A stretch of DNA of 64,000 nucleotides, taken from Lutibacter sp. Hel_I_33_5 (GTDB lineage Bacteria > Bacteroidota > Bacteroidia > Flavobacteriales > Flavobacteriaceae). The DNA lies in the NCBI RefSeq assembly GCF_007827455.1, contig NZ_VISM01000001.1, positions 620,001 through 684,000 on the forward strand, written 5' to 3'. The translations under genes and the position numbers were made by a program. Shown piece after piece: positions 1 through 64,000 of this stretch (positions are counted from its first letter, which is position 1; every line of letters begins with the position of its first letter). The notes beneath the pieces were generated by a model. That model saw only the letters and a program-made list of their open reading frames with translations. It did no database searches and was not told where the DNA came from.

Positions 1-48
1 AAAATGGCGGATAGAACGTTAACAATGAAAGACGGTATCATTATATAA
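1..48 (+). CDS. ABC transporter ATP-binding protein, 3' end only
   Basis: The first 48 bases read in frame as KMADRTLTMKDGIII followed by TAA. This is the usual tail of a LolD/MacB-type ABC ATPase, where the end of the RecA-like domain reads A-[DE]-R-x-[LIV]-x-[ML]-K-D-G-x-[IV]. The rest of the gene lies left of the window, so family membership rests on this short tail alone. The next gene begins eight bases later and is probably co-transcribed. Confidence 0.55.
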   Translation, partial: KMADRTLTMKDGIII

Positions 49-55
49 CACTGTT

Positions 56-1084
56 ATGAAAAAATTATCTTTATTATTATTTGCACTTTTAATATTTAGT
101 TCTTGTGCAACTATTTTAAATAAAAAGACTTCTGTAGTTAAAATTTCTGCAGATAAAGAAAGTAAGATTATCTTCCAAAAAGATACCATTCTAATTAATA
201 AAAAGCAGATAAAAATAAGACCTATTCGCTCTAAAAAAAACTTAAAGGTAACAGTTTTAAAGGATAGTTTAAAGAGAGATTTTTATTTTGAAAACAAAAT
301 CTCACCTCTTTTCTGGATGAATATTACAAGTATTTATAGTATTGGAATGCTAGTAGATTTATTCAGTGATAAACGTTTTACTTATAAACATAATTTACAT
401 TTTATAACAGATCGTCTTTCAAAAAAAATAGAACTAAGCAGCAAAAAAATAGCTTTAATTCCAAAAAATAAACTTTTTATATACACTTCCCCAATAAAAC
501 TAGTTGATTTCACCTCCATACCAATGACAACTTTAGGTGTAGAATATTTTGTGAAAAATAATTTTAGTATCAGTGCAGAATACGGTACATTTTTAAGAAC
601 CAAAAAACTACGAAGACACAATGTTACTTACCTAAGAGAGAATGCATATACGTATAGGTTGGAAACAAAAGTATACAACATCATTAATTTAACTCAGAAC
701 GTACATTCAAATGAATATATAGGATTAGAATTTCGCAAAATAGTTAGTCAGTATAATGATTATTTAGATTATTCTGAAAGAACAGACAAATATCAATATA
801 ATTATACAAGAGATGATTTTGCTACTTATAAAAATGTAACAGTTGTTAATTTTAAATATGGAATGATTGTTCCTATTGGTAATAGGTTATATTTTGATTT
901 TTATGGTGGTTTAGGCATAAGAACAAAAAGATTTGATCATATAAATTTAGAATATGATAAATCACTACATAGTTTATTTGACTTAGACGACTTTCCTACT
1001 TTCGATTTAAACTATTTTAGAGATTATAATAAAAGAAGCCTGTTAAATATATCTCTTGGTTTTAAGTTCGGTTTTAAATTATAA
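56..1084 (+). CDS. Outer-membrane-associated lipoprotein, unknown function
   Basis: A lipoprotein signal peptide runs to a lipobox ending at Cys17 (IFSSC), so the mature protein should be lipidated. Residues 20-130 contain short basic strands. From about residue 150 the sequence has alternating aromatic and polar strands ending in LGFKFGFKL, which resembles an outer-membrane beta-barrel or a barrel-like C-terminal half. I do not recognise a named family. It starts 8 bases after the ABC ATPase stop and ends 2 bases before the next gene, so the three are likely one transcript. The lipidation call is firm; the barrel is inference. Confidence 0.75.
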   Translation: MKKLSLLLFALLIFSSCATILNKKTSVVKISADKESKIIFQKDTILINKKQIKIRPIRSKKNLKVTVLKDSLKRDFYFENKISPLFWMNITSIYSIGMLVDLFSDKRFTYKHNLHFITDRLSKKIELSSKKIALIPKNKLFIYTSPIKLVDFTSIPMTTLGVEYFVKNNFSISAEYGTFLRTKKLRRHNVTYLRENAYTYRLETKVYNIINLTQNVHSNEYIGLEFRKIVSQYNDYLDYSERTDKYQYNYTRDDFATYKNVTVVNFKYGMIVPIGNRLYFDFYGGLGIRTKRFDHINLEYDKSLHSLFDLDDFPTFDLNYFRDYNKRSLLNISLGFKFGFKL

Positions 1085-1086
1085 CA

Positions 1087-1851
1087 ATGAACCAAATAGA
1101 ACTGGAAGAATTCTTAGAAGAGAAAGTCTCTCTATACAATCAACCAAAGTTTATAGAATCTGACCCAATTCAAATTCCACATCAATTTTCTTTAAAAGAA
1201 GATATAGAAATTGCAGGTTTTTTAACCGCTACAATTGCTTGGGGAAATAGAAAAATGATTATCAAAAATGCTTCTAAAATGATGGAGCTATTAGGGAATT
1301 CACCTTATGATTTTATCCTAAATCATAAAAAAAATCATTTAGATTCTATAGAGAATTTTGTACACCGAACATTTAATGTTATTGATTTTCAGTATTTTAT
1401 CACTTCTCTTCAAAATATTTACAAAAATCATAACGGAATAGAAAGCGCTTTATCAATAAAAGATAACACTTCAAATTATAAAACAAGTATAGCTAGTTTT
1501 AAAAAATTGTTTTTTGAAATTCCACACCCAGAAAGAACAACAAAACATGTTTCTGATCCATTAAAAAACTCAGCTTCCAAACGCATCATCATGTTTTTAC
1601 GTTGGATGGTTAGAAATGATACTGTTGGTGTAGATTTTGGAATTTGGAAAACTCACAACCCATCAAATTTATCCTGTCCGTTAGATGTACATTCAGGAAA
1701 TATCGCTAGAAAATTAAAAATCCTTTCTAGAAAACAAAACGATTGGAAAGCCGTTGAAGAATTAGATCTTATTTTAAGAGATTTTGATAAAAATGATCCT
1801 TCAAAATATGATTTTGCATTATTTGGCTTAGGTGTTTTCGAAAAGTTTTAA
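1087..1851 (+). CDS. TIGR02757 / DUF2400 family protein
   Basis: At 254 residues this has the usual length of the TIGR02757 (DUF2400) family common in Bacteroidetes. Recognisable blocks are IAGFLTATIAWGNRKMI (about residues 43-59), RWMVRNDTVGVDFGIW, the PLDVHSGNIARKL block and DPSKYDFALFGLG near the C-terminus. The family has a helical fold that recalls HhH-GPD DNA glycosylases, but no activity is established, so none is assigned. There is no signal peptide, so it is cytoplasmic. It begins 2 bases after the preceding lipoprotein. Confidence 0.8.
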   Translation: MNQIELEEFLEEKVSLYNQPKFIESDPIQIPHQFSLKEDIEIAGFLTATIAWGNRKMIIKNASKMMELLGNSPYDFILNHKKNHLDSIENFVHRTFNVIDFQYFITSLQNIYKNHNGIESALSIKDNTSNYKTSIASFKKLFFEIPHPERTTKHVSDPLKNSASKRIIMFLRWMVRNDTVGVDFGIWKTHNPSNLSCPLDVHSGNIARKLKILSRKQNDWKAVEELDLILRDFDKNDPSKYDFALFGLGVFEKF

Positions 1852-1919
1852 TTAGAAGTTAACAACGGTATTATTCTTTCTCTTTTTTAAATTAAATTAG
1901 TCTTTTAAATATTTTAATC

Positions 1920-3404
1920 ATGAAAAGACTATTATATATTCTATCGTTTGTTTTTATTTATAATGCAAATGCACAAGACCCAAGAATTCCTTTAGACACA
2001 ATAGTTACCACTACAAATTCGGTAACCATTAAAGGAAAAAAAATTCCCTATAAAGCAATGACAGGTATGCAGCCTGTTTGGAATGAAAATGGTAAAATTG
2101 TAGCTTCTTTATACTATACCTATTACACTAGAACAGATATAAAAAATAAAACAAAAAGACCGCTTGTTATGTCTTTTAATGGTGGACCTGGCTCTGCTTC
2201 AGTATGGATGCATATCGCATATACGGGTCCAAAAGTTTTAAAAATTGATGATGAAGGAAACCCAATTCAACCATACGGAATAAAGGACAATCCATATTCT
2301 GTTCTTGACGTAGCAGATATCGTTTTTATAAATCCTGTAAATACTGGATATTCTCGTCCAGTTGTTAAAAAAGGAGAAAAATTGGATAAAAAATATTTCT
2401 TTGGTGTAAATGCGGATGCAAAATACTTAGCAGATTGGTTAAACACTTTTATTACAAGAAATAACAGGTGGTTATCGCCAAAATATATTATTGGAGAAAG
2501 TTACGGAGGTACACGTGTTATGCAGTTAGCAAACGAATTACAAAATAGACAATGGATGTACCTTAATGGAGTAATTATGGTTTCTCCTGCAGATTATAAA
2601 ATTATTAGAACAGGTGGTTCTGAAGATTCAGCTATGAATTTACCTTACTTTACAGCAACAGCTTGGTATCATAAAATGTTACCTAAAGATCTGCAAAATA
2701 AAGATTTAGAAGAAATTTTACCTGAAGCTGAACGATTTTCATACAACGAATTACTACCAGCAATTTCTAAAGGTGGAAATATTTCTGATTCTGAAAGAAA
2801 TAATGTGGCAGAAAAAATGGCTCGTTTAACAGGTATAAAAAAACGTGTATTATTACAACAAAATTTAGAAATGCCTCCAAGTTTTTTCTGGAAAGAATTA
2901 CTGCGTGATGTAAACGGAAAAACAATTGGTCGCCTAGATAGCAGGTATTTAGGTATTGATAGACAAGAAGTTGGCACAAGACCAGATTATAGTCCAGAGT
3001 TAACGTCATGGCTGCATTCTTTTACTCCAGCAATCAATTATTATACTCAGAATATTTTAAAATTTAAGACAGATGTAAAATATAATATGTTTGGACCAGT
3101 ACGACCTTGGGATTTTGAAAAAGAAAACGCTCGAGAAAACTTACGTAAAGCGATGGCACAGAATCCCTACTTACAAGTATTAGTTCAATCTGGCTACTAT
3201 GACGGTGCTACTACGTATTCTGTTGCTAAATATACTATGGGGAAAATTGATCCAAGCGGAAAAATGAAACATAGAATGAGCTTTAAAGGATACAGAAGTG
3301 GACATATGATGTATTTAAGAAAAGTAGATTTAGAAAAAGCAAACGAAGACTTACGTCTGTTTATTAAAAAAAGTTCAGAAAAAATTGGCCCTGCAAAATA
3401 TTAA
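1920..3404 (+). CDS. Secreted S10 family serine carboxypeptidase
   Basis: Residues 1-19 are a signal peptide ending NANAQ. The oxyanion block NGGPGS lies at 87-92. The nucleophile is Ser194 in GESYGG. The remaining triad members are probably Asp428 in SGYYDGATTY and His462 in RSGHMMY, in the order expected for peptidase family S10. Such enzymes remove C-terminal residues from peptides, here outside the cytoplasm. The length (494 residues) matches bacterial S10 members. It stands 68 bases after the TIGR02757 gene and 7 bases before the BatA-domain gene. Confidence 0.88.
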   Translation: MKRLLYILSFVFIYNANAQDPRIPLDTIVTTTNSVTIKGKKIPYKAMTGMQPVWNENGKIVASLYYTYYTRTDIKNKTKRPLVMSFNGGPGSASVWMHIAYTGPKVLKIDDEGNPIQPYGIKDNPYSVLDVADIVFINPVNTGYSRPVVKKGEKLDKKYFFGVNADAKYLADWLNTFITRNNRWLSPKYIIGESYGGTRVMQLANELQNRQWMYLNGVIMVSPADYKIIRTGGSEDSAMNLPYFTATAWYHKMLPKDLQNKDLEEILPEAERFSYNELLPAISKGGNISDSERNNVAEKMARLTGIKKRVLLQQNLEMPPSFFWKELLRDVNGKTIGRLDSRYLGIDRQEVGTRPDYSPELTSWLHSFTPAINYYTQNILKFKTDVKYNMFGPVRPWDFEKENARENLRKAMAQNPYLQVLVQSGYYDGATTYSVAKYTMGKIDPSGKMKHRMSFKGYRSGHMMYLRKVDLEKANEDLRLFIKKSSEKIGPAKY

Positions 3405-3411
3405 TAATTAA

Positions 3412-5361
3412 ATGCAATTTAAATACCCACAAATTTTATACTTATTAGCGCTACTAATTATACCAATTTTAGTACACCTTTTTCAATTACAAAAGTTTAA
3501 AAAAACACCTTTTACAAATGTTGCTTTTTTAAAGAAAATAACCTTACAAACTCGTAAAAGTTCTCAGTTAAAAAAGTGGCTTATTTTAGCAAATAGACTG
3601 TTATTATTTTCTGCGATACTTTTTGCTTTTTCTCAACCTTATTTTAGCAATAAAAAAGTTGAACAAAAACAAAATAATTTCATATATTTAGATAATTCTT
3701 TAAGTCTAAATTCTAAAGGTGAAAAAGGAGATTTATTACAAGTAAGTATTCAAGAAATAATTGAGAATATTTCGAGTCAGGATAAATTTAATTTACTCAC
3801 AAATGATGATTATTATACTGATTTAACATCTGAAGAGCTTAAAAAAAAGTTACTAAAAGTCAAAAACACTTCTAATACCTTAAAAATTAGTGATGTTTTG
3901 TTAAAAATTGACAACAGCACAAGTAATAAAACTAACACTTTAAATAAAAATATATTAATATCTGATTTTCAGAATACTTATAAAAATGAGTTTACAAATG
4001 TAAATAGCGATATTTCCTTCATAAAACTGAACTCTTCATTAAAAAACAACATTTCTATCGACAGTGTTTACATTGATGATCTAAAAGCCAATAATTTTAC
4101 AGTTAAAATTATAGTGAAAAATCAAGGTGAAGAAAAAACTAATATTCCGATCGCACTTTTCAACAAGAAAAAACTGATTAGCAAACAATCATTTTCTATA
4201 GAAAAAAACACTATTAAAACCCTCTCCTTCCCTACCCAAAAAACTACAAAATTTACAGGAAAAATAACTGTAACTTTTAACGACACTTTCACTTTTGATA
4301 ATTCATATTTTTTCACAATCAATTCAAACAAAAAATCGAACATTTTAACGATAGGAAAAGAAGCTGATTTTATTTCAAAAATATATCAAAAAGAAGAATT
4401 TAACCTATCACAATTTAGTCTCCAAAATCTAAATTATAATACGATTACAAATCAGCATTTAATCATCTTAAATGAACTTACAGAAGTTCCAAAATATTTA
4501 TCAACCAGCTTACAAGAGTTTTCTAAAAATGGCGGAACCATTATTATTATTCCTTCAGAAAATATAAAAGTTGACTCTTATAATCAATTTTTTAAAGATT
4601 TAAACCTTGGAAAAGTAAACACACTAAAAAAAGACAGCTTAAAAATAACTTCCATTAATTTTAATCATCCAATATTTAATAATGTTTTCTCAAAAAACAT
4701 TAAAAATTTCCAATATCCAGTTAGTAACAGCTACTACCCTACTTTATTTAGAAATTCAAACAATATTGTTTCTTATCAAAACAACACAGGTTTTATTAAA
4801 GAAATTAAACTAAAAAAATCAACCCTATATTGGGCTAGTTCTTCTTTAGACAAAAGAATAAGTAATTTTACAAACTCTCCTTTAATTGTGCCAATTTTTT
4901 ACAATATTGGATTAAACAGTTTAAAATACCCAAAATTATATTACACCATAGGCGAGGCTAATAAAATTGATATCAGTGGAAAATTAAGCAGCAATGATAT
5001 AATTACTATTACAGATAAAGAAGACTCATTTATTCCGCTACAGCAATCATATCAAAATAAAACAACAATAAATACTGAGAAAAGACCTAATTCTAATGGG
5101 TTTAAATACATCATCAATAAAAAAGACACATTAAAAACTGCAGCCTATAATTACCCTAAACATGAAAGTCGACTGCAATTCTTAGACTTAAATGCGCTGA
5201 AAAAAGAAAAGAGTAACATCACTATTCACAGCTCTATTGAAGATGTTTTTAAAGAAATGAACAAAAAAAATGAAGTTCGTTGGCTTTGGAAATGGTTTTT
5301 AGCGTTAGCAATTGTATCTTTGCTCCTGGAAATTTTAATTTTAAAATTCTTCAAACCATGA
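3412..5361 (+). CDS. BatA-domain membrane protein
   Basis: The N-terminus has the two-helix BatA (aerotolerance regulator N-terminal) domain: a helix at about 6-23, the LQKFKKTPFTNVAFLK loop, then a helix at about 60-78. A large extracytoplasmic part follows. It starts like a von Willebrand A fold (FIYLDNSLS) but lacks a clear MIDAS motif. One membrane helix closes the protein (about 625-645, WLWKWFLALAIVSLLLEI). Flavobacteria commonly place this gene directly before a dihydroorotase-like gene, as here. The stop codon overlaps that gene's ATG (ATGA at 5358-5361), indicating translational coupling. Its biochemical role is unknown. Confidence 0.8.
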   Translation: MQFKYPQILYLLALLIIPILVHLFQLQKFKKTPFTNVAFLKKITLQTRKSSQLKKWLILANRLLLFSAILFAFSQPYFSNKKVEQKQNNFIYLDNSLSLNSKGEKGDLLQVSIQEIIENISSQDKFNLLTNDDYYTDLTSEELKKKLLKVKNTSNTLKISDVLLKIDNSTSNKTNTLNKNILISDFQNTYKNEFTNVNSDISFIKLNSSLKNNISIDSVYIDDLKANNFTVKIIVKNQGEEKTNIPIALFNKKKLISKQSFSIEKNTIKTLSFPTQKTTKFTGKITVTFNDTFTFDNSYFFTINSNKKSNILTIGKEADFISKIYQKEEFNLSQFSLQNLNYNTITNQHLIILNELTEVPKYLSTSLQEFSKNGGTIIIIPSENIKVDSYNQFFKDLNLGKVNTLKKDSLKITSINFNHPIFNNVFSKNIKNFQYPVSNSYYPTLFRNSNNIVSYQNNTGFIKEIKLKKSTLYWASSSLDKRISNFTNSPLIVPIFYNIGLNSLKYPKLYYTIGEANKIDISGKLSSNDIITITDKEDSFIPLQQSYQNKTTINTEKRPNSNGFKYIINKKDTLKTAAYNYPKHESRLQFLDLNALKKEKSNITIHSSIEDVFKEMNKKNEVRWLWKWFLALAIVSLLLEILILKFFKP

Positions 5362-6617
5362 CTACGCTGTTAAAATCGGCTACAATAATAGACCCATCAA
5401 GCTCTTACCACAAGAAACAAAAAGACATTTTAATTAGTAACGGAAAGATTAAAAAAATTGACAATGCTATTCCTATCAAAAAAGAATACACTGTTGTTGA
5501 TTTAGAAGATTTACATGTTTCTTGCGGCTGGTTTGACACTTCCGTTTCGTTTGGTGAACCTGGTTTTGAAGAAAGAGAAACTATAGAAAACGGACTAGAA
5601 GTAGCTGCAAAAAGTGGTTTTACACGTGTGGCGGTTAACCCTAACACAAATCCAGTTATAGATAATAAATCTTCAATAGAATATTTAATAAACAAATCTA
5701 AAAGTGCAGCCACAAATTTACACCCAATAGGCGCTTTAACTCAAGGTGGTAAAGGAATTGATATTGCTGAGTTATTTGATATGCAACAGTCTGGGGCTAT
5801 TGCTTTTGGGGATTATAACAAACCTATAGAAAATGATAATTTATTAAAGATTGCGCTGTTATATGCTCAAAATTTTAATGGATTAGTGATGAGTTTTCCT
5901 CAAAATAATTCAATTGCAGGAGAAGGCATTGTAAACGAAGGAAATACGAGCACAAGATTAGGACTGAAAGGAATTCCTGCTTTAGCTGAAGAACTTCAAA
6001 TTTCTAGGGATTTATTTTTACTTGAATATACTGGTGGAAAATTACATATCCCAACAATTTCTACAGCAAATTCTGCTACATTAATAAAACAAGCGAAGAA
6101 AAAAGGATTACAAGTAACATGTGGTGTAACAATTGCAAACTTATTACTTAGCGATGATGAACTAGAAGGTTTTGATAGCAACACAAAACTAACACCGCCT
6201 TTAAGAACAAAAAAAGACGTGAAGTCCCTACAAAAAGCTGTTACTTCTGGAGTAATAGACGTTATTACATCTGACCACAACCCTATTGATATTGAAAATA
6301 AAAAAGTTGAATTTTCTAATGCTAAAAACGGAACGATCGGTTTAGAAAGCGCTATTGGAGCCTTAAATTCAATTTTTGATCCAGAAGAGTATATAAACTG
6401 TATTACCACAAATCCGAAATATATTTTCGGTATTGAAAATAATGCTATAGAAGAAGGAAATATTGCAGAACTATCATTATTCAGCACAAAAAAATCATAC
6501 TCTTTTAACAGAGAAAACATTTTATCTACATCAAAAAATAGTGTTTTTCTTGGCAAAAACTTATCTGGAATAGCGTATGGTATTTTTGCCAATAATAAAT
6601 TAGTATTAAACAACTAA
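5358..6617 (+). CDS. Dihydroorotase-like protein lacking metal-ligand histidines
   Basis: This is an amidohydrolase-superfamily protein of the dihydroorotase type, 419 residues from the ATG that overlaps the previous stop. The family signature D-x-H-x-H-x-R-E-P-G is here DTSVSFGEPG (residues 60-69), so both His ligands are Ser and the substrate Arg is Gly. The His normally in HxxHVST is replaced (HIPTIST), and the His of TPHH is replaced (GVTIANL). The catalytic-Asp region survives as TSDHNPID. Known inactive dihydroorotases (pDHO) scaffold aspartate transcarbamoylase in some bacteria. I infer a similar non-catalytic or altered role. An upstream in-frame TTG at 5280 is not needed. Confidence 0.85.
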   Translation: MTTLLKSATIIDPSSSYHKKQKDILISNGKIKKIDNAIPIKKEYTVVDLEDLHVSCGWFDTSVSFGEPGFEERETIENGLEVAAKSGFTRVAVNPNTNPVIDNKSSIEYLINKSKSAATNLHPIGALTQGGKGIDIAELFDMQQSGAIAFGDYNKPIENDNLLKIALLYAQNFNGLVMSFPQNNSIAGEGIVNEGNTSTRLGLKGIPALAEELQISRDLFLLEYTGGKLHIPTISTANSATLIKQAKKKGLQVTCGVTIANLLLSDDELEGFDSNTKLTPPLRTKKDVKSLQKAVTSGVIDVITSDHNPIDIENKKVEFSNAKNGTIGLESAIGALNSIFDPEEYINCITTNPKYIFGIENNAIEEGNIAELSLFSTKKSYSFNRENILSTSKNSVFLGKNLSGIAYGIFANNKLVLNN

Positions 6618-6634
6618 CTGAAAATATATTTACA

Positions 6635-7273
6635 ATGCTAAATTATATTGTTAGAGAGACGAAAACTGACTCTAAAAATCCGCCTTTATTAATTCTTTTA
6701 CACGGTTATGGAAGTAACGAAGAAGACTTATTTTCTTTTGCTTCAGAATTACCTGACGAACTTTTAATAGTCAGCGCTAGAGCCCCTTATGAAATGGGTT
6801 ATGGAGGTTATGCATGGTATGCTATTAATTTTGATGATCAGAACGGTAAGTTTTCTGATTTAGTGCAGGCAAGAGAATCCATTACTAAAATTGCTAGTTT
6901 TATTGACAAAATCAAAACTAAATACAACACCGATAAAGACAATACTTTTTTATTAGGTTTTAGTCAAGGTGCAATTTTAAGTTACGGATTAAGCTTTTTA
7001 CATCCTGATAAAGTACAGCATGTGATTGCTTTAAGCGGTTATATTAATGAAGAATTACTTCCTTCTAATTTCTCATCTTTAGAAATAAAAACGGATTATT
7101 ATATTTCTCACGGAACTGTTGATCAAGTTTTACCAATAGATTGGGCAAGAAAAGCACCAAAAATTCTTGATGAATTAGGCTGTACAAATGAATATTCCGA
7201 ATATCCTGTTGGTCATGGGGTTACTCCTCAAAACTTTTATAGTTTTAAAAGTTGGATTGAGAAACGATTATAA
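6635..7273 (+). CDS. Carboxylesterase / phospholipase-type alpha/beta hydrolase
   Basis: This compact 212-residue alpha/beta hydrolase has the LLHGYGSNEEDL oxyanion block (21-32), the nucleophile elbow GFSQG with Ser110, a probable Asp163 in SHGTVDQVLP and His194 in PVGHGV. That is the arrangement of the YtpA/EstB-like carboxylesterase family (Abhydrolase_2). There is no signal peptide, so it is cytoplasmic. It follows the dihydroorotase-like gene by 17 bases and probably belongs to the same transcript. The substrate is not predictable. Confidence 0.85.
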   Translation: MLNYIVRETKTDSKNPPLLILLHGYGSNEEDLFSFASELPDELLIVSARAPYEMGYGGYAWYAINFDDQNGKFSDLVQARESITKIASFIDKIKTKYNTDKDNTFLLGFSQGAILSYGLSFLHPDKVQHVIALSGYINEELLPSNFSSLEIKTDYYISHGTVDQVLPIDWARKAPKILDELGCTNEYSEYPVGHGVTPQNFYSFKSWIEKRL

Positions 7274-7284
7274 AAGTAAATTAA

Positions 7285-7316
7285 TTTGCCTCCGTTTTAT
7301 ATTTCTAGTACTTTCG
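7285..7316 (+). promoter_or_regulatory. Bacteroidetes-type promoter upstream of the 7344 gene
   Basis: TTTG at 7285-7288, a 20-base spacer, then TACTTTCG at 7309-7316 match the Bacteroidetes sigma-A pattern (TTTG, about 19-20 bases, TAnnTTTG) with one mismatch. The ATG is 28 bases downstream. Confidence 0.55.
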
Positions 7317-7343
7317 TAAGCAACTACTAAGTCAACTAACTTT

Positions 7344-8108
7344 ATGAAAATTAGATTCTTATTTTCACTACTTTTTTGTTTTATCACAGTAATCAGCTTT
7401 GGTCAAACGGTAAATGATGCTCCAAAAATCAATTATTTTTATTCTGATACTGATGTTTCTAGAGAACCTGATGGTTGTTTTTTAAAATTACCAGCCGAAT
7501 ATTATGGAGTAGAAATTACCTACGGAGTAACTTCGTTCCAGAAAGCAGATGGAACAACATGGACAAGAGATTCTAGTGAAAAAAGTATAAAGAAATACTA
7601 TGTAGATTTAGCGTCAAAAATTAAACAAACATTTCCTGAATCGTATTTTTATTCTGAAAGTGCAAAATTTTTAAATATAGAATTCACAGATAAAAGTATT
7701 CTTGATTTTATCAACATTAACGAAAATGCTTCCTTAAAAATGTTTTGCTTGATTAAATTAGATACTTCAAAAACAGAAAGGCAATTAATAAATGAGTTTT
7801 TTAAGTTAAAGAAATTAATCACTTTAAATAGAATTCCTAAACAAACTCCAAAATATAGTACTGATAATGGATATGAATTTTTAATGATTATGAATTCGTT
7901 ACCTATTTTAGCTAACAGCAGTATAGAAACGTATAATAATAAATTATTGAGTAAAATAACAAAACAGCTTAATAAACTTTCTAGTGAAATTTCTGGAAAT
8001 CAGCAGTTTGAAGTTACCATAAATGATGATGTAAAGATTTCTAGAGCATCATTATTTAATTTGTATTACAAGAAAAAATACACGCTTCAATTCAAATCAA
8101 CAAACTAG
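7344..8108 (+). CDS. Secreted protein of unknown function
   Basis: A signal peptide ends near residue 21 (VISFGQ). The mature part has about 230 residues and no motif I recognise; it is lysine-rich with mixed strands and helices. It is preceded by its own promoter-like site and converges with the MBL hydrolase gene, the two 3' ends overlapping by 17 bases (8092-8108). Probably periplasmic or outer-membrane-exposed. No function can be assigned. Confidence 0.7.
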   Translation: MKIRFLFSLLFCFITVISFGQTVNDAPKINYFYSDTDVSREPDGCFLKLPAEYYGVEITYGVTSFQKADGTTWTRDSSEKSIKKYYVDLASKIKQTFPESYFYSESAKFLNIEFTDKSILDFININENASLKMFCLIKLDTSKTERQLINEFFKLKKLITLNRIPKQTPKYSTDNGYEFLMIMNSLPILANSSIETYNNKLLSKITKQLNKLSSEISGNQQFEVTINDDVKISRASLFNLYYKKKYTLQFKSTN

Positions 8109-8868
8109 TCTCTAGCGTTAAACCATCATAGGCTAAGAAAACATTCTCTGGTAATTCTTTTTCAACTTCTGCATGAAATCCTAACATTTCACTTATATGC
8201 GTTAAATATGCTTTCTGAGGTTTAACATCATTAATAAAAGCTAAAGCTTCTTCTATATTAAAATGAGTTCTATGTGGTTCTTTTCGTAAACCCGTTACAA
8301 TTAAAACATCTAAATCTTTCAATTTTTCTTTTTCTGTATCAGAAATTGTTTTTATATCTGTTAAATACGCCATGTTCCCAAAACGAAATCCTAAGATTGG
8401 TAAATCGCCATGCATCACTTCAATTGGAATCACTTCTACTCCTTTTAATTGAAAACTTTCTTTAGGAGAGATAAGTATTGGCTTAACCTTTGGAGTACTT
8501 GGATATCTATTTTCGGTTGCAAAAACATAATCATATCTTTTTTCCAATACTTTTAAAATCCTTTTATCTGTGTAAATTGGCACAGCACCAATTTTAAAAC
8601 CAAAAGGTCTAACTTCTTCAAATCCAGCAATATGATCTGCATGTTCATGCGTGATAAAAACTCCGTTTATAGACTGAACATTTTCTCGTAACATTTGTTG
8701 TCTAAAATCTGGACCACAATCTATAATACAGGTAACATCATCCCAAGAAATTAAAATAGAAGCACGCAAGCGCTTATCTCTTTTATCATTCGAAAAAGCT
8801 ACAGGATGATTACTTCCAATCATTGGAACCCCAGTTGAAGTTCCTGTACCTAAAAAAACAACCTTCAT
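8092..8868 (-). CDS. MBL-fold metallo-hydrolase (PhnP/RNase Z-like)
   Basis: The beta-lactamase-fold signature HEHADH lies at residues 74-79, after the GTGTSTGVPMIG start and DCGPDFRQQ. Further ligands are likely in VMHGD and near the C-terminus (TYLTHISEMLGFH). This combination is seen in the PhnP-like phosphodiesterase branch of the MBL fold, which binds two metal ions. I chose the ATG at 8868 (MKVVFLGTGTSTG); an in-frame TTG three codons earlier is unnecessary. Cytoplasmic. The natural substrate is not known from sequence. Confidence 0.85.
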   Translation of the reverse strand: MKVVFLGTGTSTGVPMIGSNHPVAFSNDKRDKRLRASILISWDDVTCIIDCGPDFRQQMLRENVQSINGVFITHEHADHIAGFEEVRPFGFKIGAVPIYTDKRILKVLEKRYDYVFATENRYPSTPKVKPILISPKESFQLKGVEVIPIEVMHGDLPILGFRFGNMAYLTDIKTISDTEKEKLKDLDVLIVTGLRKEPHRTHFNIEEALAFINDVKPQKAYLTHISEMLGFHAEVEKELPENVFLAYDGLTLETSLLI

Positions 8869-8891
8869 AGAAGACAAAAATAGGATAATTA

Positions 8892-8923
8892 TTGACTGAT
8901 AGCTACTAATTTTACTACATTTG
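8892..8923 (+). promoter_or_regulatory. Promoter of the 8947 gene
   Basis: TTG at 8892-8894 and a perfect TAnnTTTG box (TACATTTG) at 8916-8923 are separated by 21 bases. The ATG lies 23 bases after the box, typical of this phylum. Confidence 0.65.
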
Positions 8924-8946
8924 TTAAAGACAAAAAATCCTTACAA

Positions 8947-10401
8947 ATGGCAATTTCTTTAAAAGGCGATCAAAAAATTAGCGATGTACTTAATTCTAAA
9001 AGTAAAGCATTACGAATTAACTTAAATTCTGATATTTACGGAACGTTTGCAGAAATTGGAGCTGGACAAGAAACTGCTAGGAATTTCTTTAGAGCAGGTG
9101 GAGCTTCTGGAACTATTGCAAAAGCAATGAGTGCGTATGATAAAGATTTTTCTGATGCTATTTATGGAATTGAAGAAGACAGGCGTTATGTAACAGAATC
9201 TCGCTTGATAAGAATGTTACGTCATGAAATAAACTTAATTGAAGATCGATTAAGTAGAAATAAGCATCCTGATAAACTTTTTTTTAGTTACGCAAATACC
9301 GTAGCTACAATTGATTTTGCTAAAAAATTTAAAGGTCATGGTTGGGTTGGAATTCGTTTTCAATTAGATCCATTAGAAGATTATAATGAAATTGTTTTAC
9401 ATCTACGTTTTAAAGAAACTGATGCCCGTTTACAACAAGAAACGTTAGGTGTTTTAGGTGTTAATTTAATTTATGGTGCTTTTTATTTAAATGATAATCC
9501 AAAAGAATTAGTTAAATCTTTTTATGACAATCTAGATAAAGATCAATTAGAGATTGATATGATTAACTTTTCTGGACCACGTTTTATGTATGTAGACAAT
9601 CGTTTAATGAGTTTGCAATTACTTAAAAACGGTATGACAAACGCAGTAATGTTTGGTTCTGACGGAATTAACTTATTACCTGCTCAAGTACTTTATAAAA
9701 AGAATATTCTTGCCTTACGTGGTAGTTTTAGACCGGTTACCAAAGTAAATATGGATATGTTTGAGAAATCTAAACAGCTATTTTTTGCAGAAAAGAAAGT
9801 TAATAAAGAGAAGACTCAAATTATTTTTGAAATTACGTTAAGCAATTTACGTGCAGAAGGAGAAATTAACGAACGTGATTTCTTAGACAGAGCAGAATTA
9901 TTATGTTCTCTTGGTCAGAATGTAATGATTACAAATTTTCAAGAGTATTTTAAACTAGTAGAATACTTTAGTGAGTTTACCAAAGAACGTATGGGACTTG
10001 CCATGGGAGTGTATAACTTAATTCAAATTTTTGACGAAAAATACTATAAAAATTTAAGTGGTGGAATTCTTGAAGCATTTGGTAAATTATTCCATAGAGA
10101 TTTAAAAATCTACATGTATCCATATAAAGATGAAGAAACTGGAGAATATATTAATAGCGAAAACTTAAAAGTTAGCCCAAGAACAAAAGAGTTATACAAA
10201 TTCTTTAAGACCAATAGAAGGCTTATTAATATTGACGATTTCAATCCTGAAATCCTTCATATTTTTTCTCGTACTGTTCTTAAAATGATACAAGATAATG
10301 AAGAGGGCTGGGAAGAAATGTTACCAGAAGGAATCTCTGAAACTATTAAACAGAAAAGACTTTTCGGTTATTCTAGAAGAGCAAGACTTTTAAAAAAATA
10401 A
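8947..10401 (+). CDS. Large conserved cytoplasmic protein of unknown function
   Basis: This 484-residue protein begins with the conserved block ALRINLNSDIYGTFAEIGAGQE, then RNFFRAGGASGTIAKAMSAYDKDFSDAIYG. I recall near-identical blocks in proteins across Bacteroidetes, where automatic pipelines attach names (adenylyltransferase, receptor) that the sequence does not support. No signal peptide or membrane segment is visible, and no known catalytic signature. It is a single-gene unit with its own promoter, followed about 50 bases later by the ECF sigma gene. Real and strongly conserved, but function unknown. Confidence 0.85.
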   Translation: MAISLKGDQKISDVLNSKSKALRINLNSDIYGTFAEIGAGQETARNFFRAGGASGTIAKAMSAYDKDFSDAIYGIEEDRRYVTESRLIRMLRHEINLIEDRLSRNKHPDKLFFSYANTVATIDFAKKFKGHGWVGIRFQLDPLEDYNEIVLHLRFKETDARLQQETLGVLGVNLIYGAFYLNDNPKELVKSFYDNLDKDQLEIDMINFSGPRFMYVDNRLMSLQLLKNGMTNAVMFGSDGINLLPAQVLYKKNILALRGSFRPVTKVNMDMFEKSKQLFFAEKKVNKEKTQIIFEITLSNLRAEGEINERDFLDRAELLCSLGQNVMITNFQEYFKLVEYFSEFTKERMGLAMGVYNLIQIFDEKYYKNLSGGILEAFGKLFHRDLKIYMYPYKDEETGEYINSENLKVSPRTKELYKFFKTNRRLINIDDFNPEILHIFSRTVLKMIQDNEEGWEEMLPEGISETIKQKRLFGYSRRARLLKK

Positions 10402-10450
10402 TCCCTCATTAAATATTCTTATTTTATTAACCTATAATAAATTAAGCTAA

Positions 10451-10999
10451 TTGACTAATGAAAAAACATTAGTAGCACAATTACAAGATGCTAAACAAAA
10501 AGATTCGGCTTTTAGAGAGTTAATATCTCTATATAAAGAACGTCTGTATTGGCATATTCGAAAAATAGTAATCTCGCATGACGATGCTGACGATGTCTTA
10601 CAAAATACATTTATAAAGGTTTTTACAAGCATTCATAAATTTAATCAAGACAGCAAATTATATTCCTGGATGTATAGAATTGCTACGAATGAAGCAATTA
10701 CATTTCTTAATAAAAAAGCGAAAGAAAGGAAAGTAGATATTACAGAAATTCAGTCTGAACTTGCAAACGACTTAACTAACGACAATCATTTTACAGGTGA
10801 TGAAATACAAATGATTTTACAAAAAGCTATTGTACAGTTACCACAAAAGCAGCAATTAGTATTTAATATGAAGTATTTTGATGAGATGAAATACCAAGAA
10901 ATTTCAGAAATTTTAGAAACTTCTGTTGGGAGTTTAAAAGCATCTTATCATCATGCAGTAAAAAAAATAGAACAGTATATTAAAAATATTTACAACTGA
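10451..10999 (+). CDS. ECF-type RNA polymerase sigma factor
   Basis: Region 2 is visible at about residues 20-90 (LISLYKERLYWHIRKI, DDADDVLQNTFIKVF, SWMYRIATNEAITFL). Region 4 lies at about 120-180 (LPQKQQLVFNMKYFDEMKYQEISEILETSVGSLKASYHHAVKKI). The only start that keeps region 2 complete is a TTG at 10451; the nearby ATG at 10458 is out of frame. It is first in a three-gene unit with a single-helix membrane protein and a secreted helical protein, the expected order of sigma factor, anti-sigma factor and periplasmic sensor. Confidence 0.9.
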   Translation: MTNEKTLVAQLQDAKQKDSAFRELISLYKERLYWHIRKIVISHDDADDVLQNTFIKVFTSIHKFNQDSKLYSWMYRIATNEAITFLNKKAKERKVDITEIQSELANDLTNDNHFTGDEIQMILQKAIVQLPQKQQLVFNMKYFDEMKYQEISEILETSVGSLKASYHHAVKKIEQYIKNIYN

Positions 11000-11039
11000 T
11001 TTTAAACCTTTTACACAAAATACAGTCAAAGTAATAATT

Positions 11040-11576
11040 ATGGGATTAAATAAAGATAATAACTTTAATTACTTAAATCAGCTCGATAAAAAGGGACATG
11101 GTTTTTCTACTCCGCAAAATTATTTTGATGGAATTGAAGATGATTTTCACATAAAATTATCCGAAGAAAAACTTCCTTTAGAAAGCGGGTTTACAACCCC
11201 ACAAAATTACCTTAGTAGTATAGAAGCTAAAGTTTTAAGCAAAATAAACGTTAAGAAAAAGTCTAAAGTTATTACTTTTAATACTAAAACAACGCATTTT
11301 ATCTCATATATCGCTGCCGCTTCTATACTTTTATTTTTTGGGTTTAAATATTTTTATTCTACAATAAAACCAGAAAATGTTACATTTGACGCTATAGAGT
11401 TTAGTGAAGTTGAAAATTGGTTTGAAAATAACAATATTAGTAACAACGAATTAACAGCAAATTTTACTGACTTAGATATTGATGAAAATGATTTTCAAGT
11501 AGATATCGAAGATTCTAATTTAGAAGATTATATAAACTCAATTGATACTACTTATTTAATAAACGAAATAAATTAA
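11040..11576 (+). CDS. Probable anti-sigma membrane protein
   Basis: This 178-residue protein has a soluble N-terminal half with two copies of a GFxTPQNYFD/LxxIE motif (about residues 21-33 and 52-64). One membrane helix follows (about 83-104, FISYIAAASILLFFGF), then an acidic extracytoplasmic tail. This fits a single-pass partner of the sigma factor encoded 40 bases upstream. There is no recognised zinc anti-sigma motif, so the role comes from position and topology. Its TAA overlaps the next gene's ATG by one base. Confidence 0.7.
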   Translation: MGLNKDNNFNYLNQLDKKGHGFSTPQNYFDGIEDDFHIKLSEEKLPLESGFTTPQNYLSSIEAKVLSKINVKKKSKVITFNTKTTHFISYIAAASILLFFGFKYFYSTIKPENVTFDAIEFSEVENWFENNNISNNELTANFTDLDIDENDFQVDIEDSNLEDYINSIDTTYLINEIN

Positions 11577-12058
11577 TGATGAAAAAAATAATATTCCCTC
11601 TTTTATTTTTATTCGTATTCGCTACTTCTTTATTAGCTCAAAAAAAGAATACTAGCAAAATAGGTTTCGAAAAAATTAGATCTTTAAAAGTTGGCTTTAT
11701 TACTCAGAAACTAGATTTATCTAGCAAAGAAGCAGAAAAGTTTTGGCCAATTTACAATACTTATGATAAAAAAATAATGCTTTTACGTAAGGAAGAAAAT
11801 AAAAAAATAAGAAAAAAAATTAATGCTCAGGGAGGAGTTGAAGCCATAAAGGAAAGTGAAGCTAAAGAAATTTTAGAACAAATAAAGAAATTAAAAAAGG
11901 AACAAGTTATTGTTATTGATGAATACCAAACAAAACTGACCAAGGTTTTACCTTATAAAAAAATACTAATTCTTAATTTAGCTGAAAAAGAATTTAACAG
12001 AACATTATTAAGGAAATTGAGAAATAAAAATAGAGTGAAAAATAAAAAGAAGGATTAA
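11576..12058 (+). CDS. Secreted ECF-sigma-associated sensor-like protein (Spy/CnrX-like)
   Basis: A signal peptide ends near residue 21 (SLLAQ). The rest is a lysine/glutamate-rich helical protein with the blocks FITQKLDLSSKEAEKFWPIYNTYDKK and ILEQIKKLKKEQ. This layout is seen in Bacteroidetes proteins annotated as sensors of ECF-type sigma factors, loosely like Spy/CpxP/CnrX. It ends the three-gene unit and its stop sits inside a bidirectional terminator. Periplasmic. The sensed signal is unknown. Confidence 0.7.
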   Translation: MMKKIIFPLLFLFVFATSLLAQKKNTSKIGFEKIRSLKVGFITQKLDLSSKEAEKFWPIYNTYDKKIMLLRKEENKKIRKKINAQGGVEAIKESEAKEILEQIKKLKKEQVIVIDEYQTKLTKVLPYKKILILNLAEKEFNRTLLRKLRNKNRVKNKKKD

Positions 12059-12071
12059 AATCCTTCTTTTT
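12044..12071. terminator. Bidirectional terminator between convergent genes
   Basis: A perfect 11-bp stem (AAAAAGAAGGA paired with TCCTTCTTTTT) with a 6-base loop TTAAAA spans the end of the 11576 gene. A-runs and T-runs flank it, so it can act in both directions, for the sigma unit and for the small minus-strand gene at 12070. Confidence 0.8.
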
Positions 12072-12267
12072 ATTTTTTTATTAAAGCCAAACTAAGATAT
12101 AATTCTGGTCTGTTATGTGTAAATTTCTTCAACCAGATGGTTAGTTCGTTTATTTCGTGTGGTAACAATATGTTTAATGCTTTTTCTAGTTCTTTATAAA
12201 ATAAATCTGAATTGAAACTAACTTTTTTTAGTACTGTTTTAGTGTAATCAAACATTGCTCTTGCCAT
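12070..12267 (-). CDS. Small conserved flavobacterial protein
   Basis: This 65-residue protein starts MARAMFDYTKTVLKKVSF and continues with ELEKALNILLPHEINELTIWL. I recall very similar short proteins in other Flavobacteriia, always unnamed. It is predicted all-helical and cytoplasmic. The ATG at 12265-12267 is the only sensible start. It converges on the ECF sigma unit and shares its terminator. Function unknown. Confidence 0.65.
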   Translation of the reverse strand: MARAMFDYTKTVLKKVSFNSDLFYKELEKALNILLPHEINELTIWLKKFTHNRPELYLSLALIKK

Positions 12268-12341
12268 GTATTTAATAATTTCAGGAAGTTATTTTTTAAT
12301 TTAACGAAATCAATTTCGTAAATAGTATATAAAAATACAAA

Positions 12342-12371
12342 AAAATCCATTCTTTTTATAGAATGGATTTT
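12342..12371. terminator. Terminator hairpin after the 12404 gene
   Basis: A 12-bp perfect stem (AAAATCCATTCT / AGAATGGATTTT) with loop TTTTAT lies 33 bases past the stop of the minus-strand 12404 gene. Read on the minus strand it ends in a T-run. Confidence 0.75.
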
Positions 12372-12403
12372 ATTTTAATGCTAACAAAAAGTTAAAATTA
12401 TTT

Positions 12404-12670
12404 TTATAACTTATTAATTTTAGCTGCTATAGCAGATGCTTTAGTTTCTAATTCAGCTCCTAATGCTTTAAAATGAGCTTTCTTATTTTCTACACCTTTA
12501 GCGTTTAACTTTACAATTAAAGAATCAAAAGTTTCAATTGCTTCATCAATAATAGCTTCAGATTTTTTAGTGTCTTTTTTTGGGTTTAATAATTCCCAGA
12601 TATAACACTCTTCAATTAAATCTCCTAACGTGTAATTAATATCTTTTTTTAAGTTTTTTATACTTGCCAT
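12404..12670 (-). CDS. Small helical conserved protein
   Basis: This 88-residue, lysine-rich, probably all-helical cytoplasmic protein has the phrase YTLGDLIEECYIWELLNP, which I recognise from unnamed flavobacterial proteins. Its ATG is at 12668-12670. It lies between the HAD gene (39 bases upstream on the same strand) and a terminator, so it may be the last gene of the kdsB/manA run or separately transcribed. No function known. Confidence 0.65.
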   Translation of the reverse strand: MASIKNLKKDINYTLGDLIEECYIWELLNPKKDTKKSEAIIDEAIETFDSLIVKLNAKGVENKKAHFKALGAELETKASAIAAKINKL

Positions 12671-12709
12671 AATTCAAAAATTTTCAGATGCAAAGTTACT
12701 ATAAAATCA

Positions 12710-13402
12710 TTATAAAAAATCTAAAACGTCTGTTATTTTATTAATGGTAATATAATTACTTGCATTCTGTTCTTGCTCTGTAACTTCTTCGTGCGCCCAA
12801 GTTGTATGAAAAGGCACATGCACTGATTTAGCTCCAATTTCTATTAAGGGTAAAACATCCGATTTTAAAGAATTTCCAATCATCAATAATTCTGATGGAT
12901 ATATATCTAAATGATTAATTAGTTTTTTATAATCTTTCGCTTTCTTATCACTCATTACTTCTATATGATGAAAATATTGATGCAAATTAGATTTTTCTAA
13001 TTTACGCTCTTGATCTAATAAATCTCCTTTAGTTGCTACTATTAGTTTATATCTCCCTTGCAAGTTTTTAAGCACATCTTCTACTCCATCCAATAATTCA
13101 ATTGGTTTTTCCAACATTTCTTTACCAATGTTTAAGATCTTAGAAATAGTTGTTGGTTTAATAGTATAATTAGAAAGTTCTAGTGCAGATTCTATCATAG
13201 AAAGTACAAAGCCTTTTACACCATAACCATATAATGATAAGTTTTTTATTTCCTTTTTAAAAAGCTCTTGATCTATTTTATTCTCAGTTTCATACGCTGC
13301 TAATAATTTAGCAAATTCTTTCTCTGCCTCTCTAAAATAGGTTTCATTTACCCACAAAGTATCATCAGCATCAAAAGCAATGACTTTAATATTGGTATAC
13401 AT
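12710..13402 (-). CDS. HAD-superfamily phosphatase
   Basis: Motif I is DADDTLW (Asp11 and Asp13), motif II is in VATKGD, and motif III/IV is the Lys-containing SDKKAKDYKKL block plus MIGNSLKSDVLP. The helical cap after motif I is that of subfamily IA. The length (230 residues) is normal. Its ATG overlaps the kdsB stop by one base (TAATG on the minus strand), so it is translationally coupled to kdsB. A role in Kdo or sugar-phosphate metabolism is suggested by position only; the substrate cannot be read from sequence. Confidence 0.85.
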   Translation of the reverse strand: MYTNIKVIAFDADDTLWVNETYFREAEKEFAKLLAAYETENKIDQELFKKEIKNLSLYGYGVKGFVLSMIESALELSNYTIKPTTISKILNIGKEMLEKPIELLDGVEDVLKNLQGRYKLIVATKGDLLDQERKLEKSNLHQYFHHIEVMSDKKAKDYKKLINHLDIYPSELLMIGNSLKSDVLPLIEIGAKSVHVPFHTTWAHEEVTEQEQNASNYITINKITDVLDFL

Positions 13403-14133
13403 TAACGTTTTAGATATTTTATAGCTTTTTCTAAATCTTCAGGAGTATCAATTCCAATGGCTTCAACATCAGTTTCAATCATTTTAATCTTTTTACCAAT
13501 TTCTTGATATCGGATTGCTTCAATTTTTTCTGAAGCTTCTAAAGGCGTAATCGGAGTGTTATAAAAGTCGATGAGTGCTTGTTTTCTAAAAGCATAGACT
13601 CCTTTGTGCTTGTAATATTTCACATCAATATCTATATCTCTATGAAATGGAATTACACTTCTAGAAAAATAAATTGCCATATTATTTACATCGGTAATTA
13701 CTTTTACATTATTAGGATTTTCAATATCAGTTTTATCAGTAATTTGAACCATTAAAGACGCTAAATCAATTTCTTTATTAATGTCTTTTTTAAATGCATC
13801 TATTAATTTTGAAAGTGAAACTTCATCAATAAACGGTTCATCACCTTGAACATTAATTACAATATCTACATCAATATTTTCTACAGCTTCAGCAATTCTA
13901 TCAGAACCACATTCATGTGCTGTTTTACTCATAATTGCTTTTCCACCAATATTTTCAATCTCATTAAAAATAACGTCAGAATCAGTTACAATAAACACAT
14001 CATCAAATAACTTAGTTTGCAATGCTGCCTGGTAAGTTCTAACAATTACAGGCTTTCCCCCTAAATCTTTCATTAGTTTACCTGGGAAACGAGATGCGCT
14101 ATAACGCGCTGGAATCATTGCAATTACTTTCAT
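13402..14133 (-). CDS. kdsB: 3-deoxy-manno-octulosonate cytidylyltransferase
   Basis: KdsB activates Kdo to CMP-Kdo for lipopolysaccharide inner core assembly. The nucleotidyltransferase signature [12 protein letters not shown] is at residues 8-19. INVQGDEPF and the [10 protein letters not shown] and [13 protein letters not shown] blocks are characteristic of KdsB rather than of other NTP transferases. Length 243 is typical. It abuts manA (no gap) upstream and overlaps the HAD gene by one base downstream, so manA-kdsB-HAD is an operon. Confidence 0.93.
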
Positions 14134-15117
14134 TTATTTTATATAAACTTCTAATAATTCTGAATTCTCTTCAGAAGTAATTTTAATATTTTTAATACAA
14201 GCCGGTACTAAAATAGTTTCACCCATTTTTAGTGTTTCTTGTTGATTACTATACTCAAATAAAACATTTCCTTCTACACACATATAAATAACAAAACTAT
14301 CTTTTTTAGAATGATTAACAGAAATAGTTCTATTTACAGGTAAAACATTGGTTGTAAAATAAGGGCATGAAACAATTTCCGAAGCACTATTCTGTTCTTT
14401 TTTATAATCAGTTTTATATGATTTTTGAGCTTTATAATCAATTACATCTATAGCTTCTTCTGTATGTAAATCCCTGAATGTTCCATCAGGATTTGGTCTA
14501 TCCCAATCATAAATCCTATAGGTAATATCAGATGTTTGCTGAATTTCCGCTATTAAAACTCCAGCTCCTATTGCATGAACTCTACCATTAGGAATAAAAT
14601 AAACATCGCCTTTTTTAACCTCATCAATATTTAAAATATCGGTAAGTGTTTTATTTTCTAAATGACCTAAATATTCTTCTGAAGTAACATCTTTTTTGAA
14701 GCCAACAATTAGATTCGCTTTTTCATCAGCTTGCATTACATACCACATTTCTGTTTTTCCGAATGAGTTATGACGTTTTTTAGCCAGATCATTATGTGGA
14801 TGTAACTGAATACTTAGTGCTTCTTTTGCATCTATAAACTTAATTAATAGCGGAAATTTTTCACCAAAATGTTTATAAATAGTTTCGCCAACCAAGTCAT
14901 ATTTAAATTCAGAAATCAACTCTTTTAAATCTTTTCCTTTTAAAGCACCGTTTGCAACTATTGAGGTATCTCCTTTTACATCGGAAATTTCCCAACTTTC
15001 ACCAATATCTTTTCTTTTGGAAACTTTATTAAGATTTTTCATCAACTTTTGACCACCCCAAATTTTATCTTTTAGGATAGGTTCAAATTTTAAAAGTTGA
15101 TGTATAGGCATTGTCAT
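14134..15117 (-). CDS. manA: Mannose-6-phosphate isomerase, class I
   Basis: This is a type I phosphomannose isomerase of the short bacterial form (327 residues), interconverting mannose 6-phosphate and fructose 6-phosphate. Zinc-site and family blocks are DAKEALSIQLHPHND (about 97-110), the KTEMWYVM block and IPNGRVHAIGAGVLIAEIQQTSD. A C-terminal cupin follows. The start could be either ATG of MTM (15117 or 15111). It heads the manA-kdsB-HAD operon and supplies mannose-derived sugars. Confidence 0.92.
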   Translation of the reverse strand: MTMPIHQLLKFEPILKDKIWGGQKLMKNLNKVSKRKDIGESWEISDVKGDTSIVANGALKGKDLKELISEFKYDLVGETIYKHFGEKFPLLIKFIDAKEALSIQLHPHNDLAKKRHNSFGKTEMWYVMQADEKANLIVGFKKDVTSEEYLGHLENKTLTDILNIDEVKKGDVYFIPNGRVHAIGAGVLIAEIQQTSDITYRIYDWDRPNPDGTFRDLHTEEAIDVIDYKAQKSYKTDYKKEQNSASEIVSCPYFTTNVLPVNRTISVNHSKKDSFVIYMCVEGNVLFEYSNQQETLKMGETILVPACIKNIKITSEENSELLEVYIK

Positions 15118-15205
15118 TTTTTTTGAAAGGCTAATTTACAAGTTCTTTATAAAAGTTAAATATTAATTGGGTAACTTTATCAAAAATTATACTTTAAATG
15201 TTATA

Positions 15206-15313
15206 ATGAGCGAACTTAATATTGTTATGGTAATTGCTATTATTCTTTTTGCAAGATTAGGTGTTCGTTTATTTATAGGATATCAAAAGCAGAAAAAAGA
15301 AAAAGAAGATTAG
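15206..15313 (+). CDS. Small single-helix membrane peptide (candidate)
   Basis: A 35-codon frame begins with ATG at 15206 and encodes MSELNIVMVIAIILF and then a basic tail (GYQKQKKEKED). That is a short hydrophobic helix with a charged cytoplasmic end. It lies in the 192-base gap between manA and the QueD-like gene, on the opposite strand to both, and its stop overlaps the QueD-like gene's stop by 4 bases. Small membrane proteins of this shape are common, but no homology can be checked here. Confidence 0.45.
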   Translation: MSELNIVMVIAIILFARLGVRLFIGYQKQKKEKED

Positions 15314-15723
15314 TTTCCAGAATAACTCACAGAATTTCTAGCAGTCTCATAAAGTTTCACTTTCAACTCTAAATGATTTGGAATATGCCTTCTTAATTTA
15401 TTATAAATTACCACAGAAATATTTTCAGCAGTTGGATTCAAGTTTTTAAATTCTTCCACTTCAATATTTAAATTTTTATGATCTAAAGCTTCTTCTACTT
15501 CAGATTTTATCAATCTTCTTAAAATAGATAAATCCATCACAAAACCTGTTTCTTGATCAATTTCTCCAGTTACAGAAACAATTAAATCGTAATTATGTCC
15601 ATGAAAATTTGGATTGCTACACTTTCCAAAAACTTCAAAGTTTTTTTCATCAGACCAATCTTTTCTATATAATCTGTGTGCTGCGTTAAAATGAGCTTTT
15701 CTATGAACAGTTACTTTAGGCAT
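15310..15723 (-). CDS. queD: 6-carboxytetrahydropterin synthase family (QueD/PTPS)
   Basis: Zinc ligands are visible at His16 (HFNAAH) and at His41 and His43 (NFHGHNY), with the nucleophilic Cys35 in GKCSNPN. A LDHKNLN block and a C-terminal Glu-containing LYETARNSVSY also fit. This matches the 6-pyruvoyl-tetrahydropterin synthase / QueD family, which in bacteria mostly makes 6-carboxytetrahydropterin for queuosine. At 137 residues the length is normal. Its ATG overlaps the end of idi by 8 bases. The exact pterin product is inferred from the family. Confidence 0.85.
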   Translation of the reverse strand: MPKVTVHRKAHFNAAHRLYRKDWSDEKNFEVFGKCSNPNFHGHNYDLIVSVTGEIDQETGFVMDLSILRRLIKSEVEEALDHKNLNIEVEEFKNLNPTAENISVVIYNKLRRHIPNHLELKVKLYETARNSVSYSGN

Positions 15724-16234
15724 TAGTTAGTTTTGAGTATGATTCTTTAAAAATAATCTTAAACCAAGCAGTATAAATTTCTGGCTGTAATTCAATATCA
15801 GATTTCACATCCTCAAGAGACATCCATTTATAATTTTCTACTTCTTCTTTATTAATAATTGGTTCATCATTAAATTCCCCAATCATTACATGATCTAACT
15901 CGTGTTCAGTTAAACCATTATCAAAAGGCGCTTTATACACAAACCAAAAAACCTCTTCAAGTTCTGTTACAAAACCCATTTCTTCTTCAAGTCTTCGTTT
16001 TCCTGCTTCTAATGAAGTTTCTCCGTCTCTTTGATGAGAACAACAAGTATTTGTCCATAATAAAGGAGAATGATATTTATCTGCGGCTCTTTGCTGCAAC
16101 ATTAATTCACCTTTATCATTAAAAATAAAAACTGAAAATGCTCTGTGCAAAACCGCTTTTTCATGGGCTTCCATTTTAGGCATCAACCCTAATTGGTTAT
16201 CATTGGTATCTACTAAGATTACGTGTTCTTCCAT
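15716..16234 (-). CDS. idi: Isopentenyl-diphosphate delta-isomerase, type I
   Basis: This Nudix-fold isomerase interconverts isopentenyl and dimethylallyl diphosphate. The active-site Cys is in TNTCCSH (61-67). The Nudix-like helix is at ETSLEAGKRRLEEEMGF, and the Glu pair in ELDHVMIGEFNDEP completes the metal site. Length 172 is typical. I use the ATG at 16234; the TTG just before it is not needed. It is transcribed divergently from the 16323 gene and overlaps the QueD-like gene downstream. Confidence 0.93.
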   Translation of the reverse strand: MEEHVILVDTNDNQLGLMPKMEAHEKAVLHRAFSVFIFNDKGELMLQQRAADKYHSPLLWTNTCCSHQRDGETSLEAGKRRLEEEMGFVTELEEVFWFVYKAPFDNGLTEHELDHVMIGEFNDEPIINKEEVENYKWMSLEDVKSDIELQPEIYTAWFKIIFKESYSKLTNA

Positions 16235-16253
16235 CAATTAATTTAATGAAAAG

Positions 16254-16292
16254 CAAAGCTACAAAAATCAGTCCATAATTTATTTATCTTTG
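16254..16292. promoter_or_regulatory. Divergent promoter boxes for idi and the 16323 gene
   Basis: On the minus strand TAGCTTTG (16261-16254) fits the TAnnTTTG box for idi, 20 bases from its ATG. On the plus strand TATCTTTG (16285-16292) fits the same box for the cyclophilin lipoprotein. No convincing TTG partner is visible for either. Confidence 0.5.
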
Positions 16293-16322
16293 GCTTCTTA
16301 AAAAAGTGATTAATTTTTCTTG

Positions 16323-17012
16323 ATGAAGCTTACTAAATCTATTTTATTTTTTCTTTTAATTTTTTTGATGATTCAATGTGATGATAAACAAAAAAAGAAA
16401 AAAAACATTTTATTAAAAAAAGAAAAAAAAGTAATTCAGAAAAAACCTGTAGAAAAAGCATGGGATAGTTTAAATAAGAAGAATGTAATTCCTTTTTTCA
16501 CTGAATATGGCAAACAAAACAAAGAAACTAAAGTTAAAATCACTACAGATTTTGGCGAAATAAAATTACGATTATACAACGATACGCCTATCCACAGAGC
16601 TAATTTTATTTTCTTAACTAAAATTGGATATTTTACACATACAGAGTTTTATCGAATAGCTAAAAATTTTGTAATTCAAGGTGGTAATTCAGAAGATTTT
16701 GGTAAATCTAAAGTCCGTTATAAGTACAGAAATTATGTTTTAAAACCAGAATTCAGAAAACATAGAAGACATACATATGGTGTTTTAGCTGCTGCAAAAG
16801 AAACAGACAACAATCCAAATAATTTATCTAATCCATTTGAATTTTATATTGTTCAAAGCAAATCTGGCGCGCATCATTTAAACAATCTTCATACTGTTTT
16901 TGGAGAAGTAATTTCTGGTTACTCAACCATGGAAAAAATGTCTAAAGTAAAAGTTGGGCCAGATGAATGGCCTATTGAAGATATTAAGATGAAAGTTGAA
17001 ATTATAGATTGA
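16323..17012 (+). CDS. Cyclophilin-type peptidylprolyl isomerase lipoprotein
   Basis: The signal peptide ends at a lipobox Cys (LMIQC, Cys19 from the ATG). A very lysine-rich linker follows, then a cyclophilin domain with TTDFGEIKLRLYNDTPIHRANF, EFYRIAKNFVIQGGN and HTVFGEVISGYSTMEKM. The PPIase core Arg and Gln (FYRIAKNFVIQGG) are kept. It should fold proteins in the periplasm while anchored to a membrane. I start at the ATG rather than the TTG just upstream. It precedes prfC by 43 bases. Confidence 0.85.
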   Translation: MKLTKSILFFLLIFLMIQCDDKQKKKKNILLKKEKKVIQKKPVEKAWDSLNKKNVIPFFTEYGKQNKETKVKITTDFGEIKLRLYNDTPIHRANFIFLTKIGYFTHTEFYRIAKNFVIQGGNSEDFGKSKVRYKYRNYVLKPEFRKHRRHTYGVLAAAKETDNNPNNLSNPFEFYIVQSKSGAHHLNNLHTVFGEVISGYSTMEKMSKVKVGPDEWPIEDIKMKVEIID

Positions 17013-17038
17013 TAATTCTATAGTTAGCAGTATATTTG
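17009..17038 (+). promoter_or_regulatory. Promoter of prfC
   Basis: TTG at 17009-17011, a 19-base spacer and TATATTTG at 17031-17038 match the Bacteroidetes consensus exactly. The prfC ATG is 18 bases downstream. The upstream TTG overlaps the end of the cyclophilin gene. Confidence 0.7.
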
Positions 17039-17055
17039 CTCCTCAAATTTTGTAA

Positions 17056-18648
17056 ATGAGTTTTATAGAAGAAATACAGCGTAGAAGAACATTTGGAATC
17101 ATTTCGCATCCAGATGCAGGTAAAACTACACTTACAGAAAAACTTTTATTATTTGGTGGTGCCATTCAAGAAGCCGGTGCTGTAAAAAATAATAAGATTA
17201 AAAAAGGCGCAACTTCAGATTTTATGGAAATAGAGCGTCAGCGTGGAATTTCTGTAGCCACTTCTGTACTTGCTTTTATCTACCAAGACAAAAAAATAAA
17301 CATTCTCGACACACCAGGTCATAAGGATTTTGCTGAAGATACTTTTAGAACTTTAACAGCTGTAGATAGTGTAATAGTTGTTATTGATGTTGCAAAAGGT
17401 GTTGAGCCGCAAACTGAAAAATTAGTTGAAGTTTGTAGAATGCGTAATATACCGATGCTCGTTTTCATCAATAAATTAGATAGAGAAGGAAAAGATGCTT
17501 TTGATTTATTAGATGAAGTTGAGCAAAAGTTAGGATTGACAGTTACTCCAATGAGTTTCCCTATCGGAATGGGATATGATTTTAAAGGAATCTATAATAT
17601 TTGGGAAAAGAAATTGAACATTTTTTCTGGAGATAACAAACAAACTATTTCTGAAGGAATTGAATTTGATGACCTATCAAATCCAGAATTGGATACTGTA
17701 GTAGGAGAAAAAGCCGCAGAAACCTTACGAGAAGAGATTGAATTAATTGAAGAAGTCTATCCAAAATTTAATCAAGAAGCGTATTTAAAAGGGGAATTAC
17801 AACCCGTATTTTTTGGTTCTGCCTTAAATAATTTTGGAGTAAAAGAATTGTTGGATGCTTTTATTGAAATTGCACCTCAACCTCAGCCTAAAAAAGCTGA
17901 AGAACGTTTAGTAGATTCTAAAGAAGAAAAACTAACAGGATTTGTGTTTAAAATTCATGCGAATATGGATCCTAAACACAGAGATAGATTAGCTTTTATA
18001 AAAATTGTTTCTGGAGTTTTTAAAAGAAATTCACCGTATTTACATGTAAGAAATGGAAAGAAAATGAAATTTTCGAGTCCAAATGCTTTTTTTGCTGAAA
18101 AGAAAGAAATTGTAGATGAATCATTCCCTGGTGATATTGTAGGTGTACATGATACTGGTAACTTTAAAATTGGTGACACATTAACAGAAGGTGAAGTTTT
18201 AAACTTTAGAGGAATTCCTAGTTTTTCTCCAGAACATTTCCGCTATGTAAATAATGCAGATCCAATGAAAGCAAAACAGCTATTCAAAGGGTTAGATCAA
18301 TTAATGGACGAAGGTGTTGCCCAATTATTTACACTAGACATGAACGGAAGAAAAATTATTGGAACTGTAGGTGCTTTACAATATGAAGTAATTCAATATC
18401 GTTTAGAACATGAATATGGTGCAAAATGTACGTATGAAAATATTCATGTGCATAAAGCATGTTGGGTAGAAGCTGAAGATGAAAAAAATGATGAATTTAA
18501 AGACTTTAAACGTGTAAAGCAGCGTTATTTAGCAAAAGACAAACAAGGTCAGTTAGTATTTTTAGCAGATTCTGAATTTACTATTCAAATGACACAGAAT
18601 AAATATCCATCAGTAAAATTGCATTTTACAAGCGAGTTTAAAGATTAG
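17056..18648 (+). CDS. prfC: Peptide chain release factor 3
   Basis: RF3 is a translational GTPase that removes RF1/RF2 from the ribosome after termination. The P-loop is SHPDAGKTT (17-25), switch II is DTPGHKDF, and the NKLD block supplies guanine specificity. The start FIEEIQRRRTFGIISHPDAGKT and TSDFMEIERQRGISV are specific to RF3 as opposed to EF-G. Length 530 is standard. It follows its own consensus promoter and is 5 bases ahead of an outer-membrane protein gene. Confidence 0.95.
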   Translation: MSFIEEIQRRRTFGIISHPDAGKTTLTEKLLLFGGAIQEAGAVKNNKIKKGATSDFMEIERQRGISVATSVLAFIYQDKKINILDTPGHKDFAEDTFRTLTAVDSVIVVIDVAKGVEPQTEKLVEVCRMRNIPMLVFINKLDREGKDAFDLLDEVEQKLGLTVTPMSFPIGMGYDFKGIYNIWEKKLNIFSGDNKQTISEGIEFDDLSNPELDTVVGEKAAETLREEIELIEEVYPKFNQEAYLKGELQPVFFGSALNNFGVKELLDAFIEIAPQPQPKKAEERLVDSKEEKLTGFVFKIHANMDPKHRDRLAFIKIVSGVFKRNSPYLHVRNGKKMKFSSPNAFFAEKKEIVDESFPGDIVGVHDTGNFKIGDTLTEGEVLNFRGIPSFSPEHFRYVNNADPMKAKQLFKGLDQLMDEGVAQLFTLDMNGRKIIGTVGALQYEVIQYRLEHEYGAKCTYENIHVHKACWVEAEDEKNDEFKDFKRVKQRYLAKDKQGQLVFLADSEFTIQMTQNKYPSVKLHFTSEFKD

Positions 18649-18653
18649 TAAGT

Positions 18654-20222
18654 ATGAAAAAAATAGTATTCTTAATTTTTACAATTTTAAGTTTTCAAAC
18701 TTTTTCTCAAGAATATAAATTAAGTGATTTAGAAAAAAAAGAACTCCGTAACTCAATTAGATTAAATTTTGTGTTACTTCCACAACCTACAAATAAAGTA
18801 AGCTATCCTTTACAGCAAAAAATGGGCTTTATTGGTCTAAATTATAATGTTCCTTTAAATGATTGGTTATATACAGGAGCAGGTTTTCATGCAGCCGTTA
18901 CTGGAGATCAAGGCGGTTTATTTACTTTAGGTGTTAACTTAGGAGTTAATAAAAGAATTTATAAAGATTTATTTTTTGATGCTAATATCCATTTTGGCGG
19001 AGGTGGTGGGTATAGAACTCTTGTAAATGGTGGCGGAATTATAATTCCGAATATTGGATTACAATACAAAAAAGACAACTTTTCTTTTGGATTACAATAC
19101 AGTTATGTAAACTTTTTTACTGGGATACAAAGAGGAGGAAATGCCTCTGTATTTGTAGAAATACCCAGCTTATTACGAACATCATCCTATAACGATGCTC
19201 AAAAAAGATTTGTTGTAAATCGTCAAATGATTGACGAAGTATGGAAAAAGCCAGCAGTTAGAAGTGTACAACAAATTACATTCGATTATTTTTTCCCGAG
19301 AGGAAATTCTAGGTCAGATGCAAGTACATCACCTAGATATCATCCAATAACAAATACATTATCAATTATCGGATTTGAATACCAACGTTATTTAACCAGT
19401 AACTCATTTATTTACGCACATCTAGACACTATGTATTTAGGGTTAACGGCAGGTTTTATGGACATGTTTTTTGGATATGGGAGAAACTTTATTGAAACTA
19501 AATATGTTAACTTTTTTGGTAAATTTGGAATCGGTGCAGCGGGAGGTAGAATTTTTCCTGAAGGTGGATTTACCATGTATCCAAGTGTTGGATTCGATGT
19601 TAAAATTACCGATAAATTTGGATTAAGTGGTCATGCAGGCTACCATAAAGCACTTCTAGGATTAGCAAGTTTTGAAGCCTATACTGCAGGATTTAGTTTA
19701 AAATATTATGCTTTAGCTGGAGGAACTTCAGATCCTTTTACTAATGAAGAAGTAAAAGAAATAAGAGCACAAGGAATTCAAATCGGTGTACAAAACCAAA
19801 CATATTTTGATGTTGCAAAATTCGGGATTCCTGCGAGTGATTTACAATTAATCGCTATTAAAATTCATTACGATTTAAATAAACGATTTTATTTGTCTGG
19901 TGAAGCATCATTTGCTTATCAAGGAAAATCTGGTGGATATGCACATGGAATTTTTGGTTTAGGTGTGAAAAGTAATCGATTTTTTAATGATAATTTTTCT
20001 ACCTTCTTAGAAATGCAAGCAGGTGTTGCTGGTGGTGGAAGAGTTGACTCTGGAGAAGGAATTTTAGTAAGACCAACTGTTGGACTTAATTATCATATAG
20101 ATGATGATTTTTCTGTTCATGTATCTGGAGGACAAATGTGGTCTCCTTTTGGAAATGTAAACTCAACAAACATAAATATTGGTTTAACCTACGGTTTAAC
20201 CATTTTAAATGCAAAAAAATAA
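18654..20222 (+). CDS. Outer-membrane beta-barrel protein, unknown function
   Basis: The signal peptide ends near residue 19 (QTFSQ). The remaining 500 residues are rich in glycine and aromatic residues with alternating strands (for example LGVNLGVNKRIYKDLFFDANIHFGGGGG, FGLQYSYVNFF, INIGLTYGLTILNAKK), consistent with a barrel in the outer membrane. I know no named family for it. It lies 5 bases after prfC, so it may be co-transcribed. A small hairpin (20223-20239) starts one base after its stop. Confidence 0.7.
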   Translation: MKKIVFLIFTILSFQTFSQEYKLSDLEKKELRNSIRLNFVLLPQPTNKVSYPLQQKMGFIGLNYNVPLNDWLYTGAGFHAAVTGDQGGLFTLGVNLGVNKRIYKDLFFDANIHFGGGGGYRTLVNGGGIIIPNIGLQYKKDNFSFGLQYSYVNFFTGIQRGGNASVFVEIPSLLRTSSYNDAQKRFVVNRQMIDEVWKKPAVRSVQQITFDYFFPRGNSRSDASTSPRYHPITNTLSIIGFEYQRYLTSNSFIYAHLDTMYLGLTAGFMDMFFGYGRNFIETKYVNFFGKFGIGAAGGRIFPEGGFTMYPSVGFDVKITDKFGLSGHAGYHKALLGLASFEAYTAGFSLKYYALAGGTSDPFTNEEVKEIRAQGIQIGVQNQTYFDVAKFGIPASDLQLIAIKIHYDLNKRFYLSGEASFAYQGKSGGYAHGIFGLGVKSNRFFNDNFSTFLEMQAGVAGGGRVDSGEGILVRPTVGLNYHIDDDFSVHVSGGQMWSPFGNVNSTNINIGLTYGLTILNAKK

Positions 20223-20239
20223 CTGAAATTTAATTTCAG
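20223..20239. terminator. Small hairpin after the barrel gene
   Basis: CTGAAAT and ATTTCAG pair around a TTA loop directly after the stop codon. The stem is 7 bp and has no long T-run, so termination is only possible, not certain. Confidence 0.35.
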
Positions 20240-20253
20240 AAATATATAATTAA

Positions 20254-20317
20254 TGTCAGTTCGAGCGCAGTCGAGAACTAATAAAAGTAACACCTCTCGA
20301 CTGCGCTCGAGAAGACA
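20254..20317. repeat. Two-armed palindromic element (TTCGAGCGCAGTCGAGA type)
   Basis: The left arm begins TGTCAGTTCGAGCGCAGTCG at 20254. The right arm (20294-20317) is its inverse: on the minus strand it reads TTGTCTTCTCGAGCGCAGTC. The arms are about 26 bases with a 14-base centre. Each arm is itself partly self-complementary (AGTTC/GAACT in the left). It lies between the barrel gene and the immunophilin gene, and an in-frame ATG at its edge (20253) would falsely extend the latter. It belongs with the elements at 21264, 35645 and 63801. Confidence 0.75.
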
Positions 20318-20330
20318 AAAAAAGACAAAA

Positions 20331-21263
20331 ATGAATAACGGAATCTACGCAAAGTTCAATACTACAAAAGGAGAAATTTTAGTGAGCTTAGAGTTTGAAA
20401 AAACTCCCGGTACAGTTGGTAACTTCATTGCTTTAGCAGAAGGAAATTTAGAAAATCAAGTAAAATCTCAAGGAATACCTTATTATGATGGATTAAAATT
20501 TCATAGAGTAATTCCAGATTTTATGATTCAAGGTGGATGTCCACAAGGAACAGGAACAGGAAATCCTGGGTATAAATTTGATGACGAATTTCATCCAGAC
20601 TTAAAACACGATGCTCCAGGGAAATTAGCCATGGCTAATTCTGGACCAGCAACAAACGGTAGTCAGTTTTATATTACCCACGTTCCTACTCCATGGTTAG
20701 ATAATAAACATACTGTTTTTGGATCTGTGGTAGAAGGACAAGATATTGTTGATGCAGTTTCGCAAGGAGATGAACTTACTTCATTAGAAATAGTAAGAGT
20801 TGGAACAGACGCTGAAAATTTTAATGCTGTTGAAGCTTTTAGAACTTTTGAAGGATCTAGAGCAGAACGCGAAGCAGAAGAATTAAAAAAGCAAAAAGAA
20901 TTACTAGATTCAGTTGCAGCTGGATATGATGAAACTGCAAGTGGATTACGTTACCAAATTTTACAAAAAGGTGGCGGAAAGCAAGCTACAAAAGGTGCTA
21001 CTGTATCTGTACATTATAAAGGACAATTATTAGACGGAACTGTTTTTGATTCTTCTTATAAAAGAAAACAACCGATAGATTTTGCAATTGGCGTTGGACA
21101 AGTAATTGCTGGTTGGGATGAAGGAATTCAGTTATTAGAAGTTGGTGATAAAGCACGATTAGTAATTCCTTCTCATTTAGGATATGGTGAAGCTGGTGCT
21201 GGTGGTGTAATTCCACCAAATGCAACACTAATTTTTGATGTTGAATTAATGGATGTAAAGTAA
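20331..21263 (+). CDS. Dual-domain immunophilin: cyclophilin plus FKBP
   Basis: This 310-residue protein has two peptidylprolyl isomerase domains. The N-terminal cyclophilin has FHRVIPDFMIQGGCPQGTG, ANSGPATNGSQFYIT and the HTVFGSVVEG block. A helical linker (about 180-215) leads to a C-terminal FKBP domain with VSVHYKGQLLDGTVFDSSY, VIAGWDEGIQLLEVGDKA and LGYGEAGAGGVIPPNATLIF. Such two-family fusions are known from a few unicellular organisms including flavobacteria. There is no signal peptide, so it is cytoplasmic. I start at the ATG at 20331, because upstream in-frame codons lie inside the repeat element. Confidence 0.9.
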   Translation: MNNGIYAKFNTTKGEILVSLEFEKTPGTVGNFIALAEGNLENQVKSQGIPYYDGLKFHRVIPDFMIQGGCPQGTGTGNPGYKFDDEFHPDLKHDAPGKLAMANSGPATNGSQFYITHVPTPWLDNKHTVFGSVVEGQDIVDAVSQGDELTSLEIVRVGTDAENFNAVEAFRTFEGSRAEREAEELKKQKELLDSVAAGYDETASGLRYQILQKGGGKQATKGATVSVHYKGQLLDGTVFDSSYKRKQPIDFAIGVGQVIAGWDEGIQLLEVGDKARLVIPSHLGYGEAGAGGVIPPNATLIFDVELMDVK

Positions 21264-21330
21264 TGTCATTCCGTACTTAATACGGAACCTCATTCTAAAT
21301 ATAGATTCCTGCCTCCGCAGGAATGACAAA
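21264..21330. repeat. Two-armed palindromic element (TGTCATTCC type), gene-less
   Basis: The left arm TGTCATTCCGTACTTAATAC... (21264-21290) starts on the base after the immunophilin stop and is internally palindromic (TTCCGTA/TACGGAA). The right arm (21304-21330) holds ATTCCTGC/GCAGGAAT and ends GGAATGACAAA, the inverse of the left start. It matches the arms around the GIY-YIG gene at 60230-60616 but has only about 13 bases between arms. Confidence 0.75.
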
Positions 21331-21360
21331 AAGCTCTCAAAATTTGAGAGCTTTTTTTTA
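21331..21360 (+). terminator. Intrinsic terminator after the immunophilin gene
   Basis: AAGCTCTCAAA pairs with TTTGAGAGCTT and is followed by a run of T, a textbook rho-independent terminator. It lies just beyond the palindromic element. Confidence 0.85.
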
Positions 21361-21719
21361 TGTGAAAAATTCAGTTCACCTCTAAACCTATACCTTTCAA
21401 ATTCAGATAGTTATAAATATAAATGAAACGATGAATATTCGTAAAGTTAAGAACAACTAAACAAATATAAGGTCGAAAATACATTAACCACCTAGAGTCT
21501 AGAAATGTGAAGGTTAAAATCGAAGAAAAAAGAATACCTATTTTAAATAAAATAAACTTTCTTTTTTCAATATGTAATTCTCACATTTTACAAAGTTTAA
21601 TTTTATAAATCTACACCATTACATAAATCCACATTTTTGCTTGCGTAAAACTCTCGACATTTCTTTTATTAACTATTAATTTTAGCGTAATAAGACAACG
21701 TTTTATTATTACATAACTA
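21361..21719. other. Non-coding stretch before the barstar cassette
   Basis: There is no credible gene here. The only structure I see is a nested inverted repeat at 21484-21517: TTAACC with GGTTAA outside, and CTAGA with TCTAG inside (21492-21502). It could be a folded RNA, an operator or a remnant. The rest is AT-rich without terminators or clear promoter boxes. The cassette left end follows directly. Confidence 0.4.
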
Positions 21720-21748
21720 GTTGTAGGTAATTCCAAAAAAAAAATAGT

Positions 21749-22006
21749 ATGAAAACAGAAAAGATTACTAAAAGTTGGAGTAAGCTTAATGATAGACAAA
21801 AAAATGAAGCATCAGGATATTATATAAGTGAATTTCAAAAATTCTATACTGAAACTCTAACATTAGAGAACGCCAGATTAATTTTAGATAATGATAAACC
21901 TTATGTTAAGGTTTATACACCTGAAAATATAGAACATGTATTTAAATTATCAGAAACCTATATGAATGAAGTACTTCTAGCTTTAATCAAAAAACGTGAT
22001 AATTAG
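21749..22006 (+). CDS. Small protein of unknown function in the barstar cassette
   Basis: This 85-residue, charged and probably helical protein starts 19 bases after the cassette left end. I recognise no family; no signal peptide or membrane segment is visible. Its last 11 bases overlap the start of the barstar-like gene, so the two are probably translated together. Given its partner it could be a second immunity protein or an accessory factor, but that is speculation. Confidence 0.6.
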   Translation: MKTEKITKSWSKLNDRQKNEASGYYISEFQKFYTETLTLENARLILDNDKPYVKVYTPENIEHVFKLSETYMNEVLLALIKKRDN

Positions 22007-22457
22007 AAAAGAAATTAAAGATGATAATGAACTATATTTATATTTCAATGACAGATTGATTTATAAAAGATGGTTGAATGATGGATATTCTAAAGTATTT
22101 GACAAAATGGCTTATGGAAAAGACACTTTCGTTAGTATCATCGAAGATGAAAATGGAAAAATTCGACATCGAAGAAAGATTTTCATAAACGGAGAATTTT
22201 GTGAAACCAAAGAAGATTTTTGGAATAGATATGTAGCAGAGATTGAATCTGAAAAATTATTCGGAAAGAATCTTGACGCTTTTAATGACGCAATAATAGC
22301 TGAAGGACCTGGATTTCCAGGAGATTGTATAATTGAAATTATCGGAACTAAAAAACTTGAAAAAGTATTTGGAAAGAAAAATTTTGACTTTATAATCGGA
22401 CTATTGAGAGATGCTGAATTTGTTGACCTGATAATTGAGAAAGAAAATATTGAATAA
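21996..22457 (+). CDS. Barstar-like ribonuclease inhibitor (immunity protein)
   Basis: The C-terminal 90 residues resemble barstar: KIFINGE (61-67) corresponds to the first strand, and LFGKNLDAFNDAI (88-100) matches barstar's YYGENLDALWDCL. This keeps the two barnase-binding acids as Asp94 and Asp98. Some 60 extra residues precede this domain. Barstar proteins block secreted RNases and are often orphan immunity genes against polymorphic toxins. The start is GTG at 21996, overlapping the upstream gene by 11 bases; the first internal ATG (residue 38) is an alternative. No barnase-like toxin gene is in the window. Confidence 0.75.
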   Translation: MIIRKEIKDDNELYLYFNDRLIYKRWLNDGYSKVFDKMAYGKDTFVSIIEDENGKIRHRRKIFINGEFCETKEDFWNRYVAEIESEKLFGKNLDAFNDAIIAEGPGFPGDCIIEIIGTKKLEKVFGKKNFDFIIGLLRDAEFVDLIIEKENIE

Positions 22458-22461
22458 AAAC

Positions 22462-22650
22462 TACCTACAACAACGTGTAAAAAACATAGGGCTGTTTATG
22501 CTTAATTTAAAGGCTTGGGTTTCTTTATGAGGTCGCCAAATTTTCAATTTGGCATTTAGAAAAAATAAAAGCAAAATATGTAAATTTGGCTTAGTGAGAG
22601 TTCGAAAGACAGTGCTTACCCTCTGCCCTACGTTCCTTACACCAAACGTT
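22462..22650. repeat. attC-like structured region of the cassette
   Basis: After TACCTACAAC, the 18-base arm GTGTAAAAAACATAGGGC (22475-22492) is complementary at 15 of 18 positions to 22625-22642 (GCCCTACGTTCCTTACAC). A perfect inner hairpin, GCCAAATT/AATTTGGC (22535-22553), sits in between, and AAATTTGGC recurs at 22582-22590. The region ends with AACGTT (22645-22650) 16 bases before the sulfatase stop. I recall very similar sequences near small accessory genes in other flavobacterial genomes. No gene is present in it. Confidence 0.55.
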
Positions 22651-22665
22651 ATCGAAACATAAAAA

Positions 22666-23961
22666 TCACATTCTAATTTTATCAGCCTCTATTTTTAATG
22701 CTGTTTTTGCTTTAGTTGCTTCAGAAGATAAAGTCGTACCAATTAAATTAGTATTTTCATAAGAGTCTGTAGACAAATTATAAAATTCTTCACTTCCATC
22801 ACTAAATACTAAAAGCTTGTAGGTATTATTTCTAATAGTATAGTCATTTGTTGTCTCAGCATAAACATATTCTCGTTCGTTACTAGAAGTACCAGAAAAT
22901 AGTTCATAAAAACTTGTGCTGTTATTTATTGTTGAGGAATTTATCCCTGCAATATTTCCAACAGTATTATATATATCTGTTGCATGAATTAATGCATCTT
23001 CTCTACTCCCTTTTTTAGTAACTCCAGCACCAGAAACTACTAATGGTACATTTATTCCACCTTGATATAACGAACCTTTTGCTCGTGTTCTTCCGTAAGG
23101 AGCTTGTGAAACTTTATTAGGCGTTCCGTTATCACCAATAAAAATAATGACTGTATTTGCTTTTTCTTCTGCACTCATACTATTAATTAATCTACCTATT
23201 TCACTATCTAAAACTTCAATGGCAGACATATAATACGGCATTGGGTTTGCAGCAATACTAGCATCATCTGTAGGTAAACTTCCTTGGGAATGTAAATTAG
23301 TTGGTGCTAAATGAAACGGTGTATGTGGAGCATTATATCCCATCCATAAAAACCAAGGTTTCGTTTGTTTATCAATCCAATCTATAGCTAAATCTGTAAA
23401 TTTTGTGGTTGTATATTCTGTAGAATTTGTGGTGGTTCCGTTTTCATAAAAGTTCCAATTGGTATATGATGGTACGCCACCATTTATAATTCCTGCATAA
23501 TAATCGATGCCCATGGTTAATGCATCTGCTCCATCAACAGATAAATGCCACTTCCCTATCATAGCAGAAGCATATTCATCATTTGTATTGGTGTCTATAT
23601 ATTTTTGTATAGAAGTTTCAGAAGTAGAAATCTCATCTCCAACTTCTATCACGTCTGTTTTAATTCCGTATTTACCTGTTAAAATTGCTGCTCTTGTTGG
23701 AGTACAAACTGGATACGACCAAAAATTTTCAAAAGTAATCCCATCATTCATCAAACTTTGTAAATTGGTCATATTGGGTTTTATAGTTCCTTCTGAATAA
23801 TTTGGAGTTGCATCTAAGCCCATATCATCAGCAATTATGAGTAAAATATTTGGCTTTTTAGTGACTACAATTTCTTCTATAACTTCTTCCGTTTCTGTAA
23901 CCTGGGAAGAGCTACAGCCAAAAACCATTAAAAACCCGATTAAAAATATATATTTTTTCAT
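22666..23961 (-). CDS. Sulfatase lipoprotein (S1 type)
   Basis: A lipobox at Cys16 (MVFGCSSS) marks lipidation. The alkaline-phosphatase-fold metal site begins at NILLIIADDMGLD (39-50). The formylglycine precursor is Cys86 in the sulfatase signature CTPTR. IGDNGTPNKV and GKWHLS supply further ligands. It removes sulfate esters, probably from sulfated algal polysaccharides, at the cell envelope. It needs a maturase not encoded here. Length (431) is normal for an arylsulfatase-like enzyme. It stands alone, downstream of the cassette on the opposite strand. Confidence 0.88.
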   Translation of the reverse strand: MKKYIFLIGFLMVFGCSSSQVTETEEVIEEIVVTKKPNILLIIADDMGLDATPNYSEGTIKPNMTNLQSLMNDGITFENFWSYPVCTPTRAAILTGKYGIKTDVIEVGDEISTSETSIQKYIDTNTNDEYASAMIGKWHLSVDGADALTMGIDYYAGIINGGVPSYTNWNFYENGTTTNSTEYTTTKFTDLAIDWIDKQTKPWFLWMGYNAPHTPFHLAPTNLHSQGSLPTDDASIAANPMPYYMSAIEVLDSEIGRLINSMSAEEKANTVIIFIGDNGTPNKVSQAPYGRTRAKGSLYQGGINVPLVVSGAGVTKKGSREDALIHATDIYNTVGNIAGINSSTINNSTSFYELFSGTSSNEREYVYAETTNDYTIRNNTYKLLVFSDGSEEFYNLSTDSYENTNLIGTTLSSEATKAKTALKIEADKIRM

Positions 23962-24054
23962 TTATGCTGGTTAATTTGTTATTCATAAGACCATCATTAT
24001 CAAGAATAGTTTAAAATTCTTTTTTTTATTGTAACAAAACGGTATTTTTAGTCG

Positions 24055-24072
24055 TCTAAATATATATTTAGA
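24055..24072. promoter_or_regulatory. 18-bp perfect palindrome upstream of the 24090 gene
   Basis: TCTAAATATATATTTAGA is a perfect palindrome that ends 17 bases before the ATG of a five-gene run. Its size suits an operator for a dimeric regulator. AT-rich sequence can produce such palindromes by chance. Confidence 0.35.
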
Positions 24073-24089
24073 AATCAACAAACTTACCT

Positions 24090-24770
24090 ATGAAACTTAA
24101 GTACATACTTCCGCTTTTAATGATATTAATTTTAGGCTGTTCAAATCCTAAGAACTCATCAGAATTTATAGAAAAAGCTTCTGGCAGATATTTATTTAAC
24201 GCCAACGAAACCATGGAAATTTATTTTAAAGAACAAATTTTGTTCGTAAAATGGCGTGGAAATGAAAACTTAGAACCTTTAAAAGTTAATGACAGTACAT
24301 TTTATTTAAAAGAATTGAATGAAAAGTTAGTATTTGTTTCTAATCCATCAACCCATATAAAACTAGCTCCTAAAAGGGAACATAAAGAGGTTGTTTACAA
24401 ATTTAGAAAACTAACAGATGGCGAAAAAACTCCAAAAGAACATTTAATTGATAAAAATTTCGATTTAGCCTTAGAAAGTTATTTAAATATTCAAAAGAAG
24501 GATTCTTTAAATAAAAGCATTCAATGGAATACTATTAATAATTTAGCACACCGATATTTTAAAACTGAAAATAAAGAGACTGCTCTTTCCCTTTTTGAAA
24601 TAAATATAAAATTATATCCCAAAAAACCTGCTGTTTATAGGAATTACGGATACGCTTTGATGGAAATTAAAGACACTATCAATGCTATAAAAAATTATAA
24701 AAAGGCGTTATCTATTTATCCTGATGATCAGCGAGCAATTAAATTTCTAAATAAACACAAAACAAAATAA
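24090..24770 (+). CDS. TPR-repeat lipoprotein
   Basis: The signal peptide ends in a lipobox with Cys17 (LILGC). The middle (about 25-110) is a beta-rich region without a known motif. The C-terminal 100 residues hold tetratricopeptide-like helices (NNLAHRYFKTENKETALSLFEINIKLYPKKPAVYRNYGYALMEIKDTINAIKNYKKALSIYPDD). It is probably an envelope scaffold. Its TAA overlaps the ATG of the next gene by one base, beginning a run of overlapping genes to 26584. Confidence 0.75.
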   Translation: MKLKYILPLLMILILGCSNPKNSSEFIEKASGRYLFNANETMEIYFKEQILFVKWRGNENLEPLKVNDSTFYLKELNEKLVFVSNPSTHIKLAPKREHKEVVYKFRKLTDGEKTPKEHLIDKNFDLALESYLNIQKKDSLNKSIQWNTINNLAHRYFKTENKETALSLFEINIKLYPKKPAVYRNYGYALMEIKDTINAIKNYKKALSIYPDDQRAIKFLNKHKTK

Positions 24771-25300
24771 TGGAGCATTTACAATATCCTATTGGTAAAA
24801 CTGACATTCCCGAAAAAATAACTTCAGAATATATTAAAAACTGGATTGCTACTATTGAAGATTTTCCTACAAAATTAGAAAACTTAGTACAGAACCTTTC
24901 TGAAGATCAATTAAATACACAATACAGACCTAGTGGTTGGACAATAAGACAAGTTGTACATCATTGTTATGATAGTCATCATAATTCATATACACGCTTT
25001 AAATGGACGTTAACGGAAGGAAATCCAGTTATTAAAGCATATTACGAAGATAGATGGGCTGAATTATTTGACACAAAATCTGCTCAAATTGATTTATCTT
25101 TATACGGAATAAAAGCATTGCATGCAAAATGGGTATATCTTTTAAAAGGATTAACTGAAAATGATTTAAACAACTATTTTATTCATCCAAGCGGAAATGA
25201 AAAAGTTACCTTAAAAGAAAATATTGGTATTTATGCTTGGCATTGCAATCATCATTTTGCACATATAGAACAATTAATGATTAGAAAGAATTGGATATAA
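24770..25300 (+). CDS. YfiT/DinB-family metal-dependent transferase
   Basis: The start YPIGKTDIPEKITSEYIKNWI and the block YRPSGWTIRQVVHHCYDSHHNSYTRFKW are characteristic of YfiT. This is a DinB-fold protein binding a metal through three His residues, two of them probably in VHHCYDSH and in AWHCNHHFAHIEQL. Relatives transfer low-molecular-weight thiols (bacillithiol S-transferase); whether this organism makes such a thiol is not shown here. Length 176 is standard. It overlaps the TPR lipoprotein stop by one base. Confidence 0.85.
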   Translation: MEHLQYPIGKTDIPEKITSEYIKNWIATIEDFPTKLENLVQNLSEDQLNTQYRPSGWTIRQVVHHCYDSHHNSYTRFKWTLTEGNPVIKAYYEDRWAELFDTKSAQIDLSLYGIKALHAKWVYLLKGLTENDLNNYFIHPSGNEKVTLKENIGIYAWHCNHHFAHIEQLMIRKNWI

Positions 25301-25332
25301 TTTTTATATCTTTAGGTTCTAATTTTATGTAA

Positions 25333-25800
25333 ATGAAAACTGCCAAAGAATGGTTTAACGAATATGCAATAAGTCATCAAAACGAATCTAATATAATCAT
25401 CCATTATATTTGTGTACCTGCAATATTTTTTAGTGTTGTTGGATTGTTAATGTGTATTCCAACAGGTTTTTTAGAATCAACTTTTGGCTTGTATAATCCG
25501 TTTATTGAAAATTGGGCTGCGGTACTTTTATCTGTTATTTTACTGCTATTTTACTTACGATTAGGGTTTTGGTATTTTATAGAAATGTTTGTGATATCAA
25601 CTATTTTTATCATCATCAATAATTGGATTGATAACCATTTTAACCTTTTATGGGTTTCATTGGGTATTTTTATTATCGCATGGATAGGTCAGTTTTATGG
25701 ACATAAAATTGAAGGTAAAAAACCATCATTTATTAAAGATTTACAATTTTTATTAATTGGCCCACTTTGGGTAATTCAAAAAATAGGAGGAAAAAAATGA
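25333..25800 (+). CDS. Mpo1-like / DUF962 membrane protein
   Basis: The start KTAKEWFNEYAISHQNESNIIIHYICVP contains the family His motif (H-x14-H...), and four hydrophobic helices follow with GQFYGHKIEGKKPSF near the C-terminus. This is the DUF962/YGL010w (Mpo1) family, whose yeast member is a dioxygenase of 2-hydroxy fatty acids using Fe2+. A similar lipid role is possible. The end of the gene carries a strong AGGAGG ribosome-binding site for the next gene, whose ATG overlaps this stop. Confidence 0.85.
   Translation: MKTAKEWFNEYAISHQNESNIIIHYICVPAIFFSVVGLLMCIPTGFLESTFGLYNPFIENWAAVLLSVILLLFYLRLGFWYFIEMFVISTIFIIINNWIDNHFNLLWVSLGIFIIAWIGQFYGHKIEGKKPSFIKDLQFLLIGPLWVIQKIGGKK
25786..25799 (+). 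promoter_or_regulatory. Unusually strong Shine-Dalgarno for the 25797 gene
   Basis: AGGAGG at 25786-25791 lies 5 bases before the ATG at 25797. Such a site is rare in this window, where most starts lack one. It also encodes part of the Mpo1-like C-terminus, and it decides the start of the next gene at 25797. Confidence 0.6.
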
Positions 25801-26246
25801 ATGTATTAAGAACTTTAATAGTATTGTCGGTCTGTATTTTTACAACATTTAACGCAAATTCTCAAAATAAAGAAAAATCAGATATCGAATTAATCACAGA
25901 AGTTCTGAATCACTATATTGAAGGAACTGCAAACGGAGAACCAGACCTCTTAAAAATTGCTTTTCATCCAGATTTTAATTTATATACAACCAAAAATGAT
26001 AGTTTATGGATTCGTTCTGGAGAAAAATATGTTTCTAATATTAAAAAAGGCAAGAAATCAAGCAGGGTTGGAAGAATTATCTCTATCGATTATGAAAATA
26101 ATGCTGCGAGTGCAAAAGCAGAAATTATTATTCCGAATTGGAGAGTATATACCGATTATTTTTTACTCTTAAAATATCAAGGTAGTTGGAAAATAGTTCA
26201 GAAATCATATTCCTATAGAACATATTCTAAAAAAGAGAAAAACTAA
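25797..26246 (+). CDS. Secreted NTF2-like / lumazine-binding-type protein
   Basis: A signal peptide ends near residue 22 (NANSQ). The mature domain has the NTF2-like pattern ITEVLNHYIEGTANGEPDLLKIAFHPDFNLYTT...WRVYTDYFLLLKYQGSWKIVQKSY, as in the Bacteroidetes putative lumazine-binding family (SnoaL-like cone fold). No catalytic residues can be named. It overlaps the stop of the Mpo1-like gene by two bases and its own stop overlaps csaA by one base, so all are co-translated. Confidence 0.75.
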   Translation: MNVLRTLIVLSVCIFTTFNANSQNKEKSDIELITEVLNHYIEGTANGEPDLLKIAFHPDFNLYTTKNDSLWIRSGEKYVSNIKKGKKSSRVGRIISIDYENNAASAKAEIIIPNWRVYTDYFLLLKYQGSWKIVQKSYSYRTYSKKEKN

Positions 26247-26584
26247 TGAAAGAAGAAATTACATTCGAAGATTTTTTAAAAGTAGATATTAGAATAGGTA
26301 CTATTATTGAAGTAAATGATTTTCCTAAAGCGAGAAAACCTGCGTATCAATTAAAAATTGATTTTGGCGATTTAGGAATCAAAAAATCGAGTGCTCAAAT
26401 AACCGATTTATATACAAAAGAAGATTTGTTACAAAAACAAGTTTCTGCAATCATCAATTTTAAACCAAGACAAATAGCTAATTTCATGAGCGAATGTTTG
26501 GTATTAGGTATTTATAATGAAGATGGAAATGTTGTCCTTTTACAAGCTTCTAAGGCAATTAAAAATGGTGAACAGATTTCTTAG
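26246..26584 (+). CDS. csaA: CsaA-type tRNA-binding protein
   Basis: At 112 residues this is a free-standing OB-fold tRNA-binding domain, with FLKVDIRIGTIIEVNDFPKARKPAYQLKIDFGDLGIKKSSAQI and FKPRQIANFMSECLVLG. These blocks are diagnostic for CsaA, which binds tRNA and has chaperone-like activity in Bacillus. Cytoplasmic dimer by family. It closes the overlapping gene run. A degenerate palindromic element starts right after its stop codon. Confidence 0.9.
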   Translation: MKEEITFEDFLKVDIRIGTIIEVNDFPKARKPAYQLKIDFGDLGIKKSSAQITDLYTKEDLLQKQVSAIINFKPRQIANFMSECLVLGIYNEDGNVVLLQASKAIKNGEQIS

Positions 26585-26668
26585 TTTCATTACGAACAAA
26601 GTGAAATAATCTATATAATTAATTTAAAGATTGCTTCTGTTTACAAAAAAGTAAACTTTGTAATGACA
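26585..26668. repeat. Degenerate two-armed element (TCATTACGAAC...GAAATAATC type)
   Basis: The left arm TTTCATTACGAACAAAGTGA... begins on the base after the csaA stop. The right arm (26628-26668) reads on the minus strand TGTCATTACAAAG... and ends GAAGCAATCT, with an extra hairpin (GTTTAC/GTAAAC). It resembles the element at 61623 and, loosely, a TCATTGCGAACGAAGTGAAG consensus I know from other bacterial genomes. Confidence 0.55.
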
Positions 26669-26732
26669 GGTAGTATTAATTATAAGTTTCAAGTTTTTTA
26701 TAAACTCAAAACTCATCATTAAAAACTAAAAA

Positions 26733-26891
26733 TTAATTATTAGTATTATTCAAAATTACCAAAGCTCCAATAACTCCAGGAATCCAACCACAGAAAGTAA
26801 GTAATAAAACAATCACAAAAGATCCGCAACCTTTTCCTAAAACGGAAAGTGGTGGAAAGATAATTGCAAGTAAAACACGTAGTAAGCTCAT
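26733..26891 (-). CDS. YqaE/Pmp3-family small membrane protein
   Basis: A 52-codon frame with ATG at 26889-26891 encodes MSLLRVLLAIIFPPLSVLGK and, after a GCGS turn, a second helix ending CGWIPGVIGALVIL. This two-helix pattern (LLxIIxPPLxV...LLTxxGxIPGxIxAL) is the PF01679 Pmp3/YqaE family, linked in other organisms to stress and membrane potential. The longer reading frame over the same bases in another phase (26746-26949) is an artefact. It is a single gene, upstream of the M14 peptidase terminator. Confidence 0.85.
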   Translation of the reverse strand: MSLLRVLLAIIFPPLSVLGKGCGSFVIVLLLTFCGWIPGVIGALVILNNTNN

Positions 26892-26962
26892 AGTAACTTT
26901 TATTGGTTAAGTACTTATAAGACGAGCTATTACTGGATTTGTTACACATTTAACCATAAAAA

Positions 26963-26997
26963 AAAGTCGCAAAGTAAGTATTTTACTTTGCGACTTT
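26963..26997 (-). terminator. Terminator of the M14 peptidase gene
   Basis: A perfect 15-bp stem (AAAGTCGCAAAGTAA / TTACTTTGCGACTTT) with a 5-base loop lies 20 bases past the peptidase stop. On the minus strand it is followed by a run of eight T. Confidence 0.85.
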
Positions 26998-27016
26998 AGA
27001 GCTTTGCAACTAATTT

Positions 27017-29512
27017 TCACATCTTATCTCCAAAGAAAATAGCATTCATTAATAACTTATTTGTTCCGTACCAAAAAGCTCTAAAATTAGTATTATCAGT
27101 AAATACTAGTACACGACCTCTTCCCATTCTATTGGATTGAAACGGAACCGTATTCTTAATTAACTTCAAGTTTTCTTTAGATATATAACCGCTTAACAAA
27201 GGATTAGAAGTATACTGTATAGGATTATTATAACTCTTTTTATTAGGTTTTATAAATAATGTGGTATTTCTAAATAAAGCTATTTTATCATTCTTATACC
27301 CAAAATTTATAGGATGAGAACGATCTATTTTCGCTTCAAAAATTGAACCTCCAATAAATTGAGCACCTGACTGTAATGATCTATCTTCGAAAGAAACATT
27401 AGCTATAGAATCTTGTTTGTTCTCTTTAAAATCTAGGTCGATAAATTTATTTTTAGACAACCATTTTGCAGTATTTCTGTACCCAATTAATGTTCCTCCA
27501 TTTTTAACCCAGGTTTTTAGTTTTCCAATAATTGAAGAACTTAAACTATTACTACTCGGAACAATAATCACACTATAGATACTTAAATTAACTCTGCCTA
27601 AATAAGACATATCTAATTTGCTCAATTTCATATCAAAACGAGTGTCTAACAAATGCCAAATTTCACCAGCATCGTAACTTCTAATTCCGTTACCTACTAA
27701 CATCGCTACTTTTGGTTTATTAATCGCATCAAAATTTCTACTTCCTAAATCAATTCCGTCATTTAAACCTGTAGAAGTTCCTTTAATAATAAGATGATTT
27801 TCTTTTGCTATTTTTTCTAAAAACTGATACAATTTACTAGCGCCTAATTTTTGATTTTGAGCAGGAACAAAAATAGTTCCGTAGTCATACGAATTTCCAT
27901 CATTTTTAAAATTCTTCAATGACACTTTTGCTCGGATTCCTTTTTGTAAAATAGTATTCAAGGCTTTTGGCGAATAATATTCATTCCAAGAAAATAAATA
28001 TCCAACAGAACTCATACGAGAAATTGAACCAGCATTCATTTTTAAATTAGTTATTTCTTTTCCTGCTTTAGATAAAGAAACATCTTCGGCATAATCAACA
28101 CCAAAGGCATGGTTAAATGTCCACGCAGAAACATCGTAAAACAAACTATCTTTAAAAGTAGTTCTAACATCAAACATGGCTTTTACCAAACGTTGATTCT
28201 TCTGATTCATAGGTACTACATAACTATAGCCTTTTTTAAACTTCTTCCCTTTTGAAGAAAAATCTGATTTTAATTCGTGAATTTTTATTTGATGTCTTTT
28301 CATCACTTCTGCTAAGTGATAACTTTTTGCAGCATCTTTTTCATCACCAAAAATAATTGCTTTTTTATTCCCTGAATTTCTTGCGTTTTTATAAAAATCT
28401 TGTTGATATTTTAAAATCTTAACACGCATATTTTTAGCAGCTTCCAACGTAGATAAAGTTGCAGTAAATTGATTTCTAATCGTAAACGGAAAAGTTAACA
28501 CACCGTTATCACTTTCTTGTGCATGACCTCTAGAACTTCCCTGTTCAAACAAAATACCGATACTTCCATTAATGTCTGGAAACGTTGAACCTTTACCGTA
28601 ATAAAAATCATCAAAGCTTTCTTCTGAATAATAGGTTGAGCCTAATTTATCAAATGCTTTTGCATGATACGTAGCTATTTCTTTGGTTAAATCCTGATTC
28701 ATTTGTGGCGTTAACGGATTTGTTCTACTCGGAATTCCTGGTTGAAAAAAGAAAGTAGAATTTGTGCCCATTTCATGATGATCGGTTAAAATATTTGGCA
28801 ACCATTTATGAAACGATGCAATTCTTGCTCTAGATTCTGGTAATTGAACAGGCAACCAATCACGATTCATATCAAACCAATAATGATTAGTTCTTCCTCC
28901 TGGCCAAACCTCATGATATTCTCTATCATTAGGGTCTGGATTTATATTTTGTGCCTTATTCGTATTTGCCCAATAGGCAAAACGCTGCAATCCATCAGGG
29001 TTAAAAGAAGGATCAAATAAAATAATAGCATTATTTAATAATTCATCTATTTTTTGTCCTTCAGCAGCCGCTAAATAATAAGCTGCAGCTAAAGAAGCAT
29101 TAGAGCCACTAGGTTCATTTCCATGAATAGAAAATCCTTGATAAACTACAATTGGATGATTAGAAACATCCGAAGAATTATTAGTTGCATCAATATGATT
29201 TTGTCTAATATTTTCTATATTCTGATGATTGCTTGGCGTTGTAATTGTTAACAATAACAAAGGCCTTCCTTCAAAAGTAGTTCCTCTATTTTCTATGGTA
29301 ATCCTATCAGAAGCTTTTGCCAAAGCTTTCATATATTCTACCAATTTATCGTGGGTTACATGCCACTCACCTACTTCATGACCAATGATAGATTGTGGTG
29401 TCGGAATATTTTTATTATACGTTACATCTTTTGGTAAATAGTAATTTAAATCAATTTTTTGTGCTTTACTATTCATTGAACACAATAGTAGAAATACAAG
29501 TAGTTTTTTCAT
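27017..29512 (-). CDS. Secreted M14-family zinc carboxypeptidase-like protein
   Basis: A signal peptide ends near residue 18. The zinc motif is His130 and Glu133 in SIHGNEPSG, and the third ligand is probably a His of TDHHEMGTNSTFF. After the M14 domain (about 40-370) the C-terminal half looks like a class-I amidotransferase-type fold (VIIVPSSNSLSSSIIGKLKTWVKNGGTLIGY), as in other large Bacteroidetes M14 proteins. It probably cleaves peptides outside the cell or in the periplasm. Its promoter lies in the duplicated segment at 29531. Confidence 0.85.
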   Translation of the reverse strand: MKKLLVFLLLCSMNSKAQKIDLNYYLPKDVTYNKNIPTPQSIIGHEVGEWHVTHDKLVEYMKALAKASDRITIENRGTTFEGRPLLLLTITTPSNHQNIENIRQNHIDATNNSSDVSNHPIVVYQGFSIHGNEPSGSNASLAAAYYLAAAEGQKIDELLNNAIILFDPSFNPDGLQRFAYWANTNKAQNINPDPNDREYHEVWPGGRTNHYWFDMNRDWLPVQLPESRARIASFHKWLPNILTDHHEMGTNSTFFFQPGIPSRTNPLTPQMNQDLTKEIATYHAKAFDKLGSTYYSEESFDDFYYGKGSTFPDINGSIGILFEQGSSRGHAQESDNGVLTFPFTIRNQFTATLSTLEAAKNMRVKILKYQQDFYKNARNSGNKKAIIFGDEKDAAKSYHLAEVMKRHQIKIHELKSDFSSKGKKFKKGYSYVVPMNQKNQRLVKAMFDVRTTFKDSLFYDVSAWTFNHAFGVDYAEDVSLSKAGKEITNLKMNAGSISRMSSVGYLFSWNEYYSPKALNTILQKGIRAKVSLKNFKNDGNSYDYGTIFVPAQNQKLGASKLYQFLEKIAKENHLIIKGTSTGLNDGIDLGSRNFDAINKPKVAMLVGNGIRSYDAGEIWHLLDTRFDMKLSKLDMSYLGRVNLSIYSVIIVPSSNSLSSSIIGKLKTWVKNGGTLIGYRNTAKWLSKNKFIDLDFKENKQDSIANVSFEDRSLQSGAQFIGGSIFEAKIDRSHPINFGYKNDKIALFRNTTLFIKPNKKSYNNPIQYTSNPLLSGYISKENLKLIKNTVPFQSNRMGRGRVLVFTDNTNFRAFWYGTNKLLMNAIFFGDKM

Positions 29513-29530
29513 TAGTAAGAATATTTGAAT

Positions 29531-29612
29531 CCTAACAAATATATGAAATCAAAAAGTTTATAGTTGATACTTTAACAATGATTTCTGTTTACTAAAATAA
29601 TTTTTCTAATAG
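29531..29612. repeat. Duplicated divergent-promoter segment, copy A
   Basis: This segment matches copy B (31619-31700) with about 7 mismatches in the first 70 columns. It starts CCTAACAAATATATGAA. On the minus strand it carries TATATTTG (29543-29536), a consensus box 24 bases from the M14 peptidase ATG. The plus-strand box is mutated here (TATAGTTG), and the segment's end resembles the first codons of the bestrophin gene without a usable ATG. Confidence 0.75.
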
Positions 29613-29735
29613 TGATTGAAATTTATATTAGTAACAAATTTAAGTTACAAATAATCCTAAACATTATCAATGAAAAATAATATTGTTTTATATTATTTTT
29701 TTTGAATAAATTACCTCCTGTAGAGTATAGAAAAA

Positions 29736-31316
29736 TTAAACAGCCTTTAAAAAATCATCTAAAGATTTTTCTTCTAACCCTATTTTTTTCTTTATTCTAT
29801 ATCTAGCTGTTTCAACTGTTCTTGGAGATACATTTATAATATTAGCAACTTCTTTACTTTTTAAATTAATAGCGACATAGGCACAATGTTTTTGATCCAT
29901 AACAGATAACTGCGGACACATTTCTTTTAATTTTTTAAAGAAATAAGGCCTGTTACTTTCAAATTCTGCTTTAAAATCTAACCAAACTTCTTCTTCAGAG
30001 AAAATATCACCTAGAGACCTATTGATAAATAACAGTTTTGATGGATGAATTTCTTTATCTTCATTTATTAATTTAGAAATTGAATTAATAATATTATTTA
30101 CACCATCTTTATAAGTAGATATTTTAAATGTTTTTGCAAAAAGTTTTTGTTTATTTTGTTCTAGAAGATATTCAATTTTTTCTTTATTTATTTTTAATTC
30201 ATTGTTATTATTCTCTAACTCAATTAAATTATTTTTTAATTTATTATTTAAATCAATTTTTTGATCAAATAAATATTTTATTTTTTTCAAATAATTAATT
30301 CTGTTAAAAATAAATAAAATAGAACCAATAAGAAACAACACAATAAAAACAACAATTATGTTCTGATTTCTGATAACTTTTCTATTACTTTCTATTAAAT
30401 CTTCATTTAACTTAATTTCCTTATATAAATATCTACTATCTCCATCTTCAATATTAAATTTTATAAAATCATTAATTAATAACACTAAAGAATCAGCTGA
30501 TTTAATAAATTTATTAGCAGTTTTATAATCATTTTTCTTCTCATTTAACTCAGATTTAGCTAAATATATTTCTCTAAAAGAGTTATAATAATCTTTACTT
30601 ATCTTGCGTGTTTTTAAATAATTTTTCGTGTGAATAATCGCCGTATCTAAATCAAAATTAGCTTCTTGTAATTTATTCAACTTTAATTTACTTATACCTC
30701 TAAACCTATATAATTCTTTAACTCTGTTAAAATGATTAGTGTTAAAATAAGAATCTTTATTATTAATAATTTCAATTCCCTTAGAAGCATAATCAATTAC
30801 TTTACTCCATTGTTTAATTTTAATATTTAATTTACAAAATCTAGCATAAGTTGCCACTACAAAAGTTTTATCTTGTATTTTTTTACCATAAAAAACAGAT
30901 TTTTTTAAAGCTTCTGTAGCTGCTTTATAATCATTTATACTTCCGTAATAAATACCAAGCGTATTATAAATATTATTAAGTAATATTAAATCATCACATC
31001 CTTTTGCATATTTTTCTGCTTCAAATATATATTCTCCTAAAGCTTCATTTCCTTTAACAACTCTTTCTTTAGCCGCCCTCATATGCAAAAGCATGGCATT
31101 TGTACAAGAATCTTTAAATATTATCTGGTTATTATCTATATAATCTATCAAAGGATATAAATCAATAAAAGCTCCTGTAATTTCAGAATCATAGAAAGTT
31201 TTCTTAACTGCTTCTTCAATATTACTATCATTAAACTTTTCTGATAAAAGTGATTTTTTACAAGAAAGAATACAAAAACTTAAAAGGATTATAATTATAT
31301 AATAATTTTTAAACAT
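29736..31316 (-). CDS. LuxR-type regulator with TPR sensor region and membrane anchor
   Basis: An N-terminal signal ends at a Cys (CILSCKK), suggesting a lipoprotein or anchored sensor. Residues about 50-290 form tetratricopeptide-like helices. A membrane helix follows (NIIVVFIVLFLIGSILFIF, about 320-340), then a coiled coil. The C-terminal 60 residues carry a LuxR/GerE-like helix-turn-helix (VAINLKSKEVANIINVSPRTVETARYRIKKKIGL). So it should sense outside or in the periplasm and bind DNA inside. Unusually low GC for the window. It sits between two copies of a duplicated segment, suggesting later arrival. Confidence 0.8.
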   Translation of the reverse strand: MFKNYYIIIILLSFCILSCKKSLLSEKFNDSNIEEAVKKTFYDSEITGAFIDLYPLIDYIDNNQIIFKDSCTNAMLLHMRAAKERVVKGNEALGEYIFEAEKYAKGCDDLILLNNIYNTLGIYYGSINDYKAATEALKKSVFYGKKIQDKTFVVATYARFCKLNIKIKQWSKVIDYASKGIEIINNKDSYFNTNHFNRVKELYRFRGISKLKLNKLQEANFDLDTAIIHTKNYLKTRKISKDYYNSFREIYLAKSELNEKKNDYKTANKFIKSADSLVLLINDFIKFNIEDGDSRYLYKEIKLNEDLIESNRKVIRNQNIIVVFIVLFLIGSILFIFNRINYLKKIKYLFDQKIDLNNKLKNNLIELENNNNELKINKEKIEYLLEQNKQKLFAKTFKISTYKDGVNNIINSISKLINEDKEIHPSKLLFINRSLGDIFSEEEVWLDFKAEFESNRPYFFKKLKEMCPQLSVMDQKHCAYVAINLKSKEVANIINVSPRTVETARYRIKKKIGLEEKSLDDFLKAV

Positions 31317-31618
31317 CAATGAAATTAATTTATAAAAATACTATAAATTTAATTTAAAAAAATCTCATGGAACAATATTTAATATAGAATTAACAAAATA
31401 TTAATTTAAGCACTTATTTATTAGATAAAACTTCAAAAGTCACTTTTTAGTGATGTTTTATATAATAATTTACACATAACTTTATGTAATACAGGTATAT
31501 CTATGTATCGAAAACTCCTTTAACGGCTACTTTTTCTAAGAACAAAAATGATATTAAAATTTTAAGCGAAAGAAGTATTTCAGTTTTAAAGAAACTATAT
31601 CTTAAATAGTATTTTAAC
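31317..31618. other. Non-coding stretch upstream of the LuxR/TPR gene
   Basis: About 300 very AT-rich bases without a credible gene. They hold the presumptive promoter of the minus-strand regulator and a small hairpin TCACT/AGTGA around 31439-31453. No repeat from the other families is present. Copy B of the duplicated segment follows at once. Confidence 0.5.
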
Positions 31619-31700
31619 CCTAACAAATATATGAATTCAAAAAGTTTATATTTGATACTTTAACGATGATTTATGTACACTAAAAGAATTTTTCCTGTTA
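31619..31700. repeat. Duplicated divergent-promoter segment, copy B
   Basis: This is the counterpart of 29531-29612. Here the plus-strand box TATATTTG (31647-31654) is intact and lies 18 bases before the bestrophin ATG. The minus-strand box (CAAATATA, 31624-31631) is also intact and points at the LuxR/TPR gene. The segment runs into the first codons of the bestrophin gene. Confidence 0.75.
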
Positions 31701-32776
31701 GAGGAGTTATTAAATGGACTAGAAGACACATTTTGCTATTTTTATTGATAGCAACAATCCCAGTTTTCTTGTTTGATGTTGCTGGTTTAAAATGGTTGCA
31801 TGTGCCTTGGTTGCCATTAGGAGTTTTAGGTACAGCTATTTCGTTTTTAATCAGTTTTAAAAATAATGCTTCGTATGATCGTTTATGGGAAGCACGTAAA
31901 ATTTGGGGTGGAATTGTAAACACTTCACGTTCTTGGACGATTATGGTAAAAGATTTCATTGATAATACCCATGCAAAAAATCCTAAATCAAAAGAAGAGT
32001 TACAAGCGATAAAAAAAGAAATTGTTCATAGACATGTTGCTTGGTTAACGGCTTTAAGATATCAATTAAGAGCAGATAAACCTTGGGAATCTCATTTAAA
32101 AAATGACAAAGGAAATACAGAATTTAGAGAAGCATTTTATTTAGTTTGTGAAGATGTAGACTCTATAGAAAGTGTAATAAAACCTTATATTTCTGAAAAT
32201 GAGTATAATGAAGTTTTTGCTAAAGGAAATAAGCCTTCACAACTATTAGGCATACAATCTAGACGATTAAAAGAATTAATGGATGAAGGTTTCATTGAAG
32301 ATTTTCGTCATATGGAAATGATGAATATTTTAGTCGAATTTTACACTTTACAAGGAAAATCTGAACGTATCAAAAACTTCCCATACCCTAGACAATACGC
32401 AACCTTAAACTATATTTTTGTTTGGATTTTCATCATCCTTTTACCTTTCGGAATTATGGAAGGTTTTGAAGGTATTGGTCAGCATATTTTTGAGGATTTA
32501 GCCAACCATGCTTCACATTCTTCATTTACGCATAGAATACAAGAAGCTATTGCGAAACATTTTGTATGGTTTTCAATTCCTTTTAGTGCTTTACTTTCTT
32601 GGGTTTTTCATACGATGGAAAAAATTGGTGAAAACACAGAAAACCCTTTTGAAGGAGGACCCAATGATGTGCCAATTACAGATTTAAGTAGAGGAATAGA
32701 AATTGATATTAGACAATTAATTGATGATACAGATATACCGAAACCGTATCAATGGAAAAATGATATTGTAATGTAA
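31673..32776 (+). CDS. Bestrophin-family ion channel
   Basis: At 367 residues this matches the bacterial bestrophin (UPF0187/YneE) family. It has hydrophobic helices at about 20-60, then the conserved SFKNNASYDRLWEARKIWGGIVNTSRSW block (61-88). Two further helices follow at about 240-265 and 300-320. Family members are pentameric anion or cation channels of the inner membrane. The promoter lies in the duplicated segment. The gene probably was the original divergent partner of the M14 peptidase gene. Confidence 0.88.
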   Translation: MYTKRIFPVRGVIKWTRRHILLFLLIATIPVFLFDVAGLKWLHVPWLPLGVLGTAISFLISFKNNASYDRLWEARKIWGGIVNTSRSWTIMVKDFIDNTHAKNPKSKEELQAIKKEIVHRHVAWLTALRYQLRADKPWESHLKNDKGNTEFREAFYLVCEDVDSIESVIKPYISENEYNEVFAKGNKPSQLLGIQSRRLKELMDEGFIEDFRHMEMMNILVEFYTLQGKSERIKNFPYPRQYATLNYIFVWIFIILLPFGIMEGFEGIGQHIFEDLANHASHSSFTHRIQEAIAKHFVWFSIPFSALLSWVFHTMEKIGENTENPFEGGPNDVPITDLSRGIEIDIRQLIDDTDIPKPYQWKNDIVM

Positions 32777-32827
32777 GTTTTTTCTTTTTTCGGAAAAAAT
32801 ATTTAACTAAATTTATATAAAATAAAT

Positions 32828-33322
32828 ATGAAAAGAACAATATTATTAGTTGTAACTATTTTATTTATAATTTCAGCTAATTCTCAAGAAAAGAAAATTT
32901 GGGCAAAATCTTTTATTAATAAAAAAGCTCCAAGTATAATTGTAGAGAAATGGTTGACACAAAAACCAAATACTGAAGGTAAATTTATACTTTTAGATTT
33001 TTGGGCTACTTGGTGCGGACCATGTATAAAAGCCATACCAGAACTTAATTCTTTTCAAAAGGAATTTAAAAAAGATTTAGTTGTTATTGGTATAAGTAGT
33101 GAAACTCCTAGGAAAGTTAAAAAACAAAGAAATCCTAAAATTAAATACTTTAGCGCAATTGATCGAAAACGAAGATTAAATACTATATTAGAGATTAAAG
33201 GAATTCCTCATTGCATTCTAATAGATCCAAGAGGAATTGTTAGGTGGGAAGGATATCCAATATTAAAAAACAATGAATTAACTTCTAAAGTAATTAAAGA
33301 GCTAATTAAAAAATATAAATAA
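32828..33322 (+). CDS. Secreted TlpA-like thioredoxin
   Basis: Signal peptide to about residue 19 (SANSQ). The thioredoxin active site is WATWCGPC with Cys63 and Cys66, and the cis-Pro block is GIPHCILIDPRGIVRW. As a TlpA/ResA-like periplasmic thiol-disulfide oxidoreductase it would reduce envelope disulfides. An extra Cys sits beside the cis-Pro (PHC), which is common in flavobacterial homologues. It lies 51 bases after the bestrophin gene and may share its transcript. Confidence 0.87.
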   Translation: MKRTILLVVTILFIISANSQEKKIWAKSFINKKAPSIIVEKWLTQKPNTEGKFILLDFWATWCGPCIKAIPELNSFQKEFKKDLVVIGISSETPRKVKKQRNPKIKYFSAIDRKRRLNTILEIKGIPHCILIDPRGIVRWEGYPILKNNELTSKVIKELIKKYK

Positions 33323-33485
33323 AGTTTTAGGAATAATAAAAGAGTCAAAAAAAATCCTAAATTCTTAATTTTTCTTCTATGAAATTACTAGAATGATAAA
33401 ATTTTATAAAGAGTTACTCATTTTTTCTATACTATTTATTTTATACTGATATTTGCAGTTAATCACCTACTTTATATAGTGAATA

Positions 33486-36398
33486 ATGGTTGACAACTCA
33501 AACTTAGAAGTTCTAAACAACGCTCTTTCTGGAGAATTATTTTTTGATGATTTACACAAAAGCATCTATGCAACGGATGCATCGGTATATCGTAAAATTC
33601 CTACTGCGGTTGCCTTTCCTAAAAACAAAAAAGACATTGTAAAACTCATTGAGTTTGCTAATCAAAATTCAATCACTTTAATTCCTAGAACAGCAGGAAC
33701 TTCGTTAGCAGGTCAATGTGTTGGAGATGGAATTGTCGTTGATGTTTCTAAACATTTTACGCAGATTTTAGCCTTTGATGAAACTAGTAAAACAATTACG
33801 GTTGAGCCAGGAATTATTAGAGATGATTTAAATCGTTTTTTAAAACCCTACGGATTATTTTTTGGCCCAAATACCTCAACATCAAACCGATGTATGATTG
33901 GCGGAATGGTAGGTAATAATTCTTCCGGTAGTACTTCAATTCGTTATGGAGTTACACGTGATAAAGTTGTAAATATTGATGGTTTATTAAGTGATGGAAC
34001 CAATGTTTCTTTTCATGAAGTTACCTCACAAGAGTTTAAAGAAAAATCCAATCTAAATTCTTTAGAAGGAAAAATATATAAAAGTATTTATTCTGAACTC
34101 GTTTCAGAATCTACGCAACAAGAAATAAAAAATGAATTTCCAAAACCAGAAATTCATAGAAGAAATACAGGGTATGCCGTTGATGAGTTTTTGACTTCCG
34201 ATTTATTCGGTGGAGAAAATCCAACTATTAATCCTGCAAAGTTTTTATCAGGAAGTGAAGGAACTCTAGTGTTTTCAACTGCAATTACCATTCAGTTAGA
34301 CGACTTACCTCCTACGGAAAGCATTATGGTTTGCACACATTTTAAAAGTGTAAACGAAAGTTTAAAAGCTACAGTTATTGCCATGAATCACAACTTATAT
34401 ACCTGTGAATTGATGGACAAAGTAATTTTAGATTGCACCAAAAATAACAGAGAACAAGCCCAGAACCGTTTCTTTTTACAAGGTGATCCAGATGCCATAT
34501 TAATGTTAGAAGTTTCTGCAAATACTTTGAAAGAAGCAGAAGTTTTAGCTGATATATTAATTGCTGATTTAGAAAAGAATAAGTTCGGGTATCATCATCC
34601 AAAAGTATATGGAAAAGATATTGCAAAAGTCCATCATCTTAGAAAAGCTGGCTTAGGATTATTAGGTAATATGGTTGGTGATAAAAAAGCGGTGGCATGT
34701 ATAGAAGATACTGCTGTGGCTTTAGAAGACTTACCAAACTATATTGAAGAGTTTACCCAAATAATGGATAGATATCAGCAAGATGCTGTTTATTATGCTC
34801 ATGCTGGTGCTGGGGAATTACATTTACGTCCAATTTTGAATTTAAAGAAGCAAGAAGATGTCGTTTTATTCAGAAAAATAACCACTGAAACTGCCGAGTT
34901 AGTTAAGAAATATAAAGGTTCTTTTAGCGGTGAACATGGTGATGGAATTGTACGTGCAGAGTTTATTTCGTTAATGATTGGTGATAAAAATTATCAATTA
35001 TTAAGGCGCATTAAAAAAGCATTTGATCCTAACAATGTTTTTAATAAAGGAAAAATAACGGATGCTTTTGAAATGGATAAAAGCTTGCGTTATGAAATTG
35101 ATCGAAAAGAACCTATTATAAAAACCATTCAGGATTTTTCTGATAGTGAAGGAATTTTAAAATTAACTGAAAAATGTAATGGTTCGGGTGATTGTAGAAA
35201 ATCTGCAGAAGCTGGCGGAACGTTATGTCCGAGTTATAGAGCTACAAAAAACGAAAAAGATACCACAAGAGCACGTGCAAATACTTTACGAGAAGTTTTA
35301 ACCAATAATTCAACTTCTAATAAATTTGATTCTAAAGAACTTAAAGAAGTTTTTGACCTTTGTTTAAGCTGTAAAGCTTGTGCCACAGAATGTCCTAGTA
35401 ATGTTGATGTAGCAGCCTTAAAAGCAGAGTTTTTATATCAATATCAAGAAAAAAATGGATATTCGTTTAGAAGTAAATTATTTGCTAACAACGTAAAATA
35501 CAATAAATTAGGAAGTAAATTTCCTGCAATTACTAATTTCATTACCAATACAGCGCTTTCAAAAGCTATTATGGGAGTTGCGCAAGAACGAAGTGTTCCT
35601 AAATTATCTAAACAACCTTTAGAGAAGTTTTTAGAAAAGTTAAATGTCATTTCAAGCGCAGTCGAGAAATCTCAGAAAGAAGTTTATTTATTTAACGATG
35701 AATTCACTAATTACTACGATACAGAAATTGGAAAAGACGCTTTAATAGTTTTAGATAAATTAGGATATCAAACTAAAAATATAAAGCACGAAGAAAGCGG
35801 AAGAAGTCATATTTCTAAAGGATTTTTAAAAGAAGCTAAAGAAATAGCAAATAAAAATGTTTCAATTTTTAAAGATTTAATAACTGATAAAAGTCCGTTA
35901 ATAGGAATTGAACCATCGGCAATTTTAACGTTTAGAGATGAATACATCCGACTAGCAGATGACAAAGTATCCGCAGAAAAAATAGCTAAGAATACGTTTA
36001 CGATTGAAGAGTTTTTAGCATCAGAATTCAAAAAAGGAAATATAAATTCTGAAATCTTTACAAATGCGTCTAAGACGCTAAAAATTCATGGACATTGTCA
36101 TCAAAAAGCATTGTCTAGTACACATGCTACTTTTGAAATTTTAAACATCCCAGAAAACTACAAAGTAACTATTATGAATACGGGTTGTTGTGGAATGGCG
36201 GGTTCTTTTGGGTATGAAAAAGAACACTATAAAGTTTCTATGCAAGTTGGAGAAGACACGTTGTTTCCTAAAGTTAGAAATTGTAGTGCTGACACAGAAA
36301 TTGCAGCAGCAGGAACAAGTTGCAGACATCAAATTTTTGATGGCACAAAACGTATTGCTAAACACCCAATAACATTATTAAAAGAAGCTTTATTATAG
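33486..36398 (+). CDS. FAD-linked oxidase with 4Fe-4S and CCG domains (D-lactate/glycolate dehydrogenase-like)
   Basis: The 970-residue protein has a FAD-binding PCMH domain (about 35-210; RTAGTSLAGQCVG, GGMVGNNSSGS), a FAD-oxidase C-terminal domain to about 540 (SGEHGDGIVR) and ferredoxin-like clusters (KCNGSGDCRKS; LCLSCKACATECPSNVD). Two cysteine-rich CCG segments (HGHCHQKALSS; NTGCCGMAGSFGYE) end it. This architecture is that of large D-2-hydroxyacid (lactate/glycolate) dehydrogenases feeding electrons to quinones. Residues about 720-730 (NVISSAVEKSQ) are encoded by a palindromic repeat inserted in frame (see 35645). Confidence 0.87.
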   Translation: MVDNSNLEVLNNALSGELFFDDLHKSIYATDASVYRKIPTAVAFPKNKKDIVKLIEFANQNSITLIPRTAGTSLAGQCVGDGIVVDVSKHFTQILAFDETSKTITVEPGIIRDDLNRFLKPYGLFFGPNTSTSNRCMIGGMVGNNSSGSTSIRYGVTRDKVVNIDGLLSDGTNVSFHEVTSQEFKEKSNLNSLEGKIYKSIYSELVSESTQQEIKNEFPKPEIHRRNTGYAVDEFLTSDLFGGENPTINPAKFLSGSEGTLVFSTAITIQLDDLPPTESIMVCTHFKSVNESLKATVIAMNHNLYTCELMDKVILDCTKNNREQAQNRFFLQGDPDAILMLEVSANTLKEAEVLADILIADLEKNKFGYHHPKVYGKDIAKVHHLRKAGLGLLGNMVGDKKAVACIEDTAVALEDLPNYIEEFTQIMDRYQQDAVYYAHAGAGELHLRPILNLKKQEDVVLFRKITTETAELVKKYKGSFSGEHGDGIVRAEFISLMIGDKNYQLLRRIKKAFDPNNVFNKGKITDAFEMDKSLRYEIDRKEPIIKTIQDFSDSEGILKLTEKCNGSGDCRKSAEAGGTLCPSYRATKNEKDTTRARANTLREVLTNNSTSNKFDSKELKEVFDLCLSCKACATECPSNVDVAALKAEFLYQYQEKNGYSFRSKLFANNVKYNKLGSKFPAITNFITNTALSKAIMGVAQERSVPKLSKQPLEKFLEKLNVISSAVEKSQKEVYLFNDEFTNYYDTEIGKDALIVLDKLGYQTKNIKHEESGRSHISKGFLKEAKEIANKNVSIFKDLITDKSPLIGIEPSAILTFRDEYIRLADDKVSAEKIAKNTFTIEEFLASEFKKGNINSEIFTNASKTLKIHGHCHQKALSSTHATFEILNIPENYKVTIMNTGCCGMAGSFGYEKEHYKVSMQVGEDTLFPKVRNCSADTEIAAAGTSCRHQIFDGTKRIAKHPITLLKEALL
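35645..35673 (+). repeat. Palindromic repeat arm inside the FAD oxidase gene
   Basis: TGTCATTTCAAGCGCAGTCG followed by AGAAATCTC is a single arm of the TTCGAGCGCAGTCGAGA-type element seen at 20254. The ends pair (ATTTC/GAAAT). It lies in frame between the FeS and CCG domains and encodes VISSAVEKS. Its close relative at 63801 lies in argS in the same frame. Confidence 0.7.
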
Positions 36399-36493
36399 TA
36401 ATTAGTTCTTAGTTTCTTGTTGTTGGTAATTTGTTTTATTTATCATTATTCTTTTGATTTTCGTTTTTGTACATTTAAACCCTAATCATTTTT

Positions 36494-37750
36494 ATGTTTA
36501 AAACTAAAAAGAAAGCAACTGCCATGTTTGCCCTCATTATTGCAGGGGAAGCTATTTTTTTATTACCATTTATTTTAATGCGTGTTTTTAAACCGGTTAT
36601 TAGAGAAGCTTTTCTAATTTCTGATGCTCAAATTGGTGAAGCACAAGCTTTATACGGAATTACAGCGGTTCTCTCCTATTTCTTTGGTGGATTTATTGCT
36701 GATAAATGGGAAGCTAGAAAATTATTAACGTTCTCTTTATTATTAACTGCTTTAGGCGGTTTTTGGATGACCATGATTCCATCAATATTCACTTTAAAAA
36801 TGCTATATGCATTTTGGGGAATATCAACTATTTTACTTTTTTGGGCATCGCTGATAAAAGCAACCAGACAATGGGGAAACAAAAATAATCAAGGATTATC
36901 TTTTGGTTTATTAGATGGAGGAAGAGGATTATTTGCTGCTACAATTGCGTTATCTGGCGCAGGAATTTTAACTTTTTTCTTTCCAGATAAAGGAGTCGAA
37001 ATAACTTTTGAAAATAAAGTAGAAACATTACAATATATTATAGGTACGATTACATGTATCGTATTTTTAATTGCCTTTTTAGTTTGGAAAGTATTACCAA
37101 AAGAAAAAATAGAAACTCAAGATAATAAAGAATTTCAATTCGACTTTAAGAAAGCTTTTTCTTTAATAAAACAACAAAAGGTAATCTATCATTCCATCAT
37201 TATTTTTTGCGCCTATTGTTCTTATAAACTAACTGGTGTCTATGGAACCTATGCAAAAGATGTTTGGAATTATTCATTAGAAGAAGCTACTTATTTTGCT
37301 GTTTTTATTCAATATTTAAGACCTTTAGCTGCAATTTCTATTGGTTGGATTGCCGATAAATTTGTTCCATCAAAATTAATTACCCCTATTTTTTCAATAC
37401 TAATTTTAGTGTCAGCTTTTTTAGGATTTGGAGTTTTTAACGACCAACATATTTATATATCATTTTCCATATTTATATTCATGGCTTTAGGAACCTATTC
37501 ATTAAGAGGCTTGTATTTTGCAATTATTGAAGAAACAAAAACACCGCTTCAGTTAACAGGAACTTTAGTCGGAATTATTTCTGTAGTGGGTTTTACGCCT
37601 GACATTTTTATGTCTTTATTTACAGGATATATGTTAGGAGAAAATCCAACAATTATCGAATATCAACATTTATTTTCAACCTTTACAATCATACCAATAA
37701 TAGGTTTATTGGCAACTTTAGGTTTTAGAAAAAGCATTTCAAAATTATGA
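36494..37750 (+). CDS. MFS transporter
   Basis: At 418 residues with about 12 hydrophobic helices, this has major facilitator features such as GGFIADKWEARKLLTFSL in the loop between helices 2 and 3, and IGWIADKFVPSKL in the equivalent loop of the second half. It is an inner-membrane secondary transporter; the substrate is unclear, perhaps a sugar or organic acid given its partner. Its stop overlaps the ATG of the aldo-keto reductase gene by 4 bases (ATGA), so both are coupled. Confidence 0.85.
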   Translation: MFKTKKKATAMFALIIAGEAIFLLPFILMRVFKPVIREAFLISDAQIGEAQALYGITAVLSYFFGGFIADKWEARKLLTFSLLLTALGGFWMTMIPSIFTLKMLYAFWGISTILLFWASLIKATRQWGNKNNQGLSFGLLDGGRGLFAATIALSGAGILTFFFPDKGVEITFENKVETLQYIIGTITCIVFLIAFLVWKVLPKEKIETQDNKEFQFDFKKAFSLIKQQKVIYHSIIIFCAYCSYKLTGVYGTYAKDVWNYSLEEATYFAVFIQYLRPLAAISIGWIADKFVPSKLITPIFSILILVSAFLGFGVFNDQHIYISFSIFIFMALGTYSLRGLYFAIIEETKTPLQLTGTLVGIISVVGFTPDIFMSLFTGYMLGENPTIIEYQHLFSTFTIIPIIGLLATLGFRKSISKL

Positions 37751-38745
37751 GTAAAAGAAGTAAATATATAGCTGATAAAAATCGCTATGAGAAGATGAAT
37801 TACCGTAGAACGGGAAATAGTGGCTTATTACTTCCTGAACTTTCTTTAGGCTTATGGCATAATTTTGGAGAAAATGATGATTTTAAAAATGCAAGAAATT
37901 TATTAAAATGTGCTTTTGATAACGGAATTACGCATTTTGATTTAGCAAATAACTATGGTCCGCCTTATGGTTTTGCTGAAACAACTTTTGGAAAAATTTT
38001 AAAAAAGGATTTCAAAAATTATAGAGATGAATTAATTATTTCTTCCAAAGCAGGTTATGATATGTGGGAAGGTCCATATGGTAATTTTGGCTCAAAGAAA
38101 TATTTAATCTCTAGTTTAGATCAAAGTTTACAAAGAATGAAGTTAGACTATGTTGATATTTTTTATCATCATAGACCAGATAATGATACGCCTTTAGAAG
38201 AAACAATGGGTGCTTTAGATTTGATGGTTAGACAAGGAAAAGCATTGTATGTTGGTATTTCTAATTATCAACCTAAAGAAGCAGAAAAAGCTTTTAAAAT
38301 CTTAAATGATTTAGGAACTCCATGTTTAATTCATCAACCAAGATATAGTTTATTTGATCGTTGGATTGAAAATGGATTATTAGATTTATTAGGAAATTCT
38401 GGTGTTGGTACAATTTGTTTTTCACCTTTAGCACAAGGAATGTTAACCGATAAATATATTAATGGATTACCAAAAGATTCTAGAGCCATAAAGGACGGAC
38501 GCTATCTTAAAACTGACAAAGTTTTAGAAATGCTTCCTAAAATTAAAACATTAAATGAAATTGCAAAGAATAGAAATCAGAATTTAGCACAAATGGCTAT
38601 TTCTTGGATTTTAAAAGATGATAGAATTACTTCAGTATTAATTGGTGCTAGTAAAACTGAACAAATATTAGATAGTGTTAAAGCTATTGAAAACACAATA
38701 TTTACAGAACAAGAATTATCTACTATTAATTCTATTTTAAAATAA
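37747..38745 (+). CDS. Aldo-keto reductase (YghZ/GAP-reductase-like)
   Basis: The AKR tetrad is recognisable as Asp and Tyr in THFDLANNYGPPYG, Lys in ISSKAGYDMW and His in FYHHRPD. The NADPH site is IGASKTEQILDSVKA. The start MNYRRTGNSGLLLPELSLGLWHNFG (from residue 17) is close to YghZ, the L-glyceraldehyde-3-phosphate reductase, a subfamily linked to Kv-beta subunits. Sixteen extra residues precede this start; the ATG at 37795 is an alternative, but coupling to the MFS stop favours 37747. Confidence 0.87.
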   Translation: MSKRSKYIADKNRYEKMNYRRTGNSGLLLPELSLGLWHNFGENDDFKNARNLLKCAFDNGITHFDLANNYGPPYGFAETTFGKILKKDFKNYRDELIISSKAGYDMWEGPYGNFGSKKYLISSLDQSLQRMKLDYVDIFYHHRPDNDTPLEETMGALDLMVRQGKALYVGISNYQPKEAEKAFKILNDLGTPCLIHQPRYSLFDRWIENGLLDLLGNSGVGTICFSPLAQGMLTDKYINGLPKDSRAIKDGRYLKTDKVLEMLPKIKTLNEIAKNRNQNLAQMAISWILKDDRITSVLIGASKTEQILDSVKAIENTIFTEQELSTINSILK

Positions 38746-38784
38746 AAAAGGATTTATAATTTAGAAATATTTAGTTAAAATTAT

Positions 38785-39636
38785 TTAATCAATAATGCCT
38801 TCTTCAGCTAATAAAGCAAAGAACTTATTTAAATTTGGCATTAAAATAATTTTAGTTCTTCTGTTTTTAGCTCTATTAGTTTTTGAATCATTTGGATACA
38901 AAGGTATTGTATCTCCTCTACCAGAAGCTATTAATCTACTACCTTCTATATCGAATTTACTTTGTAAAATTCTAACAATTGTTGTTGCTCTTTTTACACT
39001 TAAATCCCAATTATCTTGTACACTCTCATTTTGAATTGTTTGAGAGTCCGTATGACCTTCAACCATTACATCTAGACTCTTTTCTGACTGAATAATATCA
39101 ACAACTTTAGTCAAAAGTTCCAAACCACTTTTCTTAAAATTATAGCTACCAGAACTAAATAATAGTTTATCAGAAATTGATATCATAACTACTGTTTCCT
39201 CTATATCAACTTTAATATCATCAGAACTATTAAACTCTGTTTTTCCTAAAGTTTTTCTTACAATATTGTAAGACATTGCTAAATTTATTGAATCTTTTAA
39301 CGTTTTTGCTTGCGTTAATTTTTCTGGTGAAATTTTAGATAGAGTTTTGTTTAGGTTTGATTTAGCTTCTTTTGACAAGACAGCTTTACCATCTACCATC
39401 TCTAATTTAAAAGCATTTTCTGTTTTTAAATTAACTTCATTATTACCACTTAAGGAATTTATTTTATCATTATAGAGCTCAATTCTTTTATCAATTTTAG
39501 CATACTTAAGTTGTAACTTTTGCAAACTACCTTTTGTATTATGATATTTAGATTCTAATTGAACATATTTTTTCTTAGACACACAAGAAGTGGCTATTAA
39601 TACAAATGCTAATAATGCTAAGGTTAATTTTTTCAT
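38785..39636 (-). CDS. OmpA-family peptidoglycan-binding lipoprotein
   Basis: A lipobox at Cys18 (IATSC) is followed by a long helical or coiled-coil region (about 25-60) and a C-terminal OmpA domain. The diagnostic part is MVEGHTDSQT...DLSVKRATTIVRIL...GRGDTIPLYPNDSKTNRAKNRRTKI. The Asp and Arg that bind diaminopimelate are kept. It would tether the outer membrane to peptidoglycan. Single gene, convergent with the aldo-keto reductase and 73 bases downstream of valS. Confidence 0.88.
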   Translation of the reverse strand: MKKLTLALLAFVLIATSCVSKKKYVQLESKYHNTKGSLQKLQLKYAKIDKRIELYNDKINSLSGNNEVNLKTENAFKLEMVDGKAVLSKEAKSNLNKTLSKISPEKLTQAKTLKDSINLAMSYNIVRKTLGKTEFNSSDDIKVDIEETVVMISISDKLLFSSGSYNFKKSGLELLTKVVDIIQSEKSLDVMVEGHTDSQTIQNESVQDNWDLSVKRATTIVRILQSKFDIEGSRLIASGRGDTIPLYPNDSKTNRAKNRRTKIILMPNLNKFFALLAEEGIID

Positions 39637-39709
39637 TTTTATTTTTTTATAAATATAAAGCCATAATTAATGAATTTCAAATTAAAATGAAAAAATCATA
39701 TAAAAAAAC

Positions 39710-42346
39710 TTACTTTAATGATTCCAAACTTTTCTTAATCGTTTCGATTTTAGCAATTGTATCCGATTCTTTTTTACGTTCTAAAGTAATAACTTGTTCT
39801 GGCGCGTTAGAAACAAAACGTTCGTTAGATAGTTTCTTCTGAATTCCAAATAAGAAACCTTCTGCCCTTTTCAGTTCTCCTTTTAACTTCGTAATTTCTG
39901 CTTCTACATCAATATTTTCGATTGAAATTGGTACAAAATACTCGTTAGATTTCACTCTAAATGAAGCACCATCAACTTTTTCTGAAACATAATTTATAAC
40001 CGAAGTATTTGTTAGCTTTTTAACAACAACATCAAAATCTTGAGTATAATTTTCAGTATTAACTACAAACAATTCAATCGCATCTTTAAAAGAGATATTC
40101 TTTTCTTTTCTAATGGTACGAATTCCTGAAACAATTTCTGTTGTAAAATCGAAAGTTTTAATTAACGATTGATTTGATACAACTTGTTCTGGATATTTTG
40201 CAACAACCAAAGCTTCGTCTGGTGTTCTTTCCGTAATATGTTGCCAGATTTCTTCTGTTAAAAATGGCATAAACGGATGTAAAACCTTTAAATTATTTTC
40301 TAAAACATCAATAATATCATGAAATGTTTTAGCATCAATTGGCTGTTGGTACGCTGGTTTTACGATTTCTAATAACCAAGACGAAAAATCGTCCATAATT
40401 AATTTATAAATCGCCATTAACGCATCAGATAGTCTGTATTTACTATAATGATCTTCTATTTCTGTAAGTGTTTGTTGAAATTTAGCTTGGTACCATTCTA
40501 AACCTATTTTAGCAGTTTCTGGTTGCTCTAAATCCTCATCAATTTCCCAGCCTTTAATTAATCGAAATGCATTCCAAATTTTATTAGCAAACCCTTTTCC
40601 TTGCTGACATAAATCTTCATCAAACATTAAATCGTTTCCTGCTGCCGAACTTAACAATAAACCAACACGCACACCATCGGCACCATAATCTTCAATCAAT
40701 TTCAATGCATCGGGAGAGTTTCCTAACGATTTAGACATCTTACGTCGTTGCTTGTCTCGTACTAAACCTGTTAAATAAACATTTTTAAATGGTTTTTCGT
40801 CTTTATACTCATATCCAGCAATAATCATACGTGCGACCCAGAAAAACAAAATATCTGGACCCGTTACTAAATCGTTGGTTGGGTAATAGTATTTAATTTC
40901 TTCGTTTTCTGGATTACGAATACCATCAAAAACCGACATTGGCCATAACCATGAAGAAAACCAAGTATCTAAAGCATCTGAATCCTGACGTAAATCGCTA
41001 ATTTCTAGCTGTTGGTTGTTGGTTTTTTGTTTTGCTAATACTAATGCTTCTTCGATGTTTTCTGCAACTACAAAATCTTCTTTTCCATCGCCATAGAAAT
41101 ATGCAGGAATTTGTTGTCCCCACCATAATTGACGAGAAATATTCCAATCGCGAATATTTTCCATCCAGTGGCGATACGTATTTTCGAATTTCTTTGGATA
41201 TAAATTAATTTCGGTATCATCGCCTAAAACCGCTTTAATAGCAGGTTTTACTAATTCTTCCATTTTTAAAAACCACTGATCAGATAATCTTGGTTCGATA
41301 ACTGCTTTGGTTCTTTCGGATGTTCCTACTTTATTTGTGTGGACTTCGGTTTTTACCAAAAACCCTTTTTCTTCTAATTCTTTAGCTATTTCTTTTCGAA
41401 CAACAAATCGGTCTTTATCTTGATAATGCAATCCGAAAGAATTTAAAGAAGCATCTTCATTAAAAATATCTATAACTTCTAATTTGTGCTTATCTCCTAA
41501 ATTCTTATCATTTTCATCGTGTGCTGGTGTTACTTTTAAACACCCTGTTCCAAACTCAACATCTACATATTCATCTTCAATAATAGGAATTACTCTATCG
41601 CATAAAGGCACAATCGCTTTTTTGCCTTTTAAATGTGTAAAACGCTCATCATTTGGATTAATACAAATTGCTGTATCACCAAAAATAGTTTCTGGACGCG
41701 TGGTAGCAATAGTTAACGTATCGTTAGAACCTTCAATTTTATATTTTAAATAATATAAATTTCCTTGGCGCTCTTCATGAATTACTTCTTCGTCAGAAAG
41801 TGTTGTTTTAGCCTCAGGGTCCCAATTTACCATTCTGTAACCACGGTAAATTAAACCTTTGTTATATAAATCGACAAAAACTTTAATTACAGATTCAGAC
41901 ATTTCTGGATCCATTGTAAAGGCCGTACGTTCCCAATCGCAAGAAGCACCCAGCTTTTTTAATTGTTCTAAGATAATTCCACCGTATTCATCTTTCCAAT
42001 CAAAAGCGTGTTGTAAAAATTCCTCACGTGTTAAATCGCTTTTTTCAATGCCTTGCTCCTTTAATTTAGCAACAACTTTTGCCTCTGTAGCAATAGAAGC
42101 GTGATCTGTACCAGGAACCCAACATGCATTTTTACCCAATAAACGTGCTTTTCTAATCAACACATCTTGAATAGTATTATTCAACATATGTCCCATATGT
42201 AAAACTCCCGTTACGTTTGGCGGAGGAATTACAATTGTATATGGCTCTCTTTCATCTGGTGTTGAATGAAAATAATTATGTTTCATCCAGTAGTCATACC
42301 ACTTACCTTCTACCTCTTTTGCATTAAATTTTGATGGAATCGCCAT
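39710..42346 (-). CDS. valS: Valine--tRNA ligase
   Basis: Class I synthetase charging tRNA-Val. The HIGH motif is HMGH in [13 protein letters not shown], the KMSKS motif is [11 protein letters not shown], and the editing domain has [18 protein letters not shown]-terminal coiled-coil arm (about 810-878) is present. I start at the ATG 42346 ([20 protein letters not shown]); a TTG further up is not needed. On the minus strand a TAnnTTTG box (TATTTTTG at 42384-42377) precedes the start. Length 878 is standard. Confidence 0.96.
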
Positions 42347-42472
42347 ACTTTGGAATAGTTTTTGAAATATAGTTTGCAAAAATACAACTATCTCTTTTTA
42401 ACAGAAAATTATGCAGTTGAATTTTTTGAAGTAAAAATTATTCGTAAATTTACCTTGTAAACATTAGAAATC

Positions 42473-42886
42473 ATGAGAAAACTTTTCACAATTATCGTAT
42501 TATCTATTTTTTCAATAACTGCTTTTGGACAAAAAGCTGAATTTAAGTTTGAGAAAGAAACCATTGATTATGGAAAGATTATTAAAAACTCTGATGGTGT
42601 AAGAACTTTTACATTTACTAATATTGGTAGTGAACCTTTAATTATTAAAAACATACAATCTAGTTGCGGTTGTACAGTGCCTAAAAAACCAGACCAACCA
42701 ATTTTACCAGGTCAAAAAGGAGAAATAAAAGTTGCTTATGACACAAATAGGCTTGGTGGTTTTTCTAAAGCAATTACAATTTATTCTAACGCTAAACATG
42801 AAAGAAAAGTTGTTAAAATAAAAGGTTTTATTTCTAAAGGAGTATCACTTGAAAAGAAAAAAAGTATGCTTTCTGACGATAGCTAG
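42473..42886 (+). CDS. Secreted DUF1573 protein
   Basis: Signal peptide to about residue 19 (TAFGQ). The mature part is one Ig-like DUF1573 domain with FEKETIDYGKIIKNSDGVRTFTFTNIGSEPLIIKNIQSSCGCTVPKKP and a conserved pair of Cys (SSCGCT). Such proteins are abundant in Bacteroidetes, but their role is not established. It is transcribed divergently from valS and its last 4 bases overlap the 3' end of the PDZ protease gene. Confidence 0.85.
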   Translation: MRKLFTIIVLSIFSITAFGQKAEFKFEKETIDYGKIIKNSDGVRTFTFTNIGSEPLIIKNIQSSCGCTVPKKPDQPILPGQKGEIKVAYDTNRLGGFSKAITIYSNAKHERKVVKIKGFISKGVSLEKKKSMLSDDS

Positions 42887-44226
42887 ATTCTTTTTTTAAG
42901 GCGAAATTCAAATTTCTTTACTTCTCCTTTTCTTCGAATTTTAAGCCTAACTCTTTTATTATTCTTAGTTTGAAATCTAGCAATAATATCTCCCAAGGTT
43001 AAATCGTAGGTTTTTTTTCCGTTTATAGAAATTAAGAAATCATCTTTTTTCAACCCTGCAATATCAGCTGGAGAATCTGGAAGCACTTTATTTACCTTGT
43101 AAGAAGGTTTAAATTTAAACACATAATTAAGTACATAAGAAAATGTTTGGTTTGCATTTGAGGTATTTTCTTTTCTACCAAAAGACTCTAAAATTGTTGG
43201 TTTACCACTCTCTTTCACCAATTCTTTTCCACTATAAATAATATCTAAACCACTCATATTATAATTAAAACCTCCTTTTAAAGAACCATTCTTCTTAAAA
43301 GTAATTTTTCTATTAGGATAATCAATCCAAATTTTAAAACGTTTTAATGTATTACCACCTATACTTCCGTTTCGCTCTCGAAAAACTCTTGCATGAAAAG
43401 TAGATGCTGAATCTAAAAATGAAACTGTTGGTTCATTAATTTTATAGTTTCCTAAAATTAATGCGGGGATTCTACTTCTATTACCATAAATAGTTCCGCT
43501 TAAACCTTCACCAAGAACGTCTTTAAAATATTTATTTGGTGTTTGTATTTCCTCTTTTGTATTCTCAAATAACCATAACGAATCACTGCCACCAGAATCA
43601 ATCAACATTTTCACATTAGTAACTTTATCACCTATTGTATCTAATTGAGCTCTAACATCTATATACGGTTTCTGTCTATTAAACTCAATCGGAAAAGTTT
43701 CACATTTTCTGCATTTGGAATATTTAAAATTTGATGGATTATAAAAAGTAATTTTTTTAGTTTTATAATTTATTTTAGCTATTACTTTTGATAATAAATT
43801 ATACCCAATAATCCCATGAATTGTAGTTCCCATCTTACTTGAAAGATCAAATTTATCTCTAAGAATAAAATAAACATCTTCATTATAACTAATCATATTT
43901 TTTATTTGAAATCTATTATTCTTAGATATAATTGCTTCCACTGGATCACCTTTTCCTAGACCTTGCAGTTTAATATATTCAACATTTTTTAAACCCAAAC
44001 TATCATTTTCCGATAGATTGAATAAAATAGTTTTATTTACACCTGTGTCTAATATAAAATTGAGTTCTTTTTTGTTTACTTCAAGAGGGAGTACAATTAG
44101 ATTATTAATCAATTTAAAGTTTATGGATTCTTTTTCTGAATTCTTCCCATAAAATTGAAAACCAGATTGGCTAAATGTTTGAAAACAAATAAGTATAAAA
44201 AGTAGGGTTGAAACTTTTTTTATCAA
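42883..44226 (-). CDS. Secreted aspartyl-protease-like protein with PDZ domain
   Basis: Signal peptide, then a retropepsin-like region duplicated in two halves, each with a D-[ST]-G motif: FILDTGVNKTILF and MLIDSGGSDSLWLF. A C-terminal PDZ domain follows (about 365-440: VNKVLPDSPADIAGLKKDDFLISINGKKTYDLTL). The best start is a TTG at 44226 (LIKKVSTLLFILICFQTFSQ as a normal signal peptide); an earlier TTG at 44259 would spoil it. It probably processes or holds envelope peptides. Converges with the DUF1573 gene. Confidence 0.82.
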   Translation of the reverse strand: MIKKVSTLLFILICFQTFSQSGFQFYGKNSEKESINFKLINNLIVLPLEVNKKELNFILDTGVNKTILFNLSENDSLGLKNVEYIKLQGLGKGDPVEAIISKNNRFQIKNMISYNEDVYFILRDKFDLSSKMGTTIHGIIGYNLLSKVIAKINYKTKKITFYNPSNFKYSKCRKCETFPIEFNRQKPYIDVRAQLDTIGDKVTNVKMLIDSGGSDSLWLFENTKEEIQTPNKYFKDVLGEGLSGTIYGNRSRIPALILGNYKINEPTVSFLDSASTFHARVFRERNGSIGGNTLKRFKIWIDYPNRKITFKKNGSLKGGFNYNMSGLDIIYSGKELVKESGKPTILESFGRKENTSNANQTFSYVLNYVFKFKPSYKVNKVLPDSPADIAGLKKDDFLISINGKKTYDLTLGDIIARFQTKNNKRVRLKIRRKGEVKKFEFRLKKRI

Positions 44227-44376
44227 TTGTAAAGTTTTGGATGTTAAATCAATATACAAATTAACACCGACTAGCCATATTTTTTATGAAATCTTTAACC
44301 TTTAGTAATCTTTAGTTAAAAAGAATAATGTGAAATATATTTTGCAAATTTGCAGTACTAACAATGTAAGATAATT

Positions 44377-45567
44377 ATGCCTTCAATATCTAAAAAAGGA
44401 ACTGCAATGCCACAATCACCAATTAGAAAATTGGTGCCATTTGCTGAAGCTGCTAAAAAAAGAGGAACTAAGGTGTATCATTTAAATATTGGACAGCCCG
44501 ATATTAAAACACCACAAGTAGCCTTAGATGCTGTAAAGAATAATACTATTTCTACACTTGCTTACGCCCGTTCTGAAGGTTCTGAAGTCTACAGAACTAA
44601 ATTAGCAAACTATTACAGTAAAAATAATATACACGTTTCTGCAAATAATATTATTGCAACAACTGGAGGTTCTGAAGCCTTGCTTTTTACAATCGGAAGT
44701 ATTACAGATCCAGGTGACGAAATTATTATACCAGAACCATTTTACGCGAATTATAATGGATTTTCTACAGCTTCTGGAGTAAAAGTTGTTCCTGTAATTT
44801 CTAGCATAGAAGATAATTTTTCGCTTCCTAAGATTGAAGATTTTGAAAAACTAATCACAGAGAAAACTAAGGCCATTTTAATTTGTAATCCAGGGAATCC
44901 AACAGGGTATTTATATTCTGAAGAAGAAATAGAAAAACTAAAACAGATTGTCTTAAAACATGATTTGTTTTTAATTGCTGATGAAGTGTATCGTGAATTT
45001 ACCTATGATGGTTTAGAACATAATTCGATTATGTCTTTAAATGGATTAGAAAAAAATGCAATTATTATAGATTCTGTTTCTAAACGATATAGTATGTGTG
45101 GCGCAAGAATTGGATGTATTGTTTCTAAAAATGATGAATTTATACAAACTGCCATTAAGTTTGCACAAGCACGATTAAGTCCGCCTACATACGCTTTAAT
45201 CGCTTCTGAAGCGGCTTTAGAAACACCACAAAGTTATTTTGATGATGTTATTGAAGAATATGAAGAACGTAGAAATACATTAATTTCTGAATTAGAAAAA
45301 ATTGATGGTGTAAAAGTTGCTAATCCAAAAGGAGCTTTCTATTGTGTAGCTCAATTACCAGTTGAAGATACCGATGATTTTGCACAATGGATTTTAGAAA
45401 GTTTTCATCATAATAATGAAACGGTAATGGTTGCTCCTGCTAGTGGATTTTATTCAACTAAAGGAGAAGGAAAAAATCAAGTTAGAATTGCTTATGTTTT
45501 AAATAAAAGTGATTTAATTCGTTCTGTAGAAATTATTTCTGTAGCGTTAAAACAATATAATAGTTAG
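44377..45567 (+). CDS. Class I/II PLP-dependent aminotransferase
   Basis: At 396 residues this belongs to the aspartate-aminotransferase fold I family. The PLP Lys is Lys236 in DSVSKRYSMCGARIG; NPGNPTGYLYSEEE and DEVYREFTYDG give the cofactor pocket. The tail Arg motif is KNQVRIAYVLN. Family members act on aspartate or aromatic amino acids; substrate choice cannot be fixed here. The murB start codon follows its stop with no gap. Confidence 0.9.
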   Translation: MPSISKKGTAMPQSPIRKLVPFAEAAKKRGTKVYHLNIGQPDIKTPQVALDAVKNNTISTLAYARSEGSEVYRTKLANYYSKNNIHVSANNIIATTGGSEALLFTIGSITDPGDEIIIPEPFYANYNGFSTASGVKVVPVISSIEDNFSLPKIEDFEKLITEKTKAILICNPGNPTGYLYSEEEIEKLKQIVLKHDLFLIADEVYREFTYDGLEHNSIMSLNGLEKNAIIIDSVSKRYSMCGARIGCIVSKNDEFIQTAIKFAQARLSPPTYALIASEAALETPQSYFDDVIEEYEERRNTLISELEKIDGVKVANPKGAFYCVAQLPVEDTDDFAQWILESFHHNNETVMVAPASGFYSTKGEGKNQVRIAYVLNKSDLIRSVEIISVALKQYNS

Positions 45568-46578
45568 TTGAAAATTCAAGAAAACATATCCTTAAAAAAG
45601 TATAATACATTTAATATTGATGTAAACGCTAAACGTTTTATTTCAATAAATTCTGTCTATGAATTACAGCAACTTTTAAAAACTGAAAAAGATATCTTTT
45701 TGATTTCTGGTGGAAGTAATATGTTACTTACAAATGATATTAAAAAACTAGTTGTACATCTTGATATTAAAGGGATTTCTATAGATAGAGAAAATCATGA
45801 TGATGTTTACCTAACTGTAAATGCTGGTGAAAACTGGCATGAATTTGTTTTATGGTGTGTTTCTCAAAATTATGGTGGTTTAGAAAATTTATCTTTAATT
45901 CCTGGTAATGTAGGTACATGTCCGATACAAAATATTGGTGCTTATGGAGTTGAAGTAAAAGATACAATTACAAGAGTAGAAGCTATTGATATTGAAACTG
46001 GAAAGTTAATTGAATTTTCGAATGCTGAATGCAATTTTGGTTACAGAAACTCTATTTTTAAAAATGAAGTTAAAGGCAAATATATTTTAACTTCTGTAAG
46101 TTTTTTACTCACCAAGAAAGAACATCAATTAAATACTTCGTATGGTGCTATTGAAACTGAATTAACTTCAAAAAATATAAAAACTCCAACATTAAAAGAT
46201 ATTTCTGATGCTATAATTTCAATTAGAAAATCAAAATTACCTGATCCAAAAGAAATTGGTAATAGCGGTAGTTTTTTTAAAAACCCAGTAATTTCTAAAA
46301 AACATTTTGATAAACTAAAAGAGAAATTCCCTAAAATTCCTAGTTATACAATTTCAGAAACTGAAATTAAAGTACCTGCTGGTTGGTTAATTGAACAATC
46401 TGGCTTTAAAGGTAAACGATTTGGTGAATTTGGCGTCCATGAAAAACAAGCGTTGGTACTTGTTAATTATGGAAATGCTAACGGAAAAGAAATTTTTGAA
46501 CTTGCAGAAAAAATTCAAAAAAAAATCAAACAAAATTTTGAGATTGACTTAGAAATTGAGGTTAATATTATTAACTAA
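45568..46578 (+). CDS. murB: UDP-N-acetylenolpyruvoylglucosamine reductase
   Basis: MurB makes UDP-MurNAc for peptidoglycan with NADPH and FAD. FAD-binding blocks are ISGGSNMLLT, ENLSLIPGNVGTCPIQNIGAYGVEVKD and the C-terminal domain with IGNSGSFFKNP (catalytic Ser) and AGWLIEQSGFKGKRFGEFGVHEKQALVLVN. Length (336) fits. The start is TTG at 45568, directly after the upstream TAG; the conserved N-terminus KIQENISLKKYNTFNID leaves no alternative. So translation is coupled to the aminotransferase. Confidence 0.95.
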   Translation: MKIQENISLKKYNTFNIDVNAKRFISINSVYELQQLLKTEKDIFLISGGSNMLLTNDIKKLVVHLDIKGISIDRENHDDVYLTVNAGENWHEFVLWCVSQNYGGLENLSLIPGNVGTCPIQNIGAYGVEVKDTITRVEAIDIETGKLIEFSNAECNFGYRNSIFKNEVKGKYILTSVSFLLTKKEHQLNTSYGAIETELTSKNIKTPTLKDISDAIISIRKSKLPDPKEIGNSGSFFKNPVISKKHFDKLKEKFPKIPSYTISETEIKVPAGWLIEQSGFKGKRFGEFGVHEKQALVLVNYGNANGKEIFELAEKIQKKIKQNFEIDLEIEVNIIN

Positions 46579-46584
46579 ATCCTA

Positions 46585-47235
46585 TTAACTTTCTTTTTTT
46601 AAAAGCTTAATATCTTCAATTAATTGAGCAACAGAAGCTCTGTTTAATCCATTATAAATACCTCGAATATGCTTGTTTTCATCAACTAGAATAAAGTTTT
46701 CTGTATGAAGAAAATCATCTATTCCTTTTGGTTCTCCTAAGTTTTCTTCTACAAAATACGATTTTCTTCCTAAATCATAAATTTGTTTTATATCACCAGT
46801 TAGAAGATGCCAATTCTTCCCAATATTATTTTCTAGAGCATAGTCTTTTAATTTAGAAATACTATCTATACTTGGAGTTACCGAATGCGAGAGTAATATA
46901 ATAGAGTCATCATTTTTAAATTCTTCTTGAATTAAATTCATATTTTTTGTCATCGTCGGACATATACCTGGACATGTTGTAAAAAAGAAATCAGCAACAT
47001 AAATTTTATTTTCTAATGTTTTCTGAGAAATTTTTTCTCCGTTTTGATTTCTTAATTCAAAGTTAGGAATCTTATGGAATTCAATTAATTTATTACTGTT
47101 ATTTGGAATCCAATTAGGTGTAAAAGAAGCTTCATTGTAATAAGGTAAAGCATCTATTTTTTTCACTTCACTTTTATTATTTTTACAACTAACAAAAACA
47201 ATTGAGAATAAAATTATTAAGCTATTTTTTAACAT
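46585..47235 (-). CDS. SCO1/SenC-family copper-chaperone lipoprotein
   Basis: A lipobox Cys (FVSCKNN) is followed by a thioredoxin-like SCO domain with the copper motif FFTTCPGICPTM (CxxxC) and a distal His in FLHTENFILVD. SCO proteins deliver copper to the CuA site of cytochrome oxidase or act as thiol reductases in the periplasm. I start at the ATG at 47235, which overlaps the MORN gene's end by 14 bases. Last gene of a three-gene minus-strand run with the MORN and YHYH lipoproteins. Confidence 0.88.
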   Translation of the reverse strand: MLKNSLIILFSIVFVSCKNNKSEVKKIDALPYYNEASFTPNWIPNNSNKLIEFHKIPNFELRNQNGEKISQKTLENKIYVADFFFTTCPGICPTMTKNMNLIQEEFKNDDSIILLSHSVTPSIDSISKLKDYALENNIGKNWHLLTGDIKQIYDLGRKSYFVEENLGEPKGIDDFLHTENFILVDENKHIRGIYNGLNRASVAQLIEDIKLLKKES

Positions 47236-47848
47236 ATTCAACTAACTTTTCATTTTTTAATTGATAGCATTTATTTGCTCTTCTTAAGCCATAAACTCTT
47301 CCGTTTTTAGCTTCATAATTAACATACAACTTACCATTTTCCAACCAAGCTTTTTGTAATCCATTTTCTTTCCCATTTAAAACATTTCTAATTTTCGCAA
47401 TTTTACCAGAAGGATACCATTTCTTTTCAATACCATTTTGAACACCATTTGTATAAATTAATTCTGATGATTTTTGTCCATTATCCCACCAACTTTTATA
47501 CAATCCTTCAATCCTATTCTGATTATAAAAATATTCTAACTTTATATTTCCACTTGAAAACCATTTTTTAACAATTCCTTGCCTTTTGCCATTATAAAAA
47601 CCTGTTTTTTCTTTTAATTGATTATTATCAAAATAACTAATTGCAAAACCATTAAAAGGTACATTTTGATAAAACCAAACACCTTTATTTTGATCAAGTC
47701 TTAATTCTTTTTTATCAACTTTAAAGTCAATAATTTTTATCGTATTAACATCTATATTTTCATCTAAATTTTTAGAAGTTGATTTATTACTACAACTAAT
47801 AAGTAAGATGAAATTAAAGAACAATAAAAATGTTTGATTTATTTTCAA
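47222..47848 (-). CDS. MORN/YwqK-like repeat lipoprotein
   Basis: Lipobox at Cys19 (LLISC). The rest is a string of repeats of about 22 residues of the form G..KEWY.NG.L..E..Y.NG...G (for example KTGFYNGKRQGIVKKWFSSGNIKLEYFYNQNRIEGLYKSWWDNGQKS). That is the MORN-2/YwqK pattern. Database pipelines call these antitoxins, but nothing here supports that. The start is TTG at 47848 (KINQTFLLFFNF...), five bases after the YHYH stop. Confidence 0.8.
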   Translation of the reverse strand: MKINQTFLLFFNFILLISCSNKSTSKNLDENIDVNTIKIIDFKVDKKELRLDQNKGVWFYQNVPFNGFAISYFDNNQLKEKTGFYNGKRQGIVKKWFSSGNIKLEYFYNQNRIEGLYKSWWDNGQKSSELIYTNGVQNGIEKKWYPSGKIAKIRNVLNGKENGLQKAWLENGKLYVNYEAKNGRVYGLRRANKCYQLKNEKLVEYVKK

Positions 47849-47851
47849 TTT

Positions 47852-48592
47852 TTAATATCCTTGATATGGGCCAGCAAAAGCTAAGTAAGAACCTGTTGTT
47901 GAATATAACTCATTAATTATATGATAATGATATTCTGAATTACTATCACTATGTTGGGTTGTAGATTTATGACCTCCAGAGACATCTAAATCAGTTGGGT
48001 ACGTTCCTGTAGAATTACATTTTCTTCCATATAGAAAAACTCCATCTAACAAAATACCTACTAATTTATCATCATCATTAGAAAAAGCTTTTGGCTCTAA
48101 ATGATAATGATAAACTCCTGGACCAATATGAGCTCCTGTCCAATCAAGACTTGCTGCTGCTTGATCTAAAGGTCCCCCTCCTTCTTGATCATTAAAAATT
48201 GATGCTCCACTAACTGCGATTCCAATTGTGTTAAAATTTGTTGCAACAGTAGAACCTGTTAAATTAGGAGTAGCATCTACTCTAATTGTAGTTGCATTAT
48301 TATTACTAGAAATTATACTTGGAGTTAAATTTACAGTTGGCTCATCTCTGTAAAGTGAATTTCCAGAACCCCAATAAACAGTTTCATGATTTGGCAAACC
48401 TGTTGTTTCAATAACAACATTACTTCCATCTAAATAAATAGTAGTCGCTTCTTTATTAAATTCAGCAAAAGCTGCGTGTAGCGTACCGGAAGTTGTTTCT
48501 ACAGTATCTTCAGATGCAGAACTACATGCCATTACACCTATTAAACATAAAACAATGAGGGATGAAATTTTAATAAACTGATTTTTTATCAT
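47852..48592 (-). CDS. YHYH-domain lipoprotein
   Basis: ATG at 48592 gives a signal peptide with lipobox Cys (GVMACSS). The domain contains YHYH twice, as GPGVYHYHLEP and SEYHYHIINE, with GVFLYGRKCNSTG between them. This matches the YHYH (PF14240) family, suspected of binding metal. An upstream TTG-led extension (to 48682) is not credible. It is first in a run with a MORN protein and SCO, which suggests a joint role in copper or redox handling, by context only. Confidence 0.82.
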   Translation of the reverse strand: MIKNQFIKISSLIVLCLIGVMACSSASEDTVETTSGTLHAAFAEFNKEATTIYLDGSNVVIETTGLPNHETVYWGSGNSLYRDEPTVNLTPSIISSNNNATTIRVDATPNLTGSTVATNFNTIGIAVSGASIFNDQEGGGPLDQAAASLDWTGAHIGPGVYHYHLEPKAFSNDDDKLVGILLDGVFLYGRKCNSTGTYPTDLDVSGGHKSTTQHSDSNSEYHYHIINELYSTTGSYLAFAGPYQGY

Positions 48593-48667
48593 GATTTTTA
48601 GCTTTAATTTAGTATTACTATAATCATTAGACCTCATCAAATTAAAAAAGTTTAATTCTATATAAAA

Positions 48668-48697
48668 AAACCAGATAAACATATGTTTATCTGGTTT
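48668..48697 (-). terminator. Terminator of aqpZ
   Basis: A perfect 15-bp stem (AAACCAGATAAACAT / ATGTTTATCTGGTTT) with no loop bases spare lies 24 bases past the aqpZ stop. On the minus strand it ends in a run of seven T. Confidence 0.8.
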
Positions 48698-48720
48698 GTA
48701 GAATATAAAAATTGATAAGT

Positions 48721-49407
48721 TTATTCTTTATCAAATAATGCTTTATGAATAAATCCTGCTACTATCGCACCAGCAATTGGAGCAACCCAGAATAACCAAG
48801 ACTGTGTTAAAAACTCACCGCCAGCAAAAATTGCCTGACTCATAGAACGTGCAGGGTTTACTGATGTATTTGTAATAGGAATACTAATTAAGTGAATTAA
48901 TGTTAACCCTAAACCAATAGCGATTGGCGCAAAACCTTTTGGTGCTCTTTCGTTTGTACTTCCTAAAATAATTAATAAGAAAAATAAAGTTAATAAGAAT
49001 TCAGCAACAAAAGCAGCAGTAATATTAAAGCCACCTGGAGATAAATGTCCATATCCATTAGCTGCAAAACCACCGACACCATCAAATCCAGATTTGTTAG
49101 AAACGATAAGGTATAAAGCACAAGCAGCAAGAATAGCTCCTACTAATTGAGAAATTATATAAGGTATTAATTCTTTTGCAGAAAATTTTCCTCCAGCCCA
49201 AAGACCAAAAGAAACTGCGGGATTAAAATGTCCGCCAGAAATATGTCCAACAGCATATGCCATAGTTAATACTGTTAAACCAAAAGCAAGTGCAACACCT
49301 GCAAAACCAATTCCTAAATCTGGAAAAGCAGCAGCAAATATTGCGCTACCACAACCTCCAAAAACTAACCAAAATGTTCCGAATAACTCGGCAAAGTATT
49401 TTTTCAT
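48721..49407 (-). CDS. aqpZ: Aquaporin Z
   Basis: Six-helix MIP channel with both NPA boxes (62-64 in GGHFNPAV and 184-186 in TSVNPARS). The filter residues Arg187 and His172 (LIHLISIP) and a Phe/Thr-rich pore favour a water-selective channel of the AqpZ type over a glycerol facilitator. Length 228 is typical. Inner membrane. It is a single gene with its own terminator, and divergent from the 49543 gene. Confidence 0.93.
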
Positions 49408-49491
49408 AATTATAAAAATTTAAAATAGTTGAATGTAAATATGACACTTAAAAAAATAAAAGTCACAACCCTAAATATACGATAAATTAAT

Positions 49492-49523
49492 TGCTCCCTA
49501 AAAGTAGAGTTTCATTATCTTTG
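49492..49523 (+). promoter_or_regulatory. Promoter of the 49543 gene
   Basis: TTG at 49492-49494 and the consensus box TATCTTTG at 49516-49523 are separated by 21 bases; the ATG is 20 bases downstream. Confidence 0.6.
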
Positions 49524-49542
49524 CAAAACAAAATCCATTTTC

Positions 49543-49746
49543 ATGAAATTAGTTATACTTACTGTTGGATTATTATCGCTTGCTGTAGCTGGGATTGCAA
49601 TTAAAATTTGGGCTAAAAAAGATGGCAAATTTGCTGGTACTTGTGCCAGTCAAAACCCTATGTTAAATCAAGACGGTGAGGCTTGTGGGTTTTGTGGAAA
49701 AACTCCAGATCAGTTTGAGAATTGTGCAGAACCACAACACAATTAA
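49543..49746 (+). CDS. Small membrane-anchored Cys-containing protein
   Basis: 67 residues: an N-terminal hydrophobic helix (about 3-22, no lipobox), then GTCASQNPMLNQDGEACGFCGKTPDQFENC with four Cys (CxxxxxxxxxxxxxCxxC...C). I recall this as an unnamed small flavobacterial family. The Cys spacing could hold a metal or disulfides in the periplasm. It precedes the glycosyltransferase gene by 12 bases and has its own promoter. Confidence 0.7.
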   Translation: MKLVILTVGLLSLAVAGIAIKIWAKKDGKFAGTCASQNPMLNQDGEACGFCGKTPDQFENCAEPQHN

Positions 49747-49758
49747 TCTTTTTATTAA

Positions 49759-50862
49759 ATGATAATTACTGTATTTTTCTACTTTTTTGTAGCAGTTACA
49801 GCCATACAAATTATTTACTACCTTTCTTTTTTATCATTTTTATCAGCTAAAAAAAAGAAGTCAAACAACATTAAAAACCTTCCTATTTCGGTAATTATTT
49901 GTGCAAAAAATGAAGCACAAAATTTACAGAAATACCTTCCTTCAGTCATCAATCAAAAATATAACGATTTTGAAATTGTTTTAATCAACGATGCTTCTTC
50001 AGATGATACTCTTGAAGTAATGGAGAATTTTGAGAAAAAAAATAATAACATAAAAATTGTTGATGTAAAAAACATTGAAGCTTTCTGGGGTAATAAAAAA
50101 TATGCATTAACACTTGGAATTAAAGCTGCAAAAAATGAGCACCTATTATTTACTGATGCGGATTGTTTAATTTCTTCTGATAATTGGATTTCAGAAATGA
50201 GCACTCGTTTTAACGAGGAAAAAACAATTATTTTAGGTTATGGAAAATACGCAAAAACTAAACGTTCTTTGGTAAATTTATTAGTGAGATATGAAACATT
50301 ACTTACTGCAATTCAATATTTTTCGTACGCAAAATTAGGTTCGCCTTATATGGGTGTTGGTAGAAACTTAGCTTATACTAAATCTGATTTTTTTAAAACA
50401 AAAGGATTTATTAGTCATTTACATATTAGGTCTGGAGATGATGATTTATTTATCCAAGATGCTGCTTCTAATACCAATACAACTATTTGCACTTCATTAG
50501 ATAGTTTTACTGTTTCTGATGCTCCTACCAGCTTACAGGAATGGTTTCGTCAAAAGAGAAGGCATATTTCTACATCTGACTATTATAAATTTAAGCATAA
50601 ATTTTTTTTAGGCTTATTTTATACGTCAAAAGTATTTTTTTACATGTTATCAATTATTTTTTTAATTTATAACTGGAAAATAAGTTTACCGTTAATAATC
50701 CTTTATTATTTGATTTGTTATATTTCTGTTGGTCTTTCAGCAAAAAAATTACAGGAAACACAAGTGCTATTTTTCTTGCCTTTTTTAGAAATTTTCTTAC
50801 TATTATTTCAATTTACTATATTTATAGCCAACTCTATTTCAAAACCTGTTCATTGGAAATAA
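49759..50862 (+). CDS. Glycosyltransferase family 2
   Basis: An N-terminal hydrophobic helix (about 3-25), then a GT-A domain: LPISVIICAKNEAQNLQKYLPSVINQ, the donor-binding FTDADC (DxD) and GDDDLFIQDAA. The acceptor Q-x-x-R-R-H motif is in WFRQKRRHISTSDYYKF. Two or three C-terminal helices make it an integral inner-membrane enzyme, likely adding sugars to a lipid or surface glycan. The sigma factor gene starts inside its last 10 bases. Confidence 0.88.
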   Translation: MIITVFFYFFVAVTAIQIIYYLSFLSFLSAKKKKSNNIKNLPISVIICAKNEAQNLQKYLPSVINQKYNDFEIVLINDASSDDTLEVMENFEKKNNNIKIVDVKNIEAFWGNKKYALTLGIKAAKNEHLLFTDADCLISSDNWISEMSTRFNEEKTIILGYGKYAKTKRSLVNLLVRYETLLTAIQYFSYAKLGSPYMGVGRNLAYTKSDFFKTKGFISHLHIRSGDDDLFIQDAASNTNTTICTSLDSFTVSDAPTSLQEWFRQKRRHISTSDYYKFKHKFFLGLFYTSKVFFYMLSIIFLIYNWKISLPLIILYYLICYISVGLSAKKLQETQVLFFLPFLEIFLLLFQFTIFIANSISKPVHWK

Positions 50863-51413
50863 AAAAAGAAGAATTACTTACACAAATTAAAAAAGCAAAA
50901 AAAGGGAGTCAATCTGCCTTTAATATTTTATTAGATACTTTTTGGAGTAGTGTTTATGCATTTTTATTAAAAAAAGTACATAATGATAATGATGCTGAAG
51001 ATATTACCATTCAAACTTTTTCTAAGGCATTTGATAGAATTGAAACTTTTGATGAAAAATATCAATTCAAAACTTGGCTGATTAGTATTTCTAAAAATGT
51101 TCATATTGATTATTTGCGTAAAAAGAAATCTTCTAATTCCATTGAAACTACCAAAGAGCAAGAAGATGAAGTTTATACTGTTATGGATGATGCTTTATCT
51201 CCTGAAGATAAACTTATTACAGAACAAAACTTAGCTAAACTACTAAAGGACATTAAAAAATTAAAGCCTAAATATCAGGAAGTTATCAATCTAAGATACT
51301 TTCAAGAATTGAGTTATAAAGAAATCTCGGAACATATTAAAGAACCCATGAATAACGTAAAAGTAAAACTTTTACGTGCTAGAAAATTGTTGGCAGAGAT
51401 CATTAAGAATTAG
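50853..51413 (+). CDS. ECF-type RNA polymerase sigma factor
   Basis: 186 residues with region 2 (SAFNILLDTFWSSVYAFLLKKV, NDAEDITIQTFSKAFDRI, FKTWLISISKNVHIDYLRKKK) and region 4 (KPKYQEVINLRYFQELSYKEISEHIKEPMNNVKVKLLRARKLL). Start is TTG at 50853 (EIKKEELLTQIKKAKKG); extensions upstream read through the glycosyltransferase gene. No anti-sigma gene follows; the neighbour is an Nramp-like transporter, 5 bases downstream, so its regulation is unclear. Confidence 0.9.
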   Translation: MEIKKEELLTQIKKAKKGSQSAFNILLDTFWSSVYAFLLKKVHNDNDAEDITIQTFSKAFDRIETFDEKYQFKTWLISISKNVHIDYLRKKKSSNSIETTKEQEDEVYTVMDDALSPEDKLITEQNLAKLLKDIKKLKPKYQEVINLRYFQELSYKEISEHIKEPMNNVKVKLLRARKLLAEIIKN

Positions 51414-51418
51414 TACTT

Positions 51419-52639
51419 ATGAAAAAATCATTCTTAAATTCTTTAGGTCCAGGATTACTTTTTGCAGGCGCAGCAATTGGTGTATCTCATTTGGTACAAT
51501 CTACACGAGCTGGTGCAGAATTTGGATTTGGTTTATTATGGGCATTGTTATTAGTACATCTATTTAAATATCCTTTTTTTCAGTTTGGGCCACGTTATGC
51601 TGCGGCAACAGGAGAAACTTTATTAGACGGTTATAAAAAACTCGGTAAAAATGTTTTAGCTATTTATTTTGTATTGAGTTTCGGAACTATGTTTACTATA
51701 CAAGCTGCCGTTACTATTGTTACTGCAGGGTTAGCTTCTCAACTTTTTGGCATCACAGATAATCTAGTGTTATGGTCTGTTGTTATTACAATTATTAGCA
51801 TTCTAATTCTAGTAGTTGGTAAATATAAATTGTTGGATAATTTAATGAAATACATTATCCTTATCCTGACTGTTAGCACAATTATAGCTGTTAATGTAGC
51901 ATTATTTAGTACAAAAGAAAGTTTTGAAATAACACAGATATTCCCAAGTGGAACTATAGAAATCACTTTTTTAATTGCTTTTTTAGGTTGGATGCCAGCA
52001 CCTTTAGATATTTCTATTTGGCATTCGCTTTGGTCTATTGAAAAGGAAAAAAATACGTTTCAAAAAATAAAACCCAAACAAGCCATTTTCGACTTTAATG
52101 TTGGGTATATCGGTACATTATTTTTAGGAGTTTGCTTTGTTATGTTGGGAGCTTTAGTGATGTATCATTCTGGTGAAACCTTTTCTAATAAAGGTGGTGT
52201 ATTTGCATCACAATTAATACAATTATATACTAAAAATCTTGGTGAATTCTTTTACATTTTTATTGCTGTAGCAGCATTTACAACTATGTTTAGCACAACA
52301 ATAACAACGTTAGATGCTTCTCCTAGAGCTATGACAAAAACAACCAATTTATTATTTAAAAAGAAAACAATATTCAATTATTGGTTTTGGATTCTTTTTT
52401 TAGGGTTTGGAACATTTATTATCCTAAACTTCTTCTTAGCTGATATGGGATTTTTAGTAAAACTAGCAACTATTTTATCTTTTTTAACGGCTCCTTTTTA
52501 TGCTATTTTAAACTATCTATTGATTACTGGAAAACATACACCAAAAGAACATCAACCTTCCATCTATTTAAAAACTTTAAGTATTCTTGGAATTGTATTT
52601 CTTATTGGTTTTAGCATTTGGTTTTTACTCAATTTATAA
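51419..52639 (+). CDS. Nramp-related metal transporter, atypical motifs
   Basis: 406 residues with about 11 membrane helices and the LeuT-like Nramp start GPGLLFAGAAIGVSHLVQSTRAGAEFGF. In canonical Nramp the first helix carries DPGN and helix 6 carries MPH. Here these positions read roughly GVSHL and MPAPLDISIWHS, so the usual metal ligands Asp and Asn are absent. It is probably a divergent branch whose substrate (magnesium, another cation, or none) cannot be deduced. Five bases after the ECF sigma gene. Confidence 0.8.
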   Translation: MKKSFLNSLGPGLLFAGAAIGVSHLVQSTRAGAEFGFGLLWALLLVHLFKYPFFQFGPRYAAATGETLLDGYKKLGKNVLAIYFVLSFGTMFTIQAAVTIVTAGLASQLFGITDNLVLWSVVITIISILILVVGKYKLLDNLMKYIILILTVSTIIAVNVALFSTKESFEITQIFPSGTIEITFLIAFLGWMPAPLDISIWHSLWSIEKEKNTFQKIKPKQAIFDFNVGYIGTLFLGVCFVMLGALVMYHSGETFSNKGGVFASQLIQLYTKNLGEFFYIFIAVAAFTTMFSTTITTLDASPRAMTKTTNLLFKKKTIFNYWFWILFLGFGTFIILNFFLADMGFLVKLATILSFLTAPFYAILNYLLITGKHTPKEHQPSIYLKTLSILGIVFLIGFSIWFLLNL

Positions 52640-52651
52640 AACAATTCTTTG

Positions 52652-52659
52652 TAACTTTG
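52652..52659 (+). promoter_or_regulatory. TAnnTTTG box upstream of lipA
   Basis: TAACTTTG matches the consensus and ends 17 bases before the lipA ATG. A matching upstream TTG is not clear. Confidence 0.45.
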
Positions 52660-52676
52660 CAGTTCATTAATTAAGC

Positions 52677-53546
52677 ATGTCAGAGAACGCTGTTATTACT
52701 CCAGAGAGACAAAAAAAACCAAAATGGTTACGTGTAAAATTACCTGTTGGTAAAAAATACACAGAACTTAGAGGTTTAGTAGATAAATACAAATTAAACA
52801 CTATTTGTACCAGTGGAAGTTGCCCTAATATGGGTGAATGTTGGGGTGAAGGAACTGCAACATTTATGATTCTTGGTAATACTTGTACTCGTTCTTGTGG
52901 ATTTTGCGGTGTAAAAACCGGAAGACCAGAAACTGTAGAATGGGATGAACCAGAAAAAGTTGCTCGATCTATAAAAATTATGGGGATTAAACATGCCGTA
53001 ATCACTTCTGTAGATAGAGATGATTTAAAAGATGGCGGCTCAATTATTTGGGCAGAAACTGTTGATGCAATTAGAAGAGCAAATCCAAACACAACGCTAG
53101 AAACTTTAATTCCTGATTTTCAAGGAAATGAAAAGTTAATTGATAGAATTATTGAGGTACACCCAGAAGTAGTTTCTCACAATATGGAAACTGTAAGAAG
53201 ACTAACTAGAGAAGTTAGAATTCAAGCAAAATACGAAAGAAGTTTAGGTGTTTTAAAATACTTAAAAGAAAAAGGGATGCGTACAAAATCTGGTATTATG
53301 CTTGGTTTAGGCGAAACTGAAGAAGAAGTAATCCAAACCATGAAAGATGTAAGAAATGTTGGATTAGATGTTATTACTATTGGTCAATATTTACAACCTT
53401 CTAAAAAGCATTTACCTGTTAAAGAATTTATTACTCCAGAACAATTTAAAAAATACGAAACTCTTGGTTTAGAAATGGGCTTTATGTACGTAGAAAGTGG
53501 TGCATTAGTCCGTTCTTCTTACAAAGCACATAAACATGCTAACTAA
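52677..53546 (+). CDS. lipA: Lipoyl synthase
   Basis: Radical SAM enzyme inserting two sulfur atoms into octanoyl groups on lipoate-dependent enzymes. The auxiliary cluster Cys are Cys44, Cys49 and Cys55 ([13 protein letters not shown]). The SAM cluster is Cys70, Cys74 and Cys77 (CTRSCGFC). [15 protein letters not shown] and the final SSYKA are typical of LipA. Length 289 is normal. A candidate small RNA and a terminator follow it. Confidence 0.95.
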
Positions 53547-53584
53547 TTGTTAAGTTTTTGTAAAAACCTATAACTAAATCATTT

Positions 53585-53692
53585 ATGGCACAATACTTGT
53601 GAAAGTATTATCGAGGAGACGTAGTAAACCTCTTCATTGTGTAAATTATTTGAATTAGTTGATAAAAAACCATCTCGCAGAGATGGTTTTTT
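53585..53692 (+). ncRNA. Candidate small structured RNA after lipA
   Basis: Between lipA and the terminator lies a foldable region: AATACTT/AAGTATT (53592-53598 with 53603-53609) closes a GTGA tetraloop of GNRA type. GAGG/CCTC (53613-53632) forms a second hairpin, and CAC...GTG (53589-53591 with 53639-53641) could close both. The terminator at 53664-53692 ends it. I cannot match it to a known RNA family; it might also be an unremarkable lipA 3' region. Confidence 0.35.
53664..53692. terminator. Bidirectional terminator between lipA region and the 53717 gene
   Basis: AAAAAACCATCTC pairs with GAGATGGTTTTTT around a GCA loop. T-runs on both strands allow use in either direction. Confidence 0.85.
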
Positions 53693-53716
53693 TCTTTCTA
53701 TCTATAATCGTTTGAA

Positions 53717-56209
53717 TTATTCTTTTATTATTTTCCTTGTAATTATTTGATTTTCAGAGTTAATTCTTAAAAAATATATTCCTGAAGAAAATTCAGAAGT
53801 ATCAATCTTATGATTTCTTAATGATTTTTCTTTAGAGAAATACACTAGTTTTCCATCTAAAGAAAATAGCCTAATTTCTGCTTTAGTATTTAAATCAGTT
53901 ACAATATTTAAACTTTTACTAACTGGATTAGGGTATGCACTAATTTTCTTATCAAGTAAATTAGAATCCTCAGTAGATAGTGTTACACCGAATAAAGGTA
54001 TTCTCCATACACCTCTTCCCCAAGTACCTGCATATAATTTAGATTCTGCAGTATTAATTGTAAGGTCATTGATACTAACATTTGGTATAAGGTTTGAATA
54101 ATTTTGCCAGCTAGACAATGTATTATCAATATAATAAATTCCATAACTCATACCAACATACAAACCATCTTTGGCATTATCTTGCCATGCTAATACATTA
54201 GCTGAAAAACTTGGTAAACCAGTTTTTTTAGCATTCCAAGTAACACCGCCATCTGTACTTATAAATATCATATCCTGATGCGTTGTTGCGATTGCTATTT
54301 TATTTGCATCCTTTGGGTGTACTTTTACATCAATAATAAAACCTGATGGAATAGTAGTAACCTCAGTCCAATCTCCACTACTACCTCCTGTAGTCGTTTT
54401 AAATAATTTTTCTCCAATAACTGCATAAATAGTTTTATTATCGGTTGGAGCAATCGCTAATAGATCTAATTTAGTGCCAAAATCTTGAGAAATTGAACTC
54501 CAAGAATCCGATCCATCAATAGATTTAAATACTTGTTCATATCCTATATAAATAGTTTCGTTTTCTGTTGGATCTGGTATAAAAGGAGTTATAAAATTAC
54601 CTTTACCTGTAGGAGAGGTAAAAGTACCATCTAAATTATCTGCTCCATCTGTAGTCTTAACCACCCCTCCTTCTTGCGTTGTACCATAAATTATGTTACT
54701 ATTGGTATTATGAAAAAAAGAAGGACCTCCATCTGCACCAAACCAATTTTTCCAAGTAGAGTTTATATAAGAAGTTGTTCCATTATCTTGTGAACCTCCT
54801 GTAACCTTAGAGGTTGCATCTTGAAAAACACCAATTTTATAAAACTGATGAATTCCCATCCCTGTAGTTAAATCTTTATAATAAGTATTATTAATTGCTC
54901 CTGCAGGATCATTTGCAACATAAACACCTCCATCACTTACTACAAACAATTCATTTCCATAATAAAGCACATCGTCTATATCTGCATGGCAATACCCTAA
55001 ATCCGTAACTGTACTGTCATATGCCCAATGAGCAGTCATTGTAAATGTTGTTCCCCCATCTAATGATCTATATGGATTGATTCCAGCTATATGAACCTCA
55101 TTACTATTTGTTGTAGAAACAGCTATTGCCATATCTCTTGGAGCTTGACCTCTTGTATCTGTTCCTTCTATTGATGAACCGAAGTAGTTTTTACCTGTAT
55201 GATCTTTTTTGGTAAAAATTGCTCCTGAATCTGAGGAAGCATAAAAACCGTTAAATACGCCATTTTTTTCTTCAATTACATAAACTATAGATGCATTATG
55301 TGGTGAAACACCAACTTGTTTTAAACCCTCATTATCAAAACCTGAAATTACAGACCAAGTAGCTCCTCCATCTGTAGATTTATTAAAGTTTTTACCCGTA
55401 GCATAAATTGTATTATAATCACCTGGTTTAAACTCAACATCTAATCCATCAGTATCCGTGGTTACTTTAGTCCAATTATCTCCAGAATCAATAGATTTAT
55501 AAATACCAAAACCTTGTCCAGTAGCAAATAGTATTTTTGGATCATTAGGATTAATTATAATTTTAGTAACATCTCCTCCTTCAATATTTTGAGTTTTAGA
55601 CCATATAGTACCGCTATTTGTAGATTTATAAATTTCTCCATTAATACCTCCCCAATAATACGTACTTGAAATTGTTGGATGAATAGCTAAAGAATATACA
55701 TCCATGCTGGTAAAGTTATCAGATAAAGGAGTCCAAGTTCCTCCTTTATCAATAGTTCTCCATACACCGCCAGAATGTGCTCCAATTATCATATGATTAG
55801 CATCATTAGGATCAATTGCTATGTGGGTAATTCTTCCTATACCTGGGTTATAACCTGTTGTAACAGTAACATTAGTTGGCCCTAATTGTTCCCAACTATT
55901 TACAGCCAATCTAGAAGATTTTGATTCTAAGTTTAATTCTGCATTATACCTTTTAAGTTCATTGATATAAAAAGAATTCCTTTTAACAAATCCATTTTCA
56001 TCAACTTTCCGTTTAGCATTATATTCCCATCTCTTGTACTGTTTATAACCTGTACCTCTTCCTTCTCCTTTAATTGAGAAATAATTATTTGCTTCTTTTT
56101 GAATTTCTTTAAAGGTAAAAGTTCCTTTGGATATCATTTTTTTATACTCTTGTCCATAAGAAATTGAACAAACAAAAAGTACAAGTGGGAAAATGTATTT
56201 TTTAATCAT
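53717..56209 (-). CDS. Secreted BNR/sortilin-like repeat protein with T9SS sorting domain
   Basis: Signal peptide to residue 20. Residues about 100-740 contain many repeats of the form ...S.DGG.TW..... (for example RTIDKGGTWTPLSDN, KSTNSGTIWSKT, KTTDGADN), the VPS10/BNR propeller type. The last 75 residues are a type A type-IX secretion sorting domain (YPNPVSKSLNIVTDLNTKAEIRLFSLDGKLVY...GIYFLRI). It should be exported across the outer membrane and anchored or released. The substrate or ligand is unknown. Single gene. Confidence 0.88.
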   Translation of the reverse strand: MIKKYIFPLVLFVCSISYGQEYKKMISKGTFTFKEIQKEANNYFSIKGEGRGTGYKQYKRWEYNAKRKVDENGFVKRNSFYINELKRYNAELNLESKSSRLAVNSWEQLGPTNVTVTTGYNPGIGRITHIAIDPNDANHMIIGAHSGGVWRTIDKGGTWTPLSDNFTSMDVYSLAIHPTISSTYYWGGINGEIYKSTNSGTIWSKTQNIEGGDVTKIIINPNDPKILFATGQGFGIYKSIDSGDNWTKVTTDTDGLDVEFKPGDYNTIYATGKNFNKSTDGGATWSVISGFDNEGLKQVGVSPHNASIVYVIEEKNGVFNGFYASSDSGAIFTKKDHTGKNYFGSSIEGTDTRGQAPRDMAIAVSTTNSNEVHIAGINPYRSLDGGTTFTMTAHWAYDSTVTDLGYCHADIDDVLYYGNELFVVSDGGVYVANDPAGAINNTYYKDLTTGMGIHQFYKIGVFQDATSKVTGGSQDNGTTSYINSTWKNWFGADGGPSFFHNTNSNIIYGTTQEGGVVKTTDGADNLDGTFTSPTGKGNFITPFIPDPTENETIYIGYEQVFKSIDGSDSWSSISQDFGTKLDLLAIAPTDNKTIYAVIGEKLFKTTTGGSSGDWTEVTTIPSGFIIDVKVHPKDANKIAIATTHQDMIFISTDGGVTWNAKKTGLPSFSANVLAWQDNAKDGLYVGMSYGIYYIDNTLSSWQNYSNLIPNVSINDLTINTAESKLYAGTWGRGVWRIPLFGVTLSTEDSNLLDKKISAYPNPVSKSLNIVTDLNTKAEIRLFSLDGKLVYFSKEKSLRNHKIDTSEFSSGIYFLRINSENQIITRKIIKE

Positions 56210-56261
56210 TGTAGTATATTTAATTAGTTACGGTAAAAGTACTTAAATTTATTCTAGCCCT

Positions 56262-57620
56262 TTACATAGCACTTATAATATCATATTTTGTAATTATATG
56301 ATGCTTACCATTTTCTAAATCAACTAAAACAGCTGGGTTTTCCTTGGTGATTAATTTAGAAACCTCTTCAATTCCTGCTGATTTTTTCACAATAGGAAAC
56401 GCTGCTCCCATGACTTCTTTTATGGGTTTATCCGCAATATCTTTATCAGCAATAAAACTATGCAATAAATCAGATTCATCTACAGATCCAACAAATCCAT
56501 TAGCGTCTCTAACTGGAATTTGAGATATTTTAAAATCACGCATTCTTTCAATGGCATGAGAAACTAATTCTTCTGTTTGTAAAGTTACCATAGATTTGTC
56601 AACATGACTTTTTATTAAATCTGCAGCGGTTGTTACTTCTTCTTCAAGGAAACCTCTATCTCGCATCCAATCATCATTAAACATTTTACCCACATACCTA
56701 CTTCCATGGTCATGAAATAACACCACAACGACATCATCTTTTGTAAAATGCTCTTTTAATTGTAACAAGCCTTTAATAGCCGAACCTGCAGAATTACCTA
56801 CAAAAATCCCTTCTTCTTTGGCAATTTTACGTGTATAAACTGCCGCATCTTTATCTGTTACTTTTGTAAACCCATCTATTAAAGAAAAATCTACGTTTTT
56901 AGGTAAAATATCTTCTCCAATTCCTTCTGTGATGTAAGGATAAATTTCGTTCTCATCAAAAATACCAGTTTCATGATATTTTTTAAAAACTGAACCATAC
57001 GTATCTACGCCCCAAATTTTAATATTCGGATTTTTCTCTTTTAAGTATTTAGCTGTTCCAGAAACAGTTCCACCAGTACCTACACCAACAACAAAGTGGG
57101 TGATTTTACCATCTGTTTGTTCCCAAATTTCTGGTGCAGTTTGTTCATAATGCGCTACAGCATTTGACGGATTATCATATTGATTTACATACCAAGAATT
57201 TGGTGTTTCTTTCCCTAATCGTTTAGATACTGAATAATATGACCTTGGATCATCTGGTTCTACATTTGTTGGACAAACCACAACCTCAGCTCCAACAGCA
57301 CGTAAAATATCCATTTTTTCTTTGGATTGCTTATCAGAAATAACAAAAATACATTTGTAACCTTTTACAATAGCTGCTAATGCTAAACCCATCCCTGTAT
57401 TTCCAGAAGTACCTTCAATAATTGTTCCTCCTGGTTTTAAACGTCCATCAGCTTCTGCATCTTCAATCATTTTTAACGCCATTCTATCTTTTACAGAATT
57501 TCCTGGGTTAAATGTTTCTACTTTTGCTAACACTAAAGCATCCACTTCTTTTGTTACAGAATTTAAGCGAACCATTGGTGTATTACCAATAGTTTCCAAT
57601 ATATTTTTTGCGTAATTCAT
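56262..57620 (-). CDS. Cystathionine beta-synthase-like PLP enzyme with CBS pair
   Basis: 452 residues. The PLP Lys is Lys44 in NPGNSVKDR; EGTSGNTGMGLA and VGVGTGGTVSGTAKYLK form the cofactor pocket, as in cysteine synthase/cystathionine beta-synthase. A C-terminal tandem CBS domain pair (about 325-450, MVTLQTEELVSHAIERMRDFKISQIPVRD) may bind an adenosyl ligand. It joins serine or acetylserine with a thiol. I start at ATG 57620 (MNYAKNILETIGNTPMVRL); ATG 57626 is two codons earlier. Confidence 0.9.
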   Translation of the reverse strand: MNYAKNILETIGNTPMVRLNSVTKEVDALVLAKVETFNPGNSVKDRMALKMIEDAEADGRLKPGGTIIEGTSGNTGMGLALAAIVKGYKCIFVISDKQSKEKMDILRAVGAEVVVCPTNVEPDDPRSYYSVSKRLGKETPNSWYVNQYDNPSNAVAHYEQTAPEIWEQTDGKITHFVVGVGTGGTVSGTAKYLKEKNPNIKIWGVDTYGSVFKKYHETGIFDENEIYPYITEGIGEDILPKNVDFSLIDGFTKVTDKDAAVYTRKIAKEEGIFVGNSAGSAIKGLLQLKEHFTKDDVVVVLFHDHGSRYVGKMFNDDWMRDRGFLEEEVTTAADLIKSHVDKSMVTLQTEELVSHAIERMRDFKISQIPVRDANGFVGSVDESDLLHSFIADKDIADKPIKEVMGAAFPIVKKSAGIEEVSKLITKENPAVLVDLENGKHHIITKYDIISAM

Positions 57621-57743
57621 CGTCATATTTTGATGAAACAAAGTAACGAAATAAAATAGATAAATTATGAAGTTATGGAAATTTTGATGTAAAATCAATT
57701 AATCAAATAAAATTAACCTCTCAAAAACTTAATAAATTATTAA

Positions 57744-58979
57744 TTATGCAAATTTGATTGATTTGACTGGGAGTATTTTTGTAATTATATAAGAAGGTAT
57801 TACAAGCATTACAAAACATAAAACCAATGTTCCAAGATTTAAAAGTAGAATATACCCTATATTAAAATACACAGGAATCTTAGTTACATAATAGGTTTCT
57901 GGATCTAAAGAAATTATTCCAAATTGTTTTTGAGTCATTAGTAGAACGAATGCTATTATATTTCCCCAAAACAATCCTTTTAAAATTAAATAGGCAGCAT
58001 TATATAAAAATATTTTTCTAACACTGGTATCATTAGAACCTAATGCCTTTAAAATACCAATCATTTGCACTCTTTCTAAAATCATCACTAACAAAGCGGT
58101 AATCATATTAATACTAGCCACTAAAATCATAATTCCAATAATAAACCACACATTATTATTGGTTAGTTTTATCCAATCAAAAATTGCAGGATTATTACCA
58201 ACAATAGTCATGCTATTTAATGTTGAACCAATTGAACTGTAGACTTCGTTTCCTTTTTGTTTTAACTCATCAAAATCATCAATCAATACCTCAAAACCTC
58301 CAACTTGATTTTCGTTCCATTTATTTAATCGTTGTACTTCTCTAATATCTCCAAGAATAACTGAACCATCAAATTGAGCAAAACCAGTATCATAAACACC
58401 AACAATAACTTGCTTTCTTTTACTTGGTAAGGATTTTCTAGAGTCTTTTAAAAAGTATGTATTGATAGTATCATTCAATTTTAAACTTAAACGATTCATA
58501 ATAGTTTTAGAAACTAATATTTCCCTACAACGCTCTAAATTTAAATTCGGAATTCTACCTTCTTTTAAATAACTCTTAAAAAAAGACCAATCATAATCGG
58601 TAGAAACACCTTTCATTAAAATACCTTCAAAATCAGTTTCTGTTCTTATAATCCCTCCTCTACTTGCAACTATTTGTACATTTTTAATACCGCTGATATC
58701 TTTAAACGCTGGATAGAAATCTTGATTTTTATCAATCGGACTTGTAGAAACATCAGAATTATTATTATCATAATTCATAATTTGAATATGACCTTTAAAA
58801 CCAGCCATTTTATCACGAATTTTATGCTGAAAACCATCACCAACAGTAACCGCAATCATCATAATAATAAAACCTAAAGCAATTGCAGTGATTGCAATTT
58901 TTATTATTGGCGATGAAATGCTATTTTTATACTCTTTGCCAGCAATGATGCGTTTGGCTATAAATAACTCGTAATTCAA
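57744..58979 (-). CDS. ABC transporter permease, LolC/LolE-like
   Basis: 411 residues: an N-terminal helix (about 28-48, IKIAITAIALGFIIMMIAVTVG), a large extracytoplasmic domain (about 50-270) and three C-terminal helices with the FtsX-type loop MILERVQMIGILKALGSNDTSVRKIF. That is the MacB/LolC/E fold of lipoprotein-releasing permeases. The start is TTG at 58979 (NYELFIAKRIIAGKEYKNS); no ATG fits better. No ATPase gene is adjacent. Divergent from the NamZ gene with 5 bases between the two start codons. Confidence 0.87.
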   Translation of the reverse strand: MNYELFIAKRIIAGKEYKNSISSPIIKIAITAIALGFIIMMIAVTVGDGFQHKIRDKMAGFKGHIQIMNYDNNNSDVSTSPIDKNQDFYPAFKDISGIKNVQIVASRGGIIRTETDFEGILMKGVSTDYDWSFFKSYLKEGRIPNLNLERCREILVSKTIMNRLSLKLNDTINTYFLKDSRKSLPSKRKQVIVGVYDTGFAQFDGSVILGDIREVQRLNKWNENQVGGFEVLIDDFDELKQKGNEVYSSIGSTLNSMTIVGNNPAIFDWIKLTNNNVWFIIGIMILVASINMITALLVMILERVQMIGILKALGSNDTSVRKIFLYNAAYLILKGLFWGNIIAFVLLMTQKQFGIISLDPETYYVTKIPVYFNIGYILLLNLGTLVLCFVMLVIPSYIITKILPVKSIKFA

Positions 58980-58984
58980 TCTTT

Positions 58985-60229
58985 ATGAAATTAAGTAGAT
59001 TCAAAAGTACATATTTATTATTGTTTTTATTGATGAATTTTCAGCTGATTTCTTGTGCGCAGAAGACAAAAGGTCAAAGATTAAAGGTGAAAAGTGAAAG
59101 TTTAAAAACAGAAAAACCTAAAATTAAAACTGGTGCGGAAAGAACAAACCTTTATTTGAATATTTTAAAAGGAAAAATTGTTGCTGTGGTGGCGAATCAG
59201 ACTTCGGTTATTTTTAGAGAAGTAAGAAACAGCAAGAAAAAAGCAAAACATTTAGTAGATACTCTTTTAGCTTTAAATATTAATTTGAAAAAAGTTTTTT
59301 CTCCAGAACATGGTTTCAGAGGAAAAGCTGATGCCGGCGCTCATGTAGATGATGGGATTGACACAAAAACTGGATTGCCTATTTTATCACTCCATGGAAA
59401 AAACAAAAAACCTACTAAAGATCAATTAAAAGGTATTGATATCGTTGTTTTTGATATTCAAGATGTTGGCGTACGTTTTTACACCTACATTTCTACTTTA
59501 CATTATGTTATGGAAGCTTGTGCAGAAGCAGGAATTCCTGTGATAGTTTTAGACAGACCAAACCCTAACGGACATTATGTTGACGGACCCGTTTTAGAAC
59601 CTAAACATTCAAGTTTTGTTGGTAAACACCCTGTTCCTGTTGTTTATGGAATGACGATTGGCGAATACGGACACATGATTAACGGCGAAAATTGGTTAGC
59701 AAATAGTGTTCAATGTGATTTAACTGTTATTCGATTAGCAAATTACACACACAAAACTACTTATAGTTTACCGATAAAACCTTCACCGAATTTACCAAAT
59801 GATAAAAGTATAAACCTCTATCCTAGTTTAGGTTTTTTTGAAGGCACAACTATAAACGCTGGTAGAGGAACAAGTACTCAATTTCAAATGTATGGTGCAC
59901 CTTTTTTTAAGGAAACTAAATTTAGCTATACACCAAAAGCTAATGAAGGTGCTAAATACCCAAAACACAAAAACAAACTTTGTAACGGTATAGATTTACG
60001 TACTAATAAACATTTAAGTCGTTTAGACTTATCATTTTTGAAAGATGCCTATAAACGAACTCCAATAAAAGAAAAATTCTTCGGAAAAACATTTACAATT
60101 CATGCAGGTACTAAAAAACTACAACAACAAATTGAGCAAGGTTTAACAGAATCTCAAATTAGAAGAACTTGGACTAAAGATTTGAAAGCGTTTAAGAAAG
60201 TTAGAAAGAAGTATTTGATTTATGAGTAA
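58985..60229 (+). CDS. namZ: NamZ-type exo-beta-N-acetylmuramidase lipoprotein (DUF1343)
   Basis: The lipobox ends at Cys24 (LISC). The DUF1343 domain has NILKGKIVAVVANQTSVI, KKVFSPEHGFRGKADAGAHVDD, DIQDVGVRFYTYISTLHYVMEA and DRPNPNGHYVDGPVLE. This family was identified as exo-N-acetylmuramidase NamZ, which releases MurNAc from peptidoglycan fragments. It acts in the periplasm. The linker after the lipid site (about residues 28-42) is encoded by short AAAGGTGAAAAGT-like repeats. A palindromic element starts right after its stop. Confidence 0.88.
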   Translation: MKLSRFKSTYLLLFLLMNFQLISCAQKTKGQRLKVKSESLKTEKPKIKTGAERTNLYLNILKGKIVAVVANQTSVIFREVRNSKKKAKHLVDTLLALNINLKKVFSPEHGFRGKADAGAHVDDGIDTKTGLPILSLHGKNKKPTKDQLKGIDIVVFDIQDVGVRFYTYISTLHYVMEACAEAGIPVIVLDRPNPNGHYVDGPVLEPKHSSFVGKHPVPVVYGMTIGEYGHMINGENWLANSVQCDLTVIRLANYTHKTTYSLPIKPSPNLPNDKSINLYPSLGFFEGTTINAGRGTSTQFQMYGAPFFKETKFSYTPKANEGAKYPKHKNKLCNGIDLRTNKHLSRLDLSFLKDAYKRTPIKEKFFGKTFTIHAGTKKLQQQIEQGLTESQIRRTWTKDLKAFKKVRKKYLIYE

Positions 60230-60257
60230 TTGTCATTCCTGCAAAGGCAGGAATCCA
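60230..60257. repeat. Left inverted arm flanking the GIY-YIG gene
   Basis: TTGTCATTCCTGC, two bases AA, then AGGCAGGAATCCA. It starts on the base after the NamZ stop and is itself palindromic (ATTCCTGC/GCAGGAAT). It matches 26 of 28 bases of the inverse of 60589-60616. Confidence 0.85.
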
Positions 60258-60271
60258 GACTTCAAAAATAC

Positions 60272-60586
60272 ATGAAAACAATCCATCAATATTATGTTTA
60301 TATTTTAGCAAGCAAGATTAGAGGAACATTATATATTGGTGTAACTAATGATTTACAAAGAAGAGTTTACGAACACAAAATGGGAATCAAAAAAGGTTTC
60401 ACTCAAAAGTATAACGTAAGTAAACTAATGTATTTTGAGACATTTCAAAGCATTGAAGAAGCAATTACAAGAGAAAGTAATATGAAGAAATGGAAACGTG
60501 ACTGGAAAATAAAACTGATTGAAAAAGACAACATAAAATGGTTAGATTTACCTAAAGATTGGTATGATAACATTTTAAAGGATTAG
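60272..60586 (+). CDS. GIY-YIG nuclease domain protein
   Basis: 104 residues from the ATG at 60272; an in-frame TTG at 60230 lies inside the repeat and is rejected. The GIY-YIG core is YYVYIL (7-12) with LYIGVT (20-25), followed by NDLQRRVYEHK (catalytic Arg/His region, 26-36) and the acidic REL-like RESNMKKWKRDWKIKLIE. This is the small single-domain family common in bacteria with many copies. Nuclease activity is inferred. It lies between two inverted palindromic arms, forming a 387-bp unit. Confidence 0.85.
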   Translation: MKTIHQYYVYILASKIRGTLYIGVTNDLQRRVYEHKMGIKKGFTQKYNVSKLMYFETFQSIEEAITRESNMKKWKRDWKIKLIEKDNIKWLDLPKDWYDNILKD

Positions 60587-60588
60587 TT

Positions 60589-60616
60589 TGGATTCCTGCC
60601 TACGCAGGAATGACAA
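60589..60616. repeat. Right inverted arm flanking the GIY-YIG gene
   Basis: On the minus strand it reads TTGTCATTCCTGC, GT, AGGCAGGAATCCA, two substitutions away from the left arm. It begins 2 bases after the GIY-YIG stop. No further gene is seen up to 60756. Confidence 0.85.
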
Positions 60617-60756
60617 AAAAAAGTAGTTGACATACCTAATCGTAAGTTTTCATAGACAATTCAACTTTTTCTATTTCTTTGTTAAAAAAGCAGGAAGTCA
60701 TTGTAGTATAAAGTACTGTCTGGTCTTTTGTACTTAGTTTTATAAGCAATCATTCG

Positions 60757-61587
60757 CTACTCCAAATTAGTCGGTTTCCTATATCCTTGAAAGGGTTGTT
60801 TTAATAATTCTTTTAAAGAAGAGTTTGTTGCTTCATCTGGAAAAGTATCAACACCATAATTAATTTTTTCTCTATCTAATTCTAAGTAGGTTCCAAAAAT
60901 TCTATCCCAAATAGAAAAGATATTTCCGTAATTAGAATCTGTATACGGCAACATATTATGATGATGCACTTTATGCATATCTGGCGAAACCAATACAAAA
61001 CTAATTAACTTATCAATCTTCCTCGGCATTTTAAGATTAGCATGCGTAAACTGAGTAGAAATTAACGAACAAGATTGATACAACATAACAATTCCAATGG
61101 GTGTTCCTACTAGAAAAATACCTAATAAGGTAAATGTAAAACGGATAACACTTTCTATTGGATGATGTCTATTCGCCGTAGTAGTATCAACTTTATGATC
61201 TGTGTGATGTACCAAATGCACCATCCATAAAGGTTTTACTTTGTGCTCTGTAAAATGCGCTAAGTACGCTCCGAAAAAATCTAAGAAAACAACACCTAAA
61301 ACCACATACAACCACAAAGGCATTTCTGGTAACCAATTAATTAATCCAAAATTATTGACTTGTACCCAATCTGCAGTTTGTAGTAATAAAAACGCCAATG
61401 CAAAATTTATGATAATGGTTGTTGCTGTAAAAAACAGATTCGGAAAGGCATGTTTCCATTTTTTATATTTAAAATTAAATAGCGGTAATGCACCCTCTAA
61501 AAGCCAGAAAAAAGTAATTCCTCCAACAACAATAGCTGCTCTATGTGGCGAGGGTATATTCTCAAAATAATGTATGATTGTTTCCAA
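60757..61587 (-). CDS. Sterol desaturase / fatty acid hydroxylase family protein
   Basis: 276 residues, four to five membrane helices. The di-iron His boxes are HFTEH, HLVHHTDHKVDTTTANRHHP and HKVHHHNMLPYTDSNYGNIFSIWDRIFGTY. This is the integral-membrane hydroxylase superfamily, which oxidises lipid alkyl chains or sterol-like rings with O2. The start is TTG at 61587 (ETIIHYFENIPSPHR). The gap to the upstream YkgJ gene contains a degenerate two-armed repeat. Confidence 0.88.
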   Translation of the reverse strand: METIIHYFENIPSPHRAAIVVGGITFFWLLEGALPLFNFKYKKWKHAFPNLFFTATTIIINFALAFLLLQTADWVQVNNFGLINWLPEMPLWLYVVLGVVFLDFFGAYLAHFTEHKVKPLWMVHLVHHTDHKVDTTTANRHHPIESVIRFTFTLLGIFLVGTPIGIVMLYQSCSLISTQFTHANLKMPRKIDKLISFVLVSPDMHKVHHHNMLPYTDSNYGNIFSIWDRIFGTYLELDREKINYGVDTFPDEATNSSLKELLKQPFQGYRKPTNLE

Positions 61588-61622
61588 GTTGATGTATTTT
61601 TTCTAAAAATAGAAAAAATGTT

Positions 61623-61695
61623 GGTCATGGCGAACAAAGTGAAGCAATCTTTTTAAAAGGATACTACGATTTTTTAAAAATTCTTGCAGTGACAA
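61623..61695. repeat. Degenerate two-armed element (GCGAAC...GAAGCAATCT type)
   Basis: The left arm GGTCATGGCGAACAAAGTGA and then AGCAATCT (61623-61650) faces TTGCAGTGACA at 61685-61695. On the minus strand the latter begins 4 bases after the YkgJ stop. About 34 bases separate the arms. It resembles 26585-26668. Confidence 0.5.
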
Positions 61696-61698
61696 TTC

Positions 61699-62223
61699 TT
61701 AACTTCTTCTCTTCTTAACCTTCCCTTCTATTGGCATTCGCTTTTTTAAAGCTTCAACAATATTATAAGCAGCTGGACAAACTGCAGTATTCTCTATAGT
61801 TAAGTTTGTAATCTGACTAAACTTTTTTCTATTCGTATGCGGATATTCTGCACACGCTTTAGGTCTCACATTATAAATAAAACAGGTATTATCAGATTCA
61901 TCTAAAAAAGTACAAGGAGCAGATTTTAAAACCATAAAATCATCTTCATCACGTTCTAAATATTGCTTTTCAAAAGCAGATACTTTCATTTTTAAATGTT
62001 TAGAAATACGCTCTATATCTACATTTGTAAAGATTGGACTAGTCGTTTTACAACAATTCCCGCAGTCTAAACAATCCGTTTTTTTAAATTCTTCTTCATG
62101 CAATTCTTGCATGACATAATCTAAGTTTTTAGGAGTTCGTTTTTTTAATCTAGCAAAATATTTCTGATTCTCTTTTTTAACATCTGCCGCTAATTTTGGT
62201 AGTTCTTCTAAACGTTTTTCCAT
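61699..62223 (-). CDS. YkgJ-family Cys-cluster protein
   Basis: 174 residues. The Cys cluster is CLDCGNCCKTTSPIF (about 56-70), then CTFLDESDNTCFIYNVRPKACAEYPHT and a further Cys in NTAVCPAAY. This is the YkgJ (Fe/Zn cluster, PF03692) family. Cytoplasmic; no activity is established for it. The ATG at 62221-62223 is the clear start. Divergent from argS with 90 bases between the starts. Confidence 0.88.
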   Translation of the reverse strand: MEKRLEELPKLAADVKKENQKYFARLKKRTPKNLDYVMQELHEEEFKKTDCLDCGNCCKTTSPIFTNVDIERISKHLKMKVSAFEKQYLERDEDDFMVLKSAPCTFLDESDNTCFIYNVRPKACAEYPHTNRKKFSQITNLTIENTAVCPAAYNIVEALKKRMPIEGKVKKRRS

Positions 62224-62283
62224 ACAGCAAATTTAGCTATAAATTCTAAGGAAAAATCATTCAAAAAAAACAAATAAAATATG

Positions 62284-62291
62284 TAATTTTG
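62284..62291 (+). promoter_or_regulatory. TAnnTTTG box upstream of argS
   Basis: TAATTTTG matches the consensus and ends 22 bases before the argS ATG. The TTG partner is not clear. Confidence 0.5.
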
Positions 62292-62313
62292 CACTTCAAT
62301 TTTAATTGATAAA

Positions 62314-64000
62314 ATGAATATTCAAAATCGAATAGAAGCTACAGTAAAAGAAGGTTTTTTAGCGTTGTATGAAACTGAAATTCCGTCTGTAGAATTTCAA
62401 GCTACTCGTAAAGAATTTGAAGGTGACATTACCGTTGTTGTTTTTCCTTTATTACGCTACAAAAAAGGGAATCCTGTTCAGATTGGCGAAGATTTAGGAA
62501 AGTATGTTGTTGAAAATATTGATGTAATTACCAATTACAATGTTGTAAAAGGTTTCTTAAATTTAGTGATAGAAGATACTTTTTACACTAACTTCTTCAA
62601 TTCAATTTATTCGGATGCTACTTACGGATTCAATAAAAACACCGAAGATAGAACTCCTAGAATGGTTGAATATTCATCGCCAAACACTAATAAACCACTT
62701 CATTTAGGCCATGTTAGAAATGTTCTTTTAGGATATTCTGTTTCAGAAATATTAAAAGCTGCAGGTCATAAAGTGTATAAAACTCAGATTATAAACGATC
62801 GAGGAATACATATTTGTAAATCGATGTTAACTTGGGAAAAGTTCGGAAACGGAGAAACTCCTGAATCAACAGGTTTAAAAGGTGATAAATTGGTTGGAAA
62901 CTATTATGTAAAGTTCGACCAAGAATATAAAAAAGAGATTGCTCAATTAATATCCGAAGGAAAAACTGAAGACGAAGCTAAAAAAGAAGCACCGCTTTTT
63001 TTAGCAGCGAAAGAAATGTTATTGAAATGGGAAGCTGGAGATGAGCAAGTTGTTGCTCTTTGGAAAGAAATGAATGGTTGGGTTTATAAAGGTTTTGATG
63101 TTACTTACAAAAATATTGGAGTAGATTTTGATAAACTATATTACGAAAGCAATACGTACCTTTTAGGAAAAGATATCATTGAAGAAGGATTAAAGTCTGG
63201 TGTTTTTTACAAAAAAGATGATGGTTCGGTTTGGTGTGATTTAACCGAAGATGGTTTAGACGAAAAGTTAGTATTACGTTCTGATGGAACAGCTGTCTAT
63301 ATGACACAAGATATCGGAACTGCAATTCAACGTGCAAAAGATTTTACTGACGTTGGCGGAATGGTCTATACTGTTGGAAATGAGCAAGATTATCATTTTA
63401 AAGTATTGTTTTTAATTCTTAAAAAATTAGGGTATTCTTGGGCAGAAAGTTTATATCATTTAAGTTACGGAATGGTAGATTTACCTTCTGGAAAAATGAA
63501 ATCTAGAGAAGGAACTGTTGTAGATGCTGATGATTTAATGGTTGAAATGACAGAAACTGCTAAAACTATTTCTGAAGAATTAGGAAAATTAGACGGATAT
63601 TCTGAGGCTGAAAAAAATGAATTATACAATACAATAGGTTTAGGAGCATTAAAATATTTTATTTTAAAAGTAGATCCTAAAAAAAGAATCTTGTTCGATC
63701 CTAAGTCTTCCGTAGATTTCCAGGGAAATACTGGTCCTTTTATTCAGTATACCTATGCTAGAATTCAGTCTATTATTAGAAAGGCAAATTTTGACTATAA
63801 TGTCATATCTAGCGATGTAGAGATATCTTTACATGCTAAAGAAAAAGAATTAATAAAACAATTAGAGATTTATCCTGAAGCAATACAACAAGCTGCGACT
63901 AATTATTCGCCTGCAGTGATTGCAAATTACACATATGATCTGGTTAAAGAATTTAATTCTTTTTATCAAAATGTATCAATTTTAGGTGAGGAAAATCAAG
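62314..64000 (+). CDS. argS: Arginine--tRNA ligase, 5' part
   Basis: 562 codons are visible; the gene runs off the right edge. The N-terminal Add1 domain leads to the HIGH motif in SSPNTNKPLHLGHVRN. The KMSK-like motif is GKMKSREGTVV, and IQYTYARIQSIIRK begins the anticodon-binding part. It charges tRNA-Arg in the cytoplasm. Around residues 496-505 the peptide NVISSDVEIS is encoded by a degenerate copy of the palindromic repeat also found in the FAD oxidase gene (see 63801). Confidence 0.95.
   Translation, partial: MNIQNRIEATVKEGFLALYETEIPSVEFQATRKEFEGDITVVVFPLLRYKKGNPVQIGEDLGKYVVENIDVITNYNVVKGFLNLVIEDTFYTNFFNSIYSDATYGFNKNTEDRTPRMVEYSSPNTNKPLHLGHVRNVLLGYSVSEILKAAGHKVYKTQIINDRGIHICKSMLTWEKFGNGETPESTGLKGDKLVGNYYVKFDQEYKKEIAQLISEGKTEDEAKKEAPLFLAAKEMLLKWEAGDEQVVALWKEMNGWVYKGFDVTYKNIGVDFDKLYYESNTYLLGKDIIEEGLKSGVFYKKDDGSVWCDLTEDGLDEKLVLRSDGTAVYMTQDIGTAIQRAKDFTDVGGMVYTVGNEQDYHFKVLFLILKKLGYSWAESLYHLSYGMVDLPSGKMKSREGTVVDADDLMVEMTETAKTISEELGKLDGYSEAEKNELYNTIGLGALKYFILKVDPKKRILFDPKSSVDFQGNTGPFIQYTYARIQSIIRKANFDYNVISSDVEISLHAKEKELIKQLEIYPEAIQQAATNYSPAVIANYTYDLVKEFNSFYQNVSILGEENQ
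63801..63829 (+). repeat. Degenerate palindromic repeat arm inside argS
   Basis: TGTCATATCTAGCGATGTAG followed by AGATATCTT matches the repeat at 35645 in 22 of 29 positions. The paired ends ATATCT/AGATAT keep the hairpin although both arms differ from ATTTC/GAAAT. It is in the same frame as there. Confidence 0.55.

Follow-up and report, generated by a model that had tools for sequence, protein, structure and literature searches.

A solitary cassette-like unit in Lutibacter

The window analysed here, a stretch of 64,000 nucleotides from the genome of Lutibacter sp. Hel_I_33_5, contains a compact unit on the plus strand that would run from 21721 to 22648 (928 bp between G21720 and T22649) if it is delimited by the putative G|TT cut points at its two ends. 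The unit opens with a left box of the R' type, GTTGTAGGTA (21720-21729). An open reading frame of 85 aa (21749-22006) starts 29 nt after this box and overlaps a barstar-like gene of 153 aa (21996-22457), both on the plus strand, as is every other part of the unit. Behind the genes lies an attC-like site of ~190 bp overall, composed of an R'' box TACCTACAAC (22462-22471), which is the exact reverse complement of GTTGTAGGTA and pairs with it, an L'' arm GTGTAAAAAACATAGGGC (22475-22492), a variable terminal part (22493-22624) of the kind seen in the long (~185 nt) class of sites, with a perfect inner hairpin GCCAAATT/AATTTGGC around the loop TTC (22535-22553), an L' arm GCCCTACGTTCCTTACAC (22625-22642) and a final AACGTT (22645-22650), where the cut would fall at G22648|T22649. 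The two arms form an outer stem with 15 of 18 positions paired. The three exceptions are all A.C and fall, with the first position of the stem numbered 0, at positions 6, 7 and 11; on the bottom strand they read as G.T. The inverted boxes, the stem, the inner hairpin and the terminal AACGTT had all been pointed out in an earlier note on this DNA, and each of them proved exact to the base.

The product of the barstar-like gene scores above the gathering cut-off of Pfam PF01337 (36.6 versus 23.4 bits) and is, by that score, a predicted member of the barstar family, as the earlier note had proposed. For the 85-aa frame no family match over cut-off was obtained, and neither of the two proteins had a match in a scan for defence families. 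An 87%-identical relative of the barstar-like protein occurs in another genome (G028) among different neighbours and without the 85-aa frame. Relatives in three other stretches (L229-L231, from genomes G022, G025 and G610) match only its first ~50-60 residues, as if the C-terminal part were exchanged between relatives.

A perfect seven-base continuation of the GTTGTAGGTA type would be expected 0.004 times by chance, given 64 GTT in the 4 kb upstream. The window hairpin alone is weak evidence, because 15 of 18 paired positions were also reached by two of 60 shuffles and the region folds with a z-score of just -1.42, a value for which we dropped single-site folding as proof of the site. It is the comparison with other sites that lifts the window site above chance, since a covariance model built from 58 of them, the window site excluded, detects 22461-22650 at an E-value of 8.9e-12 (E-values of the site models being rough) and yields no second match with E <=1 anywhere in the window. 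Rfam models run over 21500-22900 returned eight matches with E-values of 0.5-10, all far below their cut-offs and none overlapping the site.

A DNA search with the whole window unit found only one distant place on a plasmid and one short phage match within the gene part. Within the Lutibacter genome, the DNA search returned four more full copies at 72-75% identity plus partial copies, some of them consecutive, and the window site has a match at E <=0.001 in 25 of 59 relatives. A tandem array of cassettes lies on the minus strand at C1:2488-2496 kb, where the GTT box that opens a cassette and the box of that cassette's own 3' site are reverse complements (GTTCTACGCA/TGCGTAGAAC, GTTGTAAGCA/TGCTTACAAC and GTTGTGTACA/TGTACACAAC, among others) and the box after each site is that of the next cassette. 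The earlier note had described the window unit as being without an integrase, which holds locally and not for the genome, where a recombinase gene with its own array is located at C1:1471310-1472494, 0.83 Mb from the window unit. There are three attI-like platforms in this genome, one with the recombinase (C1:1472439) and two without it (2495636 and 2965349); the attI-like copies of the latter two (C1:2495636-2495718 and 2965349-2965413, in L011 and L010) are each 95% identical to the recombinase-adjacent one over the matched part, and both head cassettes. Elements that we take from their protein sequence to be IS110-like sit inside or right at sites of the Lutibacter genome (L011 7336-8653 and L048 13156-14470), as if they targeted the site hairpin.

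Immediately to the left of the window unit, TACATAACTAG (21710-21720) resembles the attI core TATAACNAG seen 3' of recombinases, and by this likeness, which is one of resemblance only, TACATAACTAG|TT is probably a secondary target site or a decayed attI; the cassette may have entered at a secondary site. The search for an empty site covered 40 genomes, in which the sulfatase was found 19 times and the isomerase region 40 times. No clean empty site for the window cassette was present in the three relatives where both are visible close together; other genes lie between the two there, and a motif search found no site.

Boxes, stems and gene content of the cassettes

A strict site caller made 253 calls in 1.56 Mb against four in the same sequence reversed, and all neighbouring site pairs (177 distinct) were used to compare the seven bases after GTT. 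The left box agreed with the 3' box of its own cassette at at least six of the seven bases in 120 of the 177 pairs, compared with eight of the 177 for the box of the preceding site and 3.8% of random pairs. Mean matches out of seven were 5.54 for the own 3' box, 2.85 for the preceding box and 2.71 under permutation (highest of 1000 means, 3.10). Fewer than five bases matched in 47 pairs, many of which are likely explained by a skipped intermediate site. When the search was made by box alone, the own R'' was found for 142 of 196 boxes and was not found for 54. The co-variation of left end and own 3' box is what the earlier note had anticipated for a cassette system of Flavobacteriia with attC-like sites; also in keeping with it, the genes preceding the sites vary from copy to copy. 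For other classes of the phylum, just 5 of 18 sites gave at least seven of eight bases in the left-box test, and several boxes there look shorter.

The stems carry a strand bias of their own. Among 207 hairpins whose strand was fixed by the recombinase gene, a set found with an ungapped stem, the 16-bp stem has an A.C (top strand) at position 6 in 179 cases and at position 11 in 187, and a G.T on the top strand at these positions in none. With each site joined to the complement of its own R'', as it would be in a circle, the bottom strand was predicted to fold better as DNA in 204 of the 207 (mean 4.2 kcal/mol). The 142 sites found by their boxes comprise 93 with an ungapped stem, 20 whose pairing clearly improves when the L' arm is allowed a single extra base, by which we rejected the idea that extrahelical bases are lacking altogether, and 29 ambiguous ones. 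Of these box-found sites, 102 have a usable stem, and they show A.C in 79 cases at the first of the two positions and in 84 at the second, with no G.T at either. In an alignment of 58 short-type sites, picked by a stem-based caller that favours such a result, 12 of 14 stem pairs show changes in both arms, and paired cells make up 96.5%, against 25-44% when the arms are slid. Bottom-strand G.T wobbles at two fixed positions of the stem account for most of the strand bias of these sites, whereas in classical attC sites, which also recombine as bottom strands, extrahelical bases are the mark (PMC2727003).

Matching boxes delimited 160 cassettes, a few of which are overlapping calls of one unit, with a median gene part of 739 nt. 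The longest reading frame is on the cassette strand in 138 and on the opposite strand in four, while 18 lack a frame of 40 aa; the median distance from the left box to the first start codon is 32 nt. From a random sample of 30 cassette proteins, 20 were compared with Pfam and eight with PADLOC. A Pfam match at 1e-4 was obtained for eight of the 20 (an esterase, Fic, PIN_8, TonB_C twice, Schlafen/NB-ARC, an MmeI-type restriction-modification protein and HAD), and a PADLOC defence-family match for one of the eight (PDC-S31).

For signs of movement, the 156 cassettes with both flanks were compared, requiring at least 80% identity over at least 85% of the length together with both 40-bp flanks less than 60% identical. 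Five pairs pass. In an array of an uncultured Polaribacter (L115), a 794-bp cassette stands both at attI and far inside the array, the two copies being 100% identical. Two further pairs are internal to L066, a fourth links G013 with G021 (95.7%), and the fifth links Algibacter mikhailovii with G009 (90.4% over 1125 bp). Their flanks are just 28-50% alike, so that identity stops at G|TT, the point at which the analysis rule cuts cassettes. Seven further pairs have a similar flank, five of them being one unit called twice and two lying within L066.

The recombinase and the attI-like site

The earlier note had suggested looking for a tyrosine recombinase in genomes rich in these sites, and one of ~390 aa, found as a weaker match to TIGR02249, is encoded in many genomes 5' of the sites and on the same strand. 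We inspected 20 stretches from relatives, picked because they contain recombinases or clusters of sites. In the Lutibacter genome and in five stretches (L048, L063, L074-L077) the distance from the recombinase stop to the first matched left box is ~27-42 bp, and the arrays that begin there reach a dozen sites or more. The location of sites was then evaluated in the best 80 of 573 loci retrieved with a recombinase profile, all in named Bacteroidota and including Polaribacter, Tenacibaculum, Winogradskyella, Algibacter, Bizionia, Lutibacter, Psychroserpens and Mesonia. Within these best 80 of 573 loci, 112 of 121 site calls were on the plus strand 3' of the recombinase (299,530 bases), against two on the plus strand 5' of it (718,624 bases, 2.4x more DNA), six on the minus strand and one inside the gene. 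Where at least 2.5 kb lay 3' of the recombinase, a called site was present in 25 of 33 loci and absent in eight; the other 47 have less 3' DNA because of a contig or stretch end, and eight of them carry a site. Site and recombinase lay on the same strand, with the site 3', in 22 of 22 further pairs within 25 kb among the matches listed.

Of the 69 recombinases whose stop could be located, 52 have the attI-like pattern TATAACN[ACG]G|TT in the 150 bp that follow the stop and 17 do not; among random windows of that length 0.9% have it. A TAnnTTTG box, which we take to be the Bacteroidetes -7 box, stands at most 35 nt upstream of the pattern in 20 of the 52 (16 of them at one spacing), with shuffles reaching a mean of 1.3 and a maximum of 6; it may represent the cassette promoter (Pc).

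Six recombinases scored 187-215 bits against TIGR02249 (IntI), whose cut-off is 265, so by this NCBI cut-off the protein is not an IntI. The best-scoring NCBIfam model for the same six is NF040815, at 202-221 bits for a cut-off of 220, with two just over it and four under. A PF00589 match was given by the four proteins scanned with Pfam. Tyrosine recombinases have the catalytic motif R-K-H-R-H-Y, and R231, K256/K259, H320, R323, H346 and Y355 are invariant in 15 of the proteins. The IntI-specific insertion with the I2 helix, between the catalytic Lys and His, is absent: residues 179-246 of 2A3V are unmatched, the spacing between two motifs is 58-59 residues in 30 recombinases as against 100 in five IntI and 66 in one Xer, and residues 280-295 contain no predicted helix of four or more residues. 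There is an extra N-terminal domain of ~90 residues, perhaps HARP/XPB-like, which may substitute for the missing I2 helix. Foldseek with the whole recombinase gave, as would be expected, XerA and IntI as the nearest structures. The recombinase alignment (A3) has 29 rows, nine of 38 having been left out, one for a stop codon and eight as a precaution. In the tree, the eight IntI rows stand on one side of a branch (100/100) and represent 8 of 21 loci, the other 13 having given no reading frame within the pattern and length limits; the 30 Bacteroidia recombinase rows group weakly (79/43) and the two Xer rows are long branches. One genome, G001, has two integron-like platforms (L062 and L074), with recombinases alike at both protein ends and with different cassettes.

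Distribution, known systems and interpretation

A site model (R1) found sites in 156 of 296 genomes of Bacteroidia and in 97 of 165 genera, in a survey that scored at most 11 places per genome and included the Lutibacter genome, the source of some training sites. Over the 296 genomes, 109 had both sites and recombinase (profile E <=1e-80), 44 the recombinase only, 47 sites only and 96 neither (odds ratio 5, p 4e-11). The system had been placed in Flavobacteriia by the earlier note, and it is found there, although it extends beyond them and into other classes. Sites are also carried by a plasmid and a phage. Chryseobacterium plasmid NZ_CP041688 (L206, 5974-11600) has the recombinase followed by three same-strand sites (E-values 1e-7, 9e-8 and 0.01) and is a possible mobile form of the system. 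Polaribacter phage P12002L (L158) has sites at 32216-39244 and 14503-14632, some of just ~62-65 nt and several beside DNA methyltransferase genes, and the phage genes at 32-39 kb are on the opposite strand to the sites.

Likeness to the IntI integrons (class 1, the Vibrio superintegron) is extensive, as both have cassettes made of a gene and a 3' hairpin, a left box pairing with the own R'', a G|TT cut point (putative in Bacteroidia), an attI or attI-like site, a tandem array and a bottom strand that folds better. They differ in the recombinase, which in Bacteroidia is without the IntI-specific insertion, scores under the TIGR02249 cut-off and is encoded codirectionally with the array, and in the sites, where wobbles take most of the place of the bulged base. 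Codirectional integrase and cassettes, with the integrase transcribed toward attI, are described for Treponema (PMC3607928); those integrons are described with intI, and the likeness noted here is one of gene orientation. NF040815, named for XerA as 'site-specific tyrosine recombinase/integron integrase', is the closest NCBIfam model, but the Bacteroidia recombinase has its additional N-terminal domain and adjoins cassette arrays. For Bacteroidetes, the IntegronFinder 2.0 report speaks of earlier In0 only and of one complete integron, in Salinibacter ruber M1, which belongs to the same phylum in the broad sense, a complete integron requiring IntI in that work (PMC9024848); the program would presumably miss an IntI-less system or count it as attC clusters. 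Bacteroidota are named, in a passage giving no detail, among integron-bearing phyla (PMC8618304), and are absent from the 11 taxon models of attC presented in PMC8352920. Our search of the open-access literature, with subscription papers and preprints outside its scope, found no account of this system, and to that extent the word undescribed in the earlier note stands.

By its structure the system is integron-like, judging from sequence, while its recombinase falls outside the tests that define IntI. A cassette array beside a tyrosine recombinase and an attI-like site is found for the system, and the window unit is solitary. What the comparison of sequences brings out is a common architecture, box co-variation, a strand bias of the stems, an attI-like site, an association with the recombinase and dispersed near-identical cassettes, and the window unit is very probably a single integron-type cassette, lying outside arrays, of a Bacteroidia integron-like system run by the ~390-aa recombinase. 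Such a system would consist of the recombinase gene, an attI-like site 3' of its stop and, on the same strand, cassettes in tandem, most of them with a single gene and each ending in an attC-like hairpin. The presumed substrate of the recombinase, the bottom strand of such a hairpin site, would fold by pairing R'' with R' and L'' with L', and the recombinase, acting on the folded site, would join it to attI, to another site or occasionally to a secondary G|TT. Cassettes could in this way be excised, shuffled and recaptured, and excision and recapture at G|TT would leave each circle carrying its own left box at the join.

An unlikely alternative holds that the sites are ordinary attC moved by the conventional IntI of other bacteria, the adjoining recombinase being incidental or otherwise employed. 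Phage P12002L lends it some weight, as it carries sites of the same type, and IntI1 recombined its attC2, possibly one of the R1-found sites, solely as a bottom strand; another P12002L site was not recombined (PMC9892861). The CALIN of this phage is described there as integrase-less attC clusters, in terms that do not link it to the Bacteroidia recombinase. R1 sites occur in 12 of 30 IntI-carrying genomes of other classes, and in one of them (G358; L238, 7800-15333) three plus-strand sites lie 4-6.5 kb 5' of a same-strand true IntI. This was the exception among six regions inspected from such genomes; in two (L240 = G429 and L241 = G359) the sites lie 3' of the I2-less recombinase and share its strand, even though a true IntI is present elsewhere in the genome, and three gave no recombinase reading frame by the pattern used. 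Against this alternative, no IntI over the TIGR02249 cut-off was found in the Lutibacter genome or in any of the 59 relatives, and of the 84 IntI-positive genomes among 296 in a sample of the phylum just one belongs to Bacteroidia.

It is very unlikely that the window unit is instead a small transposon-like element of another enzyme, such as a single-strand transposase or an IS91-linked integrase, a reading suggested by its solitary position and by a Myroides plasmid on which a relative of the recombinase is annotated beside an IS91 transposase. The units carry different genes and stand head to tail with shared boundaries, and such arrays are unusual for transposons. Slightly less probable still is the idea that the hairpins act as transcription terminators, or as RNA elements separating genes that have been duplicated repeatedly, and take no part in recombination. 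Hairpins do follow same-strand genes, and attC sites are believed to include weak terminators (PMC9892861), but a terminator leaves unexplained the pairing of the left end with its own 3' box, the end of identity at G|TT and the attI-like site; we rejected this reading, which is incompatible with box co-variation and for which Rfam offered no family over cut-off in 21500-22900.

Returning to the proposed integron-like system run by the ~390-aa recombinase, we lean slightly towards a further proposal, namely that it represents a second and separate integron lineage in Bacteroidia, in which a XerA-like recombinase would work on folded single strands without I2, a HARP/XPB-like domain would read the junction between single and double strand, and the strand would be marked by G.T wobbles replacing most extrahelical bases. 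The I2 helix is held to be what permits single-strand recombination (PMC7790495), and a class-wide cassette system without it would, if true, break that rule and offer a natural experiment on the origin or replacement of I2. With 156 of 296 genomes bearing sites, such a lineage would be among the most widespread cassette systems known. It may bear on the macroalgal survey in which ~10% of attC sites were assignable to a taxon (PMC10963911). The system would also bring to light a large number of mobile accessory genes that have so far escaped notice, among them restriction-modification, Fic and immunity-like genes and many unknown ones, with a plasmid and a phage among its carriers.
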